38,273 nucleotides of DNA from Methylobacter sp. GTDB lineage: Bacteria > Pseudomonadota > Gammaproteobacteria > Methylococcales > Methylomonadaceae. The notes below the pieces were generated by a model. It was given only the letters and a program-made list of their open reading frames with translations. It was not told the origin of the DNA and searched no databases. The stretch is taken from contig JAURZV010000045.1 in assembly GCA_030653175.1 (NCBI GenBank), forward strand, positions 1 through 38,273. Direction: 5' to 3'. Shown here in pieces: positions 1 to 38,273 of the stretch. The translations under genes and the position numbers were made by a program. The number at the start of each line of letters is the position of its first letter. Position 1 is the first letter of the stretch.

Positions 1-46
1 GCTTGATATGAGTGCGCTTCATTGCGTTCAACACATCTACGAGCTA

Positions 47-76
47 TTGTGGGGGCGACTTTAGCCGCCCCCACAA
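47..76. repeat. GC-rich perfect inverted repeat downstream of usp
   Basis: An 11-bp perfect stem (47-57 with 66-76, TTGTGGGGGCG and its complement) encloses an 8-nt loop. It lies about 90 nt past the stop of the minus-strand stress-protein gene. No T-run follows on either strand, so it is not a textbook intrinsic terminator. It may still end transcripts or be a REP-like element. Confidence 0.5.
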
Positions 77-168
77 CACCGCCACAATCCATGCCAGAGC
101 GACGGCTTTTTAGTGCCAGCTGAAGCATCTTGCTAATCAGGACATGATTTGATCAGCACTTCCCTAAG

Positions 169-612
169 CTAACCATTCAGCAACCGAATCGCCATCACAT
201 CGCATCCGGCATAATGCAGAATACTATTTGCCGTTGAACCCAACAATAACGACAGGCCATGTCGTCCATGAGAGCCGACAACGATTAAATCAATGCTCTC
301 CCGCTCGGCAAACTGGACAATCTCCTGCTTGGGCGTGCCCCAAATCATCCAACGATTAGCCTGAGCTATACCCAGCCGATCGCCAATCTGCATTAACCTG
401 GTTTTCTCCGCTTCGAGTAGCTCATAGCCTGAATCTTCAGCTAGTGAAATCACTGCTCCATAACCGGTATCCGGCATGGGAATATTATCCAGCACATGAA
501 TAATGCTCAATTTAGCCTGATATTTTTCGGCCAAATCTTTTGCTCTTCGGGCAACCGTATCACCATGCCCGGAATAATCTACGGCCAGTAAAATATGTTG
601 ATAAGCGGCCAT
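169..612 (-). CDS. Universal stress protein, UspA family
   Basis: A 147-aa single-domain cytoplasmic Usp. The N-terminal strand ends in the Asp of ILLAVDYS, usual for the family. The C-terminal half holds the ATP-binding signature G-2x-G-9x-G(S/T), seen as GSHGRHG followed by LGST, so it should belong to the ATP-binding class. Usp proteins act as homodimers in stress and energy-limitation survival; the exact role here is unknown. The ATG has a plausible AAGG ribosome site upstream. It stands alone between a GC-rich hairpin and a dispersed palindromic repeat. Confidence 0.93.
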   Translation of the reverse strand: MAAYQHILLAVDYSGHGDTVARRAKDLAEKYQAKLSIIHVLDNIPMPDTGYGAVISLAEDSGYELLEAEKTRLMQIGDRLGIAQANRWMIWGTPKQEIVQFAERESIDLIVVGSHGRHGLSLLLGSTANSILHYAGCDVMAIRLLNG

Positions 613-636
613 TGTTTTTGCCTTGTTTCAGATAAA

Positions 637-793
637 CCTAGAAAAATCATTTCGTCCACAAAAAACACGAAAAGCACGAAAATTTTCAAAGAGATACCAA
701 ACTATGGGTCAACACCTAAATAGTGATCGGCTAAATCAACACAACGTGCTGATTCGTTTAGTATCTTTCGTGTCTTTCGTGCTTTTCGTGGAC
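637..793. repeat. Dispersed palindromic repeat, copy A (CACGAAA family)
   Basis: About 155 bp with inverted ends: CACGAAAAGCACGAAA near 666-681 and its complement near 765-790. The inner text (TTCAAAGAGATACCAAA and onward) recurs in opposite orientation at 21937-22071, so both are copies of one element of the same length class. It fills the gap between usp and thiC. The short open frame running through it has no coding support. Confidence 0.75.
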
Positions 794-822
794 AAATTGC
801 GGTTTTTAGGATAAATGCTGTT

Positions 823-2843
<2,021 letters not shown>

Positions 2844-3295
2844 CTTTACGGATGTAATGCTAAGTTAAAGGATAATGCCGCAGATTGCAAGCTTGGACCG
2901 TATCGCCTACACAATAAACACCATATAAAACAAATGGTTTTGGCAAACAAGTCTACTTTTAAAGCCTTATTTACAGTCAACACCAGCCCATCTACAGCTA
3001 TTAAATAAAATATCCGGTCTATACAGTTTGAGGAGGGGACGTAAAAAACTCTTGGTCGAATGCTTATGAGGCTGTGAAAGTTTAATTTGAGTGTTATAGC
3101 TATTGCCATAAATTAAAGCCACACAGCCATAACTGAAATGGTTATATGGATTTTGGACGGTTTTTTAAATTCGGTTATGTGTAAACGCCTTATTTTGTCG
3201 CATGAGCAAGTTATAGTGTTCTGTATCCAGCGTAGTTATCGCTGAATCATCTCGCTCAACTTGACCTATTAACCCTCAATAAAGGGAGCCGCCAC
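2844..3295. other. Intergenic stretch with no recognised feature
   Basis: About 450 AT-rich bases between the thiC leader and the gene at 3296. The thiC promoter must lie at its left end, but I cannot pick -35 and -10 boxes with confidence. The only long frame here (minus strand) lacks a ribosome site and protein-like composition. Confidence 0.5.
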
Positions 3296-3724
3296 ATGCC
3301 CATGCTGATAGAACATATCGACGCCATTGCCCGTAAAAAACAACGTGATGTGTTGTATCTGACTTTTCATCCTAAAGGGTCTACAGGCATTGATTGGCGG
3401 GACAATGACTCCTACAACTGGCAGCAAGATCCCATGCGTGAGACGGTCTGCAACTGGCTCACGGAACATCACATTGCCTGGCAACCGTGTGGGTATTTTG
3501 CCGATGAAAACTCTATATGTGGTTCTGATGGACAAATTTATCTGGACGTACCTTACGATGATAACGATTCGTTATATGTGCTGGCACGCGATTATCTGGA
3601 GAACCCCGATGGCACCATGCGCTTTGACACGGTGAGTTTCTGGTATTTGCCGTTAGAAAAAGCCATGGAAAATGCCCACCACGATGAACCGGGGTTCTGG
3701 GAAAAATGGGCTGAAAATTTTTAA
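3296..3724 (+). CDS. Conserved-looking hypothetical protein
   Basis: A 142-aa acidic, aromatic-rich soluble protein with no signal peptide or membrane segment; I do not recognise the family. The ATG has a good AAGGGAG ribosome site 7 nt upstream. Its stop is only 24 nt before the Sir2-type gene on the same strand, so the two are probably co-transcribed. The spread of Trp and Tyr residues and the credible codon use suggest a real gene. Function unknown. Confidence 0.75.
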   Translation: MPMLIEHIDAIARKKQRDVLYLTFHPKGSTGIDWRDNDSYNWQQDPMRETVCNWLTEHHIAWQPCGYFADENSICGSDGQIYLDVPYDDNDSLYVLARDYLENPDGTMRFDTVSFWYLPLEKAMENAHHDEPGFWEKWAENF

Positions 3725-3748
3725 CCACAGCTGCATAATTAAAATAAC

Positions 3749-4582
3749 ATGACCAATCGTCTTACACTTCAACAGGCGGCAACGGCCATTGTCGCCGCAG
3801 AGTCCATTCTAATTACCGCAGGTGCAGGCATGGGCGTGGGTTCCGGTCTGCCGGATTTTCGTGGTCATCAAGGCTTCTGGAAAATTCATCCTCAGTATGC
3901 CGCAGAAGGTTTGTCCTTTTCTGACCTGGCAAATCCAATCTGGTTTGAAAACGACCCGGCTAAGGCTTGGGGCTTTTATGGCTATCGTTATCAACTGTAT
4001 CAAAAAACCATTCCTCATCCCGGCTTTGCTTTACTGAAATGTTGGCAGGATAAGGCACAGCAGCCAGGATTTGTGGTGACCAGCAATGTCGATGGTCAAT
4101 TTCAAAAAGCCGGGTTTTCAGATGAACGTATTTCTGAATGTCATGGTGCAATTCATTATTTGCAGTGTACAGTATCTTGCACGGACGAAATATGGACAGC
4201 CCCTGAATTACGCTTTGATATTGATCCACAGCAATTGCTTGCAAAAGGCGATTTACCGATTTGTCCGCGTTGCGGCGAACTGGCTCGTCCCAATGTCCTG
4301 ATGTTTGGCGACAGGGATTGGTTATCAACTCGCTCAGATCAACAACGCCGGCGTTTTTATGAATGGGAAAACACTATCGCCGGCAAGAAGACCGTGACGA
4401 TAGAACTCGGTGCCGGTTCGACAATTGGTGGTATTCGTCGCACGGGCGCATCGATGCCTGGCACCTTAATCAGGATTAACCCCAGAGAAGCAGAGGGGCC
4501 TCCAGGAACGATTTCCCTTGCGATGGGCGCTCTGGAAGCGCTGCAAGCAATTGATGCTGTAATACAAGACCATGGCGATTGA
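3749..4582 (+). CDS. Sir2-family NAD-dependent deacylase-like protein
   Basis: Sirtuins remove acyl groups from lysines using NAD. Visible family elements are the NAD loop GAGMGVGSGLPDFRG (residues 25-39), SNVDGQF (112-118) in place of the usual TQNID, the catalytic His in CHG (132), and four Zn-site Cys at about 140, 144, 172 and 175. A late GAGSTIGGIR keeps the nucleotide-fold pattern. The length of 277 aa fits. Most catalytic positions are present, so activity is plausible, but the altered TQNID motif makes the substrate uncertain. It has no clear ribosome site and may be translationally coupled to the preceding small gene. Confidence 0.88.
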   Translation: MTNRLTLQQAATAIVAAESILITAGAGMGVGSGLPDFRGHQGFWKIHPQYAAEGLSFSDLANPIWFENDPAKAWGFYGYRYQLYQKTIPHPGFALLKCWQDKAQQPGFVVTSNVDGQFQKAGFSDERISECHGAIHYLQCTVSCTDEIWTAPELRFDIDPQQLLAKGDLPICPRCGELARPNVLMFGDRDWLSTRSDQQRRRFYEWENTIAGKKTVTIELGAGSTIGGIRRTGASMPGTLIRINPREAEGPPGTISLAMGALEALQAIDAVIQDHGD

Positions 4583-4708
4583 AGGCAACGCTGGGGTCTG
4601 TCGCAAAATTTGCCGTGGGTAGGGAAAAGTTTGCTTTACCAGCGCATTGATCAGGCACTTTGATGATCCCAACTAATTTCAAATAACCCAAATTCTCAGC
4701 TCCCTAAT

Positions 4709-5366
4709 TTAGGCCTGTACCGAATCAGTCGGCGGTAGCCATTTACCGGTTTTAATATCCAGCGTTGCTTGATGGTGTACGGCAACATCCACCCAAATCG
4801 AGTCAACACGCAAACAATCTTGCAGCATTATGGAATGCTGTTCCAGACCGTAGTTGTGATCGTAAAGGTCATGGAATAACCAGCAATGAGGCACCTCATT
4901 GAGGTCATCTGGAAAATGTCGCACAGGTTCACGATGATCATGCCTATCCCCCAAGCCCCATTCCCTATCCAAATGCTTGAGGCTGATCCGCCGTTGGGTT
5001 AAATAATTGTCGTCGTCTTCATCGAATGCAGGATCATCTTCGCCTAGTGTAAAGTAAAAGTGTCGCCTCGATCTCGTAATCGTCCAGCGGGTCATTAAGG
5101 TCGGAGACACGAGCAGCCAGAGGTATGCTTTCCTTTGCGCCCAACTCGCATAAATACTGTTCAAGCGCCGACAACCGCTGATTAAAACGTAGCAGCTTGC
5201 TGATTTCTTCGGCAGTAAATTCGCCTTTGTCCAACGCAAAGGCTGAATCGAAGTAGTTCGTCAACTCGAACAGTTGAAGTTGACGCCGCAGGCGGCCGAC
5301 GTAACTGTCCAATCGGCTGATTTTCACCTGTAAATCTCTCAATATTTCGCGTTGTTTTGGTGTCAT
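4709..5366 (-). pseudogene. Frameshifted hypothetical gene (function unknown)
   Basis: Two overlapping reading frames make one protein. The first runs from the ATG at 5366 (AGGAT site upstream) through a Leu-rich helical region to DPLDDYEIEATL. The second resumes as YFTLGEDDPAFDEDDDN and continues through WLFHDLYDH and IWVDVAVHHQ to the end at 4709. Removing one base from the AAAA run at 5056-5059 (TTTT on the coding strand) joins them smoothly. The C-terminal part resembles a bacterial protein type I have seen without a known function. Either a true frameshift mutation, a sequencing error, or less likely a programmed shift. Confidence 0.7.
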
Positions 5367-5490
5367 TATAAATATCCTGTCGTTGCTATATCTAGCGTTG
5401 ACGATCATGATAATGACTCATTGCGACAAGGTGCGTCGTTAGTTTAGGTTATGCTACATTGCAGACAATATAAATCATTTAGGAGTCATC

Positions 5491-5583
5491 ATGGCCGGAC
5501 TATCCAAATCCCGCTTATTACTCCCATCTGAGCGAAAAAACGTCTACTTTTTAAAAGCAGATAAAGTTATTGTTATTCATTAG
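5491..5583 (+). CDS. Short 30-codon ORF, probably a gene fragment
   Basis: An ATG with a strong AGGAG site 6 nt upstream opens a 30-codon frame (MAGLSKSRLL...). It carries ATTACTCCCATCT, which recurs inverted at the broken end of the neighbouring ATPase gene. I read it as the 5' end of a gene cut by rearrangement, or a decoy frame. No homology is recognised. Confidence 0.3.
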   Translation: MAGLSKSRLLLPSERKNVYFLKADKVIVIH

Positions 5584-5640
5584 CTTAATCAGTTTTTACG
5601 TACCATAAGTTGAACGTTTTCTGAGTAAGATGGGAGTAAT
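5517..5640. repeat. Inverted repeat at the broken end of the AAA+ gene
   Basis: ATTACTCCCATCT at 5517-5529 is repeated as an exact inverted copy at 5628-5640, with looser similarity beyond it. The right copy lies just where the ATPase sequence stops matching its family. This marks a likely recombination or insertion junction. Confidence 0.55.
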
Positions 5641-7244
5641 GCGGTTTTGCCGGTGCCAGGAGCGCCGTAAAAACAGAAATTGCCGCGCTGATTCTGTTTA
5701 AGACCGGTTAGCAGCGCGTCCAAATCCATATCGGCATTGGTAAATGCTCTATCATATTGCGTCCAAGCTGGTTTCTTTTGCAGGCTGTGTTTTTGCTTGA
5801 GCAAGCGCATACTGGCTTCCAGCACCCGTTCGGCAACCTGCTCGGTTTGCCCCGGCGCCTGTTTTTGCGTGACTTTGGCTATCGAACAGGCTTGTTCGAT
5901 TTGCGCGGGCGTCAGGTGGGTCTGGCTGACCAGATTTTCCCGCCACCCGGCACTCACCTTCAAACCTCTGCTGTATTTATTGACGATACGCCGACGGATG
6001 GATGTAGGCATTTTATCGATTTCAACCGAGTAGCTAAACCGCCGCAAATAGGCTTTGTCCATGCCTTGGGTGCGGTTGCTGATCCAGATCACCGGTACCG
6101 GATTGTTTTCCAGTTGCTGATTGATCCAGGCTTTGTCGCCTTTTCCGCTGAATGACTCTTCTTCATCGCTTTCGTCGAAAAAGAAGCTGTGTCTGGACGG
6201 GAACACATCTTCAGCCTCATCGAACAGCAACAGGCTGGCCGGGCTTTTGCTCAGCAGTTTCTGGCTGAGATTGCAGGCGGCAAAGCGGGCGCTACCACGT
6301 AAAGCGTTTCCTTCCTGATTGGCGCACAACACTTCATATAAGAAGGCGTTCAGGGTTTGCGCCAACAGCTTGGCAAACTGGGTTTTTCCGACTCCGGGAG
6401 GTCCGTAGATCAGGATGTTGACGCCCGACTGTTTTTCGTCCAGCACTGTCCGCAGATAAGGCTGCAACACATCCAGATCGTTTTGCAAATGGGCGTAATC
6501 ATCCAGCACCAGTTTGCTACGGCTGGAAGGTCGGAAAAAATTGGCAAACAGCGCTTCGGCGCTGTCGTGTTGGCGTAGCAGAATGTCCAGCAAACCATCG
6601 GGCAGCTCCAGTTTATCTTCCAGATCGACCAATCCGGAATGGATTTTTATCCAGCCCATTTGCAACAATTGACTATTGGGTTGCAGTGCTTTGTGAATGT
6701 CCCTGGCGGGACGGGTTGTCATCAGCCGCAAGTAATCGATAGTGGACTGCATACTACAGGTACAACAATGGTCAATTACCGTCGCCTGAAACACTTCCAG
6801 CAAAGGCATTAGTAAGCGCAGCACTAATATTTCCTGTTCGACTGGACTGAGTTTTAAGGTATTGCCCAGCAGTCGTATGTTATCAAACAGGGATTCAGAC
6901 GAGCTGATGCCTTCGCCAAGAAGTTTGTTCAGCTGTCCCCGCATACACTTCACCAGCTCTGATTTGCTGGCTTTATTTGAAAATGGCAACATTTCATCGG
7001 CGGTCAAGCCATGAAGATTCATTCCTTCACCGTTAAACTGCCTCAATCCGGTAATCTTGCCGAGATCCCCTTCAAAAAATTCACTGATCTGGTGCCGAGC
7101 CAGATTTTTTTGTAAGCCCAGCGCAAGCCGCAAAAGGTAGATAGCCGCCAAGCGTTGATAAGTAGCATATTGATTGCGTACTGCCCTGCTTTGCCGTGAA
7201 GTACAAACGGGTGGCATAAAATCCGGCATTTTTTTATTGATCAT
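5589..7244 (-). pseudogene. Tandem AAA+ ATPase truncated in the second ATPase domain
   Basis: The 551-aa product has a helical N-terminal region (about 1-255), then a complete AAA+ module. That module shows Walker A GPPGVGKT, Walker B LLLFDEAED, sensor-1 IWISNRT and an RR arginine-finger region. A second module begins with Walker A GAPGTGKTAL only about 25 residues before the end, then breaks into an unrelated tail. A normal second module would add some 200 residues, so the gene has lost its 3' part. The ATG at 7244 has GGAG upstream. Role unknown; such two-module AAA+ proteins remodel other proteins. The first module might still fold. Confidence 0.75.
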
Positions 7245-7292
7245 GACTGACTCCGAAACGATTGTTTTTGATGACGAAAATCAGTTTATCAA

Positions 7293-7319
7293 GATAAGCG
7301 ACATTTAAGGTCGCTTATC
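7293..7319. repeat. Perfect 10-bp inverted repeat upstream of the AAA+ gene
   Basis: GATAAGCGAC (7293-7302) and GTCGCTTATC (7310-7319) are separated by 7 nt. The element lies about 50 nt upstream of the AAA+ start. No T-run follows, so an operator site or a small hairpin are both possible. Confidence 0.45.
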
Positions 7320-7402
7320 CGAGAAGTTTATCTGCCTATTTTTAACATTGTCTTGTTCTCCAAAAATGATTGCAGTTGCTGATCAGTTTGAATTATTGCG
7401 AC

Positions 7403-7543
7403 TCAACTTTTGGCTGTCACTCTAAAATCGCCAAGAGCAATGTTCGTCAGCTTTAGAGGATCAGCAATATGGTATTTAGCGTTTTTTTCAAAAAAATGCC
7501 GTATACGTTTATTAGGGCAAGCTGGAATTTTGGGTTCTTTCAC
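7403..7543 (-). CDS. Possible 46-codon ORF
   Basis: A minus-strand frame starts at GTG (7543) after AGGAT and encodes a basic 46-aa peptide that includes KYHIADPLKLTNIALGDF. Composition looks protein-like, and it could be the tail of a degraded gene within the decay patch, but I recognise no family. The competing plus-strand frame over the same bases is less convincing. Confidence 0.22.
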   Translation of the reverse strand: MKEPKIPACPNKRIRHFFEKNAKYHIADPLKLTNIALGDFRVTAKS

Positions 7544-7661
7544 AGTCTCTTATCCTAGAGGAGCCCCCGACCAAAAAAGTAATTTATCGGCACTGTAAAA
7601 ATGATTTTTTTTATCAGCAATGTTAGAATCAGTGCAACTCCTGACTAACCAGATTTAACGG

Positions 7662-8399
7662 ATGTCAACAGACTCTCAACAGAACGCTCATCACTCACCG
7701 GCACTGGAATTTAAAAGCAGTACTTTCTCTGTGCCTGTTTTGGTGTTAGCCAGTAATGATGCCATTACTATCGAACAACAATTACAAGAAAAAATCCATC
7801 TGGCACCCGAGTTTTTTAAAAATTCGCCGTTGGTGTTTGACTTGCAGGAACTGAATAAAAACGATCTCGACATTGATGTTACTGAACTCATCAACATCAT
7901 CCGCAAGCTGGGCTTGTTACCGATAGGAATACGCGGCGGCGCTGCACAACAGAATCAACAGGCATTGGAGCTTGGAATCCCCATACATTCCGGCCATAGC
8001 ACCGCGGTCTCTTCCGGAACGCAAAAACAACAAACTCCTGAGCCTGAAGCGACACCCAAACCACAAGTCGTTGCTGCAACCACCACACTGATCACTCATC
8101 CTGTCCGTTCCGGCCAACGCATTTATGCTTCAGGTGATTTGATCATTTTAGCTCAGGTCAGTGCCGGGGCTGAAATCCTGGCCGAAGGCAATATTCATGT
8201 CTACGGCTCGCTAAGAGGCCGGGCTTTGGCGGGCGTACAAGGCAATACGGAAGCGCGTATTTTCTGTTCCGATTTACAGGCTGAGCTTATTTCGATTGCC
8301 GGAAATTACAAGATCAGCGAAGATTTGAATAGTGCCGTTTTCACTAAGCCAGTTCAGATCTATTTACAAAACCATACTTTAGTTATTAAAGATATTTAA
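7662..8399 (+). CDS. minC: Septum site-determining protein MinC
   Basis: MinC inhibits FtsZ polymerisation away from midcell and is recruited to the membrane by MinD. The 245-aa protein has the N-terminal FtsZ-inhibiting domain (about 15-105) and a Pro/Thr/Gln-rich linker. The C-terminal beta-helix domain carries GNIHVYGSLRGRALAGV, the conserved dimerisation and MinD-binding face. First gene of minC-minD-minE, with minD 28 nt downstream. Confidence 0.97.
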   Translation: MSTDSQQNAHHSPALEFKSSTFSVPVLVLASNDAITIEQQLQEKIHLAPEFFKNSPLVFDLQELNKNDLDIDVTELINIIRKLGLLPIGIRGGAAQQNQQALELGIPIHSGHSTAVSSGTQKQQTPEPEATPKPQVVAATTTLITHPVRSGQRIYASGDLIILAQVSAGAEILAEGNIHVYGSLRGRALAGVQGNTEARIFCSDLQAELISIAGNYKISEDLNSAVFTKPVQIYLQNHTLVIKDI

Positions 8400-8427
8400 T
8401 TTATATTGCTCTTTGGAGGAAAAATTT

Positions 8428-9237
8428 GTGGCACGAATCATAGTCGTAACATCGGGTAAAGGCGGCGTTGGTAAAACAACCACAAGCGCCGCTATAGCCA
8501 TGGGGCTTGCAAAAAAAGGTCACAAAACAGCGGTCATCGATTTTGATGTGGGTTTGCGTAACCTGGATTTAATCATGGGTTGCGAGCGCCGCGTTGTTTA
8601 TGATTTTGTCAATGTCATCAACGGCGAGGCAAGTCTTAATCAGGCATTGATACGCGATAAAAACTGCAATCTGCTTTACATTCTGCCTGCCTCGCAAACT
8701 CGGGATAAAGACGCCCTGAGTCAGGAAGGTGTGGGCAAAATTTTGGATGAACTCAAAAAAGACTTTAAATACATCGTCTGCGATTCCCCTGCCGGCATTG
8801 AAAAAGGCGCTCATTTGGCCATGTATTTTGCTGATGATGCGTTTATTGTAACCAACCCGGAAGTCTCTTCAGTGAGGGACTCTGATCGTATGCTAGGCAT
8901 CTTATCCAGCAAATCACGCCGGGCCGAACAAAACGAAGAACCTATCAGGGAATACCTGCTGCTGTCACGCTACTCGCCGGACAGGGTAAAATTAGGTGAA
9001 ATGTTAAGCGTGGACGATGTACAGGAAATTTTATCGCTGCATTTATTGGGCGTCATCCCGGAATCAAAATCGGTACTGAATGCGTCAAATTCCGGCACAC
9101 CTGTTATTCTTGACGAAAAAAGTGACGCGGGCCAAGCTTATGCGGATATTGTTGCCCGCTATTTGGGTGAAGATAGACCACATCGATTCATTGATGAGAA
9201 AAAAGGCCTCTTTGGGAAGTTGTTCGGGAGTAAATAA
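8428..9237 (+). CDS. minD: Septum site-determining ATPase MinD
   Basis: A membrane-associated ParA/MinD-type ATPase that carries MinC to the membrane and oscillates with MinE. The deviant Walker A KGGVGKTT is at residues 11-18, and DFDVGLRNLD follows. The basic amphipathic tail (KKGLFGKLFGSK) is the membrane-targeting helix. The start is set at GTG 8428 because GGAGG lies about 9 nt upstream; this gives 269 aa beginning MARIIVVTSGKGG, as in other MinD proteins. The stop overlaps the minE start by one base (TAATG). Confidence 0.98.
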   Translation: MARIIVVTSGKGGVGKTTTSAAIAMGLAKKGHKTAVIDFDVGLRNLDLIMGCERRVVYDFVNVINGEASLNQALIRDKNCNLLYILPASQTRDKDALSQEGVGKILDELKKDFKYIVCDSPAGIEKGAHLAMYFADDAFIVTNPEVSSVRDSDRMLGILSSKSRRAEQNEEPIREYLLLSRYSPDRVKLGEMLSVDDVQEILSLHLLGVIPESKSVLNASNSGTPVILDEKSDAGQAYADIVARYLGEDRPHRFIDEKKGLFGKLFGSK

Positions 9238-9503
9238 TGAGTTTACTGGATTATTTTAAGAAATCTAAAGCCAGCTCGGCGTCACTTGCCAAGGAAAGAC
9301 TGCAAATTCTGGTTGCTCACGAGCGCAGCTCCAGAAACCAACCCTCTTACCTTCCTCAATTGCAAAAAGAATTGCTGGAAGTTATTCGAAAATACGTTAA
9401 CGTAGAACAAGATGCAATATCCGTTAATTTTGAACAAAACGATACTCAGGAGACACTGGAATTAAATATCGTGCTACCTGACCATCAAACCAAGATTTCT
9501 TAA
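9237..9503 (+). CDS. minE: Cell division topological specificity factor MinE
   Basis: An 88-aa MinE that displaces MinC and stimulates MinD ATPase. The N-terminal SLLDYFKK membrane helix, the anti-MinCD segment (AKERLQILVAHERS) and the C-terminal topological-specificity domain are all visible. The ATG overlaps the minD stop, with GGGAG as ribosome site inside minD, so the two are translationally coupled. Confidence 0.97.
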   Translation: MSLLDYFKKSKASSASLAKERLQILVAHERSSRNQPSYLPQLQKELLEVIRKYVNVEQDAISVNFEQNDTQETLELNIVLPDHQTKIS

Positions 9504-9532
9504 CACAACAATCCAAGCTAAAGGTGACCACT

Positions 9533-9730
9533 ATGTCTAATACAATCGGCGATACAGCAGGAATAGTCTGGGAATATCTGGATAAGAACGGACCATCCAG
9601 TGTCAATAAAGTTACCACTGAAACAGGTATCAACAGGAATGATGTGCAACGCGCCATAGGCTGGCTGTGCAAGGAGGACAAGCTGTCCATTGAGATGATA
9701 GGCCGGGCTGAAACGCTATCGCTGAAATAA
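9533..9730 (+). CDS. Winged helix-turn-helix protein (PF10771/DUF2582-like)
   Basis: A 65-aa protein of a single small winged-helix fold: IVWEYLDKNGPSSVNKVTTE, then an HTH-like turn (GINRNDVQRAIGWL), then a wing ending in LSLK. Short proteins of this kind are known in proteobacteria but have no firm function. The start is put at ATG 9533, not GTG 9524, because AAGGTGA is properly spaced for the ATG. It follows minE by 29 nt and may be the last gene of the min transcript. Confidence 0.8.
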   Translation: MSNTIGDTAGIVWEYLDKNGPSSVNKVTTETGINRNDVQRAIGWLCKEDKLSIEMIGRAETLSLK

Positions 9731-9874
9731 GGTAACTACTCAGCCATCAAATACAATGGAACGCAGATGACGCAGATGAATATGATAAACACGGATAATT
9801 CAAGAAAAATCTTATTTAATCATAGTTATCAGCGTCATCGGCGTTCCATTTTTCTTTCTCGCTGAGTAGTTACC
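9731..9874. repeat. Palindromic element with 14-bp terminal inverted repeats
   Basis: GGTAACTACTCAGC (9731-9744) and its exact complement (9861-9874) bound a 144-bp element. The inner 9755-9853 is itself palindromic (GGAACGC.GATGACGC.GAT arms) and matches 27019-27118 in opposite orientation. It fills the gap between the convergent winged-helix gene and rapZ and could terminate transcripts from both sides. The structure is like a miniature transposable element. Confidence 0.8.
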
Positions 9875-9883
9875 AAAAAAAAC

Positions 9884-10741
9884 TTATTGCAATTCCCGGT
9901 GACGGGCAATTACATTCAAGAACGGGCCTTTGAACTGCTTGGCGAAGGCATCCACCAGATAAACCGAGCGATGCTGGCCGCCTGTACATCCTATAGCCAC
10001 AGTCAAATAACTACGCCCTTCTGCCTCAAATCGGGGAATCCAGCGCTCAAGAAAACCCGTAATATCTTTAAAAAGCTCGGCAACCAGTTCTTGTTCATCA
10101 AGAAAGTCGATTACCGGCTGATCTTTTCCTGTTAATCCGCGCAATTCCGGAATCCAATAAGGATTTGGCAAACTGCGGGCATCAAATACAAAATCGGCAT
10201 CCAGCGGAACGCCATGCTTGAACCCGAATGATTGAAACTGCAAAGAAATATGCCTGACATCCCTTTCGCCGACCTGGCCTCTGATAAGTTCGCGCAACTC
10301 ATGGTAATGCGTTCGACTGGTATCAATGACCACGCTGGCGTGCCTGGCAACCGGTGTCAACATTTCCTTTTCAATTTTTAACGCTTCTCTTAACGGCACG
10401 TTCGAATCCGTCAACGGATGCCGTCGTCGGGTTTCGCTATAGCGCTTCAACAAGGTAGACTCTTCAGCCTGCATAAAAATGATTTCGCAATCGATCTGTT
10501 TATTGCGTATTAGCTCCAGGCTTTCGGAAAAATTGGCCAGGCTTTCGCTCTGATTCCTGGCATCAATTCCTATGGCCGTTTTCGCATAGGTAAGCTTATC
10601 CACCAGCATGACATGGTTAATAAAGTCTTCCAGCAAGGTCACGGGTAGGTTATCGATACAGTAATAACCGCAATCTTCCAGCGTATCCAGGGCAATACTT
10701 TTGCCTGAACCGGAAAGACCGCTGACGATTAATAGTTTCAT
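9884..10741 (-). CDS. rapZ: RNase adapter protein RapZ (YvcJ family)
   Basis: In enteric bacteria RapZ binds the sRNA GlmZ and hands it to RNase E, tuning glucosamine-6-phosphate synthase. The 285-aa product has Walker A GLSGSGKS at residues 8-15 and a C-terminal domain with GCTGGQHRSVYL, the conserved ligand- and RNA-binding face. Last gene of the kdsD-to-rapZ block. The ptsN gene usually found before it is missing here, replaced by a short repeat. Confidence 0.96.
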   Translation of the reverse strand: MKLLIVSGLSGSGKSIALDTLEDCGYYCIDNLPVTLLEDFINHVMLVDKLTYAKTAIGIDARNQSESLANFSESLELIRNKQIDCEIIFMQAEESTLLKRYSETRRRHPLTDSNVPLREALKIEKEMLTPVARHASVVIDTSRTHYHELRELIRGQVGERDVRHISLQFQSFGFKHGVPLDADFVFDARSLPNPYWIPELRGLTGKDQPVIDFLDEQELVAELFKDITGFLERWIPRFEAEGRSYLTVAIGCTGGQHRSVYLVDAFAKQFKGPFLNVIARHRELQ

Positions 10742-10747
10742 GAAATT

Positions 10748-10813
10748 AGGTTTAAGGTAAAAGGTTCAAGGTTCAAAAAAGCGCCTTTTACCTTGTACCT
10801 TTTACCTTGCTCC
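10748..10813. repeat. AAGGTAAAAGG palindromic repeat between hpf and rapZ
   Basis: Tandem 7-mer-like units (AAGGTAAAAGGTTCAAGGTT) face an inverted set (CCTTTTACCTTGTACCTTTT), giving a long imperfect hairpin. Related elements occur at 12601-12702, 13447-13539 and 31195-31411. Confidence 0.75.
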
Positions 10814-10817
10814 TACT

Positions 10818-11108
10818 TTATCTATGCTGTCCGGTTTTTTCTTTATGCTTGATAATTTGACGATCCAACTTATCTACCATAGCATCAATGGCGGCATACA
10901 TATCTTCCTGATGATCTTCGGCGAATAATTTAGCGCCACTCAGTTGCAATGTCGCTTCTGCCTTTTGAACTAACTTTTCCACGCTTAAAATGACGTGTAC
11001 ATCGGTAACATTATCAAAATGACGTGCTAATTTTTCAAATTTCGAATCGATGTGCGCTTTTAAAGCGTCGGTTACTTCAAGATGATGGCCTGTTACGATG
11101 ACTTGCAT
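10818..11108 (-). CDS. hpf: Ribosome hibernation promoting factor, short form
   Basis: A 96-aa protein of the HPF/YfiA family that binds in the 30S decoding site and supports 100S or idle ribosome formation in stationary phase. It opens MQVIVTGHHLEVTDALK and has the beta-alpha-beta-beta-beta-alpha layout with no C-terminal extension, so it is the short type. AAGGAG precedes the ATG by about 7 nt. Its position directly downstream of rpoN is the standard gammaproteobacterial arrangement. Confidence 0.95.
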   Translation of the reverse strand: MQVIVTGHHLEVTDALKAHIDSKFEKLARHFDNVTDVHVILSVEKLVQKAEATLQLSGAKLFAEDHQEDMYAAIDAMVDKLDRQIIKHKEKTGQHR

Positions 11109-11154
11109 GAGATAAACTCCTTAATGGTAATAATTGGTTTGGTGTCAGTTGGCG

Positions 11155-12600
11155 TTATAAAATACGCTTACGCTGACTTGATGATGAAATGAGCATCGCT
11201 TCACGATACTTGGCAATTGTCCTTCTAGCAACATTAATGCCCTTTTCTTTTAATAGCTCGGCTATTTTACTATCACTTAACGGTTTTGCCAGATTTTCAT
11301 TGCTGATGAGCTCTTTAATAAACGCCCTTATGGCCGTAGATGAACACTCCCCTCCCCCTTCTGTTGAAACGTGACTGGAAAAAAAATATTTAAATTCGAC
11401 GATTCCATTGGGTGTATGCATAAATTTTTGCGTGGTCACTCTGGATATGGTCGACTCGTGCAATTCCAGCTCTTCAGCAATATCTCTCAACACCATGGAC
11501 TTCATTGCAATAGAGCCATGCTCAAGAAACCCGGCCTGCTTTTCCACGATACACCGGGCAACACGCAATAAGGTATCGTTACGGCTCTGGAGACTTTTAA
11601 TAAACCATCTTGCTTCCTGTAAATGGTCCTTCATGCAGGTATTGTCCTTGCTGTTATCCGCTCTTTTTATCATGCTTGAATAAAAGGGGTTGACGCGCAA
11701 TTTAGGCGCTATATCAGGATTCAGATTGACTTGCCATTTATCGTTTCGTTTAACCACGTAGACATCGGGAATAACATATTCGGAATCCGAATCCTGTATC
11801 TGCGCGCCCGGCTTCGGATCCAGGGTTCTGATTAACGCCACCACCTCATCCAGTTGCCGCTCTGTCACGCCCAGTTTGCGCATCAGTTTTGACTGCTCAT
11901 GCGTAGCCAACAAATCCAAATACCGGGTAATAAGAGTCAGCGCTTCCTCTTTATAAGGCGTACTCTCCGGCAACTGCTGTATCTGTAATCTCAAACAATC
12001 TTTTAAATCAATGGCTGCAACGCCGGCCGGGTCAAAATTTTGCACCCGGTGCAGTACCGCGTTCACTTCATCGAAATCCAGATCGTCTAACTGGCTCTGC
12101 AATCCCTGAAAAATTTCTTCGGGGCTACTGATCAGATAGCCGTCTTCATTGATTGAATCAATAATAGCCATGGCAATGGCATGATCCCTCTCTGAAAACG
12201 AGGTCAATTCCACTTGCCATAACAAATGATCCAGCAAGGTTGAGGATTTACTACGCTGCGTTTCAAATTCAACAGTCTCAGCGGAATTGCCCCCCGACTC
12301 CATCGCGTATTCATAAACGTCATCCCAGGAAGAATCGATGGGCAGCTCATCCGGCATATCTGTTTGTGAACCTTGACTTGTCAGCAAATCCGCATTATCA
12401 ACTTTTTTCTCCGGCGTTATTTCGGCGTCCTGAACGGTGTTTTCTTCCTCATTAACTTCCAGCATCATATTAGACTCAAGAGCCTGCTGAATTTCCTGCT
12501 GCAATTCTAATGTCGACATCTGCAACAACTTGATCGCCTGCTGCAATTGCGGCGTCATAGCCAGTTGTTGACCCAGTCGAAGATGTAAGGATTGTTTCAT
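11155..12600 (-). CDS. rpoN: RNA polymerase sigma-54 factor RpoN
   Basis: Sigma-54 directs transcription from -24/-12 promoters with the help of AAA+ activators. The 481-aa protein has the Gln-rich region I (LGQQLAMTPQLQQAIKLLQ), an acidic region II (about 55-110), the core-binding domain, an HTH region, and the RpoN box ARRTIAKYRE near 458-467. No clear ribosome site precedes the ATG, where repeat sequence abuts the gene. It lies between lptB and hpf as in other gammaproteobacteria. Confidence 0.97.
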   Translation of the reverse strand: MKQSLHLRLGQQLAMTPQLQQAIKLLQMSTLELQQEIQQALESNMMLEVNEEENTVQDAEITPEKKVDNADLLTSQGSQTDMPDELPIDSSWDDVYEYAMESGGNSAETVEFETQRSKSSTLLDHLLWQVELTSFSERDHAIAMAIIDSINEDGYLISSPEEIFQGLQSQLDDLDFDEVNAVLHRVQNFDPAGVAAIDLKDCLRLQIQQLPESTPYKEEALTLITRYLDLLATHEQSKLMRKLGVTERQLDEVVALIRTLDPKPGAQIQDSDSEYVIPDVYVVKRNDKWQVNLNPDIAPKLRVNPFYSSMIKRADNSKDNTCMKDHLQEARWFIKSLQSRNDTLLRVARCIVEKQAGFLEHGSIAMKSMVLRDIAEELELHESTISRVTTQKFMHTPNGIVEFKYFFSSHVSTEGGGECSSTAIRAFIKELISNENLAKPLSDSKIAELLKEKGINVARRTIAKYREAMLISSSSQRKRIL

Positions 12601-12702
12601 TTAAGATTAAAGGTTAAAGGTTAAAGGCATAAGGCTAAAGGCGTAGGGTTAAAAAAGCTTTTTCTTAACCTTTTACCTTGCACCTTTTACCTTGCACCTT
12701 AA
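12601..12702. repeat. AAAGGTTAAAGG palindromic repeat between lptB and rpoN
   Basis: Repeated AAGGTTA or AAGGCTA units on the left oppose CTTAACCTTTTACCTTGCACC units on the right around an AAAAAAGCTTTTT centre. It occupies nearly the whole gap, starting at the base before the rpoN ATG, and so takes the place of a normal ribosome site. Confidence 0.75.
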
Positions 12703-12707
12703 TTACA

Positions 12708-13433
12708 TTAAAGACTAAAGTTATTACCTAAATAAACTTTACGCACTTCCTCATTGGCAACGATAGCTTCCGCGCCACCTTCGGCAATCACCCTGCCATC
12801 GTTAAGTATATACGCGCGATCACAAATGCCTAGTGTTTCCCTGACATTATGTTCGGTAATTAACACGCCAATGCCGCGATACTTCAAATGCTCGATGATT
12901 TTTTTTATATCATCTACCGATATCGGATCAACACCGGCAAAAGGCTCATCCAATAATATAAACTGAGGATTGGTCGCCAATGCCCTGGCAATTTCGACAC
13001 GCCGCCGTTCACCACCCGACAAGCCCAAGGCAATTTGGTCGCGCAGATGAAGAATATGAAACTCCTGCAACAATTCCTCAATCACCAATTCAGCCTGTCC
13101 TTGAGTTAAATCAGAACGGATTTGTAAAACTGCACGCAAATTATCCGCCACACTCAGTTTTCGAAAAACCGAGGGTTCCTGCGGCAAATATCCTATCCCT
13201 AATTGCGCCCTCAAATGCATGGGATGATGGGTAATGACCTGTGAATCCAGCGTAATCTCTCCTTCATCCGCCTTAATCAGGCCCACCATCATATAAAAAC
13301 TGGTAGTTTTTCCTGCACCGTTAGGTCCCAGTAAACCAACAACTTCACCGGTATCAACATGCAATGAAACACCGTTAACCACATTACGTTTATTGTAGCT
13401 CTTAATCAGCTGTTTTGCGGCTAGTCTGGTCAT
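12708..13433 (-). CDS. lptB: LPS export ABC transporter ATPase LptB
   Basis: LptB powers extraction of lipopolysaccharide from the inner membrane by LptFG and its passage to LptC and LptA. From the chosen start it is 241 aa. Walker A GPNGAGKT is at 36-43, the ABC signature LSGGE at 138-142 and Walker B FILLDEP near 158-164, with the switch His in TEHNV. The ATG at 13433 gives the family length; the frame runs to a TTG at 13454, but that would start inside repeat DNA. lptFG are not in the window. Confidence 0.97.
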
Positions 13434-13446
13434 GGTTGAGGTAAAC

Positions 13447-13539
13447 AGGTTCAAGGTTCAAGGTTCAAGGTTCAAGGCTAAAGGCTAAAGGAATATTGTT
13501 TGGTATTTTTCACCCTTTCGCCTTTAGCCTTTCGCCTCA
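13447..13539. repeat. GGTTCAA / GGCTAAA palindromic repeat between lptA and lptB
   Basis: Four tandem GGTTCAA units run into GGCTAAAGGCTAAAGG, then an AT spacer, then CCTTTCGCCTTTAGCCTTTCGCC. The right end directly abuts the lptA stop codon. The same junction (TGA followed by GGCGAAAGGCTAAAGG, coding strand) is seen at the end of rng near 31412. Confidence 0.75.
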
Positions 13540-14106
13540 TCATTTGTCCTTCGCAGGCGGTTCTTCTTTAGCTTTCGGCTCTTCTTTAGCTTTCGGTTGC
13601 AATACGACATGGACGCGTTTTCTGGCTGATTCTTTTTCCCCCGCTTTAACCAGCGAAGTTTTCAAATCGTATTCAATAAAATCACTGGAATAAGCTCCGC
13701 TGCCTTGCCACACGGTAGCTTTATCGATCAAAATCAACAAATTCTTTTTAGGATAATACTCGCCTGTTAACGCCTCACCGGTTATATCCTGGTCGCCCTC
13801 GTTAGGCGTTTGTTTAAATTTTGCAAGATTACCTGTAAACACCATTTTATCAACTTCACCGTCTACAAAATAAACCACCAGCTTATCTGAGTTCACCCGA
13901 ATACTGCCCTGAATTGATATCACATTGCCCGTATATGTACTGGTGGCTTTTACATCATCATAAGTCGCCGTATTTGAATCGATAATTATCGGCTGATCAC
14001 TGTCGCTTTCCAAGGCGTAAACACCCGCACTGTAAAGCGCCAATAACAGTAAACAGTAGCCACTCCCACGTAACATGCGGCAGCGAAGGTTTTTATTTTG
14101 TTTCAT
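13540..14106 (-). CDS. lptA: LPS transport periplasmic protein LptA
   Basis: LptA forms the periplasmic bridge that carries LPS from LptC to LptD. The 188-aa precursor has a Sec signal peptide (hydrophobic LLLLALYSAGVYA, cleavage near residue 31). The OstA beta-jellyroll follows, with DSNTATYDDVKATSTYTGNV and later GEYYPKKN. The C-terminal tail is a Lys/Glu/Pro-rich stretch with a direct repeat (PKAKEE twice). The ATG overlaps the end of lptC by 14 nt. Confidence 0.95.
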   Translation of the reverse strand: MKQNKNLRCRMLRGSGYCLLLLALYSAGVYALESDSDQPIIIDSNTATYDDVKATSTYTGNVISIQGSIRVNSDKLVVYFVDGEVDKMVFTGNLAKFKQTPNEGDQDITGEALTGEYYPKKNLLILIDKATVWQGSGAYSSDFIEYDLKTSLVKAGEKESARKRVHVVLQPKAKEEPKAKEEPPAKDK

Positions 14107-14662
14107 ATTTACCCTTTACATTAGAGAGCAATTCCAGATGAATCGGTTCCGCAAAAGTCAGCTTCATACCGACCCCTGTAGTCCAATTTGGCAAGCTGAT
14201 CAATTCTGCCCACGCATCCGTTTCCGCATAACTGATTTCCGGCTTTACTTTTAAGTTGAAGGTATGGATTTTAAGCTCCCTGACGCCCTCAGCAGCAGCC
14301 CGGTCAACATAGACCTTGCCGGTTAACAACAAATCCTTGCCATCAGCAGACAAAACTCCGGTTTCTGACTTAATTATCCACGGCGGTGTTTTCTCGTTAT
14401 AAAAAAACATTAATGGGTTTACCATATGCGTGGTGCTGTCATCGCTGTAATGAATCATTTCATCAGCAATTAACTTACTTTTCGGCTTGCCAAGCTCGCT
14501 CATTTCCCATTTCGTATAGCCCTTGCTGAAATAATCAGGACTGTGAGCCGGGACCGCTATGCGACCAAACTCATCCGAACCGGTCAATTTAATCAGCCAC
14601 CAGCTCATTACCGCGATAATGATCAGACACAGATAACTGTAGCTTCCATTTAACCGGGTCAT
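14093..14662 (-). CDS. lptC: LPS export protein LptC
   Basis: LptC is a bitopic inner-membrane protein that receives LPS from LptBFG. The 189-aa product has one N-terminal transmembrane helix (about 9-25, LCLIIIAVMSWWLI) and a periplasmic jellyroll. That part includes PDYFSKGYTKWEMSELGKP and LLLTGKVYVDR. Start and kdsC stop are one base apart (TGAAATG), so translation is coupled. Confidence 0.94.
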   Translation of the reverse strand: MTRLNGSYSYLCLIIIAVMSWWLIKLTGSDEFGRIAVPAHSPDYFSKGYTKWEMSELGKPKSKLIADEMIHYSDDSTTHMVNPLMFFYNEKTPPWIIKSETGVLSADGKDLLLTGKVYVDRAAAEGVRELKIHTFNLKVKPEISYAETDAWAELISLPNWTTGVGMKLTFAEPIHLELLSNVKGKYETK

Positions 14663-14663
14663 T

Positions 14664-15224
14664 TCACTTCGTGCTCTCGCGAGTCAGGTAAGCATTCAAA
14701 ATTTCATCAAAACGTCCCTGCGCCTGCATAATAAAATCACAGACTTCCCTGACTGCGCCCTGCCCTCCAGGCAACGTCGTACACCAATCGGCGCGTTGTT
14801 TAACGGCAAAGTTGGCATCATTAACCGCAATTGCAAGCCCCACTCTAGTCATTATCGGCAAATCCAACAAGTCATCGCCGACATGTGCCGCCTGTTCGTG
14901 CGTTATGCCCATAAACTCAATAATCTCATTAAACGCGGCGATTTTATTTTCATGGCCCTGATACACATGTTCAATACCCAGATTTTTCATTCGTAGCGCA
15001 ACCGAGCTTGATTTTCGCCCGGAAATAACCGCGACCTCAACACCGGTCTGCCGCAGCAACTTGATACCGTGACCATCCCTCGCGTGAAACGACTTGTATT
15101 CGTTGCCCTCACTATCGAAAAACAACCTGCCATCCGTCAATACCCCATCCACATCGAGAATCAGCAATTTGAGTTTCCTGGCTTTTTCCAAAACGACCAA
15201 GCCGTGGTCTATGTCGGCCATCAT
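14664..15224 (-). CDS. kdsC: 3-deoxy-D-manno-octulosonate 8-phosphate phosphatase KdsC
   Basis: An HAD phosphatase that hydrolyses Kdo-8-phosphate to Kdo for the LPS inner core. The 186-aa protein carries LILDVDGVLTDG with the nucleophile and acid Asp at about 24 and 26, then HARDGHGIKLL, SGRKSS, and GDDLLDLP. It has the short C0-cap form that makes tetramers. Its start overlaps the kdsD stop (ATGA), with AGGAA as ribosome site. Confidence 0.96.
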   Translation of the reverse strand: MMADIDHGLVVLEKARKLKLLILDVDGVLTDGRLFFDSEGNEYKSFHARDGHGIKLLRQTGVEVAVISGRKSSSVALRMKNLGIEHVYQGHENKIAAFNEIIEFMGITHEQAAHVGDDLLDLPIMTRVGLAIAVNDANFAVKQRADWCTTLPGGQGAVREVCDFIMQAQGRFDEILNAYLTRESTK

Positions 15225-16198
15225 ACGATTCCTGCACGAATCAGGTCATGCATATTCAAAGCGCCTATCGCTCTTTGCTGCTGATCAACAACAATTAATG
15301 CATTAATCTTTTTCCGCTCCATAATTTGCATGGCTTCAGCCGCCAGAATATCCGCCGAAATAACCGCACAATTCGGGGTCATGACTTCAGTGATAGCGGT
15401 CTTGTGCACATCAAGATTTCTGCCCAGCATCCGCCGCAAATCGCCATCGGTAAAAATGCCGGTAACGCGATTATCCGCATCGACAATCGCCGTCATACCC
15501 AACTTTTTTTCGGTCATTTCCAGCAAGGCATGACTGATAAGCGCAGACTCCGGAACGATAGGCACTTTTTCATCGGCATGCATAATATCGCCCACCATCA
15601 ATAACAGTCGTTTGCCTAAACTGCCGCCGGGATGAGACAAGGCAAAATCATCGCGGGTAAAGCCCCGCGCTTCGAGCAAAGAAACTGCCAGCGCATCGCC
15701 CATCACCAATGCCGCGGTGGTGCTGGAGGTAGGCGCAAGTCCCAGCGGACAAGCTTCTTGCTCAACAGCCACGTTGATATGGGTGGTGGCAAACTTGGCC
15801 AAAGTTGAGGCCGGGTTTCCGGTCATGGCTATTAACGGTACGCCCAGCCGCTTAATAATCGGCAATATCGTTAAAACTTCCTCGGTTTCCCCGGAATTTG
15901 ATAAAGCCAGCACGACATCCTGCCGGGTAATCATGCCCAAATCGCCATGACTGGCTTCGCCCGAATGCACAAAAAAAGCCGGCGTTCCGGTACTGGCTAA
16001 GGTCGCGGCAATTTTACCGGCAATATGCCCTGATTTACCCATGCCGGTAACCACAACACGACCCTTACAATTGAACATCAACTTGCAGGCAACCACAAAA
16101 TCATCATTAATTTGATCGGCTAATGCGGCAATCGCCTGTGTTTCCACTTGAATAACAGCTAAGCCCAATTTGCGGAGCTTTTCATCATGTAATTTCAT
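15221..16198 (-). CDS. kdsD: Arabinose-5-phosphate isomerase KdsD
   Basis: KdsD interconverts ribulose-5-phosphate and arabinose-5-phosphate, the first step towards Kdo. The 325-aa protein has an SIS domain (about 35-170) with GMGKSGHIAGKIAATLAS and HSGEASHGDLGM. Two CBS domains follow (about 205-325). First gene of the long LPS/sigma-54 block; the operon promoter must lie within the 170 nt before it, but I cannot place it. Confidence 0.96.
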   Translation of the reverse strand: MKLHDEKLRKLGLAVIQVETQAIAALADQINDDFVVACKLMFNCKGRVVVTGMGKSGHIAGKIAATLASTGTPAFFVHSGEASHGDLGMITRQDVVLALSNSGETEEVLTILPIIKRLGVPLIAMTGNPASTLAKFATTHINVAVEQEACPLGLAPTSSTTAALVMGDALAVSLLEARGFTRDDFALSHPGGSLGKRLLLMVGDIMHADEKVPIVPESALISHALLEMTEKKLGMTAIVDADNRVTGIFTDGDLRRMLGRNLDVHKTAITEVMTPNCAVISADILAAEAMQIMERKKINALIVVDQQQRAIGALNMHDLIRAGIV

Positions 16199-16370
16199 TT
16201 ATCGGTATAAAAATGTGCTTCCAGTCGCCCATAGCATTATGGATTTGGGTTTCAAACGTGTTTTCCATAAGTTGCGACAACCTGGAGACGTATTAATTTG
16301 TATTAATGATAAAGCATTTATGGCTTTATGGGGCAGTTGAATATAAATTCAGGGCGATTTCTGATTATAA

Positions 16371-17318
16371 TCATCGCTGTTCTGCAAACCTGTCGGTTGC
16401 AGCAACCAACGCATTAATCATTTCCTTGCCCTGAGCAACATGCCCGGCATTGGGTAATACGATATATTCGGCATTCGGCAATACTTTATGCAGACTGTGA
16501 CCGGCTTCCATCGGACAGACAAAATCATGGCGTCCATGAATGATAACCGTTGGAATTTTAACCAAGCCGCCACAGTTGTCCAGGATCCGGTTTTCCTCAA
16601 TAAAATAATGTTGCTTGGCGTAATGCAATTCCATGCGGACCTGTTTAACCATTTTCTCCGTTGCATGCTCGCCTTTCGGACTCGGCTGATAATCGTTACC
16701 TAATGATACCTGCCCGCCCCAGGCCATCCACTCCTTTGCGACCCGCCTTTGTGCCACCTCGTCTCCACCCCATAATACATCGCATAGCCCTTGCACCGGA
16801 TTTCCTCGCCCCTGTTCCGGGATGCTTTCAATCAACCGCTGCCATTGCTCGGGATAAATCTTACTCGCGCCATCTTTGGCAAACCAATCCAAATCCAGCT
16901 GCCGCGCCAGAAATACCGCGCGAATAATCAAGCCCGTTACTTTTTCTATATGCGTCTGGGCATACAGCAAGGCCAACGCTCCGCCCCACGAACCGCCAAA
17001 CACTAACCATTGATCAATAGCCAGCTGATTACGAATGCGTTCCATATCATCGATTAAATCCTGAGTGGTATTGTTTTCCAGCTCGCCAAAAGGCAACGAC
17101 AAGCCGCAGCCGCGCTGATCGAACAGAATAATGCGATAAAACTCGGGATTAAAAAAACGCCGGTGATCGGGCTTGGTGCCGGAGCACGGTCCACCGTGCA
17201 GAAAAATAACAGGAATGCCGTCAAGGTTGCCGCTTTGCTCTACATACACAGCATGCTGGCTGCCGGTTTCGAGGAAAAAGCTGTGGTAGGGTTTTATTTC
17301 AGGATAAAGGTTTTTCAT
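16371..17318 (-). CDS. pip: Proline iminopeptidase (alpha/beta hydrolase)
   Basis: Removes N-terminal proline from peptides. The 315-aa protein has the oxyanion-hole motif HGGPCSGT (41-48), DQRGCGLS (67-74), and the nucleophile elbow GGSWGG with Ser at about 110. Late GRHDFVCP and AGHVAQ supply Asp and His of the triad. Its length fits the S33 family. The ATG lies within the last codons of the upstream toxin gene (20-nt overlap), which implies coupling or a chance insertion of the toxin pair next to its start. Confidence 0.94.
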   Translation of the reverse strand: MKNLYPEIKPYHSFFLETGSQHAVYVEQSGNLDGIPVIFLHGGPCSGTKPDHRRFFNPEFYRIILFDQRGCGLSLPFGELENNTTQDLIDDMERIRNQLAIDQWLVFGGSWGGALALLYAQTHIEKVTGLIIRAVFLARQLDLDWFAKDGASKIYPEQWQRLIESIPEQGRGNPVQGLCDVLWGGDEVAQRRVAKEWMAWGGQVSLGNDYQPSPKGEHATEKMVKQVRMELHYAKQHYFIEENRILDNCGGLVKIPTVIIHGRHDFVCPMEAGHSLHKVLPNAEYIVLPNAGHVAQGKEMINALVAATDRFAEQR

Positions 17319-17649
17319 TGTTTATTCGAATTAAATACTCTAATAAAACATCTTCTACATTACGGCGGGAATCTATAACGGCTAAAATGAAAACCGCTTT
17401 CTCAGCTATTCGATAGATAACTCTCCAGGGCGCAATAATTATTTCCCTGTATAAAGAAATGCCCTGACTAAACAGCTCAGGAACAATCCGCCCCCTGTCC
17501 GGCAATAAAGCCAGATCTTCTGTTTTTATCTTAATCTTGTTAAATACTTCATGTGCATTGGCAGGGCTGTTTTTCATGATATATCTGATGATTTCGACCA
17601 AATCGCTTTCCGCCGCCTTAGCCCATCTAACCTGATAATCGGCATTCAC
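17299..17649 (-). CDS. RelE/ParE-superfamily toxin
   Basis: A 116-aa basic protein with the RelE/ParE fold pattern: YQVRWAKAAESDLVEIIRYI at the N-terminus, then LLPDRGRIVPEL, REIIIAPWRVIYRI and ILAVIDSRRN. Such toxins cleave mRNA on ribosomes or poison gyrase; the sequence alone does not say which. The GTG start overlaps the antitoxin stop as GTGA, the standard coupling of antitoxin-toxin pairs. Its 3' end overlaps pip by 20 nt. Confidence 0.88.
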   Translation of the reverse strand: MNADYQVRWAKAAESDLVEIIRYIMKNSPANAHEVFNKIKIKTEDLALLPDRGRIVPELFSQGISLYREIIIAPWRVIYRIAEKAVFILAVIDSRRNVEDVLLEYLIRINNEKPLS

Positions 17650-17921
17650 TTTAAATCCAGCAGTTTCTCTATATTTTGAAAAACCTGATTTTGTGCAACC
17701 GTCTTGCCTTGCCTGACATCTTCTTCTGCCAGAGAAAGCAGTTTAAGCAAACCGATGGTGTTTCTCATATTTTCGTAACTTTCCGGGTCTTGCAACACCG
17801 CTTTGGGCTCTCCATTCTGCGTAATGATAATGGGTCTATGCGTATCATTAACCTGTTTTAAAATATCGGCGGATCTGGACTTTAAATAACTCACTGGCCG
17901 AATATCCTGCAAAATGCTCAT
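17646..17921 (-). CDS. Phd/YefM-family antitoxin
   Basis: A 91-aa DNA-binding antitoxin. The N-terminal fold (DIRPVSYLKSRSADILKQV, then RPIIITQNGEPKAVL and a Tyr-containing helix) is the Phd/YefM pattern, and the rest forms the toxin-binding tail. It lies directly upstream of the toxin, and the complex probably represses its own promoter in the 120 nt upstream. Confidence 0.88.
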   Translation of the reverse strand: MSILQDIRPVSYLKSRSADILKQVNDTHRPIIITQNGEPKAVLQDPESYENMRNTIGLLKLLSLAEEDVRQGKTVAQNQVFQNIEKLLDLK

Positions 17922-18043
17922 AACCCTACCCTGTCTTTTTATAGTACCAAATTAAGAGCCATCATAAGACTTTGCCATACAAAGTGTAAAGATAAAGACG
18001 TTTAATTAATACCTATATCGCACACCTCATTTTTTTAAACCAT

Positions 18044-18075
18044 AAAAAAAGGGAGGGGTTTAAAACCCTCCCTTT
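18044..18075 (-). terminator. Rho-independent terminator of the outer-membrane protein gene
   Basis: On the minus strand AAAGGGAGGG pairs with CCCTCCCTTT around an 8-nt loop and runs into a T7 tract (the A-run at 18044-18050 on the plus strand). It sits 34 nt after the stop of the gene at 18109. Confidence 0.92.
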
Positions 18076-18108
18076 ATGCCCTTTTCGGGTTTCGCTAAGT
18101 ATTTAAAC

Positions 18109-18945
18109 TTAGAACTTGAAACCTAAAGAACCGCCCAAGGTAAAGCCGTCGGTATTAACGCCGTCAATACTGTCAAAACTTTTATGGTAACGACCATCAG
18201 TACCAATCACAATACCTTTCAGCAATTCATATTCCGCACCGGCACCGAACTGCATACCGCTGTTCAGCACAGTAATCGCCGAAGATGGTGGGCTGATAAT
18301 ATTGATATCCAAACCGACTGGAATCAACCAAGGTCTGAATTTGTTGCCGTGCATAAATTTGATTTTGGGTGAAGCATTGATTCTTAATTGATTTACATCC
18401 GCTGCCGCCCCGCCTAGTCCATTAGGCTTACTTTGGCCTAACTGCGCATACTCAACACCAAGTTCCATCAAAAACGAAGTATGATCCATCAAGCCAAACA
18501 GATTATTGTTCATATTGAAATCGATCGCGCCGCCATAATAGTAGGCATCTCTATCAGTACTGAAAGTTGAGTTCAGGCCTTGTAAAGTCGGAGTACCGCT
18601 ACGGTTATCATTAAAATGCATCCAGCCACCACGAGCAGAGAATAAGTGGTCTTTTTCAACTACGGCGACAGGAGCACTCTTAACCGACGTCATCCACTGA
18701 TCCAGTTCCTGAACTTTGCCAGCTTCTGCGCTAGAACGGGGACGGTTTGCTTCCGCTCTTAAGCGACTTAATTCAGCCTGCATGGACTGGAGTTGAGCTT
18801 CCAATGCGTCCACTTTACTGCTCACACCGGCTTCAGAGCGAGACTGCGCCTTTGAGCCAGCAACAGCTTGTGGAGAAACCAATACGCCGGTCATTGTAAA
18901 AGTTGCTGCCGCAATGCCCAGCGCTAGTTTAGTTTTATTTATCAT
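18109..18945 (-). CDS. Outer-membrane beta-barrel protein with N-terminal coiled coil
   Basis: A 278-aa precursor with a clear Sec signal peptide (about 1-29, ending QAVAG). A Leu-heptad coiled coil follows (VDALEAQLQSMQAELSRLR, about 45-65), then a barrel-like region of alternating aromatic and glycine-rich strands ending in Phe (LGGSLGFKF), the outer-membrane insertion signature. The family is not recognised with certainty. It is its own transcription unit: AGGGGG ribosome site, long 5' gap, strong terminator. That fits a well-expressed surface protein. Confidence 0.82.
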   Translation of the reverse strand: MINKTKLALGIAAATFTMTGVLVSPQAVAGSKAQSRSEAGVSSKVDALEAQLQSMQAELSRLRAEANRPRSSAEAGKVQELDQWMTSVKSAPVAVVEKDHLFSARGGWMHFNDNRSGTPTLQGLNSTFSTDRDAYYYGGAIDFNMNNNLFGLMDHTSFLMELGVEYAQLGQSKPNGLGGAAADVNQLRINASPKIKFMHGNKFRPWLIPVGLDINIISPPSSAITVLNSGMQFGAGAEYELLKGIVIGTDGRYHKSFDSIDGVNTDGFTLGGSLGFKF

Positions 18946-19576
18946 TTATCCCCCTCATGAGGTTATTATTTTACAAAAATTTGTTTTAATACAACAAAAC
19001 CTATCTTCCGGTGATAATAGTAGCAGCTAAACTAAATCCCTACAAGTTTTAACGCCATTTTTTTAATATTAATTAGTCCTTATTTATCAATGCGCATAAA
19101 GATAATTTTAATCCTAAATATTCTTTTGTATGCAAAAAACAACAATTTATTCAACTTACACATCTAAACCACAGTTAAAGATTCTTCGCACTTCTTTGCG
19201 GTAAAATAAAACGAATTTGCAGTCGAGCAATATGGCAAAATCCGCGCTGACCCAAGAAAATGCGGCTTATCCACTTGGTTCAAACGATTTTTTAATCACC
19301 GCTCACGCACTAAGTCAAAACCATATATATTGGTTTCAATAATTTATGTGAATTTGAGCGAACAGACAGCTTGTTAATAGAAAATTAGCCATAGTCGTGG
19401 CAGTTATAATTATAGTAGCCGAAGCTGGTAAAGCGACATTTGAAATGCCCTCACCCTAGCCCCCTCTCCCGAGGGGAGAGGGAACTTTGTTGCTTTACCA
19501 ACTTCGGACCCTATAACTGTTTAGCCCTATCCACCAACAAGAATATTTATTTTTACACTGATCTTTACCAACGCAC
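18946..19576. other. 630-bp intergenic region with a GC-rich repeat hairpin
   Basis: An AT-rich gap between the divergent outer-membrane protein gene and thiO. No gene is evident. Near its right end (about 19449-19483) lies CCCTCACCCTAGCC followed by a hairpin CCCCTCTCCC/GGGGAGAGGG (19461-19482), a type of repeat common between genes in several proteobacteria. Both promoters must lie in this gap. Confidence 0.6.
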
Positions 19577-20677
19577 ATGACCAAAATCCCGGATATCACC
19601 ATCATTGGCGGCGGCATTATCGGCTTGCTAACTGCCCGCGAATTTATTAAGACCGGCGCTACCGTCACGGTTATTGAAAAAAATGAACTGGGGCAGGAGT
19701 CATCCTGGGCGGGTGGCGGCATTTTGCTGCCGCTTTATCCTTGGCGACAATCGGACGCTATTACTCGCCTGGTGTTACAAAGCCTGAAACTGTATCCCGC
19801 CTTGGCCTCGCAACTGACTGACGAAACCTTGATAGACCCGGAATGGAATCCCTGCGGTTTATTGATCGTTAAAAATCCTGACGTTGCTGCGGCTGTTAAC
19901 TGGTGCGATGCTAACAACATTTCATATCGACCCGCTGGTGCAGATTTTTTTAACATGCTTAATACAGTCTCCGACCAGCCGCTTTGGCTGCCCGAGATTG
20001 CCCAGGCGCGCAATCCAAGACTGGTTAAATCATTAAAACAAGATCTGATTAATAAAGGTGTTACGCTAATAGAACATTGCGAGTTAACAGCTGTTACCCT
20101 CGATAAAAATCGCGTTACGGCAATCCATACCTCATCCGGCCGGCTCGCTGTCAATCAATTGATTATTACTGCGGGCGCCTGGACAGGTCAATTATTCCGG
20201 CAGCTCTTTCCCGCTGCCATCGACGATGCCCCGAAAATAGCTCCCGTTAAGGGACAAATGCTGTTATTTGATGCCCAGCCGGAAACACTGAATTATATGG
20301 TGCTGGATGGCGATCAATATCTTATTCCGCGACGTGACGGTAAGATTCTGGCGGGCAGCACGGTAGAACAGGATGATTTTAATAAGACAACTACGACACA
20401 AGCCCGAGACCGGTTGAATGCATTTGCATTAAACTTGTTACCGTCGCTTAAAAACGTCCCACTGATTAAACACTGGGCTGGATTAAGACCGGGCACTGAA
20501 CACGGCATACCGTATATCGACAAACATCCCGAGATCGACAATTTATGCATTAATGCCGGTCATTTTAGAAACGGTTTGGCGATGGGGCCTGCATCGGCGC
20601 AGCTGATGGTCGATCTTGTTTTGGATCGCCCTGCTAAGGTAACGCCGGAGCCTTATAAGTTAACCAGCGAACACTAA
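19577..20677 (+). CDS. thiO: Glycine oxidase ThiO
   Basis: An FAD-dependent oxidase converting glycine to the imine glyoxylate used for the thiazole half of thiamine. The 366-aa protein has the N-terminal dinucleotide fold IIGGGIIGLLTAREF (about 9-23), the ESSWAGGGILLP segment typical of ThiO, and the C-terminal HWAGLRPGTEHGIPYI and GHFRNGLAMGPA FAD-contact motifs. It starts at an ATG with a weak ribosome site. thiS and thiG are not next to it. thiC at the other end of the window serves the pyrimidine half. Confidence 0.93.
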   Translation: MTKIPDITIIGGGIIGLLTAREFIKTGATVTVIEKNELGQESSWAGGGILLPLYPWRQSDAITRLVLQSLKLYPALASQLTDETLIDPEWNPCGLLIVKNPDVAAAVNWCDANNISYRPAGADFFNMLNTVSDQPLWLPEIAQARNPRLVKSLKQDLINKGVTLIEHCELTAVTLDKNRVTAIHTSSGRLAVNQLIITAGAWTGQLFRQLFPAAIDDAPKIAPVKGQMLLFDAQPETLNYMVLDGDQYLIPRRDGKILAGSTVEQDDFNKTTTTQARDRLNAFALNLLPSLKNVPLIKHWAGLRPGTEHGIPYIDKHPEIDNLCINAGHFRNGLAMGPASAQLMVDLVLDRPAKVTPEPYKLTSEH

Positions 20678-20725
20678 TATTAAGGCTATGTTATCGTTAA
20701 GCTTTGAAGACAACATATTACAACG

Positions 20726-20769
20726 GGAGTGCAAGCTTTGCTTGTGCTTGCAGGCGAAGCCTGCACTCC
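20726..20769. repeat. GGAGTGCA hairpin repeat between thiO and pyrD
   Basis: GGAGTGCAAGCTTTGCTTG (20726-20744) faces CAGGCGAAGCCTGCACTCC (20751-20769) with three mismatches. It is a short intergenic palindrome, perhaps ending the thiO transcript. Confidence 0.55.
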
Positions 20770-20810
20770 AGTAGTTAATCACCCTCGCAGCCATCAACAC
20801 GGTCGCCCCC

Positions 20811-21824
20811 ATGAATCTATATCCATTACTACGCCCCCTGTTATTTACCCTGGATCCGGAAACCGCTCACGAAGTGACGCTTAAACTGCTGAACGCGGTC
20901 TATATTTCGGGCTTGCCCAAACTAATCTACCCGAAAATTGACAACAAACCTGTCAACGTCATGGGACTTGACTTTAAAAACCCTGTCGGCCTTGCCGCCG
21001 GCCTGGATAAAAACGGCGATTATATTAATGCGCTGGCCGCATTGGGTTTCGGCTTTGTGGAAATAGGCACGGTGACGCCGCGTCCGCAACCGGGCAACCC
21101 GAAACCGCGCTTGTTCAGACTGCCTGAGCATCAGGCAATTATCAACCGCATGGGCTTTAACAATCTGGGCATAGACCATCTGCTGGCTCAGGTAAAACAA
21201 AGCCGTTACTCCGGTATTCTGGGCATTAACATCGGCAAGAATTTCGACACGCCGATTGAAAATGCGGCGGACGATTATTTGATCGGCTTGCGCAAGGCTT
21301 ATACATCTGCCGGCTACATCACCATTAACATCTCTTCGCCGAACACCAAAAATCTGCGCCAGTTGCAACAGGGGGATGAAATCAGAAGTCTTATTTCTGC
21401 TTTAAAAGAAGAGCAACTGAAATTGCAACAGGAACACGGCAAATACGTGCCTTTAGCCCTGAAAATAGCGCCCGATCTGACCGCCGATGAAATAACCCAT
21501 ATTGCCAAACTGTTGCTGGAATTTGAAATCGACGGCGTGATTGCGACCAATACCACCATTGCCCGCGACATGATTGCCGATCATCCACTTGCTAATGAAA
21601 CAGGAGGTCTAAGCGGTGCGCCGATTAAAGAAAAATCTACTTTTGTCGTGCGGAGATTGGCGGCGGAATTGAACGGCAAGATTCCGATTATTGCGGCAGG
21701 CGGGATTTTAAGCGCGGATGATGCGCAGGAAAAATTAGCGGCAGGAGCGAGTCTGGTACAGATATACAGCGGGCTTATTTATCGCGGGCCGCAGTTGATT
21801 GAGGATATTGTTAAATCCCTGTAA
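20811..21824 (+). CDS. pyrD: Dihydroorotate dehydrogenase (quinone), class 2
   Basis: Oxidises dihydroorotate to orotate in pyrimidine synthesis, passing electrons to membrane quinone. The 337-aa length and the N-terminal helical segment ([20 protein letters not shown]) mark class 2. FMN-site motifs are [11 protein letters not shown] (60-70), [22 protein letters not shown] and the catalytic Ser in NISSPNT (about 175). IIAAGGI near the C-terminus binds FMN phosphate. Confidence 0.97.
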
Positions 21825-21894
21825 AGCTTGATCGACCCCAGTCGACTTTTTGCGAACGTATACACCAGAGCACGCTCCTGGACTCCAGCGTAGG

Positions 21895-21916
21895 AGTTCA
21901 AAGCTTGCTTTGAACT
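21895..21916. repeat. Perfect 10-bp hairpin after pyrD
   Basis: AGTTCAAAGC and GCTTTGAACT are separated by two bases, about 70 nt after the pyrD stop. It lacks a clear T-run. It may help end the pyrD transcript together with the next repeat. Confidence 0.5.
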
Positions 21917-21936
21917 TAACCTAAAAACCGCAGCTA

Positions 21937-22071
21937 GTCCATGAAAAGCACGAAAGACACGAAATAAACCAACATGTTGTATTACGCAACCATTCATCCT
22001 TTGGGTGCCGACTCACAATTTGGTATCTCTTTGAATATTTTCGTGCTTTTCGTGGATCAAATGATTTTAGG
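21937..22071. repeat. Dispersed palindromic repeat, copy B (CACGAAA family)
   Basis: Inverted arms GAAAAGCACGAAAGACACG (left) and TTTCGTGCTTTTCGTGGA (right). Its reverse complement follows copy A (637-793) through the inner part, including TTCAAAGAGATACCAAA. It sits between the convergent pyrD and pmbA. Confidence 0.75.
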
Positions 22072-22094
22072 TTGAATTTTACAAATAGCTCGGC

Positions 22095-23426
22095 TTATTC
22101 CCCGGCAATCGACATCCTCTCAACCAGTATCGAACCGGTACGGATATTGCCGCGATAATCGACATCATTACCCACGGCAACGATATTTTTAAGCATGTCT
22201 TTCAGATTACCGGCAATGGTGATTTCCTCAACCGGATATTGGATTTCGCCGTTTTCCACCCAGAATCCGGCAGCACCGCGCGAATAATCGCCGGTCACCA
22301 TATTGACCCCCTGCCCCATTAACTCGGTAACCAGCAAACCGGTATTCAGCTCTTTTAACATGCCCTGATAATCAAGCTTACCCGGATCTATCGTTAAATT
22401 ATGCACGCCACCGGCATTGCCTGTGCTGTGCAGACCCAGTTTACGGGCGGAATAGGTGCTCAACACATAGCCGCGCAAAATACCCTCGCTGACTATATCG
22501 CGTGTTTGCGTGGCAACCCCTTCGCCATCATACGCGCCGCTGCCCAAAGCGCCTTTCAAATAGGGCTGCTCGTGAATGCGGACAAATTCGGGGAAGACCT
22601 GGGTACCCAGTGCATCCAGCAAAAATGACGATTTGCGGTATAAGTTACCGCCGCTGATTGCACCGATAAACGAGCTTAGCAAACCGGAAGCGGTTTCCGC
22701 GCAATACAGCACCGGACACTGCCGCGTGCTTAAGCTGCGAGCCTGCAAGCGCCGGAGCGTCCGCTCGGCCGCTTTGTTGCCCACGTCAACGGCGGATTCC
22801 AAATCGCGCGCATTTCTTGCCACGGTGTACCAGTAATCGCGCTGCATGCTGTCGCCGCGTTGCGCCAATACCGAACAGCTCAGGGAATGGCGGGTTGAAG
22901 CATAGCCCTGAAGAAAGCCCAAGGTATTGCCCATCACCCGGATGCCCTGATGCGTATCGACCGAAGCGCCTTCGGAATTGCTGATTTCCTCATGATAAGA
23001 CCGCGCCGCGTCTTCGCATTCAATGGCCAAGGCAATGGCTCCATCGACACCGATATCCCACGGGTGGTTAAGGTCAAGATCGGGGAATTCGGTAGCCAGC
23101 AGCTCCGGCTCCGGCAACCCTGAATACTCGTCTTCACTGGTGTAACGGGCGATACTGCATGCCGCACTGACCGTTTCCTTGATCGAAGCGGGCGACAGGT
23201 CGGTAGTGCTGGCAGAGCCTTTGCGCTGTCCAAAATAAACGGTCACGCCCAGCCCTTGGTCGCAATGATGCTCTATGGTTTCGACATCGCCCAGACGCAC
23301 CGATACCGATAAGCCGTTTTCCTGGCTCAAGCCCGCTTCAGCGGCGCTGGCACCTTGTTTTACGGCTTCATCCAATATGTCCTGAACGATATTTTTTAAA
23401 GCGGTGTGTTGTTCCTGATTTTGCAC
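22095..23426 (-). CDS. pmbA: Metalloprotease subunit PmbA/TldE
   Basis: The partner of TldD; the heterodimer degrades or matures small peptides such as microcin B17 and CcdA. The 443-aa protein follows the family pattern, with GLSVSVRLGDVETIEHH, QRKGSAST, and the C-terminal TGDYSRGAAGFWVENGEI. It lacks the HExxxH zinc motif, as expected for TldE, since the active site is in TldD. It begins at a GTG with a modest site upstream. Two small genes separate it from tldD, 20 nt upstream. Confidence 0.95.
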   Translation of the reverse strand: MQNQEQHTALKNIVQDILDEAVKQGASAAEAGLSQENGLSVSVRLGDVETIEHHCDQGLGVTVYFGQRKGSASTTDLSPASIKETVSAACSIARYTSEDEYSGLPEPELLATEFPDLDLNHPWDIGVDGAIALAIECEDAARSYHEEISNSEGASVDTHQGIRVMGNTLGFLQGYASTRHSLSCSVLAQRGDSMQRDYWYTVARNARDLESAVDVGNKAAERTLRRLQARSLSTRQCPVLYCAETASGLLSSFIGAISGGNLYRKSSFLLDALGTQVFPEFVRIHEQPYLKGALGSGAYDGEGVATQTRDIVSEGILRGYVLSTYSARKLGLHSTGNAGGVHNLTIDPGKLDYQGMLKELNTGLLVTELMGQGVNMVTGDYSRGAAGFWVENGEIQYPVEEITIAGNLKDMLKNIVAVGNDVDYRGNIRTGSILVERMSIAGE

Positions 23427-23446
23427 TGTTTTCTCTAATTTTATTT

Positions 23447-23653
23447 TTAGGCTACTTGCCGACTTATCTGCTGAAATGAAACTTCATTAATATTTGCTTG
23501 CGACATTGCATGCTCGATGGTCATCCCAATCAAATTACCATCTTTGTCCAAGTCCAGATAAATGTTTTCATTAATTTCTTTAGTCTCGAAAACCGGATGC
23601 TCTGAAAACTCCAGCAATGCTGTATCGGTATCTTCAAAATACTTAATTTTCAT
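23447..23653 (-). CDS. DUF2283-family small protein
   Basis: A 68-aa protein matching the DUF2283 pattern: KIKYFEDTDTALLEFS, an acidic middle, then IYLDLDKDGNLIGMTIEHA. Members are often encoded next to a small DUF4258-type protein and have been suspected as antitoxins, without a general proof. Here it overlaps its upstream neighbour by 11 nt and has AGAGG before its ATG. It is probably co-transcribed with tldD and pmbA. Confidence 0.85.
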   Translation of the reverse strand: MKIKYFEDTDTALLEFSEHPVFETKEINENIYLDLDKDGNLIGMTIEHAMSQANINEVSFQQISRQVA

Positions 23654-23891
23654 GGTCTACCTCTTTAAATCTTCTATCAAAGAAAGCATTATGTACCGTC
23701 TCTTCATCTTCCAGCAAAATAACCCTTAGATATTTCCCCTCTTCCTTAATAAATCCCCATTTTTTAAACCGACCATCTGCTTGTCTTTGGGTCTTAATCG
23801 GGCAGGCAACAACATTCTCAATCCATTCAAGTTTTATGGACGACCTGTCCGACCTGTTCCTGGTATAAAGAAAATACTGGGTAAATCTCAC
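23643..23891 (-). CDS. Small basic protein, possible DUF4258-like toxin partner
   Basis: An 82-aa basic protein (RFTQYFLYTRNRSDRSSIKL, then QADGRFKKWGFIKEEGKYLRV and EETVHNAFFDRRF). The pattern Trp-Ile-Glu-x-Val-Val followed by a strand-rich end resembles DUF4258-like proteins paired with DUF2283 partners; the family call is from memory. Its GTG start comes straight after the tldD stop (TAGGTG) with no spacer, suggesting coupled translation. Possible toxin of a two-gene module; function unproven. Confidence 0.68.
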   Translation of the reverse strand: MRFTQYFLYTRNRSDRSSIKLEWIENVVACPIKTQRQADGRFKKWGFIKEEGKYLRVILLEDEETVHNAFFDRRFKEVDHEN

Positions 23892-25352
23892 CTAAACGCT
23901 GGTCCCGCCAACCGTCAGTCCGTCGATCTTCAAGGTAGGCTGCCCGACGCCGACCGGCACACTTTGACCGTCCTTGCCGCAGGAGCCGACGCCGCTATCG
24001 AGCTCCAGATCGGTGCCGACCATAGATACTTTGGTTAACACATCCGGCCCGTTACCAATCAGTGTCGCGCCTTTAACGGCACGGGTTATTTTACCGTTTT
24101 CGATCAGGTAGGCTTCGCTGGCGGAAAACACAAACTTGCCCGAGGTAATATCGACCTGCCCGCCGCCAAAGTTTTTGGCATACAGGCCTTTTTTTACCGA
24201 TTTTATAATTTCTTCGGGATCATGCTGACCCGGCAGCATATAGGTGTTGGTCATACGCGGCATCGGCAGATGCGCGTAGGATTCGCGCCGCCCGTTACCT
24301 GTAGGATTAACGCCCATCAACCGGGCATTGAGTTGGTCCTGCATGTAGCCTTTGAGTATGCCGTTTTCGATCAATACGGTTTTTTCCGTCGGCGTGCCTT
24401 CATCATCAATGGTTAACGAGCCGCGCCGTCCCGGCAAGGTGCCGTCATCGACTACCGTACATAAATCGGATGCCACCCGTTCGCCGACGCGACCGCTGAA
24501 TGCCGAGGTGCCTTTGCGGTTAAAGTCGCCTTCCAGACCGTGACCTATGGCCTCGTGCAGCAAAATACCCGGCCAACCCGACCCCAGCACGACCGTCATG
24601 TTACCGGCTGGCGCTTCGACAGCTTCCAGATTAACTAAAGCCTGTCTTACGGCCTCACGGCCGTATTCCAGCGCGATATCCCGGTCGATAAAATAATTGT
24701 AATCGCTACGCCCGCCGCCGCCCATGCTGCCCTGTTCGCGCTGACCGTCCTGCTCCACGATGACTGTTACATTCATCCGCACCAAAGGCCGCACATCGGC
24801 AACCAAAGAGCCGTCTTGTCTGGCTACCAGAATATGTTCATGGACGCCGACCAGGCTGACGATAACTTCTTCAATCCGGCTGTCCAGTTTGCGCGTTTCG
24901 CTGTCAACCCTGCGCAATAAGTCGATTTTCTGCTGATCCGCCAATGATTTTAACGGATTTTGCGTCGCGTAATGCTTTGGCCAGTCGGCTGCTTTTATAG
25001 AGACCTTGCAATGCAAGGGGTCTGCTTCCTGTCCTTGCCGGACGATGGCTTTAACATTATTAGCCGCTTCCAGCAGCACCGGCAGTTCAATCCGGTCGCT
25101 GTAGGCAAAGCCGGTTTTTTCGCCGAATACCGCACGCACCCCGGCGCCCTGCTCGATATTATGACTGCCTTCTTTAATGATGCCGCCTTCCATGACCCAA
25201 GATTCGAAATGGCTGGATTGAAAGTAAATATCCGCCGCATCAACCGGTGAACTGAGCAACCGGTTCATAATCTTTTCAATATCACCATCCTGAATACCGG
25301 CCGGCATCAAGATAGCTTGTCTTGCAAGGTTTAGTATTTCCATCAACAACAT
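23892..25352 (-). CDS. tldD: Metalloprotease TldD
   Basis: Catalytic subunit of the TldD/TldE protease. The zinc motif HExxxH is present as HEAIGHG (about residues 266-272), and the Cys ligand region [10 protein letters not shown] lies near the C-terminus. The 486-aa length is usual. Two ATG codons (25352, 25343) are possible and neither has a strong ribosome site; MEILNLARQ from 25343 may be the true N-terminus. It lies downstream of the nit and bamC-like genes, then is followed by two small genes and pmbA. Confidence 0.96.
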
Positions 25353-25438
25353 ACAATAAAGGTTAAGGATAGAGACGTTGCATGCAACGCCCCTGCTTTG
25401 TTATTTTTCTTCCCATATACATTCAACTTAAGACATAT

Positions 25439-25509
25439 CACCACGAAGACACGAAGCTCACGAAGAAAAACCAAGGTAAAAACTTCGTGCTCTTCGTGTC
25501 TTCGTGGTG
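25439..25509. repeat. Long imperfect hairpin of CACGAAG units
   Basis: CACCACGAAGACACGAAG at 25439 onward is matched by CTTCGTGTCTTCGTGGTG ending at 25509; the 27-nt arms differ at two positions. It looks like a compact relative of the CACGAAA repeats at 637 and 21937. It lies between the bamC-like gene and tldD. Confidence 0.7.
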
Positions 25510-25582
25510 AATTAATCAATCTACTTACATTTTATTGATTGAATATATGAATTTTCTGCTTAAATTGATACGTATGGCTTTG

Positions 25583-26161
25583 TTATTCTTCGAGCTTGTC
25601 GCGCAACGTCTTGAACAATAACTGCAACAAGTCTTCCACGCCTTCGGCAGAAGGGGGCGGCGTACCGTCTTTAGCCGCGCTGCTTTGTTCGGTCGCATTG
25701 GCTACAGTCGCGGTCACCGTTGTTTCTTCGCCCTCCGACTTTACGGTTAACAGATAAATGGCTGCATCATCGCTAAAAAAAGAGCTCGCTTTTGCAAAAA
25801 AACCGCTTGTATCCGCTGTTTCCTGAGTAACGTAATATAGGCCTTTATCACGTTCATGATCGGTTATTTTGATACCGCTTTGCTTTAATGCCCGGCCTAA
25901 AGTGTTCCAGGCATCGTCAAAAGGCTGCTTGATCGTCAATTGCGTTGGCGTACTCAGGTAGACATCCGAGCCTAAGCCGGTGCGGTCTTTTTTCTTCGGA
26001 ATCGAACTGGTGTCGACAGTACGCTGCTCCTTGGTTGGACTGCTAGCTACAATTGGCGGACGCTCAAGGGCTTCAGTGTCGCGATACCGGCTTTCTTCGG
26101 TAGTGGTTCCGCAGGAAGCCAAAAAACCGATCAGTAATAAACTTTTAACTATTACACGCAT
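25583..26161 (-). CDS. BamC/NlpB-like outer-membrane lipoprotein
   Basis: A roughly 192-aa lipoprotein: hydrophobic signal (VIVKSLLLIGFLASC) with lipobox Cys at about 17, then a disordered Pro/Thr/Glu linker. One helix-grip-like domain follows (LTIKQPFDDAWNTLGRALKQ, then DKGLYYVTQ and YLLTVKSEGEETTVTA). BamC belongs to the barrel-assembly complex; here only one of its two usual domains seems present. The ATG at 26161 is 1-2 nt after the nit stop; a GTG at 26170 overlaps it. The usual neighbour dapA is absent, so this may be a paralogue of the true bamC. Confidence 0.78.
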   Translation of the reverse strand: MRVIVKSLLLIGFLASCGTTTEESRYRDTEALERPPIVASSPTKEQRTVDTSSIPKKKDRTGLGSDVYLSTPTQLTIKQPFDDAWNTLGRALKQSGIKITDHERDKGLYYVTQETADTSGFFAKASSFFSDDAAIYLLTVKSEGEETTVTATVANATEQSSAAKDGTPPPSAEGVEDLLQLLFKTLRDKLEE

Positions 26162-26162
26162 A

Positions 26163-26972
26163 TTATTCACAAAAAAAACGACGATGGTTCAGAGCCGGAA
26201 ATGCACCTCGCACTTTTTCCAGGCGTTCGATATCTATTTCAGCAGAGACGAAGCCGCCGCCCGTTTTGTAGCAATCCAGCACCACACCCCACGGATCGAT
26301 AATCATGCTATGCCCGAAAGTTTTACGCCCGTTAAGATGAAAACCACCCTGATTCGGCGCAATCACATAACACAGATTTTCCACAGCTCGCGCACGCAGC
26401 AGCAACTCCCAATGAGCGGCCCCTGTTTCTGCGGTAAATGCAGATGGAATAATCAGTATTTCCATGCCCATTTTACGGAAGAACTCGGGGAACCGCAGAT
26501 CGTAACAGACAGCGACGCCCAGCTTGCCAAAAGGCGTGTCAATCACCAGCGATTCAGTACCCGGTTCAATTGAATCGGATTCGCGGTAAACGTCATTACT
26601 GCCTGGAACACTGACGTCAAACAAATGTACTTTATCGTAGCGTGCAACCCGTTCGCCCTGATCGTTATAAACCAGACAAGCCGCCCGTACTTTATTGCTG
26701 TCGTTACCCACTATCGGAATGGTGCCGCCAACCACCCAGACCGCGTGTTTTTTAGCGACCGAGGCCAAAAAATTCTGGATAGGCCCTGAACCATCGACTT
26801 CTTTTGCCTTGATTTTGTCCAGTTCATGATCGCCCATCAGGGCAAAATTTTCCGGCAAAGCCACCAATTTTGCACCCGCTTTGACCGCTTCCGCTATAAG
26901 CTTGCCGGCTTCCAGCAAATTAGCGCTGATATTGGGACTTGATGCCATTTGTATGGCCGCACATCTACTCAT
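26163..26972 (-). CDS. Carbon-nitrogen hydrolase, Nit family
   Basis: A 269-aa nitrilase-superfamily amidase with the Glu-Lys-Cys triad at about E41 (LPENFALMG), K114 (RYDKVHLFD) and C156 (VAVCYDLRFPE). The sequence resembles the Nit1/NitA branch that hydrolyses deaminated glutathione, a metabolite-repair role, though omega-amidase activity cannot be ruled out. It lies between yhdP and tldD, a common place for this gene in gammaproteobacteria outside the enterics. Confidence 0.9.
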   Translation of the reverse strand: MSRCAAIQMASSPNISANLLEAGKLIAEAVKAGAKLVALPENFALMGDHELDKIKAKEVDGSGPIQNFLASVAKKHAVWVVGGTIPIVGNDSNKVRAACLVYNDQGERVARYDKVHLFDVSVPGSNDVYRESDSIEPGTESLVIDTPFGKLGVAVCYDLRFPEFFRKMGMEILIIPSAFTAETGAAHWELLLRARAVENLCYVIAPNQGGFHLNGRKTFGHSMIIDPWGVVLDCYKTGGGFVSAEIDIERLEKVRGAFPALNHRRFFCE

Positions 26973-27018
26973 ATTGTTCTCTCTTTACTTTGTGACTGCT
27001 CAGCAGATACTAATTCTA

Positions 27019-27118
27019 TAATGGAACGCTGATGACGCTGATAATTAAGATTAAATAAGATTTTTATCGAATTATCTGTGATCATCATATTCATCTGCGT
27101 TATCCGCGTTCTATTTTT
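27019..27118. repeat. 99-bp palindromic repeat, second copy, at the yhdP 3' end
   Basis: The reverse complement of 9755-9853 aligns along the whole length with roughly ten mismatches by eye. Here the terminal GGTAACTACTCAGC arms are absent. The last yhdP codons and its TAG stop (27111-27113) fall within the end of the repeat. Confidence 0.8.
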
Positions 27119-30100
27119 CTAACTGCTGCGTAGTTTCTTCTTGCTGCCGTACCCATGGAAAGTCGGTAATGCCATTCCAGGTTTTCTGCAATAATCCATC
27201 GTTCTTATGCATCGGAATGATTTCTGCTTTCCCCCAGGCGCCTTTTACCAGATATTGGGAACCAAAGAAAAATCCCTCCTGATCTTTACCCGTCAAAGAC
27301 CGCCCAACCAAGGCCGCTACTTTACCGATAATTGTACCAGCAATAGGCACGGCGTCGGCACTTTTAGGTGTGACATTGATAATATGATCAATAGTTTGAC
27401 TAACCAGATCGGTATCACCGCTGATGGCGATTTTTGCAGGAACCGCATCGACGATTAAATTATGAGTTGATGCGATTCCGCCTGCCAAATCAAAATGTCC
27501 TTTGATACTGTTAAACGTCAAACCTTCCTCATAAATATCACTAAAATCAAGCTGCGCCCGCTTTATCCACTGAGCCAGCGCCAGCATTCCCAATAGCCTG
27601 CCGAATCCGGGTTCTATACTTAAAATCCGTCCATTTTTGAGATTAATGTCCATCTGACCGTTCAAATCCGCCAACGAGAATTGATAAGGCGCCGCGCCCC
27701 ACTCAATGGCGAAATCAACAGCTGCGCTGGTTCCGGTCAAATCTTTGGTAATGCCCAGCTGTGCCAGCAGTTGCCCGGCGCGAGGCACTTCCAAATGGCC
27801 TCGGGCATGTGTTACCGATTGTTTTCCGCTTATTTGCCAGTCGCCCGACAAAACCAGCTTTTGATTTTCTCCGGCCAGCTCTACGTCCTTAAAACCCATA
27901 CCGCCCGGTATGCGCTTGGTTTCCAATGATAACCGCCCCAGATTAATCGACCGCCATAGCGTTTTTTGACTGGTGACCGTCAATAAAGGCACGAGCTCCG
28001 GCGATAACGTCTGTAGCGGATTTGCACGCGAAGCGCCCGAAAGGAGAGGAGCAGAAACAGCCGGGGAAGAGTCTTTCCATTCCATTTGTTTTAATGCCGA
28101 AAGATCCAGTAACTCCATGTCCAGACTAATTCTGTCAGTGTTTTTAAAGTCGGCAGGAATTTGAATGCTCCCCTTTGCGAACGAGCTGGCTATAGCACCT
28201 GCCCAAAAGTTGCCATTGTGCTTCAAAGCCAGGTCGAAAACGCCTATATCGGTTTTATTCCACAACGCATGATCGCTATGAATCTTCAGCTCCCTGACGA
28301 CTGCCGTGGATGGTGGAAGTGCCGCAATCGGTACGACTGCATGGATGCAGGAGGTAGAGTAACGCATGGAGCAGTTGCCGAAGGAACCGATACGACCACC
28401 AACACCCGCGCCTTGGGCAACAGCCAAACCCAACCAGTCTTGCAATGCCAACCGGCCACGGTTAATCTCCAGCTTTAATCCCGCATCCTGGATCTGGGCG
28501 ACCTCACCGGCACCCACCAGGATATGCCCTGAATAAATGGTCTTTTGCCTGGTATCCAACTGAATCGCCGCTTTCAGTTTATTGTCGTAATTTAGCAGCA
28601 CCGGTAATAACTGTTTATCGCCTAAGTTAAACGTCAACGACAAAGGTATTTTTTGTTCCCGTGTCTTAGCCAATGACTCCGGTAAATCCAGCGATACGCC
28701 GGACAACATCGACTCCACAACAAGCTCCGGAGCAGCATTCCCATAAGGCAATTCCAGCTTTAACCGATAATCTGTTGCCCCGGAAGCGATTTCCCACCAG
28801 GGCATATCAAATTGCGTCTGCAGGTCGCTAATCCCGGCGCGCCCCTCCACATTGACGGTGGTTCGACTCTCCGAACTTTTAATGTTGATCTGTATCGGAT
28901 TACCCAAGGCCACCGCATGAATGGTGTCGCTATAAACGCCCTGCTCGTTGAATTTGAGTTCGCCGTTAATTTTGCTGACCGACAAAGCCAGCGATTTTAC
29001 CGACAGTTTGGCGTCTTTCAATTGCGCCGCTCCATCGACTTTGGTTGGCGCTCCGTCAACCAAAGGGATTTTAAGATCCAGCCTTACCTGGGTATTTCCC
29101 AGCGGGGTAATGGCTTCCAGCAGCGAATCCACCGGCGAGCTCAGCGGAGTCTGCTGCATAAAGGCCAAAACCTGATCAATCCCGCTTTCAGCCTCGCCCT
29201 GAATCAGCAAATACTTGCTTTTATTCAATTTTGGAACAGTAACTTCGGCTTGTTTAATGATCACGTTACCGGATTTTCCTTGCCGGACATTCACCTTGAG
29301 ACTGTCCTGTGAAAACAGGACCTCGGCATTCATACCGGTTATATGAGGCCATTCCGGAGCGTATGACAAATCAAACTGTTCGCCATTAAATACAGCCTCA
29401 AAAACACCCGGCGCACTGCTAAACGGAAAATCGTTCAAATTACCATAGACCAACAAGCCGCCGTTGGTCATGCTGCCGCCAACAAATGCACGATCCAGCC
29501 AGGCAACGACTTCTTCATCCATAATGCCCACCGGCAGATAATGTTTGACCTCGCTCGCGTCTTCGCCGGCAAATGCACTTTGCATATCCATAAAAACGGG
29601 GCCCCCTGTTTTGGGAACATCTATCCGGAACCGGGTTTTGCTCTGAAAACTCAAGGAATCCAGCTCAATCATTGGACTGGATACAGACCAGGCATTTTCC
29701 GCCTGCTGCCAGTCGAGTCTGCCTTGAAGACGCTTGACAGGCAACACTTCTCGGAACAGATCCGGCGCTATCAGCCGGGCATCTTTAGTCGCAAGCGTAA
29801 TAACTCCCTGTTTTTCACTACCCTTTATTTGGCCGGTCAAATTCTCTATACCGGGAACTGACGACAACGGCCCAACGCCGATTTTGGCAAACCTGCCGTT
29901 CAGGGCAATCTCCTTTGCATCCGGATCGGCGAACAAGGAGAAATTCTCCAGCGTTCCTTGTAACCGGGCTTGCGCCAGTGTGTTAACCTGTTCATCCGGC
30001 AAGGGGGCGAAGAACTGCGCCAGCTCGGATGCTTCCTGCAAGTCCACTCGTTCAACATACAGCGCTAACTTATGTAAAGCAGTATCATCCATACGCTGCC

Positions 30101-31190
30101 CGGAAACGCTGAATGCTGCGGCAGGCCATTTTTTAACGACGCCTTTGGGATTATCCTGAGTTTCCAGTGAAAAATCGTTTACATCGAGTTGCCATTGATT
30201 GCTTGCGTCATTTAGTCTCCAGTGAAAGCGGGTTCTCAGTTGTTTAACCGAAAATTCCTGCTTATCCTGCCGAACCAGTGCCATCTGTTGAATTTGCGCC
30301 TCGACATCCATTGACATCAGCTGCGATTGCCGCCAATCGCCCCAGATTTTAAAGTCGCCGGTACCCGCATTGATATGTATTCGATCCCCGACTGAGGTTT
30401 GACCGAGCGCCACCAATTCAGGCAACAAAACGGCTTGCCCATCTATATAAACGCGACCCTGAATAGTTGAAGGCTCAAAAACGTTACCTTTAAAATCCAT
30501 AGATATTCTTAATGTATTGCCGACTTTTTTCGGCAACTTCATCAGCATATTGAGCCGATGATGCTCCCCCTTATTGCTGATTGCCAGATCTACCTCATTA
30601 AACAGCAGCGGTCGAGCATTGCTTATTTCATCCTGCCAGGTAATTTCGCTTTGCAAAACTTCGTATTTCCCGCCCTGCAATAGCCACTGCGGCTGTCCAC
30701 CGCTGGCTTTTAAACCGACAATAACAATACTACCGTCCTGTTGTCGTTTAATGGAAAGCTTGGCGCCCACCAACGTGACCCATGACGATGACAATAAATC
30801 CCTGCTGACCAGCATATCCAGTAAATCAATACCCAAGCGCATTTCATTGAACTGGATAGCGGGTTTTTCGTTCCCTGTAGAGGCGGCTGATGACAAACCC
30901 GCCCGGAGCGGATTTGCATGTGTAACGCCCGAAGGGGGACGGGCAGGGACAGTCCGGGATGAAATAGCGATGTCTTTTAACACCAGTTCAGGATTAAATC
31001 CGCGCATTTTCGCGCCCAGACGACCTATTGTTACCGGTGTGCCGACAAGTGCGCTGATATTGGTTGCCAAATCGGACTTATAGTGTTCAATCCCCAACAA
31101 TAGCAAGCGTACGCCAGTCAAGCCGATAGCTGCCGCAATCAAAGACCAGAAAATGAGATGCCGCGTTGCACGCTTAATATGATGGATCAC
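27111..31190 (-). CDS. yhdP: YhdP family AsmA-like protein (phospholipid transport)
   Basis: A 1359-aa envelope-spanning protein with an N-terminal membrane anchor (about 12-31), a long beta-groove region (DUF3971) and a C-terminal AsmA-like part. Enteric YhdP with TamB and YdbH moves phospholipids to the outer membrane. Gene order rng-yhdP-nit-tldD supports the assignment. The usual length is around 1270 aa; the excess fits at least three low-complexity segments that coincide with repeat DNA (27.99-28.09, 28.3-28.4 and 30.87-30.96 kb). The frame stays open through all three. The stop codon lies in another dispersed repeat. Confidence 0.92.
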   Translation of the reverse strand: MIHHIKRATRHLIFWSLIAAAIGLTGVRLLLLGIEHYKSDLATNISALVGTPVTIGRLGAKMRGFNPELVLKDIAISSRTVPARPPSGVTHANPLRAGLSSAASTGNEKPAIQFNEMRLGIDLLDMLVSRDLLSSSWVTLVGAKLSIKRQQDGSIVIVGLKASGGQPQWLLQGGKYEVLQSEITWQDEISNARPLLFNEVDLAISNKGEHHRLNMLMKLPKKVGNTLRISMDFKGNVFEPSTIQGRVYIDGQAVLLPELVALGQTSVGDRIHINAGTGDFKIWGDWRQSQLMSMDVEAQIQQMALVRQDKQEFSVKQLRTRFHWRLNDASNQWQLDVNDFSLETQDNPKGVVKKWPAAAFSVSGQRMDDTALHKLALYVERVDLQEASELAQFFAPLPDEQVNTLAQARLQGTLENFSLFADPDAKEIALNGRFAKIGVGPLSSVPGIENLTGQIKGSEKQGVITLATKDARLIAPDLFREVLPVKRLQGRLDWQQAENAWSVSSPMIELDSLSFQSKTRFRIDVPKTGGPVFMDMQSAFAGEDASEVKHYLPVGIMDEEVVAWLDRAFVGGSMTNGGLLVYGNLNDFPFSSAPGVFEAVFNGEQFDLSYAPEWPHITGMNAEVLFSQDSLKVNVRQGKSGNVIIKQAEVTVPKLNKSKYLLIQGEAESGIDQVLAFMQQTPLSSPVDSLLEAITPLGNTQVRLDLKIPLVDGAPTKVDGAAQLKDAKLSVKSLALSVSKINGELKFNEQGVYSDTIHAVALGNPIQINIKSSESRTTVNVEGRAGISDLQTQFDMPWWEIASGATDYRLKLELPYGNAAPELVVESMLSGVSLDLPESLAKTREQKIPLSLTFNLGDKQLLPVLLNYDNKLKAAIQLDTRQKTIYSGHILVGAGEVAQIQDAGLKLEINRGRLALQDWLGLAVAQGAGVGGRIGSFGNCSMRYSTSCIHAVVPIAALPPSTAVVRELKIHSDHALWNKTDIGVFDLALKHNGNFWAGAIASSFAKGSIQIPADFKNTDRISLDMELLDLSALKQMEWKDSSPAVSAPLLSGASRANPLQTLSPELVPLLTVTSQKTLWRSINLGRLSLETKRIPGGMGFKDVELAGENQKLVLSGDWQISGKQSVTHARGHLEVPRAGQLLAQLGITKDLTGTSAAVDFAIEWGAAPYQFSLADLNGQMDINLKNGRILSIEPGFGRLLGMLALAQWIKRAQLDFSDIYEEGLTFNSIKGHFDLAGGIASTHNLIVDAVPAKIAISGDTDLVSQTIDHIINVTPKSADAVPIAGTIIGKVAALVGRSLTGKDQEGFFFGSQYLVKGAWGKAEIIPMHKNDGLLQKTWNGITDFPWVRQQEETTQQLEK
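28017..28068. repeat. In-frame repeat unit in yhdP (copy 1 of GCGGATTTGCA family)
   Basis: AGCGGATTTGCA then CGCCCGAA with a purine-rich tail is shared with 30907-30957. On the yhdP coding strand both copies read as SG..(H/R)ANPL(R/Q), so both insert in the same frame and orientation. Confidence 0.7.
28334..28386. repeat. In-frame repeat unit in yhdP shared with the 36.9 kb palindrome
   Basis: About 52 nt beginning CGACTGCATGGATGCAGGAG and ending GAGCAGTTGCCG match 36927-36976 nearly base for base. On the yhdP strand they encode FGNCSMRYSTSCIHAVV, a Cys-containing stretch unlike the surrounding beta-groove sequence. Confidence 0.85.
30907..30957. repeat. In-frame repeat unit in yhdP (copy 2 of GCGGATTTGCA family)
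   Basis: Partner of 28017-28068. It encodes PARPPSGVTHANPLRAG near the N-terminal part of YhdP, in a segment lying between family-like sequence (LVLKDIAIS before, PAIQFNEMRLGIDL after). Confidence 0.7.
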
Positions 31191-31194
31191 TGAA

Positions 31195-31411
31195 GAAGGC
31201 TAAAGACTAAAGACGAAGGGCGAAAGGGCCATGGATCAAGGTTAAAAATTCGAATATTTAATAAGTTGCAGGGGTATTTCACCTTTGCCATAAAAACAAA
31301 ACCGCATAGACGAAGAGCTCTAGAAAGGCATTTAATAAATTGAAAACTTTGTTCCAGTGAAAAAAAGTCTTGCTGCATCTACCTTTAGCCCTTCACCTTT
31401 AGCCTTTCGCC
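31195..31411. repeat. GGCTAAAG / CTTTAGCC repeat pair between rng and yhdP
   Basis: GGCTAAAGACTAAAGACGAA (31199 on) and CCTTTAGCCCTTCACCTTTA (31382 on) form the arms around 150 nt of AT-rich DNA. The right arm abuts the rng stop codon and the left arm lies just before the yhdP ATG, leaving no normal ribosome site for yhdP. Related to the three elements in the lptA-to-rapZ block. Confidence 0.7.
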
Positions 31412-32866
31412 TCAAAGCAACACCACATCATACTGCTCCTGATTGTATTCAGCCTCGGCCCTGAACTTGATGCGTACGCTCAAAAAAACTTCCAATTCAG
31501 CCAGCATATCCGCCTCCTCATCAAGCAGCATTTCCACAACTTCATTGGATGCCAGAACCAATATTTTCTGAACCTTATACTGCCTGACTTCGCGAATAAT
31601 TTCCCGAAATATTTCCAGGCACATGGATTCCGCAGTCTTCAAAACGCCGCGGCCGCCGCAGGCGCTACAGGGCTCACAAAGTATATGCTCCAGACTTTCC
31701 CGGGTTCTTTTGCGGGTCATTTCCACCAGCCCCAGTACCGAGACTTCAGTAATGTTGGTTTTCGCATGATCCTTTTGAAGGTGCCGCTCGAACGCCTGTA
31801 AAACCTGCTTTTTATGATCCTCGCTTTGCATATCGATAAAATCGATAATAATGATGCCGCCGAGGTTTCTGAGCCTAAGTTGCCTGGAAATCGTTTGCGC
31901 CGCTTCAAGATTGGTTTTAAAAATAGTCTCTTCCAGATTCCGGCCGCCGACATAGCCGCCGGTATTCACATCGACAGTGGTCATCGATTCGGTCTGATCG
32001 AACACCAGATGCCCGCCCGATTTCAGGTTGACTTTACGCTCCAGCGCTTTTTGAATTTCATCTTCGACGCTGTAAATATCAAATACCGGACACTCGCCGG
32101 TGTAATGCTCAATAACCGGCACGATTTCCGGCACAAAAATCTCCGCAAATTCGACCAGGCGATGGTATGTTTCTCTTGAATCCACCCGAACTCTTTCAAT
32201 ACCCTCCCTATATAGATCTCTTAAGGTTCTGATGCTCAGCGGTAAATCCTTATGGATAAACTGCTTGGGCTTGGCGCCGGCAATCTTGGCGGCTATTGAC
32301 TCCCACAATTTCAGCAAAAATGTCATATCGGCAATCAATACCGTCTCATCAACGCATTCTGCCGCTGTTCTTGCGATAAAACCGCCGCATTTTTGCTCCA
32401 GCCTGAAAGCGTCGAGACAGGATCTTAACCGGATTCGCTCGGTCTCGCATTCAATACGCTGAGACACGCCGGAGCTGTGCGCATAGGGCATATAGACCTG
32501 AAACCGCGACGGAATCGATATTTCTGTGGTTAACCGTGCGCCTTTGCTGCCCAAAGGGTCTTTGACCACCTGCACGATAATATGCTGACCTTCATGCAGA
32601 TAATGCTCGATGTTTTCCGAACCTTTTTTTTCCAGATCCTTGGCGCATAAATCGGAAAGATGCAAAAATGCCGCTCTGGGCAGGCCAATATCGACAAAAG
32701 CCGCCTGCATACCGGGCAGAACCCGGCACACTTCACCTTTATAAATATTACCGACCAATCCCCGCTGCCGGGTTCTTTCGATGATCAATTCCTGCAAGAC
32801 GCCATTTTCAATAACCGCAACGCGCGTCTCAGGCGGGGTAACATTGATTAAAATTTCTTCACTCAT
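31412..32866 (-). CDS. rng: Ribonuclease G
   Basis: An endoribonuclease that matures the 16S rRNA 5' end and takes part in mRNA turnover. The 484-aa protein has the S1 domain (about 36-125), then the RNase E/G catalytic domain. That domain carries VDVNTG (near 298-303) and DFIDM (near 342-346) for the two Mg-binding Asp, and CSACGGRG (near 410-417) for the zinc link. There is no long RNase E-type C-terminal tail. Its start overlaps the maf stop by four bases. Confidence 0.96.
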   Translation of the reverse strand: MSEEILINVTPPETRVAVIENGVLQELIIERTRQRGLVGNIYKGEVCRVLPGMQAAFVDIGLPRAAFLHLSDLCAKDLEKKGSENIEHYLHEGQHIIVQVVKDPLGSKGARLTTEISIPSRFQVYMPYAHSSGVSQRIECETERIRLRSCLDAFRLEQKCGGFIARTAAECVDETVLIADMTFLLKLWESIAAKIAGAKPKQFIHKDLPLSIRTLRDLYREGIERVRVDSRETYHRLVEFAEIFVPEIVPVIEHYTGECPVFDIYSVEDEIQKALERKVNLKSGGHLVFDQTESMTTVDVNTGGYVGGRNLEETIFKTNLEAAQTISRQLRLRNLGGIIIIDFIDMQSEDHKKQVLQAFERHLQKDHAKTNITEVSVLGLVEMTRKRTRESLEHILCEPCSACGGRGVLKTAESMCLEIFREIIREVRQYKVQKILVLASNEVVEMLLDEEADMLAELEVFLSVRIKFRAEAEYNQEQYDVVLL

Positions 32867-33438
32867 TTGAAAAGACCTATGCCTTGCCTGGATAAAAGTT
32901 CTGCGGTTTCAAATAACGGCAAACCGACCACGCCGGAAAAACTGCCGCTAATCGACTCCACAAATACACCGCCCAAGCCTTGAATTGCATAACTGCCGGC
33001 TTTATCGACCGGTTCGCCGCTTTGCCAGTAGGCCTCTATTTCGCATTCCGTCAACGGCCTGAAAGTCACCTCGGTAATGCTTACCGCCTGATCATGCTCC
33101 CGCCCCCTAAACGAAATGGCACTATAGACTTGGTGCATTTTACCGGACAACTGCCTTAACATGGTAAGCGCATCGTCCCGATCTTTAGGTTTACCCATAA
33201 TCAGATCACCCAAAACCACAGCAGTATCTGCCGCCAAAACCGGCAGTTTGTCGCCCAGCTGCGCTATACATGCCGCAGATTTTTCAGCAGCCAGTCGCTG
33301 CACATAATCCAGCGGCCTCTCATTGGGCAAAGGCGTCTCATCAAGATCGACCGGACTCACTCTATAAGTAACCTTAATCTGATCCAGTAATTCCTTGCGC
33401 CGGGGAGAGGCTGAAGCCAAAATAATCTGTACAGTCAT
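32863..33438 (-). CDS. maf: Maf-like nucleotide pyrophosphatase (YhdE type)
   Basis: Hydrolyses dTTP/UTP-type or modified nucleoside triphosphates to monophosphates. The 191-aa product begins [18 protein letters not shown], with the SASPRR motif, then VSPVDLDE, AADTAV and a late GSFSGVVGLPL. The start is set at ATG 33438, not the far upstream 33546, because it gives the family length and overlaps the rlmH stop as TAATG. It lies between rlmH and rng. Confidence 0.94.
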   Translation of the reverse strand: MTVQIILASASPRRKELLDQIKVTYRVSPVDLDETPLPNERPLDYVQRLAAEKSAACIAQLGDKLPVLAADTAVVLGDLIMGKPKDRDDALTMLRQLSGKMHQVYSAISFRGREHDQAVSITEVTFRPLTECEIEAYWQSGEPVDKAGSYAIQGLGGVFVESISGSFSGVVGLPLFETAELLSRQGIGLFK

Positions 33439-33905
33439 TAACGATGATAGGGATGATTGTGGAGTATGCTCCAGGCACGATAAAGCTGCTCGGCCGCCAC
33501 GATACGCACCAGCGGATGGGGAAACGTCAGTTTCGATAAGCTCCATGATTCCCGCGCCAGCTGTTTGACAGAATCCGCCAGGCCTTCCGGCCCGCCGATT
33601 AATAACGAGACATGCTGCCCGCTTTCCAGCCAGCGTTGCATCGCTTCTGCCAATTCGGGAGTCGTCCAGGATTTGCCGGGGATGTCCAAAGTTACAATAT
33701 GCGCACTTGGAGGGATGGCCGCGATCATCCTCTCTCCTTCCTCTTTGACAATTCTGGCGACATCGCTGTTCTTGGTTCGCTTGCCCGGCGCAATTTCCTT
33801 AAGAACCAGCTCGCATTCACGGGGTAAACGTTTGGCATATTCATCGTAGCCCTGCTGCACCCAGCCCGGCATACGGTTTCCTACTGAAATCAGATTTATT
33901 TGCAT
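33438..33905 (-). CDS. rlmH: 23S rRNA (pseudouridine-1915 N3) methyltransferase RlmH
   Basis: A SPOUT methyltransferase acting on pseudouridine 1915 of the 23S rRNA in assembled ribosomes. From the ATG at 33905 it is 155 aa, exactly the usual length, beginning [16 protein letters not shown]. The knot region carries [23 protein letters not shown] and the C-terminal [17 protein letters not shown]. The frame is open further upstream but without homology. First gene of the minus-strand rlmH-maf-rng-yhdP series. Confidence 0.95.
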
Positions 33906-34045
33906 GCGGTGCAGGATACAGAGAACAGGCTTCTGATGCAATGCAGTCTGAGCGGTCATATCCTGCAACAAAAATAACTTACTAAAAACTTAAGTAATCG
34001 ACTTATCAGCCGCTATATTGGCAAACTGATACAGGAGTTACTACC

Positions 34046-34723
34046 GTGAACATTAAATCTTTAAAGCCGGCATTCGCCGCGCCTGTTCCCGACAGGCTTG
34101 CGGCATACACACCATCCCTGGCGATCGCCGCGCCGGTTCCCGACCAGCCTGCGGCATACACACCATCCCTGGCGATAACAGGGTTAGTCATCAGCTTATT
34201 AATGACCGCTTGCACTACTGCCAAAGCACCGCCAACTGCGTTTTTGCCGCAGAAAACCATAAGCGCAATAGGCTACGGCACCGTCGAAAAAAGTGATCGA
34301 TATTCGCGCGCGCAAATTAAATTAATGGCCATGAGAGCTTCCAAAATGGATGCTTACAGAAGTTTAGCCGAGCAGCTTAACGGCATTCAATTGCGCGGGC
34401 AAACTACGATCGGGGATATGGAGGTCACCCATGACAATTATCAGGTTTATCTTAATGCTTATTTGCGCGGAGCAAGGGTAAAAAGAACCTCTGCTATCGG
34501 CAGCGACATCTATGCCGGCGATGATACTTTTGAAACGGTTGTGGAGCTTGATTTGACGCCAAGATTCTATGAATGTATTAACGGTCAAAACGAATTGATT
34601 AACCAGTGTCTTCAACAAAATCCGGAAAGTCCGGCGCCCAACATTGAATACACCCCATCCAAAGTATCGAGCATTAATTCTGGTTACAGCTATCCTAACA
34701 TCAAGGGATTTAATCGGAAATAA
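34046..34723 (+). CDS. FlgP-like LPP20-family flagellar outer-membrane lipoprotein
   Basis: A 225-aa precursor starting at GTG 34046 with CAGGAG about 8 nt upstream. The N-terminus is unusual: nine residues, then two tandem 17-residue units (AAPVPDRLAAYTPSLAI and a near copy), then the hydrophobic core TGLVISLLMTAC with a lipobox-like Cys at 56. No other ATG, GTG or TTG lies in frame between the units and the core, so the repeats belong to the signal peptide. The mature part (AIGYGTVEKSDRYSRAQIKL, MDAYRSLAEQL) fits the LPP20 domain, as in Vibrio FlgP. Next to flgT and fliW. Confidence 0.8.
   Translation: MNIKSLKPAFAAPVPDRLAAYTPSLAIAAPVPDQPAAYTPSLAITGLVISLLMTACTTAKAPPTAFLPQKTISAIGYGTVEKSDRYSRAQIKLMAMRASKMDAYRSLAEQLNGIQLRGQTTIGDMEVTHDNYQVYLNAYLRGARVKRTSAIGSDIYAGDDTFETVVELDLTPRFYECINGQNELINQCLQQNPESPAPNIEYTPSKVSSINSGYSYPNIKGFNRK
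34075..34176 (+). repeat. Two tandem 51-bp units in the flgP signal sequence
   Basis: Units 34075-34125 and 34126-34176 differ at only a few bases. Each ends ACACACCATCCCTGGCGAT, which resembles ACACACCATCCATGGCG in the 36.8 kb palindrome, so they are probably derived from the same dispersed family. The length of 51 keeps the frame. Confidence 0.85.
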
Positions 34724-34939
34724 TCCGGCCAAAAATTACCCGAACTATTCTAGCGTAACTTTTTACATGACTGCTCGCATTTACAAAGCCGTTACTGCCG
34801 AACAATTACCTTTGAAAATTATCATAAATAGCATTTAATAAGGGTTATGCAGGAGTGTCGCAATTATTCAAAGCCTTCACTCCCGCTCGCGTTCCTTACC
34901 TGCACCCCTTGTAAGCACAGCAACAAACCGAGTTGACGA

Positions 34940-36160
34940 ATGGCAAAAATATTATTCAAATGCATATTGGTATCGTTAATTTTATTAAGTCAATCATGCG
35001 CCACTGTTCAACCCCGTGCTAATACAGTAACTGTTGAAGGTCAGGCTGCTATTAACAAAGGCATGCCTTTATTAGCCAAGAAACAGGCCCTGCAGGATGC
35101 CATCCGCCAGGCATCCATGCAATCGTCCGTTAATATTCACAGCCAGACTTTGGTCAGCCAAAATAACGTTTCGCTAGATACTGTTTCCATGCGCACTGCT
35201 GCTGATGTGAGCAATACTAAAATCATCAAGGAATGGACTACCGATAATATTTATCATGTTGTCGCAATGGTGGAGTTATCCTCCGATAATTCCTGCACAG
35301 CCCACCATCGCAAACGCATTATCGCAACCGCCTTCCCTTTAGTTAAACAAGAGCAGGTAAGTGGTTACGAAACACAGGATTTATATAGCGGCATTCCACG
35401 CGAGCTTAATAACATTTTAATTGAATCCGGCGATTTTATCGGCGCTAACGCCACCAATATCAATTTATATCCGAGAGCCGATTTGGCCCCGGAAATGCAA
35501 GACCGAACATCCTATCGTCCGTCAAAAGTCATGCAAATAGCTGCGTCAAACGGTGTGCAATTCGTGCTGTCAGGCGTGATTAGGGATTTGGAAGTCGAAT
35601 CCACCGAATACATGAGCGGCGCAGGACCTTTGGCATTCGCCAGAAGTTTGGCCCGCGAAGTTGTAGCCAGGCGCGGTATTGGGATTGATGTTTATGTACA
35701 TGACGGATTTACCGGCGCATTACTGTTCCAGCAGCGTTATGTTGATACTGTCGTCGGCGACGTATGGATCCCCGCAACTTATACGGTAGGCAGCGAGCGC
35801 TTTAACTCCACCTCGACCGGTGCAAAAATAACCCAAATTATAGATCAGGCAAGCACTGATATTCGCCTGACATTAAGTTGCTACCCCTTTACAACGCGTA
35901 TTATTGAAATCAAGAATGATAAAGTGTTTATTGATGCGGGTGCACAGGAAAAACTTAATGTCGGCGATCAACTAGTGGTTTATAGTACGGGCGGAGATGA
36001 CTTAATTCTTGATGGCGGCCTCAGTTTTATAGGCAAAGACAAGCAACCGGCCGGGGTACTAACCATCCACAATATCACTCCACGTTACTCCATAGGCAGT
36101 TTGGAAGTTCCCGCCCGTGAACTGGGGGTCAAGGTTGGCGACTGGGTAAAATCCTGGTAA
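34940..36160 (+). CDS. flgT: FlgT-like flagellar assembly protein
   Basis: In Vibrio, FlgT builds the H-ring around the flagellar basal body. The 406-aa product has an export signal ending near SQSC (residues 17-20), which could be a signal peptidase I site or a weak lipobox. The N-terminal domain follows (VTVEGQAAINKGMPLLAKKQALQDAIRQA), then a middle nucleotide-fold-like region and a C-terminal barrel-like domain (KVFIDAGAQEKLNVGDQLVV to the end). It lies 216 nt after the flgP-like gene. The flgO gene usually found near them is missing. Confidence 0.85.
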   Translation: MAKILFKCILVSLILLSQSCATVQPRANTVTVEGQAAINKGMPLLAKKQALQDAIRQASMQSSVNIHSQTLVSQNNVSLDTVSMRTAADVSNTKIIKEWTTDNIYHVVAMVELSSDNSCTAHHRKRIIATAFPLVKQEQVSGYETQDLYSGIPRELNNILIESGDFIGANATNINLYPRADLAPEMQDRTSYRPSKVMQIAASNGVQFVLSGVIRDLEVESTEYMSGAGPLAFARSLAREVVARRGIGIDVYVHDGFTGALLFQQRYVDTVVGDVWIPATYTVGSERFNSTSTGAKITQIIDQASTDIRLTLSCYPFTTRIIEIKNDKVFIDAGAQEKLNVGDQLVVYSTGGDDLILDGGLSFIGKDKQPAGVLTIHNITPRYSIGSLEVPARELGVKVGDWVKSW

Positions 36161-36236
36161 ACAGTTCATTACAGCTAGCATTGCTATACTGATAGCTTTA
36201 GACTATATATTTATCTTACATTTACCAGAGTCCATC

Positions 36237-36692
36237 ATGGAAATTAAATCAAGCTTTTTCGGCGAACAAACCATTGACCCCAGCACTATCGTTAGCTTTC
36301 CTAACGGAATCCCAGGCTTTGAAGATCAAACCCGTTTCAAGCTGTTTCATCAGGAAGGCGACAATCCCCTCATTTTCTGGCTGCAATCCTTAGATGATGA
36401 ATCCCTTAGCTTTTCAGTTGCACAACCGTCTATTTTCAATATCAATTACAACTTTGTATTAAACGATACCGAAGAAGCCACGTTGGGAATTGAAGATACT
36501 GGTGACACACTTGTACTGATAATGCTGCATAAAGACACGTCCGATCAACCCACCATTAAAGGTTCCATTAGATCCCCGCTGGTGATTAACAGTGCAAAGA
36601 GAATAGGCCTGCAAAAAGTGCTTACCCAAATAGAACAAAGCATAACATTGACTGACATTAGCAATGAAATTAATGTTTCTGAAAGCGCATAA
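36237..36692 (+). CDS. fliW: Flagellar assembly factor FliW
   Basis: FliW binds flagellin and the regulator CsrA, balancing flagellin translation. The 151-aa protein starts MEIKSSFFGEQTI, has FPNGIPGFEDQTRFKLF (about 21-37), and SIRSPLVINSAKRIGLQKVL near the C-terminus, all typical. FliW is less common in gammaproteobacteria than in epsilonproteobacteria and Firmicutes; here it follows flgT. CsrA is not seen nearby. A hairpin terminator follows it. Confidence 0.94.
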   Translation: MEIKSSFFGEQTIDPSTIVSFPNGIPGFEDQTRFKLFHQEGDNPLIFWLQSLDDESLSFSVAQPSIFNINYNFVLNDTEEATLGIEDTGDTLVLIMLHKDTSDQPTIKGSIRSPLVINSAKRIGLQKVLTQIEQSITLTDISNEINVSESA

Positions 36693-36771
36693 AGCCAACA
36701 GCTAATGCTTGCCTCTTCAAAAAGAAGCGCGTTAACCGATTTTTAGCAGCGAACTGAGCAACTATATTATT

Positions 36772-36796
36772 ACTGCCGCTTTTTAGCGGCAGTTTT
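36772..36796 (+). terminator. Rho-independent terminator after fliW
   Basis: ACTGCCGCT and AGCGGCAGT form a perfect 9-bp stem with a TTTT loop, followed by a T-run (36793-36796). It lies 80 nt after the fliW stop and is oriented to end the flgP-flgT-fliW transcript. Confidence 0.85.
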
Positions 36797-36816
36797 GCCT
36801 ACAGGGACAGATATTT

Positions 36817-36977
36817 GCTCCTCGGTAATTGCTCCTGCATTACTCTACTACACACCATCCATGGCGTTATGCAATATCTGCATTCACCACATCCATGTGG
36901 ATTATGTAGGTAAGGGGCGTGAGCACGACTGCATGGATGCAGGAGGTAGAGCAACGCAGGAGCAGTTGCCGAGGAGC
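36817..36977. repeat. Large inverted repeat (CATGGATGCAGG family)
   Basis: The left arm starts GCTCCTCGGTAATTGCTCCT and runs to CACACCATCCATGG (near 36863). The right arm is its imperfect complement, from ACTGCATGGATGCAGGAGG to GCCGAGGAGC at 36977. The right arm is the same sequence found inside yhdP at 28334-28386. It lies between the convergent fliW and panD. Confidence 0.85.
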
Positions 36978-37161
36978 GCAAGCTTTTCAATATACCTGCC
37001 ATCAGGACAATATCCGAGCCAAAAATCACCCCATGCATATTGAGAGTTATACGGGTTTCCAGTGGAAAAAAACCTGCCCTATTGGTAATACTACTTCTTA
37101 GATTCAAGACATTGCCCGCTCTAATCCGGGGCTGCTCAAAAACAGCCTCCAAGACAGGCAA

Positions 37162-37548
37162 TCAGGCAGAGGCAGCCTGAACGGGAATGGAACTGGCCGA
37201 ACGCTGAACCTGGTTCTTTTCATTAAAATAAATCAGGGTAGGCTTATGATTTTCCGCTTCCTTTTGATCCAATATTGCAAACGCGCAAACAATAATCAGA
37301 TCACCGGGACACGCTAGACGGGCAGCCGCGCCATTAACTGAAAATAACCCCGACCCTTCTTCGGCACGAATGGCATAGGTCGTAAAACGCGCGCCATTAT
37401 TGATATTATAAATCTGTATCTGCTCGTATTCCCTGATACCCGATAAATCAAGAATATTGCCGTCAATCGCACAAGAACCCTCATAACCCAATTCTGAATG
37501 AGTCACCGTGGCTCTATGTAATTTCGCTTTAAGCATTGTGATTTGCAT
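37162..37548 (-). CDS. panD: Aspartate 1-decarboxylase proenzyme PanD
   Basis: Makes beta-alanine from aspartate for pantothenate synthesis. The 128-aa proenzyme has the self-cleavage site Gly24-Ser25 in YEGSCAID, which yields the pyruvoyl group, the catalytic Tyr in TTYAI (about 58), and VNGAAARL. The length and the N-terminus [17 protein letters not shown] align with the Escherichia coli enzyme. panB and panC are not adjacent. Confidence 0.97.
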
Positions 37549-37642
37549 AATAAAACACTATAAATACCCTTGAGAACCGCGCATTATCCATTAATTGCAA
37601 CAATGCATCAACTTTTAGCATTTAAATCCCCAGCCTTCGGCT

Positions 37643-37663
37643 TCCCCCTTTGTTAAAGGGGGA
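37643..37663. repeat. CCCCCTTT/AAAGGGGG hairpin
   Basis: A 9-bp perfect stem (TCCCCCTTT with AAAGGGGGA) and 3-nt loop, flanked by CAGCCTTCGGC and GAGGCTGAGG. This is a common short intergenic repeat type, and it adjoins the 223-bp element to its right. Confidence 0.6.
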
Positions 37664-37669
37664 CTGAGG

Positions 37670-37892
37670 CTGAGGTATCCCCACGAATCTTATCGTACAA
37701 TCAATAAGTTATGGTGCACTTGGCTACGACAAAATCCAAGTAGTCGCTGTTTAACTTTATGTTTTGTAATATAAATCTTGTTGCAGCAGGATTTCAGTAG
37801 CTCTCTGCCTGAAAAGGTAATAATGCTTCAGACTGTCGATTAAAATACTGTAATGTATTGATTTAATATTATATTTTGTGGGGATACCTCAG
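37670..37892. repeat. 223-bp region bounded by 15-bp inverted repeats
   Basis: CTGAGGTATCCCCAC (37670-37684) and its exact complement (37878-37892) enclose about 190 AT-rich bases with no recognisable gene. It may be a miniature inverted-repeat element between panD and the coiled-coil gene. I see no certain target-site duplication. Confidence 0.55.
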
Positions 37893-37930
37893 GGTCTGTC
37901 CCCTATTGTTTCTTTTTTTGTTGGTTCCGA

Positions 37931-38273
37931 CTATGGCGCTAACCGTAGTACCGCAACAATTAAACCGCCAATCGCCAATAATGTACCGAAACTCCAGCGC
38001 ATCAACAATTTTATTTCATGATGCAGCCCCATAATCTCCTGATGCTGCTGTTCAAACCTTTTATCCATCTGCTCAAAACGCTTATCCACTTGCTCAAAAC
38101 GCTTTTCCATCTGCTTGAAGCCTTCAACCATCAGCTCCCGCTGATGTTTCAACTCTTCTTCCACGCGAATAGTTCTTTCCCGCAAATCCAGCTCATAACG
38201 CACATTTGCGTTTAACGTTTCCGGTGTTTCGGATAACGCTTTTTTGATCAGCCACTGAATTTGCTCAATATCT
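37931..38273 (-). CDS. Coiled-coil protein with C-terminal membrane anchor (partial)
   Basis: The reading frame has no stop up to the window edge, so the 5' end is outside. The visible 114 residues begin IEQIQWLIKKALSETPE and pass a GTG codon at 38203. A heptad-repeat coiled coil follows, with KRFEQ(V/M)D units three times over, and a C-terminal transmembrane helix (LLAIGGLIVAVLRL). Short proteins of this type are common in proteobacteria with no set function. Beginning at 38203 would cut off a well-formed helical part, so I treat it as partial. Confidence 0.72.
   Translation of the reverse strand, partial: DIEQIQWLIKKALSETPETLNANVRYELDLRERTIRVEEELKHQRELMVEGFKQMEKRFEQVDKRFEQMDKRFEQQHQEIMGLHHEIKLLMRWSFGTLLAIGGLIVAVLRLAP

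Follow-up and report, generated by a model that had tools for sequence, protein, structure and literature searches.

An in-frame insertion in Methylobacter yhdP contains a palindromic repeat of a probably mobile, REP-like family

The window, a 38,273-nt stretch of DNA from a Methylobacter species, contains yhdP, identified by its Pfam YhdP domain (PF13116, E=3.5e-217), and an intergenic pair of related repeats. The source genome is a 4.0-Mb draft of 109 contigs; its nearest named relatives in our genome collection are Methylobacter, M. tundripaludum SV96 among them. The repeat names used here (F1, F2 and F3) were coined in this analysis. The features are as follows:

27111–31190, minus strand: yhdP, the host gene, an open frame of 1359 aa
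28298–28396, minus strand (the coding strand): whole in-frame insertion, GRIGSFGNCSMRYSTSCIHAVVPIAALPPSTAV, 99 nt or 33 codons, residues 932–964
28298–28333, plus strand: left 36 nt of the F2 repeat, interrupted by F1
28334–28381, plus strand: F1 unit of 48 nt, two hairpins flanking GTAG
28382–28396, plus strand: right 15 nt of the F2 repeat
about 36822–36869, minus strand: opposed, degenerate F1-like copy, part of an inverted repeat
36926–36972, plus strand: intergenic F1 unit, 47-nt form

The reading frame of yhdP is uninterrupted across the 99-nt insertion and from 27111 to 31190; an earlier note on this DNA had stated that it stays open through the repeat. That note put the insertion at about 52 nt; an in-frame insertion is indeed present, but it is larger, with F2 (36 + 15 = 51 nt, 17 codons) split by a nested F1 (48 nt, 16 codons). 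Both F2 parts resemble the flanks that enclose F1 at four other loci (L023, L024, L026 and L124), and when joined they gave nine repeat hits spanning the junction. The near-identity reported between the yhdP stretch and an intergenic one is borne out by a 21-nt core, GCATGGATGCAGGAGGTAGAG, which occurs twice in the window (28339 and 36931) and in none of 100 shuffles. The description of the yhdP stretch as one arm of an intergenic palindrome holds only in part: the repeat is present in the gene, but each supposed arm is a whole unit and not half of a palindrome. The palindromic appearance arises because F1 at 36926–36972 faces a degenerate inverted copy, which yields an inverted repeat (36822–36972) with 32-nt arms that are 88% complementary.

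Many matches between YhdP and its homologues were broken at about residues 932 and 965. We aligned 70 rows, comprising the window's gene twice and 68 others (some genes having been fetched twice), and left out L091, which is without a long ORF. The insertion was recognized by its absence from 66 of the 68 homologue rows, which hold 0–5 residues in columns 932–964; the two exceptions hold 31, in a decayed form (L033), and 18 (L032). The earlier note had proposed this alignment, naming conservation of the segment in distant YhdP proteins, or a frameshifted gene, as grounds against its reading; the segment proved to be missing from both distant and closest relatives examined, and the gene is open. 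The insertion is intact in the window, decayed in a more distant species (L033) and absent from the two closest (L034 and L035), a pattern that calls for loss, for a second insertion at one and the same site, or for exchange.

Fold prediction of YhdP residues 780–1110, with 22 sequences, gave a mean pLDDT of 66.5. Within this fragment, residues 142–183 fall below 50, and the insert (fragment residues 153–185) lies inside this stretch except for its last residues, between a predicted helix (137–151) and a predicted strand (186–198). The insert reads as a disordered, variable linker, although a lineage-specific segment has no alignment depth to inform such a prediction. Most likely, it is tolerated by the protein rather than useful to it. 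In yhdP of some relatives (L035, L036, L037 and L041), another in-frame insert is seen ~45 residues downstream of the F2/F1 site; it consists of all or part of NPPGADLHAQRPKGDGQGQxGM and is possibly another repeat family.

A search of the whole genome with the F1 unit, also proposed in the earlier note, returned 115 matches with up to three mismatches (53 forward, 62 reverse) against none for a reversed-pattern control. As had been claimed, F1 occupies both gaps and coding sequence, being found at intergenic sites, in yhdP and in other genes. We read 98 distinct copies, of which 95 could be placed at both ends; 39 units measure 47 nt and 49 measure 48 nt, 88 in total. The ends of the unit are CGACTG and GCCGA. 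As a single strand, F1 is predicted to form one hairpin on either side of GTAG, and compensatory changes are seen in both hairpins across the 88 units: pair 30–41 is C-G in 48 and T-A in 39, pair 27–44 is C-G in 84 and T-A in 3, and pair 6–15 is G-C in 71 and C-G in 7. The 48-nt consensus can be read without a stop in five of its six frames.

F1 sites share a short motif. Among 79 copies in the own genome with the standard left end, position −3 is G in 46, −1 is A in 72 and +1 is G in 65; in a relative (G020, n=74), −1 is A in 58 and +1 is G in 62. Entry is typically between A and G of GNA^GR. With F1 left out, the flanks in genes for MurE, a NirB-like reductase and Rep align gap-free with the nucleotides of orthologues; given this match of joined flanks to empty sites, entry causes no target duplication. 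Joined flanks rebuilt another dispersed repeat at 66 of 94 junctions, compared with 22 of 400 random A^G sites, in a database of fetched loci that is itself enriched near F1. F1 also enters its own copies, at GCAGGA^GGTAG, in eight contexts in the own genome and one in G020 (fuzzy pattern); by eye, a variant enters F1 at GGTA^GAG. Tandem arrays of the 48-nt form occur. Folding of joined flanks revealed no significant preference for hairpin loops (16 of 78 versus 15.1%, p=0.2), and we dropped a general hairpin-loop rule, claiming only a preference for other repeats. In F1 variants of 69–70 nt, the right hairpin contains a further GTAG hairpin, about CCAAAAGTAGGCGCTTTAGGCG (L122, L137, L150, L159, L173 and the right flank of L102); a CCAAAAGTAGGCGCTTTAGGCG-like stretch also lies 37 nt 3′ of a Y1_Tnp ORF (L102).

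Y1_Tnp matches number 13 in the own genome and 35 in five relatives. We scanned 43 of these 48 loci (13 of 13 own, 30 of 35 in relatives; up to 1.5 kb on each side, less at contig ends) and found no F1 core beside the gene in any of them. On the evidence of these 43 loci, we rejected a linked Y1 transposase, as in RAYT-linked or REPtron repeats; the mobilizing enzyme was not found among them. With a looser pattern, a single weak match to the left half of F1 turned up near L108, and an F2-like stretch lies near L109. At L214, a 69-nt-type variant sits inside another hairpin, with an IS200-like gene ~250 nt away. Members of the 151-aa Y1 group carry inverted ends of their own, about 100 bp long. 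Three Y1_Tnp ORFs (L107, L108 and L110) adjoin dispersed repeats (GTAGGCCGGAATAAGCCGG type; GGAGTGCAAGCTTTGCTTGC type) and are candidate REPtrons of the own genome.

We interpret F1 as a non-autonomous, REP-like mobile element of 47 or 48 nt that sits mostly within other dispersed repeats, including copies of itself, and give this reading a probability of about 0.8. The element enters its motif without duplicating the target, and each in-gene event of the 48-nt form adds 16 residues. At yhdP, F2 (17 codons) carrying F1 (16 codons) would have added 33 residues to a predicted unstructured linker, F2 presumably having arrived before F1, as the nesting implies. The most likely mover, at slightly under even odds, is a Y1 HUH transposase of RAYT/TnpA-REP or IS200 type acting in trans on a single-stranded intermediate, because F1 has hairpins, a short asymmetric target and no duplication, and because REPs have published single-strand habits. 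TnpA-REP enzymes are described as cleaving at CT or CA (PMC8266576), whereas the ends of F1 follow A (A^C and A^G).

An unlikely but substantial alternative holds that the host itself spreads F1, by template switching or gene conversion at stalled forks that copies hairpin repeats into hairpin repeats, with no dedicated transposase. Such a process would suit the location of most junctions inside other repeats, the tandem 48-nt arrays and the lack of a linked enzyme at the Y1_Tnp loci scanned. The fixed ends of F1 and its target motif, however, point to a site-specific reaction, and entry into the non-repeated gene sequence of MurE, the NirB-like reductase and Rep also speaks against it.

Open frames surround many F1 copies in the own genome: 53 frames for 44 of 98 copies, many of them surely spurious. 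By hand, we selected 17 in-gene loci with the appearance of real genes for comparison with three relatives, leaving out matches below 55% identity. These relatives were G012, G010 and G020, the last a three-contig assembly that appears to be M. tundripaludum SV96. Steps of 16 or 32 residues relative to orthologues were seen at 11 of the 17:

MurE: F1 in frame, 16-residue step relative to orthologues
NirB-like reductase: F1 in frame, step relative to orthologues
Rep helicase: F1 in frame, step relative to orthologues, unit also in G012
NifN: F1 in frame, 32-residue step
SAM methyltransferase: two units in the own genome, one in relatives
Transglycosylase-like protein: F1 in frame, step relative to orthologues
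MurB: two units in the own genome, one in G012, at the N terminus and perhaps not translated, as the start may lie downstream
FlgJ-like protein (named from its Rod-binding and Glucosaminidase domains): unit in G012 and G020, none in G010
RpoS: one unit in the own genome, two in G012; G010 is without 15 residues there, its flank diverged
ATP-grasp/H4MPT-pathway protein: 32-residue step
DUF2063 protein: 32-residue step

At three further loci (#26, #46, which is CcmI-like, and #49), the gap is visible from match coordinates only, and at #57 relatives have no unit but the flank has diverged. Locus #28 (L028) looked by eye like an insertion in a transposase gene; Pfam found only AsnC/NirDL-like domains, and we claim no gene there. 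Searches with pieces of ~150–160 residues turned up no duplicate of MurE or RpoS; the sole additional match for Rep was a paralogue of 31% identity. In-frame units in G020 include those in leucyl-tRNA synthetase (LeuS) and oligopeptidase A. All of these comparisons are of DNA and its translations.

Unit length differs between genes and other sites. For this comparison, the script excised each unit, which keeps the ORF criterion from favouring 48 nt, and a junction was called gene-like if an ORF of at least 60 codons lay on each side. Lengths divisible by three were found at 14 of 17 gene-like junctions in the own genome (p=0.015) and at 12 of 14 in G020 (p=0.00018); taken together, 26 of 31 gene-like junctions compare with 58 of 144 elsewhere (p=8.4e-6, a value that overstates independence owing to shared insertions). 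Thresholds of 80 and 100 codons gave the same direction. Within genes, then, the insertions that survive are mostly those whose total length is a multiple of three. The five exceptions, with 47-nt units, are L007, L130 and L152 in the own genome and L263 and L292 in G020. At L007, the unit frameshifts an ORF that by eye resembles IS21-type istA, and at L130 an N6_Mtase domain lies just before the unit, which seems in frame only together with the surrounding repeat. Two other 47-nt units (L271 and L262) lie within open frames of repeat-rich stretches. Orientation is biased too: among 30 of 175 units in frames of at least 60 codons on each side, some perhaps spurious, 25 are sense and 5 antisense (p=0.0003).

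This sense bias, together with the recurrence of units at one position of a gene across several species (RpoS and FlgJ, for example), is what would be expected if the inserted peptides had been recruited for a function, such as a flexible linker or a regulatory tag, and selection on the peptide explained the in-gene copies. We consider this improbable. The host genes are unrelated, at least three frames are used, presence and absence vary between related species, and the YhdP site is a variable linker, so that tolerance is the simpler account. That intergenic repeats were mis-joined into genes during assembly or annotation is hardly credible, draft genome of 109 contigs notwithstanding, given that the frames are open, that other assemblies also have units in genes hit here (FlgJ in G012 and G020; Rep and RpoS in G012) and that the length bias recurs in a three-contig assembly.

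Counting the own genome throughout, F1 is present in 22 of 23 genomes of the genus and in 31 of 61 own-and-related genomes (up to two mismatches each), and in 53 of 369 sampled genomes of the class. We accordingly rejected a restriction to methanotrophs. We sampled 20 stretches from three F1-bearing genomes outside the order (G143, G228 and G335). In G228 (L317), a hybrid kinase is 48 residues longer through three identical tandem units placed between its receiver and Hpt domains. G335 has three 2.47-kb stretches (L325–L327) that are 99% identical to one another, with F1 at an equivalent place in an open frame of each; in the one scanned, L325, this frame is an IS66 transposase. This suggests that the F1-bearing transposase was functional, if the copies arose by transposition, or that the function was supplied in trans. 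The sampled stretches of G143 held no unit in frame with 40 codons on both sides. We entertain, tentatively and with more doubt than confidence, a stronger reading in which F1 is a mobile expander of peptides: its 48-nt form phased to the code, nesting in itself, growing core proteins by 16 residues at a time in several gammaproteobacterial lineages, and moved by a site-specific single-strand recombinase outside the characterized RAYT types.

The earlier note held such repeats to be rare outside a few lineages and knew of no description for this group. We too found no description of the F1 family or of a methanotroph case in the open-licence literature, where a text search with F1 unit sequences matched only off-topic papers, one string once each; the family nevertheless extends beyond this group, and the rarity needs qualifying. 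REPs are reported within genes of several bacteria, UvrD/Rep helicases included, with some families inside other palindromes (Di Nocera et al. 2013, PMC3733652), so that in-frame REPs outside Rickettsia were already published. The main text of that paper has no hit for 'methylo', and its sections 5, 6, 7 and 15 contain no stepwise comparison of sister species of this kind. Like the GTAG/CGTC REPs it describes, F1 has small hairpins, is mostly intergenic with some copies in genes, and has GTAG beside a stem. Those REPs have a single stem with a terminal tag, whereas F1 consists of two different hairpins separated by GTAG, lengthens proteins by 16 codons at a time and nests within other copies of itself. 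Relative to the GTAG superfamily, GTAG stands one base before the right stem, a different second hairpin lies on the other side, and the unit spans both; with ends CGACTG and GCCGA, F1 is not a CGTC REP.

F1 behaves like the Rickettsia palindromic elements (RPEs) in being a palindromic repeat found between genes and in frame within many unrelated ones (PMC10969869, PMC3733652). The figures quoted for RPEs are about 150 bp and ten families, in an intracellular Rickettsia (PMC10969869); on these descriptions F1 is set apart by its 47/48 nt and its occurrence in a methane oxidizer and other members of the class. With REPIN/RAYT systems (PMC3116915, PMC8266576) it shares non-autonomous GTAG hairpin DNA, high copy number and Y1 genes in the genome, but its two hairpins differ in sequence and the opposed pair at 36822–36972 is two units, so F1 is not a REPIN. 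Enterobacterial RU elements, MITE-like and 103–168 bp long (PMC2759123), are likewise small mobile sequences within genes, though longer than F1. A MITE of a DDE insertion sequence was rejected, as joined flanks match empty sites gap-free and CGACTG/GCCGA is not an inverted pair. The hairpins, target motif and absence of duplication fit a single-strand element of IS200/IS605 type, a class to which F1 may belong. In-gene REPs are thus already known, from Rickettsia and from Di Nocera et al.; new here is the F1 family, unusual in its choice of target and in nesting within its own copies.

In-frame insertion of repeats gives proteins new segments, rarely but in events that can be dated. F1 offers regular steps, empty sites in related species, housekeeping genes among those hit and at least one host with a named type strain, making testable both the tolerance of proteins for invading segments and the enzyme that moves REP-like DNA. 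Exact F1 cores also occur on three IMG/VR viral contigs (L234–L236).
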